A stretch of DNA of 64,000 nucleotides from Desulfobacterales bacterium (lineage in GTDB: Bacteria; Desulfobacterota; Desulfobacteria; Desulfobacterales; SpSt-501). Under the pieces are notes generated by a model. It was not told the origin of the DNA and did not search any database. It saw only the letters and a program-made list of their open reading frames with translations. The stretch covers positions 1 through 64,000 of the forward strand of contig JALOOU010000004.1 of assembly GCA_025454255.1 (NCBI GenBank), given 5' to 3'. How positions within the stretch are numbered: position 1 is the stretch's first letter; every line of letters starts with the position of its first letter. Below, in pieces: positions 1-64,000 of the stretch. The translations under genes and the position numbers were made by a program.

Positions 1-1
1 G

Positions 2-196
2 GGGATGGAGAACGCGGGCAAGAACCAGATCATCAACGCCTACGTGCCGATGTCCGAGTTCCAGACCTATGCCCCGGACCTGCGCTCGATGACCGGCGGC
101 CGCGGCATCTACCGGATGGAATTTTCCCACTACGACGAGGTGCCCGCCCACATCGCCCAGAAGATCATCGAGGCGGCGGCCAAGGCGAAGGAGTAG
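2..196 (+). CDS. EF-G-like translation factor, C-terminal fragment
   Basis: This is the last 64 codons of a gene that begins before the window. The visible part is domain V of an elongation-factor-G-type GTPase: the block around 'DLRSMTGGRGIYRMEFSHY' followed by 'DEVP' is the conserved EF-G tail (usually LRS-TQGRA-Y-MEFSHYEEVP). The variant GGRGIYRMEF with an alanine/lysine-rich end resembles the divergent second EF-G (FusA2-like) copies common in deltaproteobacteria more than canonical FusA, but the fragment is too short to decide. Its last 32 bases are shared, tail to tail, with the end of the opposite-strand nuclease gene. Confidence 0.85.
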   Translation, partial: GMENAGKNQIINAYVPMSEFQTYAPDLRSMTGGRGIYRMEFSHYDEVPAHIAQKIIEAAAKAKE

Positions 197-848
197 GCTC
201 AAAGGGGATGGCGGCATCCGGCTGGCACTCCCGGGAGGGCGAATAGCCGGCCCAGTGCGCCTCCCAGCGGGTGGCGAAGACGACGCGGTTTTTGGGCAGG
301 ATGCGCTTGGCCTCGGGGCAGTCGTGGCGGTGGAAACGCCGCGAGTTGCGGCTGCCGACATAGCGGCCGGGCGCCTCGCGCCACTCCCGCCAGATCCCGC
401 GCCGCGACTCCATCGCCTGCCGCTGGGCGCGCAGCAGGCGCTCTTCGTGTTTCACGTTGGGCCTCTTCGCCAGGCAGAAGGCCAGCCCCGCCTGCAGCAG
501 GGCCTCGTTCACCATGGCGCCGTCGGGCAGGAAGACATAGGCCAGGGTCCGTCCGTAGGCGTCGTACCGCTCCAGATCGAACTCGAGCCGCACCCGCCGT
601 GAGCCGACCCACTCCCGATTGCGGGCGCGGGCCTCGAAGCCGAACGGCTGGGCCGTCCCGGCCGCGTGGTCGATCTCGGGTGCGTCGATGCCGAGGTAGC
701 GCACCCAGCGGCCGTCGGCGAGCTCGATCGTGTCACCGTCCGCCACGCGCCGGACCGCCGCCCACTCCCCCGCGTCCAACCCGCCCGCCAGGATCGTCAG
801 CAGCAAAGACCATGCAACTGCCGTCCGCCTCCACGCCATGCGCGCCAC
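165..848 (-). CDS. Secreted SNase-family (thermonuclease-like) protein with Cys-containing C-terminal tail
   Basis: A 227-residue protein with an N-terminal signal peptide (about residues 1-26: Arg-rich start, hydrophobic core, A-x-A-like cleavage region). The staphylococcal-nuclease fold follows: 'DGDTIEL' near 37-43, 'YLGIDAPE' near 51-58 and 'DAYGRTLAYV' near 96-105, the usual metal and catalytic segments. It probably degrades nucleic acids outside the cytoplasm. Residues 160-210 carry an extra tail ('YVGSRNSRRFHRHDC' ... 'SRECQP') that resembles the small Ada-type metal-binding module often attached to bacterial SNase and secreted proteins. An alternative start at residue 4 would not change the signal peptide. 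It converges on the EF-G-like gene with a 32-bp overlap. Confidence 0.88.
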   Translation of the reverse strand: MARMAWRRTAVAWSLLLTILAGGLDAGEWAAVRRVADGDTIELADGRWVRYLGIDAPEIDHAAGTAQPFGFEARARNREWVGSRRVRLEFDLERYDAYGRTLAYVFLPDGAMVNEALLQAGLAFCLAKRPNVKHEERLLRAQRQAMESRRGIWREWREAPGRYVGSRNSRRFHRHDCPEAKRILPKNRVVFATRWEAHWAGYSPSRECQPDAAIPFEPTPSPWPPPR

Positions 849-1048
849 CCGCTGCTCTCCGGATGCAGAATTCGAATCGCGGTGAGAATCCCTTTATGCC
901 CTTGCCGCATTCGCTGGGCTTTTTCCCGTGGGAGTCCCGCCGCGGCGGGATCGCCATCGAATCGCGGCTGGAAGCCGCTCCCGCCAGTCTGGACGGATTT
1001 GCCGGCGAAGCGCTCCTCAAAGCCCGCCCTGCAGGCCGCTGGTCCCGT
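849..1048. other. Intergenic stretch with GC-rich palindromes
   Basis: About 200 bp between the SNase gene and the SplB-like gene, with no plausible gene. It holds a perfect 14-bp palindrome at 936-949 (CCCGCCGCGGCGGG) and, next to it, a short stem 'CGGCT-gga-AGCCG' at 964-976. Two clustered small palindromes in a spacer resemble REP/BIME-type repeats. Palindromes of the form CCCGCC-NN-GGCGGG recur at 31566-31579 and 63701-63714, also outside genes. Confidence 0.5.
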
Positions 1049-2161
1049 CTAACGCCCCCCAGCCTCGGCTTGCAACCCGCAGTGTTTCACGGCGGCCTCG
1101 TCCAGCATCCGCGCCAGGCCGCCGCGTTCGGCCGGCGTGACATCCAGGGCATGGCGCCAGACCTCGTCGTCCTCCATGCACAGATAGACGCAGGTCGTCG
1201 GGGACCGCCGCCGGATGGCCTGGGCGAGGCTGCGGAGGGCTTGCATGCGCAGCGGCTTGAAGTAGCGCGCCTTGCCGTCCAGGCCGGCGATGAACTCCCC
1301 GTAGATGATCGTGGAGCCCGGGAATCGCTTTCGGATGACGGCCTTGAGGTCCGGCATGAACCGGAAGGCGCCGAGGCTGATCCAGACGATCCGCTCCGCA
1401 GCGACGGCATCAAAGAGCCGGTCGACCACCTGGCGGTACTCCGCTTCGCCCCCCTCGTAGATGAGGACCGGGTCGAAGTGAAAGGCGACCGGGAACCCGG
1501 CCTCGGCGCTGCGGGCCGCGGCGCGCAGCCGCGCCCCCAGCGAGGCCGTGCCGCGCTCTTCGCTGTGGATCACCCGCTCGGTGTTCAGCGACCAGGCCAG
1601 GATGGTCTTCTGCCGATGCGCCAGGTCGAGCAGGCCGTCGATGTTCGCGGTCTTGGTCTTCAGCTCAAGGACGGCCCGATCCTGGCGGGCGAACCGCATC
1701 GCCAGCGTGCGCGAGAGCTCCGTCCACGGCTCCCAGATGAGGCTGTCGGTGAACTCCCCGGTGCCGATGCGCTGGATTCCGCGTGCGCCGAAGCAGCGCT
1801 CCAGCTCCCGGAACAGCTCCTCGTGGTTGACGTAATACTGCAGCAGCGGCGGGTGGAAATAGGCCTGGAGGATGCAGTAGGAGCAGTCCATAATGCAGTA
1901 GCTGCCGATGTGCAGGATCCGGTAGCCGCAGCAGGTGTAGTGCCGTGTGCCCGGGCACTCTTTTAAAAATGCCCCCTTGTTGCGGGTGAGGAAGAGGCGC
2001 TTTTTGCCGCTGCCGACCGGGTCTTCGGCCGCGGCCAGATCGGCGTACAACTGCTCCGCATTTTCCACGTATGCGGCCGGCATGCCCAGCCGGCTGCAGA
2101 TGCGTCGGGTCTCGGGCAGGTCGGCCACCTGCCGGTCGACGTAGAGGCTGGCGATGCTCAC
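1049..2161 (-). CDS. Spore photoproduct lyase-like radical SAM protein
   Basis: A 370-residue radical SAM protein of the SplB family. The cluster-binding motif C-x3-C-x2-C lies at residues 89-96 ('CIMDCSYC'), followed by 'ILQAYF', which matches the SplB signature (C-x3-C-x2-CYLQ-YF). SplB enzymes reverse the thymine dimer 5-thyminyl-5,6-dihydrothymine using an adenosyl radical. Homologues also occur in bacteria that do not sporulate, where the substrate is not established. The start is GTG at 2161 and overlaps the stop of the upstream ParB-like gene (GTGA, 4 bp), so translation is probably coupled. Family membership is clear; that the substrate is a UV photoproduct is inferred. Confidence 0.85.
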   Translation of the reverse strand: MSIASLYVDRQVADLPETRRICSRLGMPAAYVENAEQLYADLAAAEDPVGSGKKRLFLTRNKGAFLKECPGTRHYTCCGYRILHIGSYCIMDCSYCILQAYFHPPLLQYYVNHEELFRELERCFGARGIQRIGTGEFTDSLIWEPWTELSRTLAMRFARQDRAVLELKTKTANIDGLLDLAHRQKTILAWSLNTERVIHSEERGTASLGARLRAAARSAEAGFPVAFHFDPVLIYEGGEAEYRQVVDRLFDAVAAERIVWISLGAFRFMPDLKAVIRKRFPGSTIIYGEFIAGLDGKARYFKPLRMQALRSLAQAIRRRSPTTCVYLCMEDDEVWRHALDVTPAERGGLARMLDEAAVKHCGLQAEAGGR

Positions 2162-3168
2162 GGCTCCGGCGCTCCCGCAAAGCCCGTGCCCTTGCCGGTC
2201 AGAAGGCGATGGAGGTCCGGGTGCCCCGCCAATTCGTCCAGCTTGTCCCGTAGGCTCCTGAGCTCCTCCAGGTTTTCGAAGCTCAAGCTCAGCGTGAAAC
2301 GCGCGCCCTCGAAGTCCCTGGGCGGGGAGAGCTGGAGATTGTCGCCGAGCTTCAGCCGCCGGCGCAGGGCCTGAAAGGCCTCCTCGGCCGCGAGCAGGGC
2401 CGGGAAGCGGCGCTGCCGCAGCCGCCGGCGAATGCGTCGGGTCTGCTCGTTGCGGTCGAGCTCCTCGCCGCCCTGAATGCCTGCCAGCGCCGGATCGCCC
2501 AGGACCGCGCAGGGGTCGATCCCTTCGCGCGCGGCGATCTCAACCACCAGCGTGACGATCTCCCGCTGCTTGTTGAGGCTGGTCTTCAGCCGCCGGAACA
2601 GGCGTGCAAAGGCGGCGGCCGCGGCCGCGGGCATGCCGCCGAGCTCGCCGGCCATCGCAAAGGAGACCGTCTCCTCCAGCACGGCCTCCTGGACCTCGGG
2701 CGGCATCCGGCAGAGCGGCTTCAGTTTGGCGGCAAGCCCCGCATGCGCCGGGAGCCCCAATGCCGCGGCATCCCCCGGCGGCAGCCGGCCGCCGGGGGCG
2801 TGCTGTTCGAGCAGAGTCAGGGCGCGGGAGGTCTCGATAAGGTTCAACGGCCGGGCCAGGGCGTTTTCGGCCACCGCGCGCAGCGCGCAGGCATAGGCCG
2901 GGGTGTGTTCTGAGAGCACCCGTGCGGGGATCGTCTCCCACCCCAGGCGGCGGCAGGCCTCCACGCGCCGGAAACCGCTCACGATGGCCAACCCATCGGC
3001 CGCCGAGACAACCAGCGGCGGCGTCAGCAGGCCGATCCGCTCAAGAGAAAGCTCGAGACGCTCGTCCCGGTGTCGGGTGGTAATGCGGAAGCTATCGTTT
3101 GCCGGGTCGATCTGCCTTAGGCGGACGACCCGGGGCCGCTCCTCCAGCCGGCCGTCATCAGAGGCCAT
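2158..3168 (-). CDS. ParB/Spo0J-like N-terminal domain protein
   Basis: A 336-residue protein whose first ~105 residues form a ParB-N fold: an 'IG-LTPPLVV' segment near 45-55 and '[13 protein letters not shown]' at 65-77, the counterpart of the G-x-RR-x-A-x-x-x-x-G motif that binds CTP in ParB. The rest is helical and Arg/Ala-rich; no helix-turn-helix like that of chromosomal ParB is obvious. There is no parA next to it, so it is unlikely to be the chromosome-partition ParB. It sits between purC (11-bp overlap upstream) and the SplB-like gene (4-bp overlap downstream), which suggests a partner role with SplB. Exact function unknown. Confidence 0.75.
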
Positions 3169-4054
3169 GCGTGCTGCCGCTCAGCTGTTTGAGCGCTTCG
3201 AGGTATTTTTGGCGGGTGCCGCGGATGACCTCCTCCGGCAGCGGGGGCGGCGGCGGCGTCTTGTTCCAGCGGGTCGAGAGCAGGTAGTCGCGCAGGTACT
3301 GCTTGTCGAAGCTCTGTTGAGGCCCACCGGGCGCGTAGGTCTCCCGCGGCCAGAAGCGCGAGGAGTCCGGGGTCAGCAGCTCGTCGATCAGGATCAGCTG
3401 GTCGCCGACCAGCCCGAACTCGAACTTGGTGTCGGCGATGATGATGCCTTTGGTCTCGGCGAAAGCGGCGCCTTCGCGGTAGATCGCCAGGGTCAGGTCG
3501 CGCACGCGTTCGGCCAGTTCGCGGCCGATGCGTTTTTGGGCTTCTGCGAAGTCGATGTTGATATCGTGCGTCCCGACCTCCTCCTTGGTGGCCGGGGTGA
3601 AGATCGGTTCGGGGAGCTTGTCGGACTCCCTGAGGCCGGCCGGCAGCCGGATCCCGCAGACATCGCCGGATTCGCGGTACGAGCTCCAGCCGGATCCGGA
3701 GATGTAGCCCCGGGCCACGCATTCGATCGGCAGCGGCCGCGCCTTCTTGACCAGCAGGCTGCGGCCTTTCAAGACCGACGCGTAGGGCCGGCAGCTCTGG
3801 GGGTATTCGTTCACATCGTCGCTGACCACATGGTTGGCCACGAGCGGCTTGATCTTTTCGAACCAGAAGAGCGAAATCTGGGTCAGAATGGCGCCCTTGT
3901 CGGGGATGGGCTCGGCCATGACGACATCGAAGGCGGAAATCCGGTCGGTTGCGACCATCAGCAGGTGTTCGCCCAGGTCGTACATGTCCCTGACCTTGCC
4001 GCGTTTGAGCAGGGTCAGCTGAGGGAAATCGGTGGTGCTGATCGCTGAGGCCAT
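3158..4054 (-). CDS. purC: Phosphoribosylaminoimidazole-succinocarboxamide synthase
   Basis: SAICAR synthetase, step 8 of IMP synthesis: joins L-aspartate to CAIR with ATP hydrolysis. The 298 residues match the longer bacterial/yeast form (~300 aa). Diagnostic segments are '[12 protein letters not shown]' near the N-terminus (ATP-binding strand), '[16 protein letters not shown]' in the middle and '[10 protein letters not shown]' with '[14 protein letters not shown]' in the second half. A GGAGA ribosome-binding site lies about 9 bases before the ATG. It heads the three-gene overlapping run purC, ParB-like, SplB-like. No purine riboswitch shape is seen in the 109-bp spacer upstream. Confidence 0.97.
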
Positions 4055-4163
4055 CGGTGCGTTGTCTCCTTTCGACGGTGATGGAATCGGGCGGCGCCCC
4101 CCTTTATAGGGAAGCGAGGCGCTGTCGGCCGCCGAACGTCAAGCGGCAGCGTTTGGAGCGGAC

Positions 4164-4511
4164 TCAGTTCTCCGGGTCCTGGGTCGCCTGCAGGTAGCGC
4201 TTGAGAGTGCGCCGGGATGCGTCGTCCATCTCCAGGAATTCGATCCCCACCTCGTAGACGCCCTGTGAGGCGGAGCGGATGTGAACCGGACGCCCCTTGA
4301 TGTCGGCCAGGTCGTTTTTGAGCCCTATGCTCAGGATGACGGTGTGCGCGGAGTCGATCGGGAAATGGGTCTCCAGCAGAATGCCGGATTCGGAGATGTT
4401 CAGGCTGCGCCCCATCCCCTGCTTGACCGCCCGTTGGTCCTCGTCCAGGCAGATGTAGGAGAGGTTCTTGGTGTTGACCCGGTTGTGTTTGCGCTTTTCG
4501 CCTTTCTGCAT
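4164..4511 (-). CDS. PilZ domain protein
   Basis: A 115-residue single-domain PilZ protein from the ATG at 4511. The c-di-GMP signature is visible: 'RKHNR' (R-x3-R) near residues 7-11 and 'NISESG' ([D/N]-x-S-x-x-G) about 30 residues later, followed by the beta-barrel strands ('GIEFLEM'). It probably binds cyclic di-GMP and acts on a partner protein. The reading frame extends upstream to 4601, but that would overlap the preceding gene by 61 bp and add a non-conserved tail. The ATG at 4511 has an AGGGG ribosome-binding site. Last gene of the MglA-like / DUF4388-cNMP / PilZ operon. Confidence 0.88.
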   Translation of the reverse strand: MQKGEKRKHNRVNTKNLSYICLDEDQRAVKQGMGRSLNISESGILLETHFPIDSAHTVILSIGLKNDLADIKGRPVHIRSASQGVYEVGIEFLEMDDASRRTLKRYLQATQDPEN

Positions 4512-4540
4512 GCGGAACGCCCCTTCTCCGGCCGCTGCGC

Positions 4541-5743
4541 TCACGCCAGGCCGGATCGGTTGTAGAGGTTCATGGTTACCAGGGTTGTGGCCGAGATGCA
4601 AGCCGCCAGGTGCTCGATGATGTGGCTCAGCGTGGAGGAGAGGCGCCGGTGCTCGCTCTCGACGTTGCGGGTGTTGACCGTGACGAGCTTGAGGTCGGCC
4701 GAGGAGAAGACCGCCGCGGCGTGCGGTTCGTGACCGAGGGTGAGGAACGGGATGTGGCCGAAGTAATCGCCTTTTTTCAAGACCGCCAGCGGCAGGTAGC
4801 CGCGCTCGGTGCCGCGGGCCACCACCACTTCGCCTTCCCGGATCCGAAACAGCCGCTCTTCGCTCTGGCCTTCGCGCACGGCGATCCGTTTGTCCTTGAT
4901 CGCGGCCATGAAGGCCCCCTCGCGGGCGTGGATGTCGGCGGCGATGTCGGTCGCGCTGCGCAGCCGGTTGTCGAGGCTTTTGATCAGGCTTTTGTAATCC
5001 CCGGACAGGGCCGCGATTTCGGCCGATAGCTGCTGGGAGTCCACCATGCCCAGCTGAATGTTGCCGGAGGCCACCACGGTCGTGTTGCGCACGTTGTCTC
5101 CGACCAGCAGCGAGGCCACGCTGCCCAGAAAGGCGCCGTCACCGATCCGCAGGAGGCGGAAGGAGCCCGCGGAGGTGGTCTTGATGATCTCGGCCGCGCC
5201 CTCGAGGACCACCCAGATCCAGTTGCCGTGGGCCCCTTCGCGCACGATTTCATCGCCGTCGTAGAAGGTCTCCTCGTCGACGATGCAGGAGTAGTCGACC
5301 AGCGGCCCCTTGATCGTCGGCGGCTGATCGGCGCGCTTGACCGGCTCCGCCGCGGGCGCCGGGGCGGCGGGGGCGGAGCCGAGCGCTGCGGGCGCCCCGA
5401 GCTTTTCGATGCGGCCCTCGTCCAGCAGCCGCAGGCCGTCCAGGATGATCTCCATCCGCCCTTTTTTGATGGCCCGCTCGCAGCTGATGTCGCCGGTGCT
5501 GAATTCGAAACGCCCCTCGGTCCAGCCGAACAGCGAGAAAAGAGCCTCCAGCCCCGAAAGGGACCCGTTGCCGGCATTCACGGGATTGCCGTTGTCGACG
5601 TGGATGACCCCCGGAGCGGGGGCGAATTCGCTGAAGAGCTTGAGGGTCCCGGAGGCGCCGGAGCCGCCCAGGAGCTGCAGGATCTCGCCCAGGTTTAGAA
5701 AGCTCAGTTTTCCGGAGAAATCGGCGTCGGCAGGATAGGCCAT
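4541..5743 (-). CDS. DUF4388 plus two cyclic-nucleotide-binding domains
   Basis: A 400-residue cytoplasmic regulator. Residues ~8-105 match DUF4388 ('FSGKLSFLNLGEILQLLG', 'SGTLKLFS', 'F-F'). A Pro/Ala-rich linker (~115-140) leads to a first cNMP-type beta roll (~155-250, 'YDGDEIVREGAHGNWIWVVLEG') and a second (~280-370, 'VREGQSEERLFRIREGEVVVARG', 'LKKGDYFGHIPFL'). The ligand-binding cassette (FGE-x-A-L-x-x-x-x-R) is not intact in either, so they may bind weakly or act as interaction modules. There is no DNA-binding domain, so it is not a Crp-type regulator. Only 4 nt separate it from the MglA-like GTPase upstream. Confidence 0.82.
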   Translation of the reverse strand: MAYPADADFSGKLSFLNLGEILQLLGGSGASGTLKLFSEFAPAPGVIHVDNGNPVNAGNGSLSGLEALFSLFGWTEGRFEFSTGDISCERAIKKGRMEIILDGLRLLDEGRIEKLGAPAALGSAPAAPAPAAEPVKRADQPPTIKGPLVDYSCIVDEETFYDGDEIVREGAHGNWIWVVLEGAAEIIKTTSAGSFRLLRIGDGAFLGSVASLLVGDNVRNTTVVASGNIQLGMVDSQQLSAEIAALSGDYKSLIKSLDNRLRSATDIAADIHAREGAFMAAIKDKRIAVREGQSEERLFRIREGEVVVARGTERGYLPLAVLKKGDYFGHIPFLTLGHEPHAAAVFSSADLKLVTVNTRNVESEHRRLSSTLSHIIEHLAACISATTLVTMNLYNRSGLA

Positions 5744-5747
5744 TTTT

Positions 5748-6356
5748 TTAGAAATCCAGCTCCTGCTGCAGCGTTCGCAATACCAGCCGCAGGCACTCCT
5801 GAAGAGTTTTTCCCACGCCGATCCCCTTGAGCGCGGCGGCGGGAAAGGCCGGAACCTTCAGCTGGCGGTTGAGCTCCTGCTGCATCTGCTCGAGGGGCAT
5901 CAGGGCGATGTGGGCCTCCGCGAGGTCGCGTTTGTTGAACTGCATGACCAGCGGAATCTTGAAAATGCTCAGGTTGTACTCCTTGAGGTTCTGCTGCAGG
6001 TCCTTGAGGGCCAGCATGTTCTGCTCGCGCCGGACCTCCAGCGAATCGGCGACGAAGATGATCCCGTCGGCGCCGCGCAGCACCAGCTTGCGGGTGGATG
6101 CATAGCGCACTTGCCCGGGCACGGTGTAGAGCTGAACGCGCACGTCGCAGCCCTTGAGCTTGCCGAGCTCAAGCGGCAAAAAATCGAAAAAGAGCGTGCG
6201 GTCGCCCTCGGTGTCGATGGAGATCATCTCCCCTTTGACGTGCCGGGTGAATGTCTTGTGGATGTATTCGAGATTCGTCGTTTTTCCGCAGCGGCCGGGG
6301 CCGTAGTAGACGATTTTACACTCGATCTGCCGCTTCTTGAGGTTGACGACCGCCAT
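5748..6356 (-). CDS. MglA-type Ras-like GTPase
   Basis: A 202-residue small GTPase of the bacterial MglA/Rup1 family. G1 P-loop 'GPGRCGKT' at 19-26, G3 'TVPGQ' at 78-82 (the MglA hallmark in place of DxxGQ) and G4 'NKRD' at 141-144. MglA proteins set cell polarity and drive motility by GTP-dependent recruitment to a pole. An MglB-type GAP (Roadblock) gene is not in this window. First gene of an operon with the DUF4388/cNMP and PilZ genes, which suggests it integrates second-messenger input. A weak sigma-70-like promoter lies at 6387-6414. Confidence 0.9.
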   Translation of the reverse strand: MAVVNLKKRQIECKIVYYGPGRCGKTTNLEYIHKTFTRHVKGEMISIDTEGDRTLFFDFLPLELGKLKGCDVRVQLYTVPGQVRYASTRKLVLRGADGIIFVADSLEVRREQNMLALKDLQQNLKEYNLSIFKIPLVMQFNKRDLAEAHIALMPLEQMQQELNRQLKVPAFPAAALKGIGVGKTLQECLRLVLRTLQQELDF

Positions 6357-6386
6357 AGGTTCAAGCTTTCAAGATTTCAATAGGTT

Positions 6387-6414
6387 ATCATAGCATAGGC
6401 ACGCTCGGCGGCAA
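6387..6414 (-). promoter_or_regulatory. Putative sigma-70 promoter of the MglA-like operon
   Basis: On the minus strand TTGCCG (6409-6414), a 16-bp spacer and TATGAT (6387-6392), in a noticeably AT-richer patch. The predicted transcript start is about 25 nt before the ATG at 6356. The -10 match is good and the -35 only moderate. Confidence 0.4.
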
Positions 6415-6475
6415 AGAAAAAAAATTTCGGCGCGTTGCGGTGCGGCTGTTTCCGGGTGCCCGCGCAGCCTCCTAA

Positions 6476-11336
<4,861 letters not shown>

Positions 11337-11338
11337 TG

Positions 11339-11830
11339 CTATGCGGCCGGCCCTTGCTCGCCGGCGGTGAGCAGGACCGTCGCCATGGCGCCGATCCCCT
11401 CGCCCCGCCCGACCGGGCCGCAGGCCTCCATGGTGGTGGCCTTGATGTTGACACGGTCGGCCGGCAGATCGAGCGCCCCGGCGATATTCGTCTGCATCAG
11501 CAGCCGGTAGGGCGCCATGCGCGGCGCTTCGGCCAGGATCACCGCGTCCACGTTGACCACGGTCAGGCCGCGTTCGGCAGCCAGGCCCCGGCAGGTCGCG
11601 AGCAGCCGCAGGCTGGAGGCGCCCTGGAAGCGCGGGTCGGTGTCCGGGAAGTGGAGGCCGATGTCGCCCAGGCCGGCGGCCCCCAGCAGCGCGTCGCAGA
11701 CGGCGTGGATCAGGGCGTCCGCGTCGGAATGGCCGAGCAGGCCGCGGCTGCAGGGGATGTGGACGCCGCCGAGCACGAGCGGGCGCCCCTCTACCAGGCG
11801 ATGAAAGTCAAAGCCGATACCGCTGCGCAT
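11339..11830 (-). CDS. ispF: 2-C-methyl-D-erythritol 2,4-cyclodiphosphate synthase
   Basis: A 163-residue IspF of the MEP isoprenoid pathway. Metal ligands in 'GFDFHRL' and '[25 protein letters not shown]', the conserved '[13 protein letters not shown]', and the C-terminal '[20 protein letters not shown]'-type block (here VNIKATT). The frame runs on to 11986, but the ATG at 11830 puts the family's N-terminus '[12 protein letters not shown]' exactly at the start. ispD, the enzyme two steps earlier, lies far away at 45301-46005; in many relatives ispD and ispF adjoin or fuse. Confidence 0.96.
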
Positions 11831-11993
11831 AGGCTCAAACCGTGATGAGGGTGGAGGCTCGGCCACCCGGGTCGGGCCCCGGTGGCGGTCAACGCCGGGC
11901 AACTGCTGTTCACCTGAAATGCGACCGGCGGCCGCAAAAGTAACACAAGCCTTTCCGTGCGGCAACCGCACGCCGCGCGAACGCACGCCGGAG

Positions 11994-13790
11994 TCACTCC
12001 TCGCCCCACAACGCCTCCTGCAGGCCGGAGGTGCGTTCGATGCGCCTGCGGATGGCGGCGGACAAGAGGGCCCGGTCGGCGCTCACGGTCAGCCGTTTGC
12101 GCGCGCGGGTCAGGGCGGTGTAGATCAGCTCGCGCGTGAGCACCGGCGAATCCCGGTCCGGGAGCACCAACAGGACCTCGTCGAACTCCGACCCCTGGCT
12201 CTTGTGAACGGTCATGGCAAAAACGGTTTCATGTTCCGGGAGGCGGTAAGGCAAAAACCGGCGCACCCCGACGCCCGCAGCCGGGAAAAACACGAACAGC
12301 TCCTGCGGGGCTCCATCGGGGTCGGGCAGCGTTATCCCGGTGTCGCCGTTGAAGAGGCCCAGGCCATAGTCGTTGCGGGTGATCAGCACCGGGCGTCCCG
12401 CATACCAGGGGCTCGCGCGGCGCGGGTCGAAGCGGATTTTCTCTCGCAGGGACAGGAGGCGCTCCGTCAGGCGGTTGACCCCTTCGGCGCCGAAGGCACC
12501 CGCGCGGTGGGCGCATAAGATCCGGAACCGCTCGAGCCCCTCCAGCAACTCGGCGGGTCGGCCCCTGGCGGCGTGGTGGCCGTATCCCCTGGAGACAATC
12601 GGCTCGAGGCCCGCCGCCGCCGGCGCCTCCAGCCAGGCGACCGTCTCCGCTTCGGGTCGAGCGAGGATCTCGATGGCCCGCTGAGAGTCGCCGCGGTTCA
12701 CCGCCCGGCTCAGCTCGGCGATGGCGCTGCCGGCTGCGAACCGGCGGCCGGTTTGGAGCTCCACGATGCAGTCCGCGAGCTCGCCGGCGCCCTCCCCCGT
12801 CGGGACCGCCTGCCCGGTGAGCTCCCGGACCCGGCCGGCCATCGCCGGGGAGAACACCGGTGTGCGGCCGCGCCCGCAGATGTCGCCCAGCACCGAACCG
12901 GCCTCCACCGATGCCAGCTGGTCCTTGTCGCCCACCAGAATCAACCGAGCCTCTGGCGGCAGCGCATCGACCAGCTTCGCCATCAGGGCCAAATCCACCA
13001 TGGAGGCTTCGTCCACCACCAGCAGATCCACCGCCAGCGGGTTTGCCGCGTGGTGCCGGAACAGCGGCGTCCCCGCGACCGGCTGGAGGAGACGGTGCAG
13101 GGTGAACACCTCTCCCTGCGGCGCGCCTTGCCCGGCGCGCCGCAAAGACTCAACGAGCCGGGCGGCTGCTTTGCCCGTGGGCGCGGCCAGGATCACCCGC
13201 GGCGGCCGCTCCGGGGCGAGCTCCTCGCAGACGGCGATCAGGCGCGACACCGTGAAGGTCTTGCCGGTTCCGGGCCCGCCGCTGATGACGGCAAACCGCT
13301 TGGAAAGGCCGACGGCCACGGCAACCTGCTGCCAGTCGATCCCCTCTGCGGGGGGCGGCTCCGGAAAATGGCGTCGAATCGCGGCCCTGATCTGGGCCGG
13401 GTCGATCTCCGGCGGCGCCGAGCGCACCCGCGCGCGCAGAGCGCAGGCCAACCGCTGCTCATATTCCCAATAGCGGTGCAAATAAAGCCGCTTGCGGTGA
13501 TCGAGCACCAGCGGCCGGCGCTCGCCCGGCCGGCCGACGGCCGGGCAATGCGCCAGGGCGGAGAGCCAGGCTTCCGCCGGCGGGAGCGTAAGCGGCGAAG
13601 CGTTCTCGGATAGGTTGCCGCCCGCCAGCCGGTTCAGGTCCAGGCACACGTCCCCTGCGGCCGCAGCGCGGCTGACGAGGGCCGCCGCCAGGGCCACGCC
13701 CTCGTCCGCGGCCGCCGCGAGGCGGGCGATCAGACGCGCGAAGTGCAGGTCCGCGGCTGAAAACAGTCCGGTGTCGCGCCAGTCAACCAT
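11994..13790 (-). CDS. recD: Exodeoxyribonuclease V subunit alpha (RecD helicase)
   Basis: A 598-residue RecD, the fast 5'-3' helicase of RecBCD. Walker A 'GGPGTGKT' with 'ISGG' before it near residue 175, 'VVDEASMVDLALM' (motif II), 'LVGDKDQLASVEAGSVLGDIC' (motif III) and the C-terminal superfamily 1B motifs 'AMTVHKSQGSEFDEVLLVLP' and 'LIYTALTRARKRL'. The size and the RecD1-type N-terminal region fit RecBCD rather than RecD2. It overlaps the end of recB by 8 bp, and the rest of the operon is upstream. Confidence 0.96.
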   Translation of the reverse strand: MVDWRDTGLFSAADLHFARLIARLAAAADEGVALAAALVSRAAAAGDVCLDLNRLAGGNLSENASPLTLPPAEAWLSALAHCPAVGRPGERRPLVLDHRKRLYLHRYWEYEQRLACALRARVRSAPPEIDPAQIRAAIRRHFPEPPPAEGIDWQQVAVAVGLSKRFAVISGGPGTGKTFTVSRLIAVCEELAPERPPRVILAAPTGKAAARLVESLRRAGQGAPQGEVFTLHRLLQPVAGTPLFRHHAANPLAVDLLVVDEASMVDLALMAKLVDALPPEARLILVGDKDQLASVEAGSVLGDICGRGRTPVFSPAMAGRVRELTGQAVPTGEGAGELADCIVELQTGRRFAAGSAIAELSRAVNRGDSQRAIEILARPEAETVAWLEAPAAAGLEPIVSRGYGHHAARGRPAELLEGLERFRILCAHRAGAFGAEGVNRLTERLLSLREKIRFDPRRASPWYAGRPVLITRNDYGLGLFNGDTGITLPDPDGAPQELFVFFPAAGVGVRRFLPYRLPEHETVFAMTVHKSQGSEFDEVLLVLPDRDSPVLTRELIYTALTRARKRLTVSADRALLSAAIRRRIERTSGLQEALWGEE

Positions 13791-16700
13791 AGCTGGGTAT
13801 CAGGGCCCTTCCGAGAGTGTCGATCAAGCCACGCTCCGGTCGCTGCGTGTAGATGCCGGCATCCGGGGCGAGCTCGCGGTTCACCCCCCGCAGGAAGACA
13901 TAGATCGCCCCGCCGAAATCGCGCTCATAGAGATAATCCGGGAGTCGCTGCCGCAGCAGCTGGTGCAGCGCCAGGCTGTAGAGATGGATCTGCAGATCAT
14001 AGCGGTGCGCCTGCATCGCGCGGCCCAGCCGTTCGCGGCGGTAGGCGTCGGTGTCCGCGCCCAACCGGTTGGATTTCCAATCGATCAGGTAAAAGCGGCC
14101 GCGGTGCTCGCAGACCAGGTCGATGAAGCCGCGCATAAAGCCTTGCGTGGGCGCAAACTGCAGCGGCGGGAGCTCATCGGAGGGCTCCGCGGCGGGCCGG
14201 CCCGGCGCCAGCAGATCCTCCAACCGCGCGGGGTCGACCGGATGGAGCGGAAAGTAGAACTCCATCTCCCGGATGCAGCGCTCGGGGGCGACCTCGCCCA
14301 AGCGCAGCGGAAATTCCGCGGCTTCCAGCGCAACGGCGGCCAGGTCCTGCACGAGGGCCGAAACCGGCTCGGTCCAGCAGGGATCGAACCCGAATTCGGA
14401 TAGCTTTTGGGCCACGACCGCGGCGGCATCGCTGCCGGTGAAATCGACCGCTTCCAAAAGGGCATGGAAAAAATTGCCGGAGCGGGCGCCGGCCGGGAAG
14501 CCGTGCAAACCGCTCGGGCTCGCCGCGGCCGCGCCGGCATCGTCGCCGGCGGCCGCGGCCGGATCCGCGCGGTCGGCGGTGCCGCCCGCGCCCGCCGCCA
14601 AGGCGGAGTAGCTGGTGATGCGCCAGCTGGCGTCGATGCGGCCGGCGAAGGTCCGGCAGACCGGAGGCGCCGCGGGTGCGGGGGATTCCCGCGTGCCGAT
14701 CGGGGCGGGGTCCGGCAGCGCCCGCACCCGGATGGAGCCGCCGGAGGCGTCGGCAAGGGCTTCCAGCCGCTCCCGCCACTGCGCATCGTCGGTGGTTTTG
14801 AACTCCGCCTTCAGGTGTTCGACCCAGTCGGCCGCGCCGTCGGCGCCGGTCGGCGCCTCCGTTGCCCTGAGCAGATAGGCCAGTGCAGAGCTCTCGGCGG
14901 TGTTGATCCTGCCCCACACCAGCGTGCAGCGCTCCCGCGCGCGGGTCAGCGCCACATAAAGCATCCGCAGATTTTCGGACAGCGCCTCGTTGCGGGCGCT
15001 GCGGCGGTTGGGCGATTCGCGCTCGCCGCTCAGGTCGGCGGTCAACTGAAAGTCATGGCGCGGGTCGTGGAAGAAGAAATCATCCCCGCGGACCGCGGAT
15101 GCCGCCCAGGTGAAGGGGCAGTAGACCACCGGGTACTCGAGCCCCTTGCTGCGGTGGATGGTGACAATCTTGACCGCGCGCGCGTCGCTCTCCAGCCGCA
15201 GCTGGTGCTCCTCGGAACGGTCGGCGGCGCCCCCCACCTGGCGGATGAACCATTTGAGGAGGCCGGAAACTCCCAGCTGGGTGTCGGCCGCCGCCCGGTG
15301 CAGCAGCTCGGCTAAGTGAAGCACATTGGTGAGGCGGCGTTCGCCGTCCGGCCAGGAGAGCAGCCTCTCGCGCACCGTTTCCCGGGCGAGCAACTGCCGG
15401 AACATCGGCATGAACCCCTGTTCGCGCCAGAGGTTCAGATACTCCCAGTGACGGCGGATGCGCTCCTCCCACACGGCTGATGTCGCCTCGTCGCCGGCGA
15501 GTGCCCCGGCCGTCAGCCCCAAAAGACGGGAGCTCAGCGCGGATTTGAGCCGGCCCGGGCTGTGGGGTTCGGCCACGGATGCCAGCACCGTCGCCAGGTC
15601 GGCGGCTTCCGGGGATTCGAATACGTCGGCCGTGCTGTAGAGCACGGAGGGGACCCCGGCGGCGGCGAAGTGCTCCTTCATCAGCCGGGCCTCGCGGTTG
15701 GTGCGCACGAGCACGGCGATCTCGCCGGTCCGGCCCGTCAGCGCTCCGCCGGCGGTCGCCGCCCGGATCTCACCGGTGACCGCGCGGGCGATGAGCCGCT
15801 GCGCCTGCGCCTTGCTCATGGGGCCGTTGCCGTCCTGGCGGCGGCGCGCATCCAGGTACCAGAGCTCCAGCGCCGGCCCCGGCCGTCGGAGGTCGCCTCG
15901 GGCGGAGCGGCCCGGGATGAAGCCGATGCGTGGGAAAAGGAAAGGCGCGGGCGCCCGCGAAAAAAGGGTGTTCACCGCCTGGACCAACCCGGGCGCCGAG
16001 CGCCAGTTGGTGGTCAGGGTGTAGCGCGCCTTGGCGTCCCGGGCGGCGCGCAGGTAGGAAAAGATATCGGCTCCGCGGAATCCGTATATGGCCTGCTTGG
16101 GGTCTCCGATCATGAACAGCAACTGGCCGGGCGCTCCGAAGAGTTTGGAAAAAACACGGTACTGCAGCTCGTCGGTGTCCTGAAATTCGTCTACCAGCGC
16201 CGCCCGATAGCGGCGGCGAACGGCGGCGACCAGTGCCGCGGCCGGTTGCCGGTCGAGGGCCTGAGCCAGGCGCCGCAGCAGGTCGTCGTAGGAGATCAGG
16301 CCTCTTTCGGCCTTGCGCCGCTCGAGCTCCGTTCGCACGAAGCCGAGCAGCGTCGACTTCACGTGGAGCAGATGGGCGCGCATCTGCCGATCCAGGTCGA
16401 CCCGGGCGCGCTGCAGGAGCTCGCAGGCGTCGAACAGGGGGTGTCCGGGCGCCGGGTGACGGGCGCGGGTGTGGCGGGCCAGCGTAGCGGAGGAGAGGCG
16501 CTCCAGTGCGGCCGGCGGCGGGTAGGCCGGCAGCTGCCCCATCGTGTATGCATCCAGGGTTTCGAGCAGCTCCGTGATCTTGCGCTGCCGGCCGGCGGGG
16601 GCGCCGGGAGCCTCTGCGGCGGTCGCGCCGTAAATGCGCGCATTCAGCGCGGCCGCCAGCAGGATATGGCCAGCCTCCTCGCGGCCTCCCGGCCAGATCG

Positions 16701-17364
16701 CCTGCAGCCCCTTCAGCCGGTCGCGGAACGCAGCCACGGCGCGGGGGCTCAGGCCGGGGCCGTGGCTGGGCGGCGTCACGCTGAATTCGGCCGCGATCGA
16801 AGCGCGGGCCAGATCGCGCAAGTCCTCGGGGGAGTCCATCTGTGCACGGGCGAAGCGGATGAACTCCGGCGGTGCGAGGGTCACCTGCCGGCGCCAGAAG
16901 TCGTCCACCACCTCCGCCAGGATGCGCTCCTGGTCCTCGATCATCCGGGTGCTGAAGGGGCTTTGGGTCTCGAAGGCGTTGTCGTGCAGCACGCGCTGGC
17001 AGAAGCCGTGGATCGTGAAAATGCCGGCCCGGTCGAAATCGACCAGCGCCTGGTGCAGGAGCCGCCGCGCCGCCGGGGGATCGGGGTGTTCGGCCGCGAG
17101 GTGGGCCAGCAGCTCGTCGTCGCCGGCGGGGGCGCCGTCGAGCACATCGCGTGCGGTGACCAGGCGCCGATAGATCCGGTCCCTCAGCTCGGCCGTGGCG
17201 GCGCGGGTGAAGGTCACCACCAGAATCTGCTCGACCGGCAGGCCGCTCTCCAGCGCCAGCCGGATGAACAGCCCTTCGATCGTGTGGGTCTTGCCGGTGC
17301 CGGCGGCCGCCTCGATCAGGCCGACGCCCTCCAGCGGGGTGCGAACGGGGTCAAAGGGGATCAT
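13783..17364 (-). CDS. recB: Exodeoxyribonuclease V subunit beta (RecB helicase-nuclease)
   Basis: A 1193-residue RecB. UvrD-type helicase core: Walker A 'AAAGTGKT' at 19-26, 'YDDLLRRL', 'LVDEFQDTDELQYRVF' (motif II), 'GDPKQAIYGFRGADIFSYL' and 'TIHRSKGLEYPVVYCPF'. The C-terminal RecB nuclease domain keeps its catalytic set: 'GFIDLVCEHRGRFYLIDWKSN', Asp and Lys at about 1095 and 1097, then 'YDLQIHLYSLALHQLLR'. It unwinds 3'-5' and degrades or processes DNA ends until a Chi-like site. The start overlaps the preceding FlhB-like gene by 4 bp and the end overlaps recD by 8 bp. Confidence 0.97.
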   Translation of the reverse strand: MIPFDPVRTPLEGVGLIEAAAGTGKTHTIEGLFIRLALESGLPVEQILVVTFTRAATAELRDRIYRRLVTARDVLDGAPAGDDELLAHLAAEHPDPPAARRLLHQALVDFDRAGIFTIHGFCQRVLHDNAFETQSPFSTRMIEDQERILAEVVDDFWRRQVTLAPPEFIRFARAQMDSPEDLRDLARASIAAEFSVTPPSHGPGLSPRAVAAFRDRLKGLQAIWPGGREEAGHILLAAALNARIYGATAAEAPGAPAGRQRKITELLETLDAYTMGQLPAYPPPAALERLSSATLARHTRARHPAPGHPLFDACELLQRARVDLDRQMRAHLLHVKSTLLGFVRTELERRKAERGLISYDDLLRRLAQALDRQPAAALVAAVRRRYRAALVDEFQDTDELQYRVFSKLFGAPGQLLFMIGDPKQAIYGFRGADIFSYLRAARDAKARYTLTTNWRSAPGLVQAVNTLFSRAPAPFLFPRIGFIPGRSARGDLRRPGPALELWYLDARRRQDGNGPMSKAQAQRLIARAVTGEIRAATAGGALTGRTGEIAVLVRTNREARLMKEHFAAAGVPSVLYSTADVFESPEAADLATVLASVAEPHSPGRLKSALSSRLLGLTAGALAGDEATSAVWEERIRRHWEYLNLWREQGFMPMFRQLLARETVRERLLSWPDGERRLTNVLHLAELLHRAAADTQLGVSGLLKWFIRQVGGAADRSEEHQLRLESDARAVKIVTIHRSKGLEYPVVYCPFTWAASAVRGDDFFFHDPRHDFQLTADLSGERESPNRRSARNEALSENLRMLYVALTRARERCTLVWGRINTAESSALAYLLRATEAPTGADGAADWVEHLKAEFKTTDDAQWRERLEALADASGGSIRVRALPDPAPIGTRESPAPAAPPVCRTFAGRIDASWRITSYSALAAGAGGTADRADPAAAAGDDAGAAAASPSGLHGFPAGARSGNFFHALLEAVDFTGSDAAAVVAQKLSEFGFDPCWTEPVSALVQDLAAVALEAAEFPLRLGEVAPERCIREMEFYFPLHPVDPARLEDLLAPGRPAAEPSDELPPLQFAPTQGFMRGFIDLVCEHRGRFYLIDWKSNRLGADTDAYRRERLGRAMQAHRYDLQIHLYSLALHQLLRQRLPDYLYERDFGGAIYVFLRGVNRELAPDAGIYTQRPERGLIDTLGRALIPSYG

Positions 17365-17636
17365 CGGGGGGGCATTCTCCCGTTCAGCCGGTAGATGAAC
17401 GCCAGCACTTCGGCCACGGCGCGGTAGAGTTCGGGCGGAATCGTGGCGTCGAGCTCAAGGGCCGACAAGGTTTCAACCAGGTTGGCGTCCTCGTGCAGCG
17501 GGACGCCGTGGAGACGGGCGGCGGCGATGATGTTTTCCGCGACCCTCCCGCGCCCGGAGGCCGTCACCCGGGGGGCGTCCTCGCGCGCACGATCGTAGCG
17601 CAGGGCAACCGCTTTTTTGGGTGGTTCCGGGCTCAT
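17361..17636 (-). CDS. FlhB-like C-terminal domain protein (export-switch module without membrane part)
   Basis: A 91-residue protein equivalent to the cytoplasmic tail of FlhB/YscU: 'KAVALRYDRAREDAPRVTASGRG' corresponds to the segment just after the NPTH autocleavage site, followed by 'AENIIAAARLHGVPLHED' and 'IPPELYRAVAEVLAFIYRLNG'. The transmembrane half and the NPTH motif are missing. Stand-alone FlhB tails are known from many bacteria, usually near flagellar genes, and their job is unclear. Here it overlaps both neighbours by 4 bp (FliK-like upstream, recB downstream) inside the recBCD operon. Confidence 0.88.
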   Translation of the reverse strand: MSPEPPKKAVALRYDRAREDAPRVTASGRGRVAENIIAAARLHGVPLHEDANLVETLSALELDATIPPELYRAVAEVLAFIYRLNGRMPPR

Positions 17637-18766
17637 ATGCGCACATCCACCTGGCCTTCCCCGGCCGCGCGATACTCCTCGGCCGCGAACCGCTCGATCC
17701 GCGCCTGCGAAACCGACACCTGGACGCCGACGTTTTCGAAAAACGGCGCCAGCGCGCCCCGAAGCTCGCCCACATGCTGCTCCACCCAGTCACGGGCGGA
17801 GGCATCCGAGACGTAAACGCCCACCGTCAGACTGCGCTGCAACAACAGGAGGTCTGCGCGCACGGGGCCGATCCGCTCGATCGTGAGCAGGAGCGAGGCG
17901 CGGTGGCCTTCGACGGCCCCGGAGCGGCGTCGGCTGCGCCAGGCGATCTTGAGCGCGGCCGCCGCCCGCCCCTCCGGCAGCGGCAGGGCCATGTGAAACA
18001 TGTGAAAGGGCTCTGCGGTCTGCGCCTGGCGCGCGAGGTGCTCCTGCGCGGAGCGGATCTCCGCGAGCAGCCTCCCCGCCGCGCGCATCAGCGCCGAAAA
18101 CTCGCGGTGCTGCGTGAGCAGCTGAGCGCCCTCGGCGCTGTCGGCATAGGCCTTCAAGAAGAGCAGCCGCGCCTTGAGGTCGGACGCAAGGATCGGGGCG
18201 GCCGCCAGGTGCGCTGAGGGGTTGCCGCCGCTGTCTCGGCTCGCGGCGTGCGCCAGTCGGGCCTCCAGAAAAAGGCCGCCCTCTTCGCACCGGCGGGCGA
18301 TCGCGCGGCTCAACGCGCCGGGCTCGGACTCGGGATCGATCGGGGCCAGGCAGTTTCCCAGCGCCTCCAGCGCCTGCCGCGGCGCTGCGGCTAAAAAATC
18401 CGCCGACCCGCTCCGGCCGGCGCCGGCGAGCAGCTGCTGCACCTGCTGCCGCAGATCGAGCAGCGTCTGCAGGTCGACCCTCGCCGGCCCGGCCGCAGCG
18501 CTCGTCGCGGGGGACTCCGCGGGCGGACAGCGCTGGACGAGCTGCAGGTTCAGGCGGTTGCCCGCATCCGCCACGCGCACCAAAAGCGTATCGCCCGCCG
18601 CCGTCGGAAAACGGATATCGGCCGACACCCGAAAGCGGCCGATGTCGATCAGAGCGCGACCGTTTTGCTCCAGCGCCGCCACCCTGACCCGCAGCAGGTC
18701 GCCGGCGCTGAGGCCGGCCGTCTCCAGGGTCGGTTGCGGAAGGTCGATGATCGCATGGATGTCCAT
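17633..18766 (-). CDS. FliK-like hook-length-control-type protein
   Basis: A 377-residue protein. The N-terminal ~90 residues look like a small beta domain ('AGLSAGDLLRVRVAALEQNGRALIDIGRF'), the middle is Ala/Gly-rich and helical, and residues ~240-360 match the conserved FliK C-terminal domain that contacts the FlhB tail ('LPEGRAAAALKIAWRS', 'IERIGPVRADLLLLQRSLTVGVYV', 'LGEL'-type helix, 'QVSVSQARIE'). The ATG at 18766 is preferred (AAGGCG before it); a longer frame reaches 18793. It begins right after recC stops and overlaps the FlhB-like gene by 4 bp, so FliK-like and FlhB-like are a natural pair. No other flagellar gene is in the window. Confidence 0.8.
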   Translation of the reverse strand: MDIHAIIDLPQPTLETAGLSAGDLLRVRVAALEQNGRALIDIGRFRVSADIRFPTAAGDTLLVRVADAGNRLNLQLVQRCPPAESPATSAAAGPARVDLQTLLDLRQQVQQLLAGAGRSGSADFLAAAPRQALEALGNCLAPIDPESEPGALSRAIARRCEEGGLFLEARLAHAASRDSGGNPSAHLAAAPILASDLKARLLFLKAYADSAEGAQLLTQHREFSALMRAAGRLLAEIRSAQEHLARQAQTAEPFHMFHMALPLPEGRAAAALKIAWRSRRRSGAVEGHRASLLLTIERIGPVRADLLLLQRSLTVGVYVSDASARDWVEQHVGELRGALAPFFENVGVQVSVSQARIERFAAEEYRAAGEGQVDVRI

Positions 18767-18768
18767 CG

Positions 18769-21700
18769 TCACGCCTTTTCGAAAACGGCACACGCAAGCA
18801 GCGGGTCGAAGACCCGGCGGCTGAGGCGCACAAACTCATCGCCCAGCGGATCCAGGGTTTCGAAACAGCGCATGTAGTAAGGGTCGGTGCCTTCCCCGGG
18901 TTGCCGGTCGCTGCCCTCCCAGACGCTGCGGGCGGCCGCCAGGGCCCGCGCGTCGGATCGGCTCGCGGCCTGCGCGTAGGCCAGGGAGGAGTTGGGGAAA
19001 AAGGCGAGCGGCGCCTCGATGCCCTGGCGGTAGAGGCGCAGGAGCTCCTCCAGGGCGGTCCGGCTTTGCGCGCTGGGGGCGAGCCGCAGGGTTTGGTCGG
19101 TGCCGACCATGACGCTGACGCACGCGGGGTCCCCGTCTGCCGCAAGGCAGAGCACCAGGTGCTGCAGCCACAGCGCGATCACGTCCCGGGCCCTGAGCTT
19201 GCCGAAACGGTAGCGCAGGCAGCCGCCGGCGCGGACTCCGGCGAGCCGCGCCGAGAGGCAGATGCCGCTCATCTCCCAACGCGCTGCGACCGTCTGCACG
19301 GCCCCGGCGGGCAAGAGCGGCTCGAGGCGGCGGGCGAATCGGTCCGCTTCGGCCCAGAGATCCTCAACGGCCACCTCGCCCACGGTGCCGTGGGGAAGGC
19401 GGCCGGCGGCGCGGAGCTCAGCGAACACCGGCTGCGGCAGGCCGCCGGCCAGGCGGTGCTCCAGCAGCCGCTGGCCGACCTCGAAACGCTCGCGCCCTTT
19501 TAGCGTAAACGGCTCGCGGTCGCCGGCTTCGGGCGGCGGGAGGTCGAGCTGGATACCCAACCGCTCCCGCAGGAGGCATTTGGCGGGGTTTGCGAAAAAG
19601 GCCGCCAGGCGTTCTATATCGGTTTGCGTCCATCGCTGCTGCTCGGCCGGGCTCAGCGGAACGGGCGCCGGAAAGAAGGCCGGCGCCCGTTTCGGCCCCG
19701 CTGCGGCGCTGCAGGCCCTGAGGTCCTCGCGGGAGTAGCTGAAAAGAGCGGAAGGCAGGCGGAAATAGTCCGGCGCAAAGGCCTGCAGCCGGTGGCGGGT
19801 GACGATGCCCTCCTCCAAGGCGATCCCGTAGCCGCGTTGAAGCGCGTCCAGAAGGTCGTTGACCACGACGGAGGGCGGGATCGGGCTGTTGTCTTGAATG
19901 CTCAGGCCGACATGGCTGATGTTGAACCGGCGCCCGGCGGCCGTCAGCGCCTCGAGGAAAAGGTATTTGTCGTCGCTGCGGCGCGAGCGGTCCCCGGGCC
20001 TCGGCGTCTGGGCCATCAGGTCGAAGGTGAGGCGGTGGTCCTCGCGCGGGAAGGCGTCGTGGTTCATGCCGATCAGGCAGACCACCGCGAAGGGGATCGC
20101 CCGCATCGGCAGCATCGCGCAGAAGGTGATCCCCCCGGACAAAAACCCGCGGCCGGCGCCTTCGGCCTCCATGCGCTCCGACAAAAACGCCCGCACGACC
20201 TCGATCGGCACCGCTGCACTGAAGCCTGAGGATCGCTCCATCTGCGCCAGTTGGCTCAACAGGCGCTGCAGGTGCAGGAGGCCGGGCTCGTAATCTTCCA
20301 CCTCCGGGAAAAACGCCTCCGCCGCGCGCGTCAGCTCAACCTGCCACTCGCTCAGCCGGCGCGGAGTCCGCAGGGAGTCGGCCAGGGCGAAGACGCATTC
20401 GAGAAACTCCAGAAAACAGCCCAGCTGACGCACGTCGCTGCCCTCGACGGCGTCGCAGCCGCGGACGCCCTGGAACACCTCGGTGCCGCTGGGCGGCAGC
20501 GCGTACCCGAGAAGCAGTCTTTCGATCCCGGCCCGCCAGGTGTTCGCGGCCTGCCCCGGCAGCCCCAGGTCGCGCGCGGTGGTTTCATCCTTGCCCCAGC
20601 GCACCTGCGCCTGTCGAAGCCAGTGTTCCAGCTGCGCGTGCCGGGCCTCTTCCAGCTTGAATTTCCCCCGGATCGACGGGGACTCCAGCAGCTTCAGGAT
20701 TTCCGACGCCTCGAGGCGGCTGTCCCGCAGATCGAGCAGGGAAAAAAAAGCCCGCAGCTGTCCGCTCTCGCGCTGCGGGCTGCGGTCGGCGATGCTGAAC
20801 GGGATGCGCCGCCGCGGGTCCGACTGGGCGCCGAACACCGCTGAGATGAACGGTGCGTAGGCTTCGATGTCCGGAGTCATGACGATGACGTCGCGGGGCT
20901 GCAGGCCGGGGTCCTCTTCGAACATGGCGAGCAGCTGATCGTGCAGCACCTCCACCTCCCGCATGGGGCTGTGACAGGCATGCACCCGGATGGAGCCGTC
21001 GGGCTTCACGCCGGGGGCGGGCGCCGGCTCCCGCAGGTTCAGAATGTCGGACTGCACCCGGGCGAGCAGGGAGTCGTTTCCGGGGTCGACGAAGCGCTCC
21101 GTCTGCTCGACGGCAGCCTCCGTCACCGCATCCAGGAACTCCCGGCCCAGGCGGCCCCAGGCGGCCAGCAGGGGGTTGCCCTGTTCTAAGTGCAGCCCGC
21201 TCGCAGGCAAGCCGGCGCGGCCGCGGCGGCGCCCGATGGCGCCGGCCTCGGCGGCGGAGACGATGTCGGCCCAATATTCGCGGCAGGGGTTGGCGCTGAA
21301 CAGGGTGATCGGGACCACCCGGGAAAGGGCGGCGAGGAGCTCGAGGTGAAACCGCGGCAGGTAGGAAATTCCGAACAGGCACACCCGCTGCGGGAGGGCG
21401 GACACCCCTTCGGCCCGCGCGTTGACGGCCGCGGCCAGCAGCCGCCGCAGGCGAACGCGGTGCGGGGCGCCGGCCGTGCGGGCAAGATCGCCCCAGAGCA
21501 GAGCCTGCCATTGGAAAGCCCGCTCCTCCGGGGCGATCCGTCCGTGCTCCCAGCGCTCCATCATATCGGGTCGATACACCAGGTACTGGTCGAAGAGGTC
21601 TGCCAGCCGGTGCGACATCTGGCTGAGCTTCGCCGCGCGGGGATCGTTTTCGAGAAACCGCCTCAGGGGGGCGAATTCCGGCCGCTCGAGGTGCGGCGCG

Positions 21701-21999
21701 AGGCGGGCCATGATCCGGAATGCCAGGACGGAGGGCTCGAACGGGGACTCCCCGGGCAGCTCGGGGCACACCGCGCGGAAGGCCGACTCCAAGAATGCGT
21801 TCGGAAAGGGAAACCGCAGGTTGGCGCTGATTCCGTTGCGCCGGGCCAACTCCATGGAGACCCAGCGCTCCATGCCCCGGCTCTGGATCACGATCGTTTC
21901 GGGGCAAAGCGGCGGCCCGGCCGGTTCGCGCATCAGGGCCGCCAACTGCTCGACCAGCACGTCCATCCGGTTGCTGGTGATGAGGGACAGGCCGGCCAT
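18769..21999 (-). CDS. recC: Exodeoxyribonuclease V subunit gamma (RecC)
   Basis: A 1076-residue RecC, the helicase-like scaffold subunit that recognises Chi in the RecBCD complex. It begins 'MAGLSLITSNRMDVLVEQLA', the normal family start, followed by 'ETIVIQSRGMERWVSMELA' and 'RFPFPNAFLESAFRAV'. 'PDIEAYAPFISAVFG', 'IPFSIADRSPQRESGQLRAFF' and 'CAMLPMRAIPFAVVCLIGMNHDAFPRED' are further RecC landmarks. The frame is open to 22077, but the ATG at 21999 gives the conserved N-terminus. First of the recC, FliK-like, FlhB-like, recB, recD series. Confidence 0.96.
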   Translation of the reverse strand: MAGLSLITSNRMDVLVEQLAALMREPAGPPLCPETIVIQSRGMERWVSMELARRNGISANLRFPFPNAFLESAFRAVCPELPGESPFEPSVLAFRIMARLAPHLERPEFAPLRRFLENDPRAAKLSQMSHRLADLFDQYLVYRPDMMERWEHGRIAPEERAFQWQALLWGDLARTAGAPHRVRLRRLLAAAVNARAEGVSALPQRVCLFGISYLPRFHLELLAALSRVVPITLFSANPCREYWADIVSAAEAGAIGRRRGRAGLPASGLHLEQGNPLLAAWGRLGREFLDAVTEAAVEQTERFVDPGNDSLLARVQSDILNLREPAPAPGVKPDGSIRVHACHSPMREVEVLHDQLLAMFEEDPGLQPRDVIVMTPDIEAYAPFISAVFGAQSDPRRRIPFSIADRSPQRESGQLRAFFSLLDLRDSRLEASEILKLLESPSIRGKFKLEEARHAQLEHWLRQAQVRWGKDETTARDLGLPGQAANTWRAGIERLLLGYALPPSGTEVFQGVRGCDAVEGSDVRQLGCFLEFLECVFALADSLRTPRRLSEWQVELTRAAEAFFPEVEDYEPGLLHLQRLLSQLAQMERSSGFSAAVPIEVVRAFLSERMEAEGAGRGFLSGGITFCAMLPMRAIPFAVVCLIGMNHDAFPREDHRLTFDLMAQTPRPGDRSRRSDDKYLFLEALTAAGRRFNISHVGLSIQDNSPIPPSVVVNDLLDALQRGYGIALEEGIVTRHRLQAFAPDYFRLPSALFSYSREDLRACSAAAGPKRAPAFFPAPVPLSPAEQQRWTQTDIERLAAFFANPAKCLLRERLGIQLDLPPPEAGDREPFTLKGRERFEVGQRLLEHRLAGGLPQPVFAELRAAGRLPHGTVGEVAVEDLWAEADRFARRLEPLLPAGAVQTVAARWEMSGICLSARLAGVRAGGCLRYRFGKLRARDVIALWLQHLVLCLAADGDPACVSVMVGTDQTLRLAPSAQSRTALEELLRLYRQGIEAPLAFFPNSSLAYAQAASRSDARALAAARSVWEGSDRQPGEGTDPYYMRCFETLDPLGDEFVRLSRRVFDPLLACAVFEKA

Positions 22000-22003
22000 G
22001 GGA

Positions 22004-22429
22004 TCATTCCCAGCGGTTGCTGCCCCGGTCCTTGAGGTCGATGACCGACCCGGGCTCTTCGCCTCCTCCGGACGCATTCGGCCGCGGCGGAGGCCGCAGG
22101 CCGCTCACCGCCCGGGCGAGCAGCCAGTCCACGCCGCTGATCACCAGGGCGGCCAGCACGGCCGGCCAGAAGCCGACGATGTGGAAGCCCGGGATGAGGG
22201 CGGCGGCTATTTTCAAAATTACGGCATTGATGACCAGTGTGAAGAGGCCCAGGGTCATGAGCGTGATGGGCAGGGTGAGGATGAAGAGGATCGGGCGCAG
22301 AAAGGTGTTCAGCGTGGCCAGGACCGCCGCGGCCAGGAAGGCCGAAAAAAAGCCGCTGACGTGGATCCCGTTCAGCAGGTAGGCCGACACGATGACGGCG
22401 CAGGTGAGCGTCAACCAGCGAATCAACAT
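22004..22429 (-). CDS. Four-helix membrane protein, 'phage holin family' (PF04020-like)
   Basis: A 141-residue membrane protein with four hydrophobic segments ('LIRWLTLTCAVIVSAYLL', 'FFSAFLAAAVLATLNTFL', 'ILFILTLPITLMTLGLFTLVINAVIL', 'GFWPAVLAALVISGVDWLLA') and a polar C-terminal tail. The pattern 'LNTFLRPIL-LTLPIT--TLGLF-LVIN' is typical of the widespread YvlD/PF04020 group, named after mycobacteriophage holins but chromosomal in most bacteria, with unknown function. Start at 22429 (MLIRWL); the frame continues to 22525. It lies between aroK and recC with short gaps and is probably co-transcribed. Confidence 0.85.
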   Translation of the reverse strand: MLIRWLTLTCAVIVSAYLLNGIHVSGFFSAFLAAAVLATLNTFLRPILFILTLPITLMTLGLFTLVINAVILKIAAALIPGFHIVGFWPAVLAALVISGVDWLLARAVSGLRPPPRPNASGGGEEPGSVIDLKDRGSNRWE

Positions 22430-22525
22430 CAAGGCCACTTCAGAGTATGCATGCGGTTGCGGGTTTCGATCGGGGGAGGAGCCGGAACCCATGGTGATGC
22501 GCTCGATGCAGCGACAGCGGAACAC

Positions 22526-23092
22526 CTACTGAAATCGGGTGGGGTTGTCAAGCGGCGCCGGAGCGTCGCACGGGTCCAGTTCGAGCGCGGCCGCAACGGC
22601 CCGGCAGACCGCCTCCACGCAGCGATGGTCGGTTTCGACGCAAACATGCATCGCCTGCCGGTAGAGCGCGTCGCGCTCGCTCAGCGTCTGCCGGATTTCA
22701 TCGTAGAGGTTGCGGCACGGCGTCAGGGGCGGCCGCTGCGCGCGTTGGCCGCGATCCGCCTGCAGCCGCTGCAGCAGGGTCTCGGGCGCCGCGCGCAGCC
22801 ACACGACCCGGCCGCTGCGGCGCAGGTCCGCGATGTTGGCCTCGTCCAGCACGACCCCTCCGCCGGTGGAAACGACCCACTCGCTGCGGGCGGTCAGCTC
22901 CGCCACCAGGCGGCGCTCGGCGCGCCTGAAGGCCGGCCACCCCTGGGCGTGCACGACGTCATGGATCGATCGACCCAGCCGCTGGACCAGCTCGGCGTCC
23001 ATGTCGCAGAACGCCCGGTGCAAACGCGCCGCCAGGCATCGTCCGACCTCGCTTTTGCCGGAGCCCCGGGCCCCGATCAGATAGATGTTCAC
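22526..23092 (-). CDS. aroK: Shikimate kinase
   Basis: A 188-residue shikimate kinase (step 5 of the shikimate pathway, ATP-dependent 3-phosphorylation). P-loop 'GARGSGKS' at 7-14, shikimate-binding 'DMD' at 30-32, 'STGGGVVLDEANI' around 75-87 and a lid 'QRPPLT' near 118-123. The start is GTG at 23092. About 15 residues longer than E. coli AroK because of its C-terminal tail. First gene of the minus-strand run that continues into the membrane protein and recC. Confidence 0.93.
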   Translation of the reverse strand: MNIYLIGARGSGKSEVGRCLAARLHRAFCDMDAELVQRLGRSIHDVVHAQGWPAFRRAERRLVAELTARSEWVVSTGGGVVLDEANIADLRRSGRVVWLRAAPETLLQRLQADRGQRAQRPPLTPCRNLYDEIRQTLSERDALYRQAMHVCVETDHRCVEAVCRAVAAALELDPCDAPAPLDNPTRFQ

Positions 23093-23148
23093 GTGTCGAC
23101 ACCTCTCGAAAAGCGGGCGCCGGAGGAGGCCGCCCGCCTCGGGCCGCC

Positions 23149-23177
23149 TTGACCTTACGGCGGTTTGCGAATAAAAT
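23149..23177 (+). promoter_or_regulatory. Sigma-70-like promoter of the PP2C gene, nearly leaderless
   Basis: TTGACC (23149-23154), a 17-bp spacer and TAAAAT (23172-23177). Transcription would begin near 23184, only about two bases before the ATG at 23186. No Shine-Dalgarno is seen. Confidence 0.5.
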
Positions 23178-23185
23178 TAGAGTCT

Positions 23186-24001
23186 ATGGTCATTGTGGAA
23201 TCGGCAGGCCTGACCGATGTCGGGCGCAAGCGGGAGGCCAACGAAGATCGGATCTGCGTGGACGACGAGCTGGGCCTCTACCTGGTCGCCGACGGCATGG
23301 GCGGGCATCAGGCCGGCGAAATCGCCAGCGAACTGGTCGTCGCCTCGATCCGCGAATTTTTGAGAGCACCGCAGGCGCGGTGCGCCGCGGCCGATAACGG
23401 CGGGCCCGAAGGCGCCGACCGGCTGCTGGCCGGCATTCGCTGGTCCAACCAGGTCGTTTACGAGGCATCCAAGGGCCGCGCCGACCGCCGGGGGATGGGC
23501 TCCACCGTCGCCGCTGTCTACATCTGCGCCGACCGGCTGATCGCCGCCAACATCGGCGACAGTCCGATCTATCTGGTGCGCAACGGCGGCATCGATCCGC
23601 TCTCCGTGCCGCACACCCTTCAGGCAGACCTGCCGGCGCGGGCGTATGCCCCCTTCATCGGCAATGTGCTCACCCGCGCGGTCGGCCCCCACCCGAGTGT
23701 CGACGCCGACCTGTGCGAGATCAGCTGCTACAAGAATGACGTGCTGGTGCTCTGCTCCGACGGTCTCAGCAACAAGGTGTCGCCGTCTGAAATCGTCGAC
23801 ATCGCCTCATCCCGGCCGCCGCGGGAGGCCTGCCGCCAATTGGTGGATCTCGCCAACCAGCGCGGTGGGGAGGACAACATCTCGGTGGTCGCCGTGCGCG
23901 TGGCCCAGGTGCGGCGCAACGGGCACGGCCTCTGGAGCCGGTGGGCGCTTCGGCTTAAAAGCGCCCTGTCGGCGCTGCGGGCCCATCTCCATCGCGGCTG
24001 A
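23186..24001 (+). CDS. PP2C-family Ser/Thr protein phosphatase
   Basis: A 271-residue metal-dependent phosphatase (PPM/PP2C, Stp1-like). Motifs: 'TDVGRKREANEDR' near the start, 'LVADGMGGHQAGEIAS' with the metal Asp, 'GMGSTVAAVYI', 'NIGDSPIYLV', 'CSDGLSN' and 'DNISVVAV'. A short Arg-rich tail follows and no membrane segment is seen. It probably reverses phosphorylation by Hanks-type kinases; none is in this window. The ATG at 23186 is preferred over an in-frame start at 23165, which would lie inside the promoter. It is followed 11 bp later by an FHA protein, the usual reader of phospho-threonine. Confidence 0.92.
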   Translation: MVIVESAGLTDVGRKREANEDRICVDDELGLYLVADGMGGHQAGEIASELVVASIREFLRAPQARCAAADNGGPEGADRLLAGIRWSNQVVYEASKGRADRRGMGSTVAAVYICADRLIAANIGDSPIYLVRNGGIDPLSVPHTLQADLPARAYAPFIGNVLTRAVGPHPSVDADLCEISCYKNDVLVLCSDGLSNKVSPSEIVDIASSRPPREACRQLVDLANQRGGEDNISVVAVRVAQVRRNGHGLWSRWALRLKSALSALRAHLHRG

Positions 24002-24012
24002 CGGAACCCCTC

Positions 24013-24813
24013 ATGCCCACCCTCACGCTGACCTTCAAGGACACCGTCATCGGGCGCTATCCGCTGGAGCGCGGCCGTTCCCTGACCATCGGCCGGCGCA
24101 AGAACAACGACATCGTCATCGACAACCTCGCGGTCTCCGCGCACCACGCCAAGATCGACTCGGTGGGGGAGGCGTTCGTTCTGGTGGATCTCCAGAGCCG
24201 CAACGGCTCGTTCGTGAACGAGCAGTTGATCAGCTCTCATTGGCTGGCGCCCGGCGATGTCATCAGTATCGGCAAGCACCTGCTGCTTTTCGGCTCGGAG
24301 GATGAGCCGCGCGCGGCCGGCGGACCCGCCCGCGAAATCGACCGGACCATGGTCATGGACACCCGCACCTACCGCTCGATGGTCAGCAAGAGCGCCCCGG
24401 TCACGCCGCAGCCGCTGCGGGGACGCACCGAGGCGAGCGGCGCCCTCGCCTTTCTCGCCGGCGGCGACGGCACGCTCGCCCTCGCCGGAAAACTGATCAA
24501 GATCGGCAAGGACCCGACCTCCGATATCGTCGTGAAAGGCTGGTGGGTCGGATGGGCCGCCGCCACCGTCAGCCGCCGGCCGGACGGCTACTACCTGAGC
24601 CGCGTCGGCGGCCTGTTAACCCCCCGGGTCAACGGCCGCAAGGTCAAGGCATCCCAGCGTCTCCAGGACCTGGATGTCATCGACATCGGACCGGTCAAGC
24701 TGCAGTTTTTTTCGAACGCCGAGGAGCGCGAAGCGCCCGCCGGATCACCCGCCGCCGCTTTCGGCCGGCCGCCGGCCGGCCACCCCGGTCACTCCTTCAC
24801 CCGCTCGACATAG
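24013..24813 (+). CDS. FHA domain protein
   Basis: A 266-residue cytoplasmic protein. Residues ~20-95 are a well-kept FHA domain: 'LTIGRRKNNDIVIDN' (Gly-Arg), 'VSAHHAKI' (Ser-x-x-His) and 'DLQSRNGSFVN' (Asn-Gly). It should bind phosphothreonine peptides. A second, degenerate FHA-like stretch spans ~150-240 ('IKIGKDPTSDIVVKG', 'TVSRRPDGYYL', 'RVNGRKV') and lacks the Ser-x-x-His. Co-directional with and 11 bp after the PP2C phosphatase. Its last 25 bp overlap the 3' end of the opposing efp gene. Confidence 0.9.
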   Translation: MPTLTLTFKDTVIGRYPLERGRSLTIGRRKNNDIVIDNLAVSAHHAKIDSVGEAFVLVDLQSRNGSFVNEQLISSHWLAPGDVISIGKHLLLFGSEDEPRAAGGPAREIDRTMVMDTRTYRSMVSKSAPVTPQPLRGRTEASGALAFLAGGDGTLALAGKLIKIGKDPTSDIVVKGWWVGWAAATVSRRPDGYYLSRVGGLLTPRVNGRKVKASQRLQDLDVIDIGPVKLQFFSNAEEREAPAGSPAAAFGRPPAGHPGHSFTRST

Positions 24814-25352
24814 GCCCCGGTGCGCGTGTCGACCTTGATCAGGGTGCCCTCCTCGATGTAGGCCGGAACCTGCACCACGTGCCCGGTCTCCAGGGTCGCC
24901 GGTTTCGAGTCGCCCGAGGCGGTGTCCCCCTTCACCCACGGGTCGGACTTGACGATGCGCAGGTTCATGAAGATGGGGATCGTGACGCTGATCGGACGGT
25001 CCTGGTAGAAAAGCACCGAGCAAACGGTGTTCTCCTTTAGGAAGTTCCTGGCCTCGCCCACCTGGGCTTCCCCCACGAACTCCTGCTCGAAGTTGGCCGA
25101 GTTCATGAAGCAGTAGGAGGTGCCCTCCTTGTAGAGGTACTCCATTTCCTTCTCTTCGAGGTTCGGTTCGCCGAACTTTTCACCCGAGCGGAAGTTGCGG
25201 TCGAACTGGGAACCGGTCAGCATGTTTTTGAGACGGCACTTATAGAGCGCCTGGCCTTTGCCGGGTTTGACGAAATCGAAGTTGACGACGATGTAGGGCT
25301 CTCCTTCGTATTCGATTTTCAACCCTTTTCGCAGATCACTGCTGTCGTACAT
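24789..25352 (-). CDS. efp: Elongation factor P
   Basis: A 187-residue EF-P that rescues ribosomes stalled on polyproline. 'KPGKGQALYKCRLKNMLTG' holds the tip lysine (about K32), so the EpmA/EpmB-type modification is possible, but no epmA or epmB is seen here. It ends with the OB-fold signature 'VDTRTGAYVERVKE'. The ATG at 25352 is chosen by the family N-terminus 'MYDSSDLRKGLKIEY' and a GGAG ribosome-binding site; the frame runs on to 25448. Head-to-head with guaA, tail-to-tail with the FHA gene. Confidence 0.97.
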   Translation of the reverse strand: MYDSSDLRKGLKIEYEGEPYIVVNFDFVKPGKGQALYKCRLKNMLTGSQFDRNFRSGEKFGEPNLEEKEMEYLYKEGTSYCFMNSANFEQEFVGEAQVGEARNFLKENTVCSVLFYQDRPISVTIPIFMNLRIVKSDPWVKGDTASGDSKPATLETGHVVQVPAYIEEGTLIKVDTRTGAYVERVKE

Positions 25353-25422
25353 GGGACGGGCTCCTTGATGGATGGCGATCGTGGGCCGTCGGCCTCTGCC
25401 GGCCGAAGACCCGGAATTTCCG

Positions 25423-25451
25423 TTGACATTTGCGGGCGTGTTTACCATATT
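25423..25451 (+). promoter_or_regulatory. Putative sigma-70 promoter of guaA
   Basis: TTGACA (25423-25428), a 17-bp spacer and CATATT (25446-25451). It leaves a leader of about 100 nt before guaA. I recognise no known riboswitch in that leader. Confidence 0.5.
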
Positions 25452-25561
25452 CGGCCTGCGTTCGCAAACCCTAAGCCAGGGGGGTCGGGGAAACGTCCAT
25501 CCCCCCGGAATCGGGTCCGAAAAACAACGTGGCGCCGCGGCGCCGGGTTTGAGGAAAACAG

Positions 25562-27091
<1,530 letters not shown>

Positions 27092-27096
27092 GGGCC

Positions 27097-28005
27097 ATGG
27101 CCGATCAGGACAAGTTCCGATTTCATTTAGGGGACGAGGAGCCGGAGCCTCCGGCCGTCGACGAGGCGCTTCAGCGACGGGTGCACACGCTCGGCCAGCG
27201 GGTGAGTTTCCTGACCTTGGTCCTGCCCTGCCTGCTCGCCGTGGTGGTCTTCCTCGCCTACCGCGAGATCGAAATGCGGGTGACCCAGGCGCAGCAAAGC
27301 GACGGTCTCGCCGCGCAGCGGCTGGCGGCGGACCTCGCGCAAAAAAACGAGGAGCTTCGCGAGCGGCTGGCGGAGCTCGACGCGACGCTGGCGGCCCGGT
27401 GGGAGGGTGTGCAGGCCGGCATGCAGGGGCTGCAGGGTGAAATCAAGGGCGCCTTGGAAGCCGTCCAGGCCCTGAACAGCTCCAAAACAGGCAAGTCCGA
27501 ATGGGATGAGACCGTCGCGCGCGTTGATGCCGCCATCGCCGCCAACGCCAACTCCCTGCGGGAGCTCTCCACGAGCGTGCAATCGTTGAGCAAGGAGCTG
27601 CAGGCCGTGGCCCCGTTCCGGGAGGAGCTCGGCAGCGCGGCGGCGCTGCGAGCCGAGCTGGGCCGGCTCGCAGCGCGCCTGCAGAGCCTGGAAAACAGCC
27701 TGGGAAAGGACCTGACCGGCGTGGCCGGCTTCATGGAGCGCAACCGTACCGAGCTCGCCCAGATCAAGTCCGAGCTCGCCAAGGCCCAGTCGGGGCGGGC
27801 CGACCGGGAATACATCGATCTGGAAATCCTCAAGGCGAAAAAGGTCCAGCAGACGGCGATGGAGCAGGAGCTCTCCCGCATCGAGAAGATGCTGAGCGGG
27901 CTGCAGCGGCGCATCGACCAGCTGGAGCGGGCCTTCAGCACCCCGGCCGGACGCAGCACGCCGCCGCCCGCGCCGGGCACCATCCGCGAACAGCCGCTGC
28001 AATGA
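27097..28005 (+). CDS. Single-pass membrane protein with long coiled coil, unknown
   Basis: A 302-residue protein of unrecognised family. A short acidic cytoplasmic head ('FRFHLGDEEPEPPAVDEAL') precedes one hydrophobic segment (~37-58, 'LTLVLPCLLAVVVFLAY'). About 210 residues of heptad-rich Ala/Leu/Glu coiled coil follow, ending in a Pro-rich tail. Topology suggests an inner-membrane anchor with a periplasmic rod. Start at 27097, 5 bp after guaA stops; larB begins 16 bp downstream. It does not match a named coiled-coil protein I know (RmuC and SMC-like features are absent). Confidence 0.75.
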   Translation: MADQDKFRFHLGDEEPEPPAVDEALQRRVHTLGQRVSFLTLVLPCLLAVVVFLAYREIEMRVTQAQQSDGLAAQRLAADLAQKNEELRERLAELDATLAARWEGVQAGMQGLQGEIKGALEAVQALNSSKTGKSEWDETVARVDAAIAANANSLRELSTSVQSLSKELQAVAPFREELGSAAALRAELGRLAARLQSLENSLGKDLTGVAGFMERNRTELAQIKSELAKAQSGRADREYIDLEILKAKKVQQTAMEQELSRIEKMLSGLQRRIDQLERAFSTPAGRSTPPPAPGTIREQPLQ

Positions 28006-28021
28006 GACCTCGGAGCGTTTG

Positions 28022-28771
28022 ATGGACAAGCAGTCCCTGCTCAGCCTGCTGCAATCCGTGGCCGCCGGCGACATCCCGGCGGCGGAAGCCGCCGGGCGGC
28101 TGCAGCACCTTGCGGTCGAGGACATCGGGTTTGCCAACATCGACCACCACCGCTCCCTGCGCAAGGGATTTCCGGAGGTGATCTTCGGCGAGGGCAAATC
28201 CGCCGCTCAGATCGCCGCCATCATGGGACGGATGCGCCCGCAGGAACGGGTCGTGCTGGCGACCCGCGTCGACCCTCAGAAAGCGCAGGCGGTGCTGGCG
28301 ATCCACCCCGACGCCGCCTACCACCCCGAGGCGCGCATGCTGGTTTTGGAAACCGGCCCGCTGGAGGTCAGGGGCCGCGGCACGATTCTCGTGCTGTCGG
28401 CCGGGACCTCCGACATCCCGGTCGCCGAGGAGGCGGCCGTCACCGCGCGCGCCATGGGGCACCGGGTCGAAACGATTTTCGACGTCGGCGTGGCCGGGAT
28501 CCATCGTCTGTTTCACCACCGGGAAAAAATCGAAACCGCGGCGGTGCTCATCGTGGCCGCCGGCATGGAGGGTGCCCTGCCCAGCGTCGTGGCCGGGCTG
28601 GTAAGCCGTCCGGTGATCGCGGTGCCCACGAGCATCGGCTACGGCGTGAGTCTGGGGGGGCTGACGGCGCTCTTCGCCATGCTCAACAGCTGCAGCTCCA
28701 ACGTGGCCGTGGTGAACATCGACAACGGCTTCGGCGCGGGCTACATGGCGGCCATGATCAACCGTGAATGA
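28022..28771 (+). CDS. larB: LarB-type nickel-pincer cofactor carboxylase
   Basis: A 249-residue protein with a PurE-like C-terminal half ('ILVLSAGTSDIPVAEEAAVTA', 'VIVAAGMEGALPSVVAGLVS', 'VPTSIGYGVSLGGLTALFAMLNSC'). LarB carboxylates and hydrolyses nicotinic acid adenine dinucleotide to the pyridinium bis-carboxylate that becomes the nickel-pincer nucleotide of LarA-type racemases. The ATG at 28022 is used; a TTG three bases earlier is in frame. Partners larC and larE and any larA are not in the window, so LarB is either an orphan here or works with distant genes. Confidence 0.92.
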   Translation: MDKQSLLSLLQSVAAGDIPAAEAAGRLQHLAVEDIGFANIDHHRSLRKGFPEVIFGEGKSAAQIAAIMGRMRPQERVVLATRVDPQKAQAVLAIHPDAAYHPEARMLVLETGPLEVRGRGTILVLSAGTSDIPVAEEAAVTARAMGHRVETIFDVGVAGIHRLFHHREKIETAAVLIVAAGMEGALPSVVAGLVSRPVIAVPTSIGYGVSLGGLTALFAMLNSCSSNVAVVNIDNGFGAGYMAAMINRE

Positions 28772-28880
28772 ATCCGCCTGCGGCCGATTCACGTGGAAGG
28801 CATCGATTCAAACGCGCACCCGTTTCGGCTTGACCGCCCCGCGAACCGGCAGCGGCCACCCACACGGAGGGGGATGGATC

Positions 28881-29237
28881 ATGGATTCCAAGGAAGCGAT
28901 CTTCGCTTTTTCTCAAAGCGAGAAGGCCAAGACGGCGTTGATCATGGCCTCCCAGATGATCGAGATATACAACGGGCTGCCCGAGCACGAAAAACACTGC
29001 GCGGAACGGTTCATCCGTGCCTTCATGGGCATGATCACGAGCGAAATTCAGCTTGCCCGCAAACTGACCTCGCCCGGGCTGTGGGAGTCCGTCGACAACA
29101 GCCTGCACTCGGCGCTCGTCATGATGAACTCCGGCGTGCTGGCCGAGGCGACCTATCACATCGCGCAGGCCATCAGCGGGGCGACGACGATCGGGCAGCG
29201 CTCGATGCAGAGCCTGCTGGACCAGAAGCTGATCTGA
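28881..29237 (+). CDS. Conserved-looking small helical protein, unknown
   Basis: A 118-residue soluble, mainly helical protein with balanced charge and no signal peptide or cysteine motif ('SEKAKTALIMASQMIEIYNGLPEHEKHCAE', in two helices, then 'SVDNSLHSALVMMNSGV'). I do not recognise the family. The start at 28881 follows a GGAGG run 10-15 bases upstream; longer in-frame starts exist but lie in less protein-like sequence. It follows larB by 109 bp on the same strand. Confidence 0.7.
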   Translation: MDSKEAIFAFSQSEKAKTALIMASQMIEIYNGLPEHEKHCAERFIRAFMGMITSEIQLARKLTSPGLWESVDNSLHSALVMMNSGVLAEATYHIAQAISGATTIGQRSMQSLLDQKLI

Positions 29238-29257
29238 CCCCCACCGCGGGCGAATGC

Positions 29258-29851
29258 CTACGGGGTGCGGGTCAGGTCGTTCCAGACCGACTCCAGGCTG
29301 CGGGAGGGCGGATCGGAGGCGTTGAAGAGGGGCGTCGCCGTTTCCCGCGCCGCCTCGCTCAAGACCGCTTCGACCTGAGACAGCAGGCCGGAAATCTCCG
29401 AATCCTCCAGGACCCGCACCATGCGCAGGTCGTCCTGCGCGCGCCGCATGGTATATTCGAGGGTGTGGTCCGCGACCCGCAGGTAATCGATCCGGCGGTC
29501 GATGCGCTCGAGATAGCCATAGAGCCGCTGTACCAGGCGCAGGTTGTTGCCGATGCGCTCGACGCGCAGGGCCTGTTGGAACTGGCCGACGGCGTGTTGC
29601 TGCCGCTCCCGGTCGATTTCGGACCGCAGCTCGCGCACGCAGGCGTGCAACCGATGGCGCAGCTCGCCGGCGGCGGCCCCCCGCTCGGCCAGGCCCTTCC
29701 GGGCCGTTGCCATCTCGGAGATCAGATACCCCAAGGTCTCCGCCTTGGGCCTGTCGGAGGCGCACACCACGGCAGCCGCCCCGGCCATGAGCCACGCGAG
29801 GAGGCTCATCACGGCAACCGCAGCCAGCCGCTTGCCGCCGGCGGGCGTCAT
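29258..29851 (-). CDS. Secreted helical protein, unknown
   Basis: A 197-residue protein with a clear signal peptide (Lys/Arg start, 'LAAVAVMSLLAWLMAGAAAVVCA', cleavage likely near residue 31). The mature part is helical and Arg/Glu-rich with hydrophobic heptads, probably a periplasmic coiled coil. No enzyme motif. Its start overlaps the stop of the larger upstream gene by 4 bp, so the two are translated together. Confidence 0.7.
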   Translation of the reverse strand: MTPAGGKRLAAVAVMSLLAWLMAGAAAVVCASDRPKAETLGYLISEMATARKGLAERGAAAGELRHRLHACVRELRSEIDRERQQHAVGQFQQALRVERIGNNLRLVQRLYGYLERIDRRIDYLRVADHTLEYTMRRAQDDLRMVRVLEDSEISGLLSQVEAVLSEAARETATPLFNASDPPSRSLESVWNDLTRTP

Positions 29852-31338
29852 CCCCTCGGCTCCTTTCCCACCGACGGCGGCTGCCGGTCCGACCGGCGCA
29901 CGGCGTCGACCTGGCGGCGGATTTCGGGCGGCAGAAAGAGTTTGCCCCCGGCCTCCTCGAAGCGCACCAGATGGTCGAGCGCCTCCACTTTTTTAAGCCC
30001 CATGAGCTCGATCTGCTGCCCGCTCCAAGCCGGAAGATGCGCGCTGGCATCGGCCGAGAGCGCGCTGAGTCCGTTCAGCGAGATCACGCGCCCCGGCCAC
30101 GCGAAAAGGTAGCGGGCCGCCTCCGGCGGGAGCTGCTTGAGGCCGTTCACGCACAGCCAACTGCCCGGCCACTGGGACAGCCTTCGCGCCGCGGCCGCCG
30201 GCAGTTCGGAGACCCGGTTCAAGAAGAGCTCCTTCGCCCCCGATTCCGCCAGGCAGCGAGCCGTCTTGAGCCTGAGAACCGACAGCTCGGCGATGCGCAT
30301 GAGCTGCCCGGAGCAGACCTCCTCCGCAATCGCGGCATCGACGCCCTCGGTCGCCGGAGCCTTGAGCTGCCGGGCCTGGTCCGAAACCCGCTTCCAGATC
30401 GCCTCCAGCGACGGCGGAGGCTCCGCGGCGGTTATCGCCAACCGTTCCGGGGTCGGCTGGCGGGCGTCGAGCGCGGTGTCGATGGCCAGCGCGTGCGCCT
30501 GCATGTCGACCCCTTCGGCAAAGGGCAGCACCTGGAGATCGACTTCGGCCAGACGCTTGACGAACAAAAGCGCCTCGCTGCCTCCCGACAGCCAGCGCAG
30601 AGGGGTGGCCAGGCCGGAGGCATACGCGTGCCGGCTCTGGATGCTGCGAAGCCCGAGCTCCACCTGCCGGTGGCGCAGGGCCTGGGCGAAGCTCTCGATC
30701 CCGTGCCGCCGGACGAGGTAGACGAGCTCCTCCTCGACCTCCATGATCCCGAAGCGGTATTCCTGCTGCAGCTCGCGCACCTCCTCGGCCTTGGCAAGCA
30801 GAACGGCGCGCAGCTGCTCCACCGCCTCCAGCCGCTCCGGCCAGTCGGGCGATTTTTCCACCGCTGCCGGTGGTTCGCGGCGCGGCGCCGCCTCCGGAGC
30901 CAAGGGCCCTGCGCTGGAGACGTGCGCGGCCCCGTTCGTCACCTGGCGCTGCCCGCCGGCCGGGAAAAAAGCGAGCCACCCCCCCGCCGCCAAAGCGAGA
31001 GCCGCCAGACAGAGCGCCAGGGCCCGTTTCGGCGCGCGGCGGGCAGCGCCGACCGGGCCTTCGGATTTGTTTTCCGGCCCCGCCACCTCCACCAGCACCG
31101 GTCGGCTAATGGCGGCCGGGGCGGGCGGAGGGTCGACCGGGGCCTGCCGCACCGCGGCCGGTTCGGCGTCCCCCGACCTGTCTGGGGGCGCTGCCGCCGC
31201 CGCTTGCGCCGGACCCGCTGCAGATTCATCCCCTGAGTCCGATATGCGCACCTCCGGCGGGGCGGGTGCGCGCTTGCTGCGCGCGTCGCTCTTTATCTCG
31301 GCATCGGCAAGCGCCGGTATGTCCGCGGGTGCGCCCAT
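29848..31338 (-). CDS. Membrane-anchored protein with LRR-like repeats at the C-terminus, unknown
   Basis: A 496-residue protein. A Pro/Ala-rich disordered cytoplasmic region (~1-100) leads to one transmembrane helix (~106-126) and a long periplasmic part. Near the C-terminus a unit of about 23 residues repeats at least three times: 'LFLNRVSELPAAAARRLSQW', 'LCVNGLKQLPPEAARYLFAW', 'ISLNGLSALSADASAHLPAW', each starting with an L-x-L-x-x-L-like strand. Such short leucine-rich arrays are usually protein-binding surfaces. 4-bp overlap with the secreted protein gene at 29258-29851. No named family is recognised. Confidence 0.72.
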   Translation of the reverse strand: MGAPADIPALADAEIKSDARSKRAPAPPEVRISDSGDESAAGPAQAAAAAPPDRSGDAEPAAVRQAPVDPPPAPAAISRPVLVEVAGPENKSEGPVGAARRAPKRALALCLAALALAAGGWLAFFPAGGQRQVTNGAAHVSSAGPLAPEAAPRREPPAAVEKSPDWPERLEAVEQLRAVLLAKAEEVRELQQEYRFGIMEVEEELVYLVRRHGIESFAQALRHRQVELGLRSIQSRHAYASGLATPLRWLSGGSEALLFVKRLAEVDLQVLPFAEGVDMQAHALAIDTALDARQPTPERLAITAAEPPPSLEAIWKRVSDQARQLKAPATEGVDAAIAEEVCSGQLMRIAELSVLRLKTARCLAESGAKELFLNRVSELPAAAARRLSQWPGSWLCVNGLKQLPPEAARYLFAWPGRVISLNGLSALSADASAHLPAWSGQQIELMGLKKVEALDHLVRFEEAGGKLFLPPEIRRQVDAVRRSDRQPPSVGKEPRG

Positions 31339-31697
31339 TTTATCTCCCGAAGGGCCCTGCCGAAAAACCGGTCCGCGACGACAGGGCCCTCTTTAGGTAT
31401 TTCGGCTGCTTTTCCTGCAACTTGAGGCCCGCCGCTCCCCTGCCCTTGCAGAACCACTCGTTTTCGGCTAGAACCGGTCCCATGACCTGCGGCTCACGGC
31501 GGCGGCCGAGCGCGAGAGCCAGGCCGCCGCGAACCGGCTGCGCGCGCCTGCGAGAGGCCCGCCTTCCCGCCGTGGCGGGCCCCGCAGCCGTCCGAGCGGG
31601 TGGTGAACCACCGCGTTGCCCAGTCGCGCCTTTGACGGCGGAGCACGTCGGCAGCTCCGGCCGCTCACGGCGACATCCAGATCCAAGAGAGGTTTTT
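31339..31697. other. Intergenic stretch of 359 bp
   Basis: No convincing gene. It contains an inverted repeat AGGGCCCTG/CAGGGCCCT (31351-31359 and 31382-31390), about 12 bp upstream of the opposing gene's start, that could form a stem with a 22-nt loop. It also holds the 14-bp palindrome CCCGCC-GT-GGCGGG at 31566-31579. AGAGAGG at 31686-31692 is the probable ribosome-binding site of the next gene. Confidence 0.5.
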
Positions 31698-32897
31698 CTG
31701 AAACAGACCGATTTTCTCGTTGTCGGCGCCGGGATCATCGGGCTGAGCATCGCGCGCGAGCTCGCGCGGCGCTATGCCGGTGCCCGGATCGTCATTCTCG
31801 AAAAAGAGAACGAGGTCGCCTTTCACGCCAGCGGCCGCAACAGCGGAGTGCTGCACGCGGGGTTTTACTACACCGCCGACAGCCTGAAGGCGCGCTTCAC
31901 CCTCTCCGGCAACCGGCTGCTGACCGACTACTGCCTGGAGCACGGCCTGCGCATCAACCGCTGCGGCAAGGTGGTGGTGGCTGCCGACGAAAGCGAGGTC
32001 GAGGGCGTCCGCGAGCTGAAACGGCGTGGCGATCGAAACGGCGTGGAGGTGCGGCTGATCGATGCCCGGGAGCTCTCGCAGATCGAGCCCAACGCGCGCA
32101 CCGTCGAGATCGCCCTGTTCTCGCCGACCACCTCCACCGTCGACCCCCGCGAGGTGTGTCGTCACATCGCGGCCCATTTTCCGCCGAGCGTTGAGCTGTG
32201 GTTCGGACGGCGCTTCGTCGGCAAAACGGCCGGGGTCGCCCTAACCGATCGCGAGCCGATCGGCTATCGCTACCTTTTCAATGCCGCCGGGCTCTACGCC
32301 GACAGGGTCGCCGGCCATTTCGGCGCCGGCCGCCGCTTCACCATGATCCCGTTCAAGGGAATATACCTGGGCTACCGCGACGATAGCCTGCTGCGGCGGC
32401 ACGTCTACCCCGTGCCCAACCTGAGCAACCCGTTTCTCGGCGTGCACTTCACCAAGACGGTCGACGGCCATGTCAAGATCGGGCCAACAGCGATTCCCGC
32501 CCTCTGGAGGGAAAATTACGACCTTCTCGGGCGCTTCGATGCCGGGGAGTTTTTCGCCGTCGCTGCCCGGGAGGCGAAACTGTTCGCGTTCAACCGGTTT
32601 AATTTCAGGCGGCTGGCCATCGAGGAGATGCGCAAATATCACCGCCGGTTTTTCATCGGCCAAGCCGCGCGGCTTCTGCAGCGGCTCGACCCGCGAGGCT
32701 TCGGCGACTATACCCTGCCCGGGATCCGGGCCCAGCTGCTCGACACCGAAACCGACGAGCTCGTGATGGACTTTCTCGTCGAACACGCCGAGGATTCGAC
32801 CCACGTGCTCAACGCGGTCTCGCCGGCCTTCACCTCGGCCTTCAGCTTCGCCGGCCACGTCGTGGACAGCGCCGCGCCGCGAATCACGTTTTGCTGA
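31698..32897 (+). CDS. lhgO: L-2-hydroxyglutarate oxidase-type FAD enzyme (LhgO family)
   Basis: A 399-residue flavoprotein of the DAO/LhgO family. Rossmann FAD motif 'VGAGIIGLSIARELA' starts about residue 7, followed by 'VILEKENEVAFHASGRNSGVLHAGFYY', the block that marks L-2-hydroxyglutarate oxidases, and 'PFKGIYLGYRDD' and 'YPVPNLSNPFLGVHFTK' further on. LhgO oxidises L-2-hydroxyglutarate to 2-oxoglutarate and passes electrons to quinone. The frame has no ATG, GTG or TTG near the family N-terminus; CTG at 31698 follows AGAGAGG by 5 bases and gives a normal-length protein (~400 aa), so a CTG start is proposed. Confidence 0.87.
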   Translation: MKQTDFLVVGAGIIGLSIARELARRYAGARIVILEKENEVAFHASGRNSGVLHAGFYYTADSLKARFTLSGNRLLTDYCLEHGLRINRCGKVVVAADESEVEGVRELKRRGDRNGVEVRLIDARELSQIEPNARTVEIALFSPTTSTVDPREVCRHIAAHFPPSVELWFGRRFVGKTAGVALTDREPIGYRYLFNAAGLYADRVAGHFGAGRRFTMIPFKGIYLGYRDDSLLRRHVYPVPNLSNPFLGVHFTKTVDGHVKIGPTAIPALWRENYDLLGRFDAGEFFAVAAREAKLFAFNRFNFRRLAIEEMRKYHRRFFIGQAARLLQRLDPRGFGDYTLPGIRAQLLDTETDELVMDFLVEHAEDSTHVLNAVSPAFTSAFSFAGHVVDSAAPRITFC

Positions 32898-32927
32898 TCT
32901 CACCCCAAGCGAAAGAAAGGAGGCCGC

Positions 32928-33509
32928 ATGGCGAAAAAGAAGCAGAACCTCCTGGTAGTCATCGGAAGCCCCCGGCGCGGCGGCAACAGCGCCGCCTTGG
33001 CAGACAGGCTCGCTAAGAGCGCTGCCGCGGCCGGCGCCGCGGTGGAGGCCCTCTTTCTCCAGGAGCTGGACATCAAACCCTGCACGGCCTGCGAGGCGTG
33101 CCGCGCGAAGAGAGCCCGCGGCTGCATCATCCGCGACGGGATGCAGCCGCTCTACGCAAAAATCAAAGCGGCCGACGCCATCGTCGTCGCCTCCCCGGTC
33201 TATTGGTTCAGCCTCTCGGCCCAGACCAAGCTCTTCATGGATCGTTGGTATGCGCTGGGGGGTGGCAACGACTACCGGGGGCTCAGGGGCAAGCGCTTCG
33301 CGCTCCTGCTGGCCTACGCCGACGCGGACGCCTTCAGCTCCGGTGCGGTGAATGCGTTGCACACGTTTCAGGATGCCATCGGCTATCTGGGGGGAACGAT
33401 CGCGGGGATGGTCTACGGCAGCGCCGCGAAGGCCGGGGAGATCCGCGCGCGCAAGGACCTTATGCAGCAGGCGGCCGAGCTTGGCCGGAGGCTGGCGGCG
33501 CCGGAATAA
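32928..33509 (+). CDS. Flavodoxin-fold NAD(P)H-dependent FMN reductase-like protein
   Basis: A 193-residue flavodoxin-fold protein. 'VVIGSPRRGGNSAALAD' is the FMN-phosphate loop; 'CTACEACRAKRARGC' near 50-64 is the Cys-rich variant seen in iron-sulfur flavoproteins and NADPH:FMN oxidoreductases; 'VASPVYWFSLSAQTKLFMDR' forms the flavin isoalloxazine loop. Probably a cytoplasmic flavin-dependent oxidoreductase; the three clustered cysteines might bind a cluster or disulfide, which is not decided here. AAAGGAGG lies 5 bases before the ATG. It follows the LhgO gene by 30 bp and is likely co-transcribed. Confidence 0.9.
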   Translation: MAKKKQNLLVVIGSPRRGGNSAALADRLAKSAAAAGAAVEALFLQELDIKPCTACEACRAKRARGCIIRDGMQPLYAKIKAADAIVVASPVYWFSLSAQTKLFMDRWYALGGGNDYRGLRGKRFALLLAYADADAFSSGAVNALHTFQDAIGYLGGTIAGMVYGSAAKAGEIRARKDLMQQAAELGRRLAAPE

Positions 33510-33560
33510 GCTGCGGGCCGCCGGCCGGGCGGGTCCGCACGCGGCCGGCGCAGAGCCGCA

Positions 33561-33980
33561 TCAATCGGTGGCCGGCCGGCTGCCGATGTTCCTCAAATGC
33601 ACCATCGGCCGGGTCTCCTGGCCATGGTCGTAGAGCCTGAACTCGATTTGGGTCTCTACGTTCCTAGCCCACTCGGGCACCCGGAGGGTGATGGTCGACC
33701 ACTCGCTGGAGCTGCCCCCGCGGGTGGTCACGGCATTGATGATCGCCCAGTTGTCGCTTCTGAAAAACAGGATGTCCACATTGAGCTGGTTCGGCTCGAC
33801 GCTCATGGCCCACCAGTAGTCGAAGCTGAAGGTCTCTCTCAGGGTCAGGGTCACTCTCAGAGGCGATTCGTGGGTCACGCTGAGGTAGGGGGCCCGGTTG
33901 GGGACTCCCTCGACGATTCCCAAACCGAACAGGGGGCTCAAGACCATCGACACGATGATGATGGGGACGATTTTTTTCAT
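33561..33980 (-). CDS. Small secreted beta protein, unknown
   Basis: A 139-residue protein with a signal peptide ('MKKIVPIIIVSMVLSPLFGLG') and a mature part rich in aromatic and polar strands ('YWWAMSVEPNQLNVDILFF', 'WSTITLRVPEWARNVETQIEF'), with no Cys. Looks like a beta-sandwich exported protein; no family is recognised. Start at 33980, where GGAGG lies 8 bases upstream; the frame is open to 34070. A sigma-54-type promoter sits about 130 bp upstream in an AT-rich island. It converges on the flavodoxin-like gene. Confidence 0.72.
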   Translation of the reverse strand: MKKIVPIIIVSMVLSPLFGLGIVEGVPNRAPYLSVTHESPLRVTLTLRETFSFDYWWAMSVEPNQLNVDILFFRSDNWAIINAVTTRGGSSSEWSTITLRVPEWARNVETQIEFRLYDHGQETRPMVHLRNIGSRPATD

Positions 33981-34613
33981 GGCTCCAATCCTCCTACCAA
34001 TCCGGGGTTCCCCCGCTTTCCTCCCGGTTGAATGTAGCGGACCGGCAAACTCCTTTTCATGCCATGCCAAAATAATGTCTTTTCGTGTAATTTCAAAGCC
34101 GCTGACTAATCAAGCAAAAAAAATGCCAAATATATCTGTTTACGCCGACAATTGTTTTTTTGTATTAAAATAGCATGTTAAAGCGCATGTGGCGCCGTGG
34201 CGCGCGCGGCCGGCAGTAGAACCAACGACTAAAAAGTAGGAAATTTTTTACACAGTGGGAACTTTGGGCATGCACACCGAAAGGATCCGGATGTGGGTGG
34301 TTCGCGCATTGCTGTCGGGAGCTGCACCGGCGAATTCAAACGGTTGCGCCGATAGACAGGGATCGGGGCTTTCGCCTCCGCCCCTGTTGCACGCCACCTG
34401 GGTCGGCCCCCTCGCCCATGATGTCGACCACCTGTGGAGCCGTTCGCGCGAGGTCCTGATCCCCTTCGAAGCCGGCGGGTCGCGGAGCGGCCGGCACCGG
34501 TCGTCGCCGTTGTGCGACCATGCGTCGAACGCCTGCCTGCCAGCCCCAACGAAGGGCCGGGGCAGATTGGGCCTGCGCTGCCGCTTTGCATTCTGAGCCG
34601 TCGGGCGCAGCGC
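33981..34613. other. 633-bp non-genic stretch with AT-rich island
   Basis: The part at 34060-34260 is strikingly AT-rich compared with the rest of the window (runs such as A8 and T7, TATATCTG, TTGTATTAAAATAG). It carries a sigma-54-like promoter on the minus strand (34112-34129). The GC-rich remainder (34261-34613) has open frames on both strands but none with a ribosome-binding site, family motif or plausible composition; I see no gene in it. Confidence 0.6.
34112..34129 (-). promoter_or_regulatory. Sigma-54 (RpoN)-type promoter of the small secreted gene
   Basis: Minus-strand TTTGGCA-T8-GCTT: the GG (34126-34127) and GC (34114-34115) are exactly 10 bp apart, as in the -24/-12 consensus TGGCAC-N5-TTGC. 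Transcription would start near 34102, leaving a leader of about 120 nt for the gene at 33980. The enhancer-binding regulator is not identified. Confidence 0.55.
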
Positions 34614-35714
34614 TCAGGGCGTCGGCTGCATTTCGACCCAGTCGCCGCGCCGCTCCACGTTGGGGTTGAAATTCGGGTCGTCGGTGAGGATGTACTCTCC
34701 GGCGCGGCTCACCCAGGCGTACCGGTGGGTGGACGGCAGCTCCACGCGCTCGCCGCGCACCGGGTCGTTGTAGGTTTCGGTGCCGCGGATGTACTCGCTC
34801 CACTCGCGGTTGAGGCGGTCTTGACGCTGCTGGGTGTCCTGCCACTGGCGCATGCGCTGCTCGCTGATCTGGCTGCTCGTCCGCGACAGGGCCCGGCTGA
34901 ACTCTCCCACCGCTTTGATCTCCTGCATTTTGGCTCGGATGGCAGCCTCGACCAGTTGCGCGTAGGTGTTGAACCACTTCAGGTTGATCTTGCTGGAGTT
35001 GACGATGGCCAGGTGCACCGGCCGCGATGCTTCCAACATCCCGCGCTCGGCGCGCATGGCCACCACCCGGTCGGCGACCTGGATGACGATGTTGCCGGCC
35101 GGGACCCGAGTGGTCTGCAGCACGGCAAACAGATCCTCTTCGACCGGAGCCCCGTCGAGGAGGTATTCGATCCGCACGCGGGCGGCGTCATAAAAAATAT
35201 GAGCGCCCGGTTCGCCGGGTGTGTGCTTCCGATGGGCGGCGGCCAGACGAGGCAGATCTTCGCGCTGGGTGACGCGCCAGCGTACCGCGCTGCGCACGCG
35301 GGGGATGATGAGGGTTTCAAGGCAGGCGCGTGCGGAGGCGAAGGGCGGGTGCACCTCGTTGCCGAACCAGCTCGCGCCGACCGGCATCAGTTTACCCGGC
35401 CCGCAGTTGTCGCCCCACGTGAAGGGGAAGGAGGGAAAGGCCTCGACCTGCTGGCGGCTGCGCGGCGCCGACGCCCGGATGTGGGCCCCGGCCGGCAGCA
35501 CCGGGTGAGCGCGCCAGACAACTCCGCCCTGCACGTGCCAATCTGCCGGGACCAGAAACGAGGCGGCCTCGCCGCCGATCACCTGGCGGTCTTCGACGCT
35601 GATGCGGCGAAATCGCGCTGCGCCAGCCGAAACCGCGGTCGTGTCGGCCGGTTGCGCACAAACGCTGAACGCGGCTGTCAGAAGCGCCGCGACGACTGCC
35701 AGCACCTGTGCCAT
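34614..35714 (-). CDS. Secreted protein of unknown function, 366 aa
   Basis: A signal peptide ('LAVVAALLTAAFSVCA', cleavage near residue 20) is followed by an envelope protein with no enzyme motif that I recognise. Residues ~25-130 are beta-rich; two Cys near 101 and 123 could pair. A helical segment near 265-300 precedes a conserved-looking end ('THRYAWVSRAGEYILTDDPNFNPNV'). The carrier-like regularity of the C-terminal 60 residues suggests a defined domain. It stands alone on its strand between the AT-rich island and the small lysine-rich gene. Confidence 0.75.
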   Translation of the reverse strand: MAQVLAVVAALLTAAFSVCAQPADTTAVSAGAARFRRISVEDRQVIGGEAASFLVPADWHVQGGVVWRAHPVLPAGAHIRASAPRSRQQVEAFPSFPFTWGDNCGPGKLMPVGASWFGNEVHPPFASARACLETLIIPRVRSAVRWRVTQREDLPRLAAAHRKHTPGEPGAHIFYDAARVRIEYLLDGAPVEEDLFAVLQTTRVPAGNIVIQVADRVVAMRAERGMLEASRPVHLAIVNSSKINLKWFNTYAQLVEAAIRAKMQEIKAVGEFSRALSRTSSQISEQRMRQWQDTQQRQDRLNREWSEYIRGTETYNDPVRGERVELPSTHRYAWVSRAGEYILTDDPNFNPNVERRGDWVEMQPTP

Positions 35715-35975
35715 GGTCGTTCTCCTAATAAGGATCTGGAGGGCGGCGTCCGCGCAAGCGCGCGGCCCGGTTCGTCGGCCGCGGAGGCGGCCTCGCGCGG
35801 GGTCAGGGGCGTCTTGGCATCGCCCAGGATGTTTCGCGGCGCTGGCGCAGACTGAACTTCGGCGGTGCGATCGGATGGTGCCGGTGGGAGAGTGTCGGTG
35901 GCTGCCGACCCGGCCGGACGGCGGGCGAACCCGGCCGTGAGGGCTGCGCCGTCAAGACCGATTAGCGCCGACGTC
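35715..35975. other. Intergenic stretch, no gene seen
   Basis: About 260 bp downstream of the lysine-rich ORF on the minus strand. One frame is open through it (35678-36226) but overlaps two genes and has a Pro/Ser/Arg-rich composition typical of out-of-frame GC-rich DNA. I see no clear promoter or terminator. Confidence 0.4.
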
Positions 35976-36128
35976 TCAGGGCTGCTCGGGAGTATCCGGG
36001 GAGGCGTCGGAATGTTCAGCGGCGGGGGCCTCATTTCGTTCCCGTTTACGCTGCAGTTTCTCTTCTTTCTTTTTTTTCTTTTCGAGCTCTTTCTGCCGCT
36101 TGTTGAACTTGTAGTTGATCCGTGCCAA
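35976..36128 (-). CDS. Short lysine-rich protein (50 aa) with TTG start, unknown
   Basis: A 50-residue ORF, start TTG at 36128, stop at 35976. It reads LARINYKFNKRQKEL, a long Lys/Glu helix, and an acidic Pro-rich tail ending in TPEQP. GAGGGG lies 7 bases before the TTG. The N-terminal 28 residues are almost all charged and helical, the tail is disordered; this looks like a nucleic-acid- or ribosome-associated small protein rather than noise, and similar short 'NYKF-KRQKEL-KKKKKEEK' proteins are familiar from deltaproteobacteria. It sits just below the cspA terminator, on the same strand. Confidence 0.65.
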   Translation of the reverse strand: MARINYKFNKRQKELEKKKKKEEKLQRKRERNEAPAAEHSDASPDTPEQP

Positions 36129-36209
36129 TGAGCCCCCTCTTTTTTGGATCGGTCCTGGTCAAGGCGGGTGCGGGCCAGGCGCCCCGTCCAGTTTGCCGTC
36201 GGTTTGCGC

Positions 36210-36251
36210 AAAAAAAAAAAGGGCATTCCTTCGCGGATGGAAAGAATGCCC
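36210..36251 (-). terminator. Rho-independent terminator of the cold-shock gene
   Basis: On the minus strand an 8-bp stem GGGCATTC/GAATGCCC (36221-36228 with 36244-36251) is followed by a run of T, seen as A10+ on the plus strand at 36210-36220. It lies 14 bases after the cspA stop. Confidence 0.88.
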
Positions 36252-36264
36252 TCACACCGGGTGG

Positions 36265-36465
36265 TTATGACACGACGACATTGACAGCTGAGGGGCCTTT
36301 GGGGCCCTGCTGAATGTCGAAGGTCACTTTGTCGCCTTCGTTCAGGCTTTTGAACCCCGTGGCATTGATCCCGCTGTGGTGAACGAACACATCGGGGCCG
36401 TTTTCCTGCGCGATGAAGCCGTAACCTTTAGCGCTGTTGAACCACTTGACTGTTCCAGTTGCCAT
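36265..36465 (-). CDS. Cold-shock (CspA-type) protein
   Basis: A 66-residue single cold-shock domain. RNP1 'KGYGFI' and RNP2 'VFVHHSGI' are intact, with 'TGTVKWFN' at the start and '[20 protein letters not shown]' at the end, so it should bind single-stranded RNA/DNA and melt RNA structure. Start at 36465 with AAGGAGG 9 bases upstream. A long AT-rich leader and a good promoter lie upstream and a strong terminator downstream, so it forms its own transcription unit, as usual for cspA-like genes. Confidence 0.97.
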
Positions 36466-36788
36466 GCTGACATCCTCCTTTCCTTGATTTTCGCTCATTC
36501 CCAAACTGGAGGTTGTCATTGCGACAAATGGAGCAGGCCTTCAGAGGGAAGTTGATCCGCATCGCAATGCGGACTTCTTTAAATACAGGCACTATAATCC
36601 CCTGCTTAACAAAATGCAAGCAAATAATTGCACCCGGCGACTCCTGCGCCGGAGATGGGTTTGATTTCGCCCCCGGGAGTGGATACCATAGTTTCACATC
36701 CATATAGGGAGCCGATAGGTGGGGGCCTCATTCAGGCTCACTGCAATCGGTATCGCGGTCGAGGGGGTGCCTTCAAGGGAGTCGTCGA
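36466..36788. other. cspA leader and shared upstream region
   Basis: About 320 bp between the divergent cspA and MBL-hydrolase genes. The cspA promoter is at 36591-36619, giving a leader of about 120 nt (36466-36584). The AT content is high around 36570-36630 and falls toward the hydrolase. The hydrolase has AAGGGAG about 5 bases before its ATG; I see no clear promoter for it. Confidence 0.6.
36591..36619 (-). promoter_or_regulatory. Sigma-70 promoter of the cold-shock gene
   Basis: Minus-strand TTGCAT (36614-36619), a 17-bp spacer and TATAGT (36591-36596). The predicted start near 36584 leaves a leader of about 120 nt, a length typical of cold-shock mRNAs that switch structure with temperature. 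Confidence 0.62.
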
Positions 36789-37412
36789 ATGATCATCAAG
36801 CAGCTGAGCGTCGGGCAAATGGAGAACTTCTGCTACCTGGTCGGATGTCCCCGGACGCGCAAGGCCATCGTGATCGACCCCGGCGCCGATCCGGAGTTCA
36901 TTCGATCGCAGGCCGAAGCGGAGGGGCTGACCATCGCAGCCATTTTCAACACCCACGGGCACGGGGACCACACCGCCGCCGGGCCGGCCCTCAAAGCCGC
37001 GACCGGGGCCAGGATCCTCATGCATGCAGCGGATGCCGCCGGCTCTTTCCCGGTGGACGAGCGCATCGCCGGCGACCAGGATCTGCAGGTGGGCGACATC
37101 GTGCTGCGGGTGCTTCACACCCCCGGCCACACCCCGGGGGGGCTCTGCCTCTACGGCCATGGGCAGCTCTTCACCGGCGACACCCTCTTCGTCGGGGACA
37201 GCGGCCGCACCGATCTGCCCGGCGGCCACCGCCCCACGCTGGCGGCTTCCCTTCGCCGCCTGATGGGTTTGCCGGAAGATACCGTGGTTTGGCCCGGGCA
37301 CGACTACGGCCCTACCCCGTCCTCCACCATCGGCTGGGAGAAGCGCCACAATGTGAATGCCCGCGAGTACGGATTTTTCGTCGACGACCGGCCCGGCAAC
37401 GAGCCGCCCTGA
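36789..37412 (+). CDS. MBL-fold metallo-hydrolase (glyoxalase II-like)
   Basis: A 207-residue metallo-beta-lactamase-fold hydrolase. Di-metal motif 'NTHGHGDHTAAG' (H56-x-H58-x-D60-H61), third His in 'HTPGHTPGGLC', 'FTGDTLFVGDSGRTDLPGG' and the last metal-binding 'VWPGHDYGPTPS'. The fold is that of glyoxalase II and persulfide dioxygenases; the substrate cannot be read from sequence. It is 35 bp upstream of the rhodanese/ferritin-like fusion, a context that favours a sulfur-carrying substrate. Confidence 0.92.
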   Translation: MIIKQLSVGQMENFCYLVGCPRTRKAIVIDPGADPEFIRSQAEAEGLTIAAIFNTHGHGDHTAAGPALKAATGARILMHAADAAGSFPVDERIAGDQDLQVGDIVLRVLHTPGHTPGGLCLYGHGQLFTGDTLFVGDSGRTDLPGGHRPTLAASLRRLMGLPEDTVVWPGHDYGPTPSSTIGWEKRHNVNAREYGFFVDDRPGNEPP

Positions 37413-37447
37413 ATCCACCCCTCCCATCGAATGAGGAGAAAATCGCA

Positions 37448-38302
37448 ATGCGTTGGAGGCAGTTTTTCACCCCGGTACGCTCGCTGGAGGCGATCGCGGC
37501 CAAAGACTACCTGGGCCGCAGACCCGCCGATGCCGTCACCCTGCTCGATGTCCGTCAGCCGGAGGAGTACGAGGCGGGGCACCTGCCGGGGGCGAAACTG
37601 GTCCCACTGCCGGAATTGAGCGGCCGACTGTCCGAACTCGATCCGGGCAAGCCGACCCTCGTCTACTGCGCCATCGGCGGCCGCAGCCGGATCGCCGCCC
37701 AGCTCTTAGCGGCAAAAGGGTTTGCCGACGTCTTCAACCTCTCCGGCGGCATAAAGGCCTGGAACGGCGGGAGAGCGCTCGGCCGGGAAGACTTAGGGCT
37801 GGAGTTGTTTTCGGGCGCGGAATCGGCCGAGCAAGCCCTGGTGGCCGCCTACGGCCTCGAGGAGGGGTTGCGGGACTTCTATCAACGCATGGCCTCCCGC
37901 GTCACGCACACGCCGGCGCGGCGTTTGTTCGAGAAACTCGCAGCCGTCGAAGCCAAGCACCAGGACCGGATCGTGGGCGAATATGCCAGGCTCACCGGCT
38001 CCCCGCCGGACCGGGAGCGGTTCGTTCGGGTACAGGTGCGCCCGGCCATGGAGGGCGGGCTCACGACGGAGGAATATCTCGCGCGCTACCGGCCGGACAT
38101 GGAGAACCCGGTGGACGTTATTTCGCTGGCCATGGCGATCGAGGCGCAGGCGCTGGACCTCTACCAGCGCGCCGCCGATCGGGCCGCAACCGGTGAAGTG
38201 AGATCGATGCTGTCTCAAACCGCACGCGAGGAGCAGGCTCATCTCGGCCAGTTGGGGGAGCTCTTCACGCACCCCGGCCTCTTGCGCGGCCCCGACGCCT
38301 AA
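37448..38302 (+). CDS. Rhodanese domain fused to a ferritin-like (rubrerythrin-type) domain
   Basis: A 284-residue fusion. Residues ~15-105 are a rhodanese domain with active-site Cys74 in 'YCAIGGRSR' and 'LLDVRQPEEYEAGHLPGA' before it. Residues ~130-280 form a four-helix ferritin-like domain with a spread of Glu and Glu-x-x-His pairs ('EEGLRDFYQRMA', 'EAKHQDRIVGEYA', 'MAIEAQALDLYQRAA', 'EEQAHLGQLGELF'). It probably moves sulfane sulfur and senses or reduces peroxide/oxygen with a di-iron site. GAGGAG lies 8 bases upstream. Co-directional with the MBL hydrolase. Confidence 0.88.
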   Translation: MRWRQFFTPVRSLEAIAAKDYLGRRPADAVTLLDVRQPEEYEAGHLPGAKLVPLPELSGRLSELDPGKPTLVYCAIGGRSRIAAQLLAAKGFADVFNLSGGIKAWNGGRALGREDLGLELFSGAESAEQALVAAYGLEEGLRDFYQRMASRVTHTPARRLFEKLAAVEAKHQDRIVGEYARLTGSPPDRERFVRVQVRPAMEGGLTTEEYLARYRPDMENPVDVISLAMAIEAQALDLYQRAADRAATGEVRSMLSQTAREEQAHLGQLGELFTHPGLLRGPDA

Positions 38303-38692
38303 ACCGCCGCCGGGCAGGCTGCCGGCGGCAGCTCCGGGGACAGCGCGGCGTGCGCCCCCACCCGGACGTGAGCGCGATCGACGGCGCCCGCGCGGCCCAA
38401 AAACGGGTTTGCACAGAGCCGCTGCCGGCGTCTGTGCGCAACGAACCTGCGGCCGATGCACGCGCCCCCCCGTGCACAGCGAGGCCCCGGCGGAATGGAG
38501 CGGGCCCTGCGTCCCGGCGCCCGAGCCCCAGCCGTCCAACGTCGAACCACGGCGGCGCTGTTTTGCGATTGTGCGGAAACGCTGAGGGGTCTTTGGTTGA
38601 CAATCGCGTGGCGATCGGATAAAATTAAAATTTATAGCATTGATATTAAATGGTTATCTTTGCTTCTGTTTTCGCTTAAGGAAATCCGCGCC
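38303..38692. other. 390-bp intergenic stretch with promoter
   Basis: The first 290 bp are GC-rich with no gene; a weak stem CCGCCGG/CCGGCGG near 38304-38326 may end transcription of the fusion gene. From 38590 the DNA turns AT-rich and contains a strong promoter at 38597-38625 for the next gene. Confidence 0.55.
38597..38625 (+). promoter_or_regulatory. Strong sigma-70 promoter
   Basis: TTGACA (38597-38602), a 17-bp spacer and TAAAAT (38620-38625). The predicted start is near 38632, about 60 bp before the ATG at 38693. It is the best sigma-70 match in the window and probably drives both the small membrane protein and the ExeA-OmpA fusion. Confidence 0.7.
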
Positions 38693-39247
38693 ATGCCGGG
38701 GATGAACCGCGATCTATCCTTGATCATCAAAGTCGTGACCAGCTGTCTGACTGCCGCCTTTCTTATATTTTTCATCTCCGCCCTGTCGGGCGAGGACCTG
38801 CTGAAGAACCACGGCACCATCAGGGACTTGGAGCGCATCAGCGCCGACATCGCTGCCGAGCTGAACAGCGGCATCGAACGCCGGGTGCGTCAGCTGGGCG
38901 AGGCACCGCAGAAAAACCCCTACCGCAGATTCTACAGCGCTGAGCTGGCCAAGGAGATCCACGAGGTTTCCTACCTCACTGAAAAGCAGAAAATCATGTT
39001 CGACATGTACAGCGTGCGGGATTTCGAGGCCAAATCCAAACGGCTGGTCGCCTACTCCGAAAAATCCGACCTCCAGGGGCTCATGAACGAGCTGGACATC
39101 GTCAAGCGCGAGTTGAAAAACTCCGCCAATCTGATCGACAACCGCCGCGACAAGCTGATCCGACAGCGGACCGCGTATCTGGTGCTTTTTTTCATCCTGT
39201 GGGTGGCGGTGTATTTTTACTATGGACGGGGATTGATACGCGCTTAG
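38693..39247 (+). CDS. Two-TM membrane protein, unknown
   Basis: A 184-residue protein with a hydrophobic helix at each end (~11-31, 'VVTSCLTAAFLIFFISAL'; ~161-181, 'TAYLVLFFILWVAVYFYYG') and a helical, charged periplasmic stretch between them. The layout resembles a four-helix sensor-like domain without any output module. Start at 38693 after AAGGAA; a second ATG is at 38702. It lies 55 bp upstream of the ExeA-OmpA fusion on the same strand. No family is recognised. Confidence 0.75.
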   Translation: MPGMNRDLSLIIKVVTSCLTAAFLIFFISALSGEDLLKNHGTIRDLERISADIAAELNSGIERRVRQLGEAPQKNPYRRFYSAELAKEIHEVSYLTEKQKIMFDMYSVRDFEAKSKRLVAYSEKSDLQGLMNELDIVKRELKNSANLIDNRRDKLIRQRTAYLVLFFILWVAVYFYYGRGLIRA

Positions 39248-39302
39248 CCCCGCACGCCCGCTGCCGGCGGGGTGCCTGGGTGCGCGAACCGGTCGGACCG
39301 AC

Positions 39303-40778
39303 ATGTACCTGAAGCTCTACCGTCTGAACGCGAAGCCCTTTCAGATCACCACGGATCCCCGGTTCCTGTGGCTCGGCGAGAAGCATTCCGAGGCCCTGGC
39401 GACCCTCACGTACGGCATTCTGGAAGACAAGGGGTTCTTGCTGCTCACGGGCGACGTCGGCACCGGGAAAACCGCGCTGATCAAACTGTTGATCAAGAAC
39501 ATCAACGTTTCCGCCATCGTCGCCACCATCCCGGACCCGGGCCTGGACCCCATCGATTTTTTCAACCTTCTCTCCGAAGAGTTCCACATGGACCGGCAGT
39601 TTGCCTCCAAAGGCGACTTCCTGATCCAGTTCAAGCAGTTCCTGCTCAAGGCCTATTCTTCCGAAAAAAAGGTGCTGCTGATCATCGACGAGGCCCAGCG
39701 GCTGCACCACGAACTGCTCGAGCAGATCCGGCTGCTCTCCAACATCGAACTCGAGCATCGCAAGCTCATCAATATTTTTTTCGTCGGCCAGACGGAGTTC
39801 AACCAGACGCTGATGGAGGAGCGCAACAAGGCGGTGCGCCAGCGCATCACCGTGCATCACCACATCGAGCCGCTCTCCGAGGCCGAAACCCTGCAGTACA
39901 TCGCGCACCGCCTCAAGGTGGCCGGAGGCCGGGGTGAAATCTTCACCCACGACGCCATGCGCCGCATCCATCTCTTCTCCTCCGGCGTTCCGCGGCTGAT
40001 CAACATCATCTGCGACCACGCCCTGCTGACCGGTTATGCCTCCGGCCGGAGCCGGATCGATGCGGGGATGATCCGCGAATGCGAAAAGGAGCTGCGCCTG
40101 CCGGAATTCAAAGCCATCCCGGCCGCACCGGCGGCCGCCGATGCTCCTCAGGAGGGTGCGGCCGCACCGGTGGCATCCGGCCGGCGCATCGTTTTGATGC
40201 TCATCTTTCTTCTGCTCGCGGCCTTCAGCGCGCTGCTCGTCTACCAGTACCGAACCGATCAACCCCAGCGCTGGGCGACCGAAGAGATCGCCCCGCAGAC
40301 CTACCGGGGCCTCTCCGGCAAACCGACCGAAGAGAGCATAACGGAGGAGCCCGCCGCGGCCTCGCTGCCGCAGGTGGCGGTGGCGCCCTCCGACAGCGCC
40401 CCGCAAGCCGTCTCCTCCGAGGCACTGGCGCAAAACCCGTTCGCAAAGGGCAAGATCATCATTTTTTTCCCTTACAATTCCAACGAACTCACGCGCGAGG
40501 CCATGGCGGCGCTGGATCAGATCGCCGATTTTCTGACAGCGCACCCCGACCTCAAGGTCGCTGTCCGCGGCTACACCGATGCCGCGGGGGTGCCCTCCTA
40601 CAATCTGAGCGTCTCGCAGTTTCGGGCCAACTCCATCAAGAGTTACCTAGTCGGCAAGGGCGTCGCCAGCGCCAATCTCACCGCCCAGGGCATGGGGCCC
40701 AAGGACCCGATCGCCTCCAACGAGACGCCGTCAGGCCGCGAGCAGAACCGCCGCGTGGAGATCGAACTAGTGCCCTGA
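39303..40778 (+). CDS. ExeA-type AAA ATPase fused through a TM helix to an OmpA-like domain
   Basis: A 491-residue fusion. Residues ~1-260 are a GspA/ExeA-type AAA+ ATPase: Walker A 'GDVGTGKT' (50-57), Walker B 'LLIIDEAQ' (125-132) and sensor region 'FVGQTEF' (160-166). One membrane helix (~296-314) follows, a disordered linker, then an OmpA/MotB peptidoglycan-binding domain (~378-491; 'FPYNSNELTREAMAALDQIADFL', 'GYTDAAGVPSYNLSVSQFRA', 'NRRVEIEL'). In Aeromonas ExeA helps place the type II secretin through the cell wall; here the ATPase and the peptidoglycan-binding part are one chain. No other type II secretion gene is in view. Confidence 0.9.
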   Translation: MYLKLYRLNAKPFQITTDPRFLWLGEKHSEALATLTYGILEDKGFLLLTGDVGTGKTALIKLLIKNINVSAIVATIPDPGLDPIDFFNLLSEEFHMDRQFASKGDFLIQFKQFLLKAYSSEKKVLLIIDEAQRLHHELLEQIRLLSNIELEHRKLINIFFVGQTEFNQTLMEERNKAVRQRITVHHHIEPLSEAETLQYIAHRLKVAGGRGEIFTHDAMRRIHLFSSGVPRLINIICDHALLTGYASGRSRIDAGMIRECEKELRLPEFKAIPAAPAAADAPQEGAAAPVASGRRIVLMLIFLLLAAFSALLVYQYRTDQPQRWATEEIAPQTYRGLSGKPTEESITEEPAAASLPQVAVAPSDSAPQAVSSEALAQNPFAKGKIIIFFPYNSNELTREAMAALDQIADFLTAHPDLKVAVRGYTDAAGVPSYNLSVSQFRANSIKSYLVGKGVASANLTAQGMGPKDPIASNETPSGREQNRRVEIELVP

Positions 40779-40792
40779 ACCGCCCCCGCCGG

Positions 40793-41221
40793 TCACCCCC
40801 CGAATCCCAAACGCCGCAGCAGCGCCGCCGTGTCCGCGTTGACCGGCAGGTGCGCCAGGGCGGCCGCCTCCACCCACCGGGCCTCGGCGGCATCGCCGCC
40901 CGGCCGCGGAGAGCCTTCGACATAGTCGGCCAGCAGGTCGATCACGACATAGTGGAAGCGCACCCGGCCATGGGCATCGGCCTGAATGACCTCCAGGCAG
41001 CCGCAGGGGGCCCCGGCCCGGATCGCGATCCCGGTCTCCTCCCGCGCTTCCCGTTCGGCCGCCTGCCCGAGGGTCTCTCCGATTTCCACGCTGCCGCCGG
41101 GCAGGGCCCATTGCCCCTCGGCCGGCGGCTGCCCGCGGCGCACCAGTAGCACCCGGCTCTCCCGGAATACTACGGCCCCCACGGCCAAACGCGGGCGGTC
41201 CGGGAAGAGATTGGAGCTCAT
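40793..41221 (-). CDS. Nudix hydrolase
   Basis: A 142-residue Nudix protein. The Nudix box 'GGSVEIGETLGQAAEREA' + 'REETGI' keeps every metal-binding Glu (G-x5-E-x7-REUxEExGU). The N-terminus 'RPRLAVGAVVFRESRVLLVRRG' resembles ADP-ribose pyrophosphatase/MutT-like sanitising enzymes, but the substrate cannot be told. It stands alone on the minus strand, divergent from the aminotransferase gene 87 bp away. Confidence 0.93.
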   Translation of the reverse strand: MSSNLFPDRPRLAVGAVVFRESRVLLVRRGQPPAEGQWALPGGSVEIGETLGQAAEREAREETGIAIRAGAPCGCLEVIQADAHGRVRFHYVVIDLLADYVEGSPRPGGDAAEARWVEAAALAHLPVNADTAALLRRLGFGG

Positions 41222-41308
41222 GGCGCTCCTCGATGCGGACGATTCCGGGGGGCGGCCGCGGGTGGCGGAGCCGCTTGACAGCCGGCAGCTTTTACCTTAT
41301 CAGGCGGC

Positions 41309-42451
41309 ATGATGCTCTCCTCCAAACTGCCTTCGGTCGGGATGACCATCTTCACCGAGATGACCAACCTGGCGAACGCCCACGGCGCCATAAACCTCTC
41401 CCAGGGGTTCCCGGAATTCGACCCCCACCCGCTGCTGCAGGAGCTCGTGTTGAAATACATGCGCGCCGGTCGCAACCAGTACGCGCCGATGCAGGGCGTC
41501 GTGGCGCTGCGGGAGGTGATCGCGCAAAAGGCCCGGGACCTGTATGGGGCGACCTACGATCCCGCTGCGGAGATCACCGTCACGGCCGGAGCCACCGAAG
41601 CGTTGTTTGCAGCCATCACGGCCGTGGTCCACCCCGGCGATGAGGTCCTCATCCTGGAGCCGGCCTACGACTGCTATATCCCCATGGTTCGCTTGAGCGG
41701 CGGCCGCCCGGTCTTCGTTCCGCTCAACCATCCATCCTATCGCGTCGACTGGGAGGCCTTCCGCCGCAAGATCACCCCCCGCACGCGGTTGGCGATCCTG
41801 AATTTTCCCCACAACCCCAGCGGCGCGATCCTGACGCCGGGCGATCTCGCGGCGCTGGCGGAGGTGCTGCGCGATACCCGCATCCTGCTGCTCAGCGACG
41901 AAGTCTACGAGCACATCGTCTTCGACGGACGCACGCACAGCAGCCTCTGCACGCATCCTGAGCTGCGCGAGCGCAGCTTCGTCGTCAGCTCCTTTGCAAA
42001 GACCTATCACGCCACGGGATGGAAGGTCGGCTACTGCCTCGCTCCCCGGCCGCTGTCGGTCGAGTTCCAGAAGGTGCATCAGTATCTGGTGTTTTCCGTC
42101 AACGCGCCGGTGCAGCACGCGCTGGCGGAGTTCATGCAGGATGCCAGCCACGCCGCCGGCCTCGCCGCCCACTACCAGTCGCTGCGGGACCTGCTGGTCG
42201 AGCGTCTGGCCGGTTCCCGTTTCCGGCCGCTGGCGTGCCATGGCACCTTCTTCCTGATGCTCGATTATTCGGCCGTGAGCGCCGAGCCGGATCTCGCCTT
42301 CGCGCGCCGGCTCACGCGCGAGCATCGGGTGGCCGCCATCCCTCCCTCGGTGTTTCACCACGACGGCGCCGACCACCGGCTGCTGCGCCTCTGTTTTGCC
42401 AAAACCCCGGCCACTCTGAACGAGGCGGCGGAGCGCCTGGGTCGCATATGA
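41309..42451 (+). CDS. PLP-dependent aminotransferase (YbdL/methionine aminotransferase-like)
   Basis: A 380-residue class I/II fold-type I aminotransferase. 'GMTIFTEMTNLANAHGAINLSQGFPEFD' marks the YbdL/KAT subgroup, which transaminates methionine, kynurenine and related amino acids. The PLP Lys is in 'SSFAKTYHATGWKVGY'; 'NFPHNPSGA' and 'SDEVYEHIVFDG' are the usual cofactor-contact segments. The end overlaps the start of the SprT-like gene by 4 bp (ATGA), so the two are translated together. Confidence 0.93.
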   Translation: MMLSSKLPSVGMTIFTEMTNLANAHGAINLSQGFPEFDPHPLLQELVLKYMRAGRNQYAPMQGVVALREVIAQKARDLYGATYDPAAEITVTAGATEALFAAITAVVHPGDEVLILEPAYDCYIPMVRLSGGRPVFVPLNHPSYRVDWEAFRRKITPRTRLAILNFPHNPSGAILTPGDLAALAEVLRDTRILLLSDEVYEHIVFDGRTHSSLCTHPELRERSFVVSSFAKTYHATGWKVGYCLAPRPLSVEFQKVHQYLVFSVNAPVQHALAEFMQDASHAAGLAAHYQSLRDLLVERLAGSRFRPLACHGTFFLMLDYSAVSAEPDLAFARRLTREHRVAAIPPSVFHHDGADHRLLRLCFAKTPATLNEAAERLGRI

Positions 42452-43551
42452 GCCTTGAGCGCGAAGGCCGCATTCTGCGCGGGGTGGCGTGCGAGTGGGA
42501 GTGCGCCCGCCGGATGCTCGACCCCGCGCTTGCCCGGCGGCTGCGCCGGCCCCTGTTCATGCTGGATGACGCCACCTCCCGCTGGGGGTCGTGGTCGGCC
42601 GAGCGCTGCGAGATTCGCATGAGCCGGGCGCTGATCGACCGGCACCCCTGGGACGCCGTGCGCGAAGTGCTCTTCCACGAAATGGCGCACCAGTTGGCCG
42701 ATGAGCTGTTCGATGCCCGCGGCGAAACCGCCCACGGTCCGATGTTTCTCAAGGCCTGCCGCCTGCTGGGGGCGAACCCGCGCGCATCGGGCCATTTCAC
42801 CTTGCCGACCGAGCAGGTGCGCCGCGCAGCGGCGCACGGCCCCGACCGGTCGGCCGAGCGCATCCGCAAGCTGCTCGCCCTGGCCGGCAGCTCCAACCCG
42901 CACGAGGCCGACGCCGCCATGCTGAAAGCCCACCAGCTCATGGCCCGCGTCGAAGCCCGCTCCGGCGCGGCTGCGCCGGAGCGCGAGTTTTTCAGCATCT
43001 TCGTCGGCCGGCCCGCGCTGCGGCACAGCCGTGCGCACTACCACCTGGCCGCGCTCTTGAGGGACTTCTACTTCGTGCTGCCGATCTGGGTCCCGGCCTA
43101 TGTCCTGGACCGCTCCCGCATGGGGCGCGCCCTCGAGATCAGCGGCACGGCGTTCCAACTCAGGACCGCGGCCTACGTCTACGCTTTCATGCAACGGGTC
43201 ATCGCCGAGGAGTGGGCGCACTGGGCCCGCCGCGGCACCGTTGGCCGGCGGGGGGCGGCCGTCTTCGGAGTGGGGGTGGTCGAAGGCTTCCGCGCCCGGC
43301 TGGCTGCCGCACGCTCCCGCCCGCGGGCGGGAGCGTGCGGCAGCCAGCTTGCGCTGGTGCCGGCGGCCGACCCGGAGCTGGCCGACTATTTCAAGCGCCG
43401 CCACCCGCATACCACGCGCGTGGGCCGCAGCGCCGCGCGCATTCACCGGGGCGCGCTCCAGGCGGGCCGGGAGGTCGGCAACCGCCTGGTGGTGTCGCAG
43501 CCGGCGGCCGAAATCGGCGCCGCCGGCGGCCTGTTGCCGGGCCCGGGGTGA
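42448..43551 (+). CDS. SprT-like zinc metalloprotease domain with DUF2786
   Basis: A 367-residue protein. Zinc motif 'HEMAHQLADEL' at H77-E78-x-x-H81 within a SprT-like fold ('RWGSWSAERCEIRMSRALI' just before). A DUF2786 segment follows at ~138-175 ('RIRKLLALAGSSNPHEADAAMLKAHQLM'), then a mixed C-terminal region. SprT/Spartan proteins cleave DNA-protein crosslinks; the DUF2786 combination is typical of bacterial chromosomal copies of unknown target. The ATG at 42448 overlaps the aminotransferase stop. A 50-bp perfect palindrome lies inside the gene (43299-43348). Confidence 0.85.
   Translation: MSLEREGRILRGVACEWECARRMLDPALARRLRRPLFMLDDATSRWGSWSAERCEIRMSRALIDRHPWDAVREVLFHEMAHQLADELFDARGETAHGPMFLKACRLLGANPRASGHFTLPTEQVRRAAAHGPDRSAERIRKLLALAGSSNPHEADAAMLKAHQLMARVEARSGAAAPEREFFSIFVGRPALRHSRAHYHLAALLRDFYFVLPIWVPAYVLDRSRMGRALEISGTAFQLRTAAYVYAFMQRVIAEEWAHWARRGTVGRRGAAVFGVGVVEGFRARLAAARSRPRAGACGSQLALVPAADPELADYFKRRHPHTTRVGRSAARIHRGALQAGREVGNRLVVSQPAAEIGAAGGLLPGPG
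43299..43348. repeat. 50-bp perfect palindrome inside the SprT-like gene
   Basis: The two 25-base halves are exact reverse complements with no spacer: left half 43299-43323 begins GCTGGCTGCCGCACGCTCCC, right half 43324-43348 ends GAGCGTGCGGCAGCCAGC. The same peptide, LAAARSRPRAGACGSQ, is therefore encoded on both strands. The pair at 43298/43349 does not match, so the palindrome ends there. Confidence 0.95.
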
Positions 43552-43575
43552 TCTTAGCCGCCGCCTCGCCGCCGC

Positions 43576-45228
43576 TCAGGCGCCGCTGGCAGCCGCACCG
43601 GTCGTTTCCTTCAGCCAATACGGGTTGATCAAGTCGGCGAAGATGGTCATGGCCGCCTCGGCGCCCTGGCCCGCAGCGGTCACGATCTGTTTGTAGCCGC
43701 CTTCCACGTCGCCGGCGGAGTACACACCGGGGAGCCGCGTGCGGTGCCGGCCGTCGTGCGGGATATAGCCGTCGGCGTTTAGCTCAAGCCCAAGCTTTCC
43801 GGCCAGTTCGACGGCCGGCTCGTAGCCGACGGCGATGAACACCCCGTCGGTGGCGAAAACGGAGGTTTGGTTGCTGCGGTTGTCGACCAGAAGGACCTCG
43901 CGCACCCGGTCCTCTCCCCGGATTTCGCGGATTTCGGTGTTCCAGCGCACCGGGATGCCGGTTTCAGAGAGCCGCCGGGCCAGAAACTCCTGGGCTCGCA
44001 GCGTGTCGCGGCGGTGGACCAGGGTGACCTTCACCCCCATGTGGTGCAGGTAGAGGGCCTCGGTCACGGCGCTGTTGCCGCCGCCGACCATGAGGACTTT
44101 TTTGCCTTTGAACAGGGGCCCGTCGCAGGTGCTGCAGTAGCTTACGCCGCGGCCGGCCAGGCGGGACTCGCCGGGCACGTTCAGGTGGCGGTGGTTGGCG
44201 CCGGTCGCCAGCAGAATGGCCTTGGTCATGAACTTGCGGCGGCTCGTCTGCACCACGATCGGGTTGCCGTGAGCGATGTCGAGCACCCCTTCCCCCTGAA
44301 AGATCTGCACGTACTGCAGGGCGTGGCTGACCATGATGTCCACCAGCGTCTTGCCCCCGACCGAGGTGAACCCGGGGTAATTTTCGACCACGGGCGTGGT
44401 GGCCACCTGCCCCCCGAGCGCCTGCCGCTCGATGATCGCGGTGCGCAGCCCGCTTCGCACGGCATAAATGCCGGCCGTCAGCCCCGCCGGCCCTCCCCCC
44501 ACGATCACCAGGTCGGCCTCGACCTCTTCGGCATCGCTCTCCGGGATGAAAATCGTCTGCGCCTCGAGTTTCTGGAGGGAGAGCATGAAGACCTCCTCCG
44601 CCTGCGCGCCGTGCCCGATGAGAACCTCGTTGGCAAACGCCATGGGGACGCTGTGGGCGGAGTAGCGGTCGGCCAGTTCGGTTTCGGACTGGATGTCGAT
44701 GATTTCGAGCGAGACGTGCTCGGGCAGCTCGATGGCGGCTTTGACCCCGTTGACGGCCTGCTGCGGACAGTAGGGGCAGGTCGCGCTGACGAACACCTTC
44801 ACCTGCCGCGCGGAGTCGATGCGCCGCAGGACCTTGCGGGACTGCTCGTTCAGATTGCTCTGCCCAAGGCCCACCAGCATGAATGTCTCCAGCAGCGTGC
44901 GGGCCTCCTCGCCCATCGGGGCGCCCAGCCACCGGATCGAATATCGATCCGGCGCAACCAGCAGCGTCGGGGAGGAGGTGACCTGGTAGCGGCGGGCCAG
45001 CTCATGGTCCAGACCGTATTCCTTCAGGCTGATGCGGGGGCTCAGTTCGCGAAAGGCCCGAATGACCTGACGGGTCGCCTGGGCAAACAGGTCGTTGCCG
45101 CCTTTGTCGGTGAACAGCAGCAGCGGGATGTCGTTCGGCAGCTGTTCGAAGGTTTTTTTCAGCTGGCGCAGATAGGCCTCGCTGGCCAGGTCTCTCTCGG
45201 GTGCGCCGGGGGGTTGGGGCTGTGGCAT
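43576..45228 (-). CDS. AhpF-like thioredoxin reductase with N-terminal thioredoxin folds
   Basis: A 550-residue flavoprotein. Residues ~1-125 are a thioredoxin-like fold without a CxxC; ~140-225 a second one with redox centre C151-P-Y-C154. The TrxR core follows: FAD motif 'VIVGGGPAGLTAGIYA' (~241-256), NAD(P)H motif 'VLMVGGGNSAVTEALYLHHMG' and C365-S-T-C368 in 'YCSTCDGP'. This is the AhpF/PDO-TrxR arrangement, which hands electrons from NAD(P)H to a peroxiredoxin. No ahpC is near. A GGGAGGAG ribosome-binding site precedes the start; a TTGACA sits at 45299-45304 but a matching -10 is weak. Confidence 0.93.
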   Translation of the reverse strand: MPQPQPPGAPERDLASEAYLRQLKKTFEQLPNDIPLLLFTDKGGNDLFAQATRQVIRAFRELSPRISLKEYGLDHELARRYQVTSSPTLLVAPDRYSIRWLGAPMGEEARTLLETFMLVGLGQSNLNEQSRKVLRRIDSARQVKVFVSATCPYCPQQAVNGVKAAIELPEHVSLEIIDIQSETELADRYSAHSVPMAFANEVLIGHGAQAEEVFMLSLQKLEAQTIFIPESDAEEVEADLVIVGGGPAGLTAGIYAVRSGLRTAIIERQALGGQVATTPVVENYPGFTSVGGKTLVDIMVSHALQYVQIFQGEGVLDIAHGNPIVVQTSRRKFMTKAILLATGANHRHLNVPGESRLAGRGVSYCSTCDGPLFKGKKVLMVGGGNSAVTEALYLHHMGVKVTLVHRRDTLRAQEFLARRLSETGIPVRWNTEIREIRGEDRVREVLLVDNRSNQTSVFATDGVFIAVGYEPAVELAGKLGLELNADGYIPHDGRHRTRLPGVYSAGDVEGGYKQIVTAAGQGAEAAMTIFADLINPYWLKETTGAAASGA

Positions 45229-45300
45229 GATGTAGGCTCCTCCCTGAAGTTGACTTCTGTGCGGTTGCCGCTTTTATAGGTAAATACAGGATTTCCGGTG

Positions 45301-46005
45301 TCAATCGTTTTGCGGGTCGAGGGGCTGGGCCGCCAGGGCCTCCGCGACCCACAGGTCCTCGCGGGTGGTGATTTTGATGTTTCTCCGGCTGCCGGGGATG
45401 ACGTGGACGGGGGCCCCCAGGCGCTCGACCAGAGCGGCGTCGTCGGTTCCGTAGAAGCCGTCCTGCCGGGCCTGCTCGTGCGCGCGGCGGATCAGCCCGA
45501 TGCGAAACGCCTGCGGCGTCTGCGCCAACCAGACGGCCTCGCGCGGCAGGGTGGATGCGATGAGGCCGCCCGCTCCACAGAGTTTCACGGTCTCCCAGAC
45601 CGGCAGGCCGGCAATGCAGGCGCCGCTGCGCAGGGCGGTTTGCACGCAGGCGTCGATGAGCGGCGCAGGCACCAAGGGCCTTGCCCCATCGTGGATGGCG
45701 ACGACGGCGTCGTCCGGTCCGAGCTCGCGCAGTCCACGGTAGACCGAATCCTGCCGCCGTTCGCCTCCGGCCACCAGGGTCACGGGCGTCCGCAGCCCGG
45801 CCGCAGCGAGGATGCGCTCGCGGCAATAGCCGATGTCGGCGGCGGGCACCACCAGCACGATGGCCTCGAAACGCGTGGCGCCGGCCTCCATCGACCTCAG
45901 GGTGCGGGTGAGGATCGGCACGCCGGCCAGAGGCAGGTATTGCTTGGGCTGCGGCCCGGGCAGGCGGGTCCCCTTGCCCGCCGCCACGATCAGCGCGTAC
46001 GCCAT
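45301..46005 (-). CDS. ispD: 2-C-methyl-D-erythritol 4-phosphate cytidylyltransferase
   Basis: A 234-residue IspD, third step of the MEP isoprenoid pathway. CTP-binding loop 'IVAAGKGTRLPGPQPKQYLPL', 'VAIHDGARPLVP' and 'TLPREAVWLAQTPQAFRI'. The C-terminal 'VHVIPGSRRNIKITTREDLWVAEAL' is intact. The start at 46005 gives the family N-terminus and has GGGAGG 9 bases upstream; the frame is open to 46065. Confidence 0.95.
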   Translation of the reverse strand: MAYALIVAAGKGTRLPGPQPKQYLPLAGVPILTRTLRSMEAGATRFEAIVLVVPAADIGYCRERILAAAGLRTPVTLVAGGERRQDSVYRGLRELGPDDAVVAIHDGARPLVPAPLIDACVQTALRSGACIAGLPVWETVKLCGAGGLIASTLPREAVWLAQTPQAFRIGLIRRAHEQARQDGFYGTDDAALVERLGAPVHVIPGSRRNIKITTREDLWVAEALAAQPLDPQND

Positions 46006-46193
46006 GCTCCGGCCCTCCCTTCCGCTGCCGCCGCCTCCCCGGCCGATGGGGTGGCCGTTTCGCAAGCGCTGGATGGCGCCTCAGGCCAAGGCCGCTGCGA
46101 TGCCGCCGCCGGCAGGCGCGGCCCGCCACTGCCGCGGATGGCGACGAGCAAAAAACCCGGCATGGGTCGAACGACGTCGTTGGCGGTGGGGCG

Positions 46194-47525
46194 CTACTTG
46201 AGATACTTCAGCTCTTTGGGAAGGGGGATGCCCTTTCCCATCAAATCTTCGCCGTAGTTGACCCCGGCCAGGATTTCGATGTCCTTGAGGGTGCGGGCGT
46301 CGCCTTCGAAGAGGACATCCTTGATGTTCTCCTTTTGGATCTTTCCGCCCGCCCACTGCATGTCGAGAACGCTGCTGGCATCGAAGCGGTCTTCACCGAC
46401 CACCAGCTCCACCTGGCCGCCGTAGTGCTGGACGATCTTGGCCACCAGCAGGCTGGGCCGGGAGTGAAAGCCCAGTTTCTGCGGCACCCCGACCCGGATG
46501 GAGGAGCGCTCGATGTTCTCGTTGAGGATCATGCGGGCGTGCTCTTTGCCGAGGGCCAGGAAGTGGCAAACGTAATAGAGACCGTAGTTGATCGTGCAAT
46601 CGAGCAGCCGCGCCGGATCGATGAGGGCCGCGAGCTGCTCCTGGACCCGCTGGTAGGTGTTTTTGTAGCCGGCGGCGTGCAGGTGCCGCTCGTAGAAGTG
46701 CAGCAGCCTGCCCACCATTTGAAAGAGGTGGAAGATGACCGAGAAGAACCCCCGCAGCTGTTTGAGTTTGCGGTTGCCGAAGCGGAATCCGCCCTGGATG
46801 ACGTAGGTGTCGAAGGAGGACTGCAGGTTGTGCACCAGCATTTCGTAGCGCCGGATCTCGACTTCATTGATCTTGTCCGGGATGATCGCCCGGATTTCGG
46901 CCAGGCTGTACCGTTCGTAAAACTTGATCTGGTCGAAGCTCTTCAGAATGTTCAGAAATTCGCTGGCGATTTTGACGATGTGCTGCTTCTGCTGGTCCTT
47001 GTTCTCGTCGTCGATGTCGAAGGCGAGCATCGTCGAGGTGTTCAGGCTCGGGAAGTCGGCGTCGCGGAAGCGTTCCGCGGGCAGGTGCAGGTCGAGCCGC
47101 TTGGCCTCATCAAGGACCACCGGCGCCGCCCGCCGCAGGCACTGGTTCAAGAAGTCGAGCGCGGCCGCGGCGTCCTTTTCGAATTCAGCGCTGTCGGGCA
47201 GGTCGTAGTACTGAAGCCGGTTGGAGATGTGTTTTTGAAAATTGGAGGCCAGGCCGATGTGGCGCATGGTGGCGGTCAATTCACGGAAGTAATACCAGGT
47301 GCGGTTGTTCTTGGCGCCGTGAAAGTCCAGGAAATCCTCAAGCAGGGTCGAGGAGGATGCCAGGGTCGAATAAAATTTCTGGGTGAACGCCCCCTGCGGG
47401 TGTTCCGGCCCGGCGATGAAAATCACGCATTTGAGGAAGTCGTTCGAAAAAACGGGCACCTTCGCCGCGAATGCGGCGATGTCCCTCTCCGGCGGGGGGG
47501 GGGCTGATGTCGGGTGTCGTTCCAT
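46194..47525 (-). CDS. Large protein with a C-terminal HPr-like phosphocarrier domain
   Basis: A 443-residue protein. Residues ~1-340 are helical with no family I can name. Residues ~343-425 resemble HPr: 'VGVPQKLGFHSRPSLLVAKIVQHYGG' with a histidine (H354) at the phosphorylation position (H-x-RP) and 'FDASSVLDMQWAGGK' where HPr has the Ser46 helix. Canonical HPr is ~88 residues and stands alone; here it is a C-terminal module. No EI or EII PTS gene is in view. It lies 35 bp from rnpB on the same strand. Confidence 0.82.
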   Translation of the reverse strand: MERHPTSAPPPPERDIAAFAAKVPVFSNDFLKCVIFIAGPEHPQGAFTQKFYSTLASSSTLLEDFLDFHGAKNNRTWYYFRELTATMRHIGLASNFQKHISNRLQYYDLPDSAEFEKDAAAALDFLNQCLRRAAPVVLDEAKRLDLHLPAERFRDADFPSLNTSTMLAFDIDDENKDQQKQHIVKIASEFLNILKSFDQIKFYERYSLAEIRAIIPDKINEVEIRRYEMLVHNLQSSFDTYVIQGGFRFGNRKLKQLRGFFSVIFHLFQMVGRLLHFYERHLHAAGYKNTYQRVQEQLAALIDPARLLDCTINYGLYYVCHFLALGKEHARMILNENIERSSIRVGVPQKLGFHSRPSLLVAKIVQHYGGQVELVVGEDRFDASSVLDMQWAGGKIQKENIKDVLFEGDARTLKDIEILAGVNYGEDLMGKGIPLPKELKYLK

Positions 47526-47560
47526 GCTGCGCGTGTCGTGCGGGGGTGGCGGGGACGGGT

Positions 47561-47959
47561 GCGGCCGGAGCAGCCTGTAAGCCGAATTCTGTTCCCGTCG
47601 CGGGTTGCCCCGCGCCGGGCGGCGGTCATTCCTCTGGGATGCCGGTTGCCCGGCACCTCTTGCGACCGACCCGGGAGCTCGGGCGGGCCGCCCTCGGACG
47701 CTCCTCTATTTGGTCTTGCACCGGGTGGGGTTTGCCGAGCCCCCCGGTCGCCCGGGAGGCTGGTGCGCTCTTACCGCACCTTTTCACCCTTACCCTCGGC
47801 TCAGGCCCCCTGGGGGGCTGCGCCGCGGGCGGTGTCCTTTCTGTTGCACTTTCCTTCGCGTTGCCGCGACTCCCCGTTAGGGAGCACCCTGCCCTGCGGT
47901 GTTCGGACTTTCCTCCGGCGTGCGTGCACGCCGGCGACCGCCCTGGCTACTCCGACCGC
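47561..47959 (-). ncRNA. rnpB: RNase P RNA (class A)
   Basis: A bacterial type A RNase P RNA of about 399 nt on the minus strand. Conserved pieces in order: 'GAGGAAAGTCCGAAC', 'GGGCAGGGTGC', 'AGTGCAACAGAAAGG', 'GGTAAGGGTGAAAAGGTGCG' + 'GTAAGAGCGCACC', 'CACCCGGTGCAAGACCAAAT' + 'AG', and the 3' end 'CAGAATTCGGCTTACAGGC'. P1 closes by pairing 47945-47959 with 47561-47575 (15 bp, allowing G-U pairs). The 5' end overlaps the stop of the zinc-ribbon gene by about 13 bp. Ends inferred from P1, accurate to a few bases. Confidence 0.97.
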
Positions 47960-48696
47960 TCGTCCTCGTTTTCCCAGAAAATGATTCTGTCACAGTTGGG
48001 ACAATTCTTCAAGCGGTCCCGACGCTGCATTTCGTTGTACATCTGCGGCGGGATGTTCACGTGGCATCCCCCGCAGACGGCCGATCGGACCTCCGCCACG
48101 GCGACGCCGTCCGGCTTGCGGTCGCGAATCCTGCGATACAGCGCGAGCAGCTCCGCCGGCAGCTGCCGGGAGATCTCGGCGGCCTGCGCCTGCGCCGCCG
48201 CCAGGTGCGCAGCCGACTCGTGCGCATCGCGCCGCACCTGCTCCAGTTCGTCGCGGATCTGTGCCGCCCGGTGGTCGGCCTGCGCCTGATGCTCTTTCAG
48301 GAACCGATGACCGGCCTGAATCTCATCCAGGCAGGCGATCATCTGGTCTTCCAGCTTCGAGCCGATCTGCTTGAGGTCGTCGATCTCCTTGAGGCCGGAC
48401 TGGTATTCCTTGTTGGTCTTGACCGCCCGCAGCTTTTCGTTGCTCTTGGCGATCCGCTCCTGGTTCGCCTGCAGCTCGGCTTCCTGGGAGCGGTACTGCT
48501 TTTGGAGCTCCTGCTGCTGGCGGTGAGCGGCGGCAACCGGGTCCTCGCACTGCTGGAGCTGGGCGTTCAGCGCGCCGGTCTGCTCCTCGACTTTCCCCAA
48601 CATCGCCTGCAGCCGGCGCACCTCCAACTCCAGCTTCTGCAGCCGGCTCAACGTGCGGGTCTGATCGCGTATGTCGACAGGCATGGCGTTATCCAC
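47947..48696 (-). CDS. C4-type zinc-ribbon, coiled-coil protein (DUF164/zf-RING_7 family)
   Basis: A 249-residue protein: a long antiparallel coiled coil (~1-190, rich in Gln/Leu/Glu heptads), then a C4 zinc ribbon 'VCGGCHVNIPPQMYNEM' ... 'LKNCPNCDRIIFW' (two CxxC pairs). Family members are widespread; a few have been linked to flagellar or nucleic-acid functions. The GTG at 48696 and an ATG at 48684 are both possible starts; neither has a strong ribosome-binding site. It follows the Nif3-like gene by 40 bp and its end overlaps rnpB. Confidence 0.9.
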   Translation of the reverse strand: MDNAMPVDIRDQTRTLSRLQKLELEVRRLQAMLGKVEEQTGALNAQLQQCEDPVAAAHRQQQELQKQYRSQEAELQANQERIAKSNEKLRAVKTNKEYQSGLKEIDDLKQIGSKLEDQMIACLDEIQAGHRFLKEHQAQADHRAAQIRDELEQVRRDAHESAAHLAAAQAQAAEISRQLPAELLALYRRIRDRKPDGVAVAEVRSAVCGGCHVNIPPQMYNEMQRRDRLKNCPNCDRIIFWENEDERSE

Positions 48697-48736
48697 TCGA
48701 TGGCAGTGGTGGTGATATCGGTCCCGGGAGTGCTGC

Positions 48737-49549
48737 TCACACCGGCGTAAACGGGTCGGCTTCCAGCGGGCAGGCCTGCACCCGCACCGCCATGCGTCGG
48801 CGGGCGAATTCCGCTCTGAGCCGCTCGACCAGCGCCTCCTTCATGAGCCGCTCGGAGTGGAAATGGCCGACGTCGATCAGGCAGCGGCCGGCGTACTCCA
48901 CCGCGCGCGCGTCGTGGTAGCCCAGATCCCCGCTGATGAAAACCTGGGCACCGGATCGAAGAAAATCCGGTACCAGGCTGCCGCCGCTGCCGGTCGCGAC
49001 GGCGACGCTTCGGACCAGGGTGCGCGGATCCCCTGCGAGGCGGACCAGCGGTGCGTCCAGCCGCCGCTTCACCCTCAGGGCCAGCGCCTCCAGCCGCTGC
49101 GGCCGCGGAAGGTCCCCGACCCGGCCGATACCCGGCCCGGTGCCGGCCGCCGCGGCCGGCGCGCGGCTCAGCGGGCGCATGCGCCTCAGCCCCAGCCGTC
49201 GGCCCAGGAGATCGTTCAATCCGCCCGGTGCCGAGTCCAGGTTCGTGTGCAGGCTGACGACGGCCAGCTGGTGGCGCAGGGCATGCCCGATGGCAGCCCC
49301 GGTCGGAGTGCCCAGGTCGATCTGTTTCAACGCCCGGAAGATCAACGGATGGTGCGTGATGATCAGATCGATGCCGGCGTCGCCTGCGGCCCGAACCACC
49401 TCCGGCCCGGCATCCAGAGCCACCCAGATGCGCGCCACTTTGGCGCCGGGATCCCCGACCTGCAGGCCGACGTTGTCCCATGCTTCCGCCATGGCGGCCG
49501 GTGCGATCCGCTCCAGGATCCGGGCGATCACGCTGAAAGCGACGGCCAT
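48737..49549 (-). CDS. Nif3-like dinuclear metal-centre protein (DUF34)
   Basis: A 270-residue Nif3/YqfO family protein. Metal ligands 'THHPLIF' near 65-71, 'HTNLDSAPGGLNDLLGRRLG' and 'DVGHFHSERL' at the C-terminus; the N-terminus 'IARILERIAPAAMAEAWDNVGLQVGD' is typical. GTP cyclohydrolase- and YbgI-like roles have been proposed for the family; real activity uncertain. The ATG at 49549 is chosen because the open frame upstream crosses tRNA-Met and rpoD. Confidence 0.92.
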   Translation of the reverse strand: MAVAFSVIARILERIAPAAMAEAWDNVGLQVGDPGAKVARIWVALDAGPEVVRAAGDAGIDLIITHHPLIFRALKQIDLGTPTGAAIGHALRHQLAVVSLHTNLDSAPGGLNDLLGRRLGLRRMRPLSRAPAAAAGTGPGIGRVGDLPRPQRLEALALRVKRRLDAPLVRLAGDPRTLVRSVAVATGSGGSLVPDFLRSGAQVFISGDLGYHDARAVEYAGRCLIDVGHFHSERLMKEALVERLRAEFARRRMAVRVQACPLEADPFTPV

Positions 49550-49647
49550 GGCGACGGCTCCGGTAAAAGCAACGGCATGGGCCGTCGGCCCGCGCCCGGC
49601 TTTCCCGCCGGCGGCAGCGGGGGCGAACGGACCCGACAGCGCTGGTG

Positions 49648-49720
49648 TGGGCCCACCTGGGATCGAACCAGGGACCGACCGGTTATGAGCCGGTGGCTCT
49701 GCCAGCTGAGCTATGGGCCC
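49648..49720 (-). tRNA. tRNA-Met (anticodon CAT)
   Basis: 73 nt, 5' G at 49720. Acceptor GGGCCCA pairs with TGGGCCC; the anticodon loop is CTCATAA with stem CCGG/CCGG; the T arm CCTGG-TTCGATC-CCAGG is standard. Anticodon CAT with the GGGCCC acceptor matches elongator tRNA-Met better than the Ile2 tRNA, which has GGCCCC. The CCA end is not encoded. Confidence 0.93.
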
Positions 49721-49736
49721 ATGAACGTAGCGGGTA

Positions 49737-49765
49737 TGTGTAGCGGTCGTCGCACGCTTTGTCAA
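49737..49765 (-). promoter_or_regulatory. Promoter of tRNA-Met
   Basis: Minus-strand TTGACA (49760-49765), a 17-bp spacer and TACACA (49737-49742). The predicted start near 49730 is 10 bases before the mature 5' end at 49720, a normal tRNA leader. Confidence 0.65.
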
Positions 49766-49830
49766 GCGCCCGCGGGCGATTTTGACGACCCCGCCGAACG
49801 GCCTGCGCCGGCCCGTTGGCCGGGGCCGCT

Positions 49831-51720
<1,890 letters not shown>

Positions 51721-51798
51721 ACCTGTTAGCCTCCCGACATCTTCGAATTCGTAGCGCGTGCCCCGCCCGCGGTGCGCGCGGCGGTTTGCCACCGGGCG

Positions 51799-53628
51799 CT
51801 ATCGTTTGGGCGCTGCGGTCGGGGCCGCGCTTCTGCTCCGCGCCGCCAGTTTTTGTTTCTCGCTCAACAGCCGCATCAGCTCGGCCTCGTCCGCCGCTTT
51901 TTCGGCGGCCTCGATCCCATGCTGCAGCGACCGGCGCGCCGGCAGCTTCCGGCGGCTCTCGACAAACCGGTCAAGCAGCGTGCGGCAGCCCTTCGGGTCC
52001 CACTCCTCATCGCGCATGGCCAACTGCGCCAGCTGCTCGCGGCGAGGTCCTTCCGGTACGCAGGCCAGTCGGTCGGAGAGCGGCGCGCCTGCCCGGTGGC
52101 CGCTGGCAATGAGCTCTTCCGCGGAGCGCTTCAACGGGCCCTCCTCGAAGCAATCCAGGATGTTGCGGTCGATTATTTCCGGGATCATCTCCGGTACCTG
52201 CAGCATCATGGCGACGATATGCCGCTCGAAGCGATCCTCCGCGGGCGGGGCAGAAACGCGGCGCTCGGCCGCGGCGTGGGGCTCCGGGGGCCGGGCGCGG
52301 CGCTGCAGCCCTTGGCGGATGACACCCTCCTCCACCCCGGTGCGCTCCGCAAGCTGCTGGATGTAAAAAGCCTTCGCCACCGGGTCGTTGACGGCAGCCA
52401 GCGGGCCGAGCAGTTCGGAGACGACGCGGATCTTGCCCTCCGTGCTCAGGCCGTGGCGTTTGACGGCGCTTTCGGTCAGGAAACGGACCATGCCGGGGGC
52501 GGACTGAGCCAGCCGCTCGAAGGCTTCCGCTCCGCGGCGCTTGATGAACGAATCGGGGTCCTCGCCTTCCGGCAGCACCAGAATGCGGGTGTCCGCCTGG
52601 TCTTCCTGAAACACGTCCCCGCGGCGGAAGTCCGCGTGCTCCTTCCAAAACAGGCTTACGCAGCGCTGGGCCGAGCGGATGCCGGCCTCGTCCGAATCGT
52701 AGACCAGCACCATTCGACCGGCGTGGCGGGTCAGCGCCCGGATGTGCTCGGCGGTGAGAGCGGTGCCAAGAGTGGCCACCGCGTTTTCGAGACCGGCCTG
52801 GTGCAGTGCGATCAAATCGAGGTAGCCTTCCACGATGAAGACCGACCCCAACGATCGGCAGCGCTCCTTGGCGCGGTTGAGCCCGTAGAGTACATTGCGC
52901 TTGGTGTAGATCGGCGTTTCCGGTGAATTCAAATACTTGGGGGTCGAATCGTCCAACACCCGCCCACCGAAGGCAACCACCCGGGAGGCGTCGTCCAAGA
53001 TCGGAAACATGATGCGGTCCCGGAAGCGGTCGTAAAAACCGGAGCCGTCCTTGCGCGGCACCGCCAACCCGGCTTTCTCGACGAAACCGGGTGGGACGCT
53101 GCGCCCTCCCATGAACGCCAGCAGGCCGTCCCAGCCCTTGGGGGCATAGCCCAGCTGGAACGCCTCGATGCTGCGGCGCGTGACCCCCCTGCGTTCGAGA
53201 TAGGCCAGCGGTGCGCGCCCGGAGGGGTGCTGCCCGAGGTGTTGCGCGAAGTAGTGCAGCGCCAGGCGGTTGATTTCGAACAGCCGCTCGCGCTCCTTCA
53301 ATCGATGTTGATCCTCGCGGCTCAGAGCCCGTTCGGGCAGATCGATGCCGCTGCGCCGGGCCAGCGCCCGCAGCGCCTCCGCAAACGCCAGGCCGTCTCG
53401 CTTCATGACAAACGCGAACACATCGCCCCCGCAGCCGCAGCCGAAGCAGTAAAAAATCTGTTTGTCGGGGCTGACGCTGAACGAGGGCGTTTTTTCGGCG
53501 TGAAAGGGGCACAGCCCGACCAGGTTCTTGCCGGCCCTTTTCAAGATAACCGTTTCCGAGACGACATCGGTGATGTCCACTGCATGCCGTATCTCGGAGA
53601 CTTTGTCGTCCGGAATGAAATTTGCCAA
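51799..53628 (-). CDS. dnaG: DNA primase
   Basis: A 609-residue primase. N-terminal CHC2 zinc finger 'CPFHAEKTPSFSVSPDKQIF' then 'YCFGCG'; TOPRIM core with 'VIVEGYLDLIALHQAG'-type (here FIVEGYLDL), 'LVYDSDEAG' and the RNA-polymerase-like basic region; a helical C-terminal domain that should bind DnaB. The start is TTG at 53628: the family begins right there ('ANFIPDDKVSEI') and GGAGG lies 10 bases upstream. A TTGACA at 53814-53819 may be its -35, though the spaced -10 is poor. Confidence 0.96.
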   Translation of the reverse strand: MANFIPDDKVSEIRHAVDITDVVSETVILKRAGKNLVGLCPFHAEKTPSFSVSPDKQIFYCFGCGCGGDVFAFVMKRDGLAFAEALRALARRSGIDLPERALSREDQHRLKERERLFEINRLALHYFAQHLGQHPSGRAPLAYLERRGVTRRSIEAFQLGYAPKGWDGLLAFMGGRSVPPGFVEKAGLAVPRKDGSGFYDRFRDRIMFPILDDASRVVAFGGRVLDDSTPKYLNSPETPIYTKRNVLYGLNRAKERCRSLGSVFIVEGYLDLIALHQAGLENAVATLGTALTAEHIRALTRHAGRMVLVYDSDEAGIRSAQRCVSLFWKEHADFRRGDVFQEDQADTRILVLPEGEDPDSFIKRRGAEAFERLAQSAPGMVRFLTESAVKRHGLSTEGKIRVVSELLGPLAAVNDPVAKAFYIQQLAERTGVEEGVIRQGLQRRARPPEPHAAAERRVSAPPAEDRFERHIVAMMLQVPEMIPEIIDRNILDCFEEGPLKRSAEELIASGHRAGAPLSDRLACVPEGPRREQLAQLAMRDEEWDPKGCRTLLDRFVESRRKLPARRSLQHGIEAAEKAADEAELMRLLSEKQKLAARSRSAAPTAAPKR

Positions 53629-53793
53629 GAAACTGCCGCCTCCAGCTGTGCGCGGGCAGATGCGCGGATGAACCGGCGGTGGGCCGGCTCCGGAGTAGCG
53701 CCGCTTCGGGTCGTGCAAACGACGATCGGGCGGAACCTGCGCTCGTTCGCCGCCGCCCGGGTCGAGCTACAAGGTGCAAAGGGAACCAACTAG

Positions 53794-54573
53794 CTAGGCG
53801 CTCCCCTGGTGTTTGTCAACCCTCTCCGGGCAACGATGCTCGCCGGGCGTCTGCCGTGCGATCGCGGCCGCCTGTCCGAATTCGACGGCGCCTGAGTAGA
53901 GCGCCTTGCCGACAATGACACCGGTGACGCCCACGGCCTCCAGCGGCAGCAGCGCCCGGATGTGATCCAGCCCGCCGACGCCGCCGGAGGCGATCACCGG
54001 GACGCGGGTTCGCTCGGCCAGGCGCCGGGTCTCCTCGATGTTGGGGCCGGTCTGCATGCCGTCGCGATGGATATCGGTGAAAATAAAGGCCGCCACCCCC
54101 ATGTCTTCCAGCTGCAGGGCCAGATCCGCGGCGGCGATTCCCGTCGTCCGCGCCCAGCCGTCGACGGCAATGCGCCCGTCGCGGGCATCGAGGCCGACCG
54201 CCACCCGGCCGGGATGCCGGCGGCAGATCTCCCCCAGCCAGGCGGGGCGGTGAACGGCCTGGGTGCCGATGACCACGCGCCAGACCCCCATGGCGAGCAG
54301 GGACTCCGCCACCGCCGCATCGCGGATGCCGCCGCCGAGTTGGACTGGAACGCGAACAGCGCTGACCATCTGCGCGATCTGCGGCCGGTGGCAAAGGCGG
54401 CCGCCGGCCGCGCCGTCAAGGTCCACGACGTGGATCAGCTCCGCGCCGGCGTCCGCCCAGCGGATTGCCGTGCGCACCGGGTCGTCGGCATATACGGTTT
54501 CGGCATCCATGCGCCCCTGGACCAGCCGGACACATTTGCCGTTCTTGAGGTCGATGGCGGGTATGATCAGCAT
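53794..54573 (-). CDS. hisA: ProFAR isomerase (HisA)
   Basis: A 259-residue (beta/alpha)8 isomerase of histidine synthesis. Catalytic 'IIPAIDLKNGKCVRLVQG' with the first Asp, 'VQLGGGIRD', 'VGLDARDGRIAVDGW' with the second Asp, and phosphate-binding 'IASGGVGGLDHI' and 'VIVGKALYSG'. It follows hisB by 36 bp. hisH and hisF, which often lie between or after, are not in the window. Confidence 0.96.
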   Translation of the reverse strand: MLIIPAIDLKNGKCVRLVQGRMDAETVYADDPVRTAIRWADAGAELIHVVDLDGAAGGRLCHRPQIAQMVSAVRVPVQLGGGIRDAAVAESLLAMGVWRVVIGTQAVHRPAWLGEICRRHPGRVAVGLDARDGRIAVDGWARTTGIAAADLALQLEDMGVAAFIFTDIHRDGMQTGPNIEETRRLAERTRVPVIASGGVGGLDHIRALLPLEAVGVTGVIVGKALYSGAVEFGQAAAIARQTPGEHRCPERVDKHQGSA

Positions 54574-54609
54574 GAACGCGTGCGGGTTTCCGGGAGGGGT
54601 CGCCTGCGC

Positions 54610-55197
54610 CTATAGGGCGCCCTTGGATGAGCGCACGCCGCGGCTGCGCGGGTCGGCGCTGACGGCCTGGTGGAGGGCCCGTCCGAACGATTTGAAGACG
54701 GCCTCCAGGATGTGGTGCTCGTTTTCACCGTACGGCACGCCGATGTGCAGGTTCATTCCGGCGCGATGGGCCACGGATTTGAAAAACTCCTTTGCCAGCG
54801 AACAGTTGAAGGCGCGCTCCGCCGAGTGACACGCCGGAACCTGAAACACCAGATAGGGCCGCCGGGACACGTCGATCGCAACCTGCGCCAGGGCGTCGTC
54901 CATGGGGGTTACGGCATGGCCGTAGCGGCGAATGCCCTTGCGGTCGCCCAAGGCCTGGTCCACGGCATCCCCCAGCACCAGGCCGACGTCTTCGACCGTG
55001 TGGTGGGAGTCGACCGCGATGTCCCCCTGGGCATGGACCGCCAGATCGAAAAAACCGTGCACGCTGAAGAGCGTCAGCATGTGGTCGAAAAAAGGGATCC
55101 CGCTCGTCACATCGGCCTGACCGCTGCCGTCCAGGTCGATGCCGACCTTGACGGTGGTCTCCCGGGTGCGGCGTTCGAGTTCGGCTCTGCGGTTCAT
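54610..55197 (-). CDS. hisB: Imidazoleglycerol-phosphate dehydratase
   Basis: A 195-residue HisB. Metal-binding 'HHTVEDVGLVLG' and the distal 'HTVK'-type repeat (here 'ENEHHILEAVFKSFGRAL') plus 'IPFFDHMLTLF'. Full length without the phosphatase domain found in enteric HisB. Start at 55197, with GGAGG 5 bases upstream. The longer frame to 55437 runs through tRNA-Ala and is rejected. Confidence 0.96.
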   Translation of the reverse strand: MNRRAELERRTRETTVKVGIDLDGSGQADVTSGIPFFDHMLTLFSVHGFFDLAVHAQGDIAVDSHHTVEDVGLVLGDAVDQALGDRKGIRRYGHAVTPMDDALAQVAIDVSRRPYLVFQVPACHSAERAFNCSLAKEFFKSVAHRAGMNLHIGVPYGENEHHILEAVFKSFGRALHQAVSADPRSRGVRSSKGAL

Positions 55198-55342
55198 CGG
55201 ACCTCCGGCGTCCGCGCTGCGTTCAGGCCAGCGATCCTCTTCGGCCCCTGCGGTGATCGGCGCTGCTATCGGCCCGGCGCGCAGTTGTTTCAATCCGGCC
55301 GGCAGTGTGGTAAAAGCGAGCGCAGTGCCGAAAAAAAACGAG

Positions 55343-55415
55343 TGGAGATGAGGGGGATCGAACCCCTGACCTCGGCGTTGCGAACGCCGCGCTCTCCCAG
55401 CTGAGCTACATCCCC
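55343..55415 (-). tRNA. tRNA-Ala (anticodon CGC)
   Basis: 73 nt, 5' G at 55415. Acceptor GGGGATG pairs with CATCTCC (one G-U); anticodon stem CGGCG/CGCCG with loop TTCGCAA, anticodon CGC; T arm AGGGG-TTCGATC-CCCCT. CCA is not encoded. Lies between the YcaO gene (opposite strand) and hisB. Confidence 0.95.
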
Positions 55416-55427
55416 ACACAAAGCTTC

Positions 55428-55456
55428 CTTCTACCAAATATGATTTGGTCGGTCAA
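55428..55456 (-). promoter_or_regulatory. Promoter of tRNA-Ala, with an inverted repeat in the spacer
   Basis: Minus-strand TTGACC (55451-55456), a 17-bp spacer and TAGAAG (55428-55433). The start near 55421 is about 6 bases before the tRNA 5' end. The spacer is an inverted repeat, ACCAAAT-ATG-ATTTGGT (55433-55449), which could bind a dimeric protein. Confidence 0.6.
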
Positions 55457-55477
55457 CCGAAAAAGGAGATCCGTCGC

Positions 55478-57202
55478 ATGGCAGGCCTGATCTTGCAAGA
55501 CGCCTACAAGCAGTTCACCCGCGACCAGGACAAAGTCCTGCCGCCGCAAACCACCGTGGCGCGGTTGCGCGCAAAGCTGGGTCAGCTGCGCCTGGACATC
55601 CTGCAGGCAACCGAGCGCATCGACAGCGGCCGGCTCGGCATCCCGGTCTACATCAGCCGCTGCGGCCGGGACGCCGCCGGGGTCATCGGCACCCGCAAGC
55701 AGATGGGCAAGGGCGCCACGGCGGAGCAGGCCGAGGCCAGCGCCGTCATGGAGCTCGCCGAACGCTTCAGCTTCTTCAGCTTCGCACGGGACCAGCGCCG
55801 TTTCATCCGGGCCACCTACGCCGAGGTCCGGGACCGGGCCATCTCTTTTGAGCTGATCGCCCGGTCGGTCCACGACGCCTCGGAGGAGCTGGCCGTCAGC
55901 CGGCGCGTGTTCGAAGCTCTGCCGCTGAAGTGGACCGCGGCCTACAACCTCACGCGGGCAACCGAGTGCCTGGTGCCCTTCGACTGGTTCTACGCCATCA
56001 ACGAATTCAACGGCCCGTCGGCGGGCAACTGCCGGGAGGAGGCGATTCTCCAGGGGGTCTGCGAGGTCGTCGAGCGCCATGTGTCCTCGGTCGTCAGCCG
56101 CACCCGCTTGCGGGTGCCCGCCATCCGCGCCTCGTCGGCGGCCGACCCGGCGGTACGGGAGATGCTCGCGAAATACGACCGCTGCGGGATTCGCCTGGTG
56201 ATCTCGGACTTCACGCTCGACATGGGCATACCGACGGTCGGCGTGCTCGCCGTCGACCCCTCCACGTTCCCCGAACGCAGCGAGATCGTCTGGACCGCCG
56301 GCACCACCCCGAGCCCCGAAAAGGCCCTGAGCAGAGCTCTGACCGAGGTCGCTCAGCTGGCCGGGGATTTCAACACCGGCGCCACCTATGTCGCCAGCGG
56401 CCTGCCCAAACCCCGGAGCCTGGAGGAGGTCGACCCTATCACCGAGCCTGCGGCGGTGGTGGACCTATCGAGCCTGCCGGATGTGTCGCACCCGAACATT
56501 CGGGTTGAAATCGAGAATTGTCTCCAGGCGCTCTCCCGCCGGGATCTTGAGGTCTTCGTGATCGACACCACGCATCCGGACCTGGCCGTTCCGGCCTGCT
56601 ACACCCTCATCCCCGGGGCTCATTTCCGCGAGCGCACGCGCGGGACCGGGGTGGCGATGTTTTGCGTCAAGCTTCTCTCCGAGACCCTCGAGCCGGCCGA
56701 GGCCTTCCGGCGGCTGGCGGAGGTCGATGCGCTTTTGCCCGGAAAGTACTTCGTGCGGTTCCACATGGGGCTCTGCCGGTTGCGGGGCGGTGATCCGGAC
56801 GGCGGGCTCGCCCTCTTCCGGCAGGCGCTGGCCCTGGGGCCGGACCCCGAGGAGGCGCCCACCGTCTACAGCTACCTGGGCGTTGCGCTGAAGGAGTTGG
56901 GGCGCTACGCGGAGGCGCAGGAGTTCCTGCGCCGGGGCGCAGAGCTGGACCCGGAGCGCACGGACCTGCACAACTTGATGGGGTTCTGCCACTACAAGCG
57001 CGGGGAATATGCGCAGGCCGTCGCCGCGTTTCAGCGCGTGCTCAGGATCGACCCGGCTTCCGCCATCGACCACGCCAACCTGGGCGTCAACTACCAGGCC
57101 TTAGGCGACAGCGACCGGGCGGTCGCGTGCTATCGCACGGCCCTGTCGCTGGACCCCGGCATCGAGTTCGCCCGCCGCAACCTGGCGGCGCTCTCCGGCT
57201 GA
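55478..57202 (+). CDS. YcaO-domain protein with C-terminal TPR repeats
   Basis: A 574-residue protein. Residues ~1-395 are a YcaO domain; the ATP-binding clusters '[16 protein letters not shown]' and '[18 protein letters not shown]' (E-x3-Q-G-x2-E-x3-R) are both intact. About 120 residues of TPR repeats follow ('[29 protein letters not shown]', in two 34-residue units). YcaO enzymes activate peptide backbone amides with ATP to make azolines, thioamides or amidines; E. coli YcaO, of similar layout, is tied to S12 methylthiolation by RimO. No precursor peptide or TfuA gene is adjacent. Start at 55478 with AAGGAG upstream. Confidence 0.92.
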
Positions 57203-57212
57203 CCGGCAGCCC

Positions 57213-59453
57213 TCAGGTCGCCGCCGCGGCGATGTCGCGCTTGAGACCGTCGATGGCCTCCTGAATGCGCCGGCAGTCCTGCGCCATGTCCGCCAGCACG
57301 GCCACGGCCTGAGCCTTGTCCTCCTGGCGGGCGCTCACCCCCTGCGCCAAGGCTCCGAAGTCGGCCGCGTAAGCCTGCAGCTGGCCGGCGGCGACCTCGG
57401 AGAGCCTCCCGGCGGCCATCTCGATCTGCAGGAAAAAATATTTGAATTTGATGTTTTCGCGGTAATCCCGGAGCTCCACGATCAGGGACTGCAGGGTTTC
57501 GCGCCGGATGCGCACCAAGCCCTCCCGCAGCGCGCGCAGGTCCTCCTCGCCTTCGCGAACGGTCTTTTTGAGAACTTTTTTGAACCCGCTCAGAACCCGG
57601 TAGAACCCGCGCCGCAGCAGGGCCTCGGTCCGCAGCCGCGCGGTGTAGTTGATGGCGCTGGCGAGCGGCGGGTGGCTTACGCCGGAGTTGCGCAGCAGAC
57701 TCGCCACGCCGGGGATCGCCACCGCCTCCGATGATCGGCAGTCGATGCGGATGCCGAGGCCCTCCATCAAGCCGCAGAACTCCTCGTAGGCATCCGCGAT
57801 CAGACTCTGGTAAGGCGCCGCGATGGATTCCAGCTGCGCGCAGATCTGCGCCTCCTGGGCGGCAATGAAGCGGACGATTTCAGGGTTGACCTGCTCGGTG
57901 ATGTAGGCATCGAGGGCGCGCTTGAACTCCTGGAACATCTGGTAGAGCGCCCGGGAGAACCCGCCCGCGCGGAGCGCTTCGCCGCAGCGCTCGGGGTCAA
58001 AGCGGGCGGAGCCGACAAACGCGGTGAGCCCCCGCGTCAGCTCGCCCGAGCCGTCGTCCAGGAACCGATTGACCTCGCTTGCGACCGACTGCCTGACCTT
58101 GGGCACGATGCCCGCCAGCGAGCTCTGCAGCGCCTTCAGGATCTGTGCGAACCGCTCCTGGTGCCGGCGGATGCGTTCGGCGACGCGGCGGGCATCGGCC
58201 GCATCGCGGGTCAGGATCTCCTGGTTGACGCCGATCCAGTTGGCCATCCCCGCGCGGATCACCCTCAAGTGCTCGACGGGGTTCTGAAAGAGAAGCGCGT
58301 GGCGCTTGCGGTTCAAGGTCGCGTGCAGCGCGCTGGCGAACCTCGCCGTTTCGGCCGTTGAGAAGTCGACGAGTTCCGCATCCGCGCGCCAGAGTTCCAG
58401 TCGGCGGCGGTCCCGCTCGGCCAGGGGGGAGGCGGCGGCAAAGAGGTTGTAGAGCGCCGAAAAGGTAAACAGCTTCGCTCCGGCGGCGATCAGGCTGAGC
58501 TCCTCGGACACCCGGCGAACCGAGGCCTGCAGGTTGCCCAGCGAGGGGTGCTCGCTGAAATCGCAGTTCAACACGAAAAGGCAGCTGTCCAGAATCCCCA
58601 TGCGGCTGATCATGGACAGGAACTTGATGTCGGCCTGCCGCAGGCCGGTGCGGCTGCTGATCACATAGACCAGCAGGTGGGCCAGACGCAAGTAATCCTG
58701 CACCATCGCCAGGTGCAGCGGGTTGGAGGAGTCGCTGCCCTGGCAGTCGGCGATCTCGACGCCGCTGCCCACGCCGGCGGTGGGGACGTCCAGCTGAATG
58801 TCGCGCAGATACACGGAGAGGGACTCGTTGCCGGTAAAGGCCCAATGATCGATGAACCGATCGCTTTCGAAGCCGTGCACGACCGGCTCCTCGCCCAGGA
58901 AGCGGCTGACCGTGTCGTAGCCCTCAAGATAGCAGGAGAGCAGCACCAGATTGCGGTTGCGGGCATCGTCGCTGATGCGCTGCTCGCCGTTCAGGGACTG
59001 CAAAGCCCGGGCGAGGCCGGCGCGCTCCTGCTCACGGCGGATGTCGAAGGGATCCTGGGCGCTGCGCCAGTTCACATCGGGGAACAGGACCAGCGCCTGC
59101 TGCATGTCGGTGTTCACCTCCGCCCAGGTTTTGAAGAAAAGGGTCGCTTTCAACCGCTGCCCGGGGCGCACCCGCGTGACGATGGAGGTCACGACCCCGG
59201 CGCCGCGTTTGAGAAGATCACCGTTGAGCAGCGAGTTCAAAAGGGTGCTTTTGCCCGATTTGATCGGTCCGACGACGGCCACGCGCACGGTGTTCTCGGC
59301 CACGCGCTGCGGCAGCGCGGCGCAGGTCTTCTCCCACTCCGCGAAGCGGTAATCGGAAAGCCCGGGAATGCGTCGCACCGCGCGAAACAGAGCGAGCAGG
59401 CCGTCGTTGGCCGACAGCAGGCGTTGCTTTTGGTCTTCGGTTCCATCCATCAT
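57213..59453 (-). CDS. Dynamin-like GTPase with divergent G3 motif
   Basis: A 746-residue large GTPase. P-loop 'GPIKSGKST' at 62-70; G2 'VTSIVTRV' at ~88-95; G3 reads 'DCQGSD' at 236-241 instead of DTPG; G4 may be 'LNCD' at 295-298 instead of TKxD. About 400 helical residues follow, consistent with the stalk and membrane-binding part of bacterial dynamin-like proteins ('FQEFKRALDAYITEQVNPEIVRFIAA'). Probably works at membranes by oligomerisation; the altered G3 means hydrolysis could be slow or absent. It is divergent from the small Cys-rich gene at 59626. Confidence 0.85.
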   Translation of the reverse strand: MMDGTEDQKQRLLSANDGLLALFRAVRRIPGLSDYRFAEWEKTCAALPQRVAENTVRVAVVGPIKSGKSTLLNSLLNGDLLKRGAGVVTSIVTRVRPGQRLKATLFFKTWAEVNTDMQQALVLFPDVNWRSAQDPFDIRREQERAGLARALQSLNGEQRISDDARNRNLVLLSCYLEGYDTVSRFLGEEPVVHGFESDRFIDHWAFTGNESLSVYLRDIQLDVPTAGVGSGVEIADCQGSDSSNPLHLAMVQDYLRLAHLLVYVISSRTGLRQADIKFLSMISRMGILDSCLFVLNCDFSEHPSLGNLQASVRRVSEELSLIAAGAKLFTFSALYNLFAAASPLAERDRRRLELWRADAELVDFSTAETARFASALHATLNRKRHALLFQNPVEHLRVIRAGMANWIGVNQEILTRDAADARRVAERIRRHQERFAQILKALQSSLAGIVPKVRQSVASEVNRFLDDGSGELTRGLTAFVGSARFDPERCGEALRAGGFSRALYQMFQEFKRALDAYITEQVNPEIVRFIAAQEAQICAQLESIAAPYQSLIADAYEEFCGLMEGLGIRIDCRSSEAVAIPGVASLLRNSGVSHPPLASAINYTARLRTEALLRRGFYRVLSGFKKVLKKTVREGEEDLRALREGLVRIRRETLQSLIVELRDYRENIKFKYFFLQIEMAAGRLSEVAAGQLQAYAADFGALAQGVSARQEDKAQAVAVLADMAQDCRRIQEAIDGLKRDIAAAAT

Positions 59454-59513
59454 CGTTATACACCTGATTGCCGTGGGCGCGGCCGACGCACGGCGCCGGC
59501 AGCGGGCGCGGCC

Positions 59514-59542
59514 TTGTGGGGCCGGCCGATTAATGGTATGCT
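59514..59542 (+). promoter_or_regulatory. Putative promoter of the small Cys-rich gene
   Basis: TTGTGG (59514-59519), a 17-bp spacer and TATGCT (59537-59542). The start would be about 75 bp before the ATG at 59626. Confidence 0.42.
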
Positions 59543-59625
59543 GCTGCGTAGAGTCGATCCGGGAAAGAGCGCGCTTCGCCCTTCATCCTGCAACGGGGCC
59601 GGCGCGCTCGAGAGGGATTTACGGC

Positions 59626-59772
59626 ATGTCCGAAAAGAACCCTGAGTGCCCGCTCTGCAACCCGCTGAACTGCAAAGAGTACCACAATCCGAAAGTGTGC
59701 GCCTTCGCCCGCCGCGACAAAGCCTGCCTCAAGCGCAAACGGGCGAAAGGCAAGCTGGCGCCCCCTGCCTGA
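59626..59772 (+). CDS. 48-residue Cys-rich protein, probably metal-binding
   Basis: Starts MSEKNPECPLCNPLNCKEYH and ends in a basic Lys/Arg-rich tail with Cys at 8, 11, 16, 25 and 34. The first C-x2-C pair, C16 and the later cysteines suggest a zinc- or iron-binding knuckle; no match to a named zinc-finger family. GAGAGGG lies about 9 bases upstream of the ATG. Divergent from the dynamin-like gene and tail-to-tail with algH/yqgE 6 bp away. Confidence 0.72.
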   Translation: MSEKNPECPLCNPLNCKEYHNPKVCAFARRDKACLKRKRAKGKLAPPA

Positions 59773-59778
59773 CCCGCT

Positions 59779-60348
59779 TCAGGCGTTCCCGGCCGTGCCG
59801 GAGAGCATGGCCGGGCTGACACCGATCCGGCGCACGGCCTCCTCCCAGCGCGCCGCGAGCGGCAGCGCGAAAATGGCTTCGTCGAAAACGGGGTGGGTCA
59901 GCCAGGCGTTGTCACGGATCTCCATCTCCAGCTGACCGGGGCCCCAGCCGGCGCAGCCCAAACTGATCAGAAACGATGTCGGCCCTCGCCCCAGGGCGAG
60001 GGCCTCCAGGATATCCCGCGTGTTGCTGAGGGCGAGCGTCGGGGTCACCATCAGGCTCCCCTCCCAGCCGAACGGCTGGCCGTGGAGGATGAAAATCTCC
60101 CCCGCGTGCACCGGCCCGCCGATGTGGACCGGGATCTGCCCGGCGTTCGGGCCGCAGGCGATATCCAGCTCCTCGAAGAGGTCCTTGCCGCTCAGCAGCT
60201 CGTGCCGCCGGTTGATGACAATCCCCATCGCACCCTGCGCGCTGTGTTCGCAAAGGCAGGTGACGGTCAGAGAGAAATTGGGGTCGGTCAGGCCGGGCAT
60301 GGCCATGAGAAAATGCCCTTTCAGCGATTCGGGGGCGGCGGCGTGCAT
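59779..60348 (-). CDS. YqgE/AlgH family protein
   Basis: A 189-residue member of the UPF0301 (YqgE/AlgH) family: 'GHFLMAMPGLTDPNFSLTVTCLCEH' then 'GAMGIVINRRHEL', 'VHIGGPVHAGEIFILH' and 'FLISLGCAGWGPGQLEMEI'. These are the diagnostic blocks. The family's role is not settled (a transcriptional role in alginate production was claimed for AlgH). Convergent with the small Cys-rich gene. Confidence 0.95.
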   Translation of the reverse strand: MHAAAPESLKGHFLMAMPGLTDPNFSLTVTCLCEHSAQGAMGIVINRRHELLSGKDLFEELDIACGPNAGQIPVHIGGPVHAGEIFILHGQPFGWEGSLMVTPTLALSNTRDILEALALGRGPTSFLISLGCAGWGPGQLEMEIRDNAWLTHPVFDEAIFALPLAARWEEAVRRIGVSPAMLSGTAGNA

Positions 60349-60358
60349 GGCCTCATCA

Positions 60359-63052
60359 CTAATCGGGATCAGCGCACTTTGTCAAGGCGCAACCGCGGCG
60401 GCGGCCGTCGGCCTCAGCTGAGCGCCTGAGGATTCCCGCAACGGGGCGGGCATCCGCGGCCGTCGGGGCCTCCGGGGGCGGCGGAGCGGCGGCAGGCACC
60501 AGCTCAAAGACCGCCATCCCCTCGAGCTCGGAGGCGGCCTCCCGCGGCAGGCTCACGCGGCGGACCTCCGGGCGGAACTGCAGATCGCGCAAGGTCGCCT
60601 CGGATACGAGAATGCGGCTGTCGCAGGCCTTGGCCAGCGCCTGCATCCGAAACACGCGGTTCACCGGATCGCCGATGACGGTGTAGTCCATCTTTTTTTC
60701 AAACCCGATGTTGCCCGCGATCACCTCGCCGGTATGGATGCTGATGCCCATCCCCACGGAGTGCCCGAGCTCCTCGAGCAGGGCCCGGTTCACAGCGCCC
60801 AGCTCCGCCTGCATGCGCACCGCTGCGGCGACGGCGGAGTCGGCGTCGCCCTCGCTCGTGGTCGGTGCCCCGAACAGGGCGAGAAAGCCGTCCCCGAGGT
60901 ATTTGTCGACGATCCCGTGGTGTGCGAACACGATGCCGCCCATGACCGTGAAAAACCGGTTCAGCAGCTGCACCGTCTTGCGGGGCCCGATCCTTCGTGC
61001 GATTCCGGAGAAGCCGCGGATGTCGACGTTCAGCAGGGTGATGGTCTTCAGCTCCTCGAGGACGGGCCGCTCTGCACCGCCGGCGTGCAGGATCGAGTCG
61101 ATCACGTGTTTGGGGACGAACTTCTGGAAGATCCGGCGCACGTCGCGCTCGTGTTCGGCCGCGGCGACGGTCTCCTTGTAGAGCCGGGCATTCTCGAGCG
61201 CGATGCACACCGAGGCGGCGATGGCCTGGAGCAGGTCGCGGTCGTTGGCGTCGAAGTCGCCGCCGGCTTTGTTCACCACTTCGATGACGCCGATTACCCG
61301 TCCCTGGGAAATCATCGGCACGCACAGCGCCGAGCGCGGTTGAAACGGCGCCGCATCGCCGGCGGTGGGCAGAAACGGCGAGGAGGCCTTGATGTCATTG
61401 GCGATCACCGCCTCGCCCCTGGCGGCAACGGTGCCCGCTATCCCCTGCCCCATCTTCAGGCGCCGCTCGGCGCCGGCCGGGCGCTGCCCGGGAAAGGCGA
61501 CCGCCACCTCGAGGTCCTGGCCCTTCAGAAAGAGCAGCGAGCCCGCCTCTGCGTCGATGACCTCGCGGACCATGTCGACGGTGAAGTTCAACACCTTTTT
61601 TATGTCGAAGGTGGAGGAGGCCAAAGCGGTGCCGGCCCGTCGAATGGCCTCGATTTCCCGGTCGCGTTTGACCACCGCGGTCAGCAGCCGGTTGCGGTCG
61701 AGCGCCAGGGCGAGCCCCCCGGCCGTCCAGGCGATGAGGTCGCGGGCGGCAGCGAAGGAGAGCGGCTCGCGTCCGGCCAGTGCCAGCACTCCGAACACAT
61801 CGCCCCCGGCCTTCAGCGGGGCGAGCAGACAGCAGCTGCAGCCCAGCTCCACCGCCGCCTGGTCGCCCAGCAGGGGCTGGAGGCAGGCCTCCCCCTCCAG
61901 CAGCAGCGGCGACTCCTGCCGCAGGGCTTTTTCGACCAGGCTGCCCTGAAGCGGATAGGGCGTCTGTTTGAGCCAGCGGCAGGCGCCGGGGCCCAGCAGC
62001 TCCCGCACCTGCACGAACCCCGCCTGGGTTTCGCTGCGGGTGCAGACGAGTGCCGCTTCGAAGGCCACCGCGCCGCGCAGCTCCTGCAGCGCCACGTGCA
62101 GCAGTTCGCCGTCCCGAAAGCTTGAATTCAGGGTTTTCACCAGCCGCGCCATCGTGCCCCGTTCCGCCTCGGCGCGCTCGTTCTGCCGAAGCAGCCGCAG
62201 GTTTTCGTAGGTGAATGCGGCGTGGCTCAGCAGCGGGGTGAGCAGGTCGATGTCCCCGGTGCCGTAGACGCGCCGGGGGTTGCGGCTGGACACGGTCAAG
62301 ACCCCGATCACCTCGAGGCTGGTCTTGATGGGCATGCAGACGAAGGAGCAGGTGCCGTAGTGCTCGTGGTTGGTGCGCCCGAAGCGCCGGTCGGTTTCGA
62401 TGTTCTCCACCACCAGGGGGGCCTTGTTCAGGACGGCATATTTGGCGATGCTCGTGTCGAAATCGATCCGGTCCCCGGGGCTGGCGAACCGCCCCAGGCC
62501 GATCGTGGTTTTGACCAAAAACCGCCGCGGCTCCGAACGCTCGAGCAGCAGCACCGAACCCATGTCCGAGGCGGTCAGCAGCAGGGCCCGCTCCAAACTG
62601 ATGTGCAGGACCTCATCCGGATCGAAGGTGACCGCGCAGAGCTCCGAGAGTTCCTTGAGCACCGAGAGGTTGGCCGATTTCGTGTCCCGCTCCTCCAGCG
62701 CCCGGGTGAACTGGGTCTTGACGCTCTGGAAGGATTCGGCGATGGCGTGCAGTTCATCCACGACGGCCGCGGAATGGGCCCCGGCGGCGCCGGCCGCACC
62801 GCTCATCGTGTCGGAGATGGCCGTGATGCGGTCGAAGACGGACCTCAGGACGTGCAGCCCGATGAAGGCGACCACCAGCAGGCCCAGAAAAAAATAGGGC
62901 ATCGCGGCGTCGGCGAGCAGGTTGTAGCGGATGCTGAAGAGGATCATGCCCACGGCCGGAAAAATGAAAAAAAGGCCGAAGGCCAGGGTGAGCTTGCGCT
63001 GCAACCGGGTTCGGGGTCGGTTCGTTACGCGTGGCCGGCAGGAGCTGTCCAT
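60359..63052 (-). CDS. Class III adenylate/guanylate cyclase with GAF domains and membrane anchor
   Basis: An 897-residue protein. Two membrane helices near residues 22-41 and 51-71 and a helical linker precede three GAF-type domains (~140-290, ~310-470, ~480-650). The C-terminal cyclase homology domain (~660-850) has 'LLNVDIRGFSGIARRIGP' and 'DKYLGDGFLALFGAPTTSEGD' (metal-binding Asp residues), 'GMGISIHTGEVIAGNIG' and 'MDYTVIGDPVNRVFRMQALA'. It should make cAMP or cGMP in response to ligands of the GAF domains; base specificity is not readable with confidence. It could feed the cNMP protein at 4541-5743. It stands alone on its strand. Confidence 0.93.
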   Translation of the reverse strand: MDSSCRPRVTNRPRTRLQRKLTLAFGLFFIFPAVGMILFSIRYNLLADAAMPYFFLGLLVVAFIGLHVLRSVFDRITAISDTMSGAAGAAGAHSAAVVDELHAIAESFQSVKTQFTRALEERDTKSANLSVLKELSELCAVTFDPDEVLHISLERALLLTASDMGSVLLLERSEPRRFLVKTTIGLGRFASPGDRIDFDTSIAKYAVLNKAPLVVENIETDRRFGRTNHEHYGTCSFVCMPIKTSLEVIGVLTVSSRNPRRVYGTGDIDLLTPLLSHAAFTYENLRLLRQNERAEAERGTMARLVKTLNSSFRDGELLHVALQELRGAVAFEAALVCTRSETQAGFVQVRELLGPGACRWLKQTPYPLQGSLVEKALRQESPLLLEGEACLQPLLGDQAAVELGCSCCLLAPLKAGGDVFGVLALAGREPLSFAAARDLIAWTAGGLALALDRNRLLTAVVKRDREIEAIRRAGTALASSTFDIKKVLNFTVDMVREVIDAEAGSLLFLKGQDLEVAVAFPGQRPAGAERRLKMGQGIAGTVAARGEAVIANDIKASSPFLPTAGDAAPFQPRSALCVPMISQGRVIGVIEVVNKAGGDFDANDRDLLQAIAASVCIALENARLYKETVAAAEHERDVRRIFQKFVPKHVIDSILHAGGAERPVLEELKTITLLNVDIRGFSGIARRIGPRKTVQLLNRFFTVMGGIVFAHHGIVDKYLGDGFLALFGAPTTSEGDADSAVAAAVRMQAELGAVNRALLEELGHSVGMGISIHTGEVIAGNIGFEKKMDYTVIGDPVNRVFRMQALAKACDSRILVSEATLRDLQFRPEVRRVSLPREAASELEGMAVFELVPAAAPPPPEAPTAADARPVAGILRRSAEADGRRRGCALTKCADPD

Positions 63053-63225
63053 ATCTGTTTCATTCTATTCCAAAACCGGCGTTGCGGCAAGAAACGCCCC
63101 TACGACGGCCGCTTGACTTTCGCGCCGGCGGAGCCTACGCAGGGAAAAAAACACTTCAGCGAGGCCCCGGCAGACCGCCCGCCGAGCACGGCGGCGCCGG
63201 GAGCCGGGTCGGATCGGAGGCGGGC

Positions 63226-63666
63226 ATGCGGGCCGTGGTCCAACGCGTCAGCGAGAGTTGCGTGGCGGTTTCCGGCGAATCGATCGCCCGCATCGACCGC
63301 GGACTACTGGTGCTCTTGGGGGTCGGCGTCGCGGATACGACGCGGGAGGCGGACGCGCTGGCGGAAAAAATCGTCCATCTGCGCATCTTCGAAGACAGCG
63401 ATGGGAAGCTCAACCGATCGCTGGTCGAGACCGGAGGCGAGCTGCTCGTCGTCTCCCAGTTCACGCTGCTGGGGGAGTGCCGCGGCGGACGACGCCCCTC
63501 GTTCACGGCCGCCGCCCCCGCGGAGCTGGCCGCAGCCCTCTATGCGCACTTCGCGGCCGCGGCGGCCCGCTTCGGCATCCGGGTAAAAACCGGCCGGTTT
63601 CGCGCTCGCATGCAGGTCTCTCTGGTGAACGACGGGCCGGTGACGCTGATCATCGACAGCCCTTAG
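63226..63666 (+). CDS. dtd: D-aminoacyl-tRNA deacylase
   Basis: A 146-residue DTD, which removes D-amino acids mischarged on tRNA. 'MRAVVQRVSESCVAV' is the family start; active-site 'SQFTLLGE' (S-Q-x-T) and 'NDGPVTLIID' (N-x-GP-x-T) are both present. GGAGG lies 6 bases upstream of the ATG at 63226. Full length and intact. The preceding 170 bp to the cyclase start hold no clear gene. Confidence 0.97.
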   Translation: MRAVVQRVSESCVAVSGESIARIDRGLLVLLGVGVADTTREADALAEKIVHLRIFEDSDGKLNRSLVETGGELLVVSQFTLLGECRGGRRPSFTAAAPAELAAALYAHFAAAAARFGIRVKTGRFRARMQVSLVNDGPVTLIIDSP

Positions 63667-63897
63667 AGCTGGTTTCATATTCCCGTCTGACGGCCGGGGG
63701 CCCGCCATGGCGGGATTGCAGGCCGCGCGCACGTGCCCACACCCTGCTGGGGCTGCTGCGCTTTCGAATCAGCCTCCCGCCTTGCCCGCAACCGTGCTCC
63801 GGGGTTGTGAAAGCAGTGATCGTCCCTTTTACAAAATAACCCGACTCACCTGAAAGCCTGGCAATGGGTCCGGCGGGCTGTCGCGGCGCGGGGGGGC
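63667..63897. other. Intergenic stretch with one palindrome
   Basis: About 230 bp. It contains the 14-bp palindrome CCCGCC-AT-GGCGGG at 63701-63714, the third copy of this pattern in the window. I see no gene or clear promoter. Confidence 0.5.
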
Positions 63898-64000
63898 TCA
63901 GCCGGAGATGACGTGCGCGAACGCGCTGTGGTTGTGGATGGACTCGAAATTTTCGGCGCTGACCGAGAACCAGGTGATGTTGGCGTCGGAGCGCAGGCGC
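63898..64000 (-). CDS. folE2: Probable GTP cyclohydrolase FolE2, C-terminal fragment
   Basis: The last 33 codons of a minus-strand gene that begins past the window end. The visible tail, 'WFSVSAENFESIHNHSAFAH' ending VISG, resembles the C-terminus of FolE2 (the type IB, zinc-independent GTP cyclohydrolase), which ends in an 'ESIHNH-A' block. The fragment is too short for certainty. Stop at 63898-63900. Confidence 0.65.
   Translation of the reverse strand, partial: RLRSDANITWFSVSAENFESIHNHSAFAHVISG

Follow-up and report, generated by a model that had tools for sequence, protein, structure and literature searches.

We describe a perfect palindrome of 50 bp within a gene for a SprT-like protein of a Desulfobacterales bacterium, and we consider that it was probably made by a natural template-switch mutation of the quasipalindrome type. 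The palindrome lies at 43299-43348 of the window, by which we mean the whole stretch of 64,000 nucleotides that was analysed. Its two 25-nt arms are complementary at 25 of 25 pairs (100%), with a spacer of 0 nt, and it sits within the uninterrupted reading frame of the host gene, as a preliminary description of this DNA had stated. The symmetry stops with the 25-bp arms, the next flanking pair (43298 g and 43349 t) being unpaired. It had also been pointed out that both strands encode LAAARSRPRAGACGSQ; this is true, yet automatic for any perfect palindrome, and adds no information. The features referred to below are as follows.

42448-43551, plus strand: host gene, 367 aa, SprT-like, DUF2786 and DUF7168 (Pfam matches above cut-off, uninterrupted translation)
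43299-43348, no strand: 50-bp perfect spacerless palindrome (arm comparison and palindrome counts)
43299-43323, plus strand: arm 1, probable donor, R284 (third base) to P292; encodes the last part of the conserved helix 267-290, with the invariant L285 (orthologue alignment and AlphaFold model)
43324-43348, plus strand: arm 2, probable inverted copy, R293 to L301 (first base); loop predicted to be disordered, pLDDT <50 at 294-304 (alignment, linker lengths and AlphaFold model)
43303-43368, plus strand: hypervariable linker of 22 residues, from the invariant L285 to the nearly invariant D308 (orthologue linker lengths)

The host gene and its protein

The host protein has a SprT-like domain (residues 43-109), a DUF2786 domain (137-167) and a DUF7168 domain (192-291), all above the Pfam cut-offs. 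The first of these (PF10263, 43.5 bits against a cut-off of 25.6) contains the HExxH motif at residues 77-81, and H77, E78 and H81 are kept in every aligned sequence. With this domain and motif, the gene can be classed from its sequence as encoding a predicted SprT-like metallopeptidase. Orthologues are present in 33 of the 58 genomes searched. In three genomes of the same genus (G003, G004 and G005) the best matches are 33-35% identical, below those of most other families of the order, and the version of the gene in these genomes may be a different one. In an AlphaFold2 model of the protein (mean pLDDT 82, pTM 0.82) the helix 267-290 falls at arm 1, while the residues with pLDDT <50 (294-304) are mostly encoded by arm 2. 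The neighbouring gene (43579-45228, minus strand, 550 aa) combines a thioredoxin-like domain with a thioredoxin-reductase-like flavoprotein in an AhpF-like layout, and IspD lies beyond it at 45304-46065.

Rarity of the palindrome in the genome

Perfect complementarity over 25 bp cannot plausibly be due to chance. In 692 kb of the source genome (65% GC), about 6e-9 spacerless palindromes with arms of at least 25 bp are expected, and the runner-up there has arms of 13 bp. Counts of short arms match expectation, with 314 palindromes having arms of exactly 6 bp, where about 287 were expected for arms of at least 6. When spacers of up to 20 nt were allowed, over a baseline of 837 kb of the 4.1-Mb genome, the next longest stem was one of 20 bp with a 7-nt loop. 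Six further stems reach 15 bp or more. Five of them occupy gaps between coding-like frames or the edges of such frames and resemble terminators; the remaining one (L055:19459-19497) is in an open frame, on the upstream side of that frame's receiver domain, and probably precedes the true start of its gene. The palindrome at 43299-43348 is thus the only long stem within conserved coding sequence in the 837 kb sampled. In two relatives, G016 (220 kb) and G001 (160 kb), no arm longer than 14 was found at a spacer of 0 or 1 nt.

Replacement of a variable linker

The host protein was aligned with 29 orthologues, giving 30 sequences, all 30 of which share L285. The linker between this leucine and D308 is 22 residues long here, 21 in the same-genus orthologue from G001, and 16-25 (median 20) among full-length orthologues, one truncated sequence having been set aside. 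The conserved GFRxRL before the linker and ALVP after it are both in register with the orthologues, whereas the residues of arm 2 coincide with no conserved alignment column. This normal length indicates that sequence was replaced rather than inserted, and an insertion of 50 bp is excluded as far as the homologues tell. The palindrome is absent from all 29 aligned orthologues, whose linkers have, as their longest exact inverted repeats, arms of 3-7 bp. According to the preliminary description, a homologous gene with no palindrome and a protein alignment that jumps at this place would speak against a real element; homologues do lack the palindrome, but the alignment does not jump. Of the origins suggested there, a rare inverted duplication came closest, in the form of a short inverted duplication, not as an insertion: a loop was replaced, with the linker of normal length and the flanks aligning with the 29 orthologues. 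The nearest orthologue, found among the genome contigs and all 7 genomes of the genus, has a protein identity of 68% and a DNA identity of 70%, and so the ancestral linker is beyond reconstruction and the event has no phylogenetic bracket.

These observations bear on whether a small palindromic mobile element was inserted in frame, as Rickettsia palindromic elements or REP/REPIN sequences are. The sequence is palindromic and in frame inside a gene, and Rickettsia palindromic elements, as they are cited in PMC6649704, are likewise palindromic DNA in frame in genes. As cited there, however, those elements are transposable insertions, and both they and REP/REPIN sequences are recognized by several copies per genome together with insertion. 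Here the palindrome is single-copy in the 4.11-Mb, 194-contig assembly, and the linker exceeds that of the same-genus orthologue by just one residue, leaving no room for 50 inserted bp; a mobile element is an extremely improbable source. A repeat family was rejected, the locus itself being the sole copy in the assembly, and a search of plasmids gave no match.

A sequencing or assembly artefact must also be weighed, in which the second arm came from a read that was chimeric or had primed itself, or from a local consensus error. The palindrome is known from a single metagenome assembly (194 contigs, 87% complete) and from no orthologue, which speaks for such an error. A fold-back chimera, which the preliminary description had suggested, would however run reversed past the midpoint. 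Instead, after 25 bp the gene runs on in the forward direction, its frame kept and in register with the orthologues, which makes a simple fold-back chimera unlikely. The linker is of normal length, and an error of this kind requires two precise switches, after which it must prevail in the consensus. We regard an artefact as improbable.

A proposed template-switch origin

The locus shows an adjacent perfect inverted repeat, and a recipient stretch that has been replaced with its flanks in register, as expected of a template switch. According to the mechanism we propose, the nascent strand would have paired back on itself at the GC-rich self-complementary centre cccgcggg, or moved to the opposite strand, and about 20 nt of arm 1 would have been copied as their reverse complement. 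Polymerization would then have returned to the proper template just ahead of the conserved ALVP segment, so that inverted arm 1 sequence overwrote the variable linker without loss of the reading frame. The change could have persisted since it affects a loop, where the protein sequence can vary freely. We infer the switch itself, its direction from arm 1 to arm 2, and its action within or between strands from the product. Snap-back in cis usually leaves some bases unpaired in a loop, and for a product with no spacer either the core must be self-complementary or the switch must run between strands; both routes are compatible with the palindrome, the core in question being cccgcggg.

Arm 1 is probably the older arm and arm 2 its inverted copy, because the last part of a conserved helix and L285 are encoded by arm 1, and a loop modelled as disordered by arm 2. 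The same mechanism could have worked in the opposite direction, with arm 2 ancestral and arm 1 the copy, the direction being read from protein constraint only. Yet the helix end and the leucine common to 30 of 30 sequences lie in arm 1, and the residues of arm 2 fit no conserved column, which leaves the reverse direction little probability.

A possible seed for the switch from arm 1 to arm 2 is seen in the G001 orthologue, which has a weak quasipalindrome (11 of 15 pairs) whose centre lies about 1.5 nt away from the homologous midpoint. It is suggestive only, with P ~0.03 at that centre and 0.29 anywhere in the linker. The G001 linker also folds better than codon shuffles (P 0.008), and together these two observations make a seed plausible.

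A further possibility is that the palindrome was selected for its hairpin, in mRNA or in DNA, which would pause translation or would mark or regulate the host gene. Its RNA is predicted to fold at -57.7 kcal/mol (z -10.8 against shuffles), and the linker of the same-genus orthologue is in the best-folding 2% of its gene's windows. However, inverted repeats in the 29 other linkers have arms of 3-7 bp at most, orthologue linkers usually fold no better than the remainder of their gene, and the position of the palindrome fits the tolerance of a protein loop. An RNA hairpin could slow translation, but we found no sign of selection for one, and a selected function seems very unlikely. The hairpin-forming element raised in the preliminary description is disfavoured as a conserved element, the palindrome being in no orthologue. 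A conserved RNA hairpin was rejected, the structure not being kept across homologues, and so was a transcription terminator, as the stem lies inside the gene and no T-run follows it.

In E. coli, template switching is known to turn quasipalindromes into perfect ones (PMC7202029; Ripley model). The reporter in that work was an 18-bp quasipalindrome with 4-bp changes, whereas here the product is a spacerless palindrome of 50 bp and the precursor is not reconstructed. A single switch can also create perfect stems (Monttinen and Loytynoja, PMC8794818), and as in those stems a local switch accounts for the new reverse-complement repeat; those cases concern RNA genes with ancestral reconstruction, unlike the protein-coding gene and single distant congener considered here. 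In yeast, template switches rewrote codons in 39 genes (PMC8604942), a multi-codon replacement in protein-coding DNA like the present one, with up to five neighbouring residues changed there and about 8 here. Perfect inverted repeats also occur inside functional coding genes of Nematomorpha mitochondria, and template switching was proposed as their origin (PMC6649704). Those repeats number 110 of at least 15 bp, have both arms in conserved protein and recur across species, unlike the one palindrome found here in 837 kb sampled, whose second arm lies in a variable, disordered loop.

Stability of the palindrome and SbcCD

The preliminary description remarked that such palindromes are normally unstable because SbcCD cleaves them. 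At 50 bp this is plausible, since hairpins from palindromes of 20-36 bp mark the lower limit of SbcCD cleavage in vitro (PMC4245961). In E. coli, however, the palindromes shown to cause breakage and death measured 246-480 bp (PMC4245961), and the genus considered here has no detectable canonical SbcD. The SbcD model TIGR00619 had no match above cut-off in seven of seven genus genomes, and none of the 7 has PF12320, the C-terminal domain specific to SbcD, which 6 of 14 controls including E. coli do have. For the source genome taken alone this negative is limited by a completeness of 87%, but it holds in the more complete genomes of the genus (G001, 98%; G003 and G004, 100%). Canonical SbcD is present in three other families of the order. 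The SbcC model TIGR00618 was uninformative, exceeding its cut-off in 1 of 14 controls, and its match in the source genome is an SMC-like protein. The source genome also has an SbcD-like metallophosphoesterase (G000:C48:15322-15627; L063:1441-2748) that matches the N-terminal part of the SbcD model only and, by its sequence, is perhaps of the YhaO sort. Lack of SbcCD may help the palindrome to persist, as a correlation only, and the palindrome was presumably tolerated through both neutrality and missing SbcCD. The recBCD system, named earlier as needed for repair of the resulting breaks, fits the source genome, as a full-length RecB is encoded in the window (13813-17355, minus strand; 898 bits, above the TIGR00609 cut-off).

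Implications

Taken alone, the palindrome is one event by a known mechanism, of which it is an unusually long, clean and perfect example. If our reading is true, it provides a clean, long natural case from a bacterium in which a template switch changed a section of a protein in a single step, and the genus concerned has no detectable SbcD. One may speculate further, though we hold this broader idea to be improbable, that where a lineage has lost canonical SbcCD, long perfect palindromes can arise in genes and be retained there, so that template switching would become a visible source of new protein loops. The case raises the question of whether genic spacerless palindromes of at least 40 bp are commoner in genomes without SbcCD.
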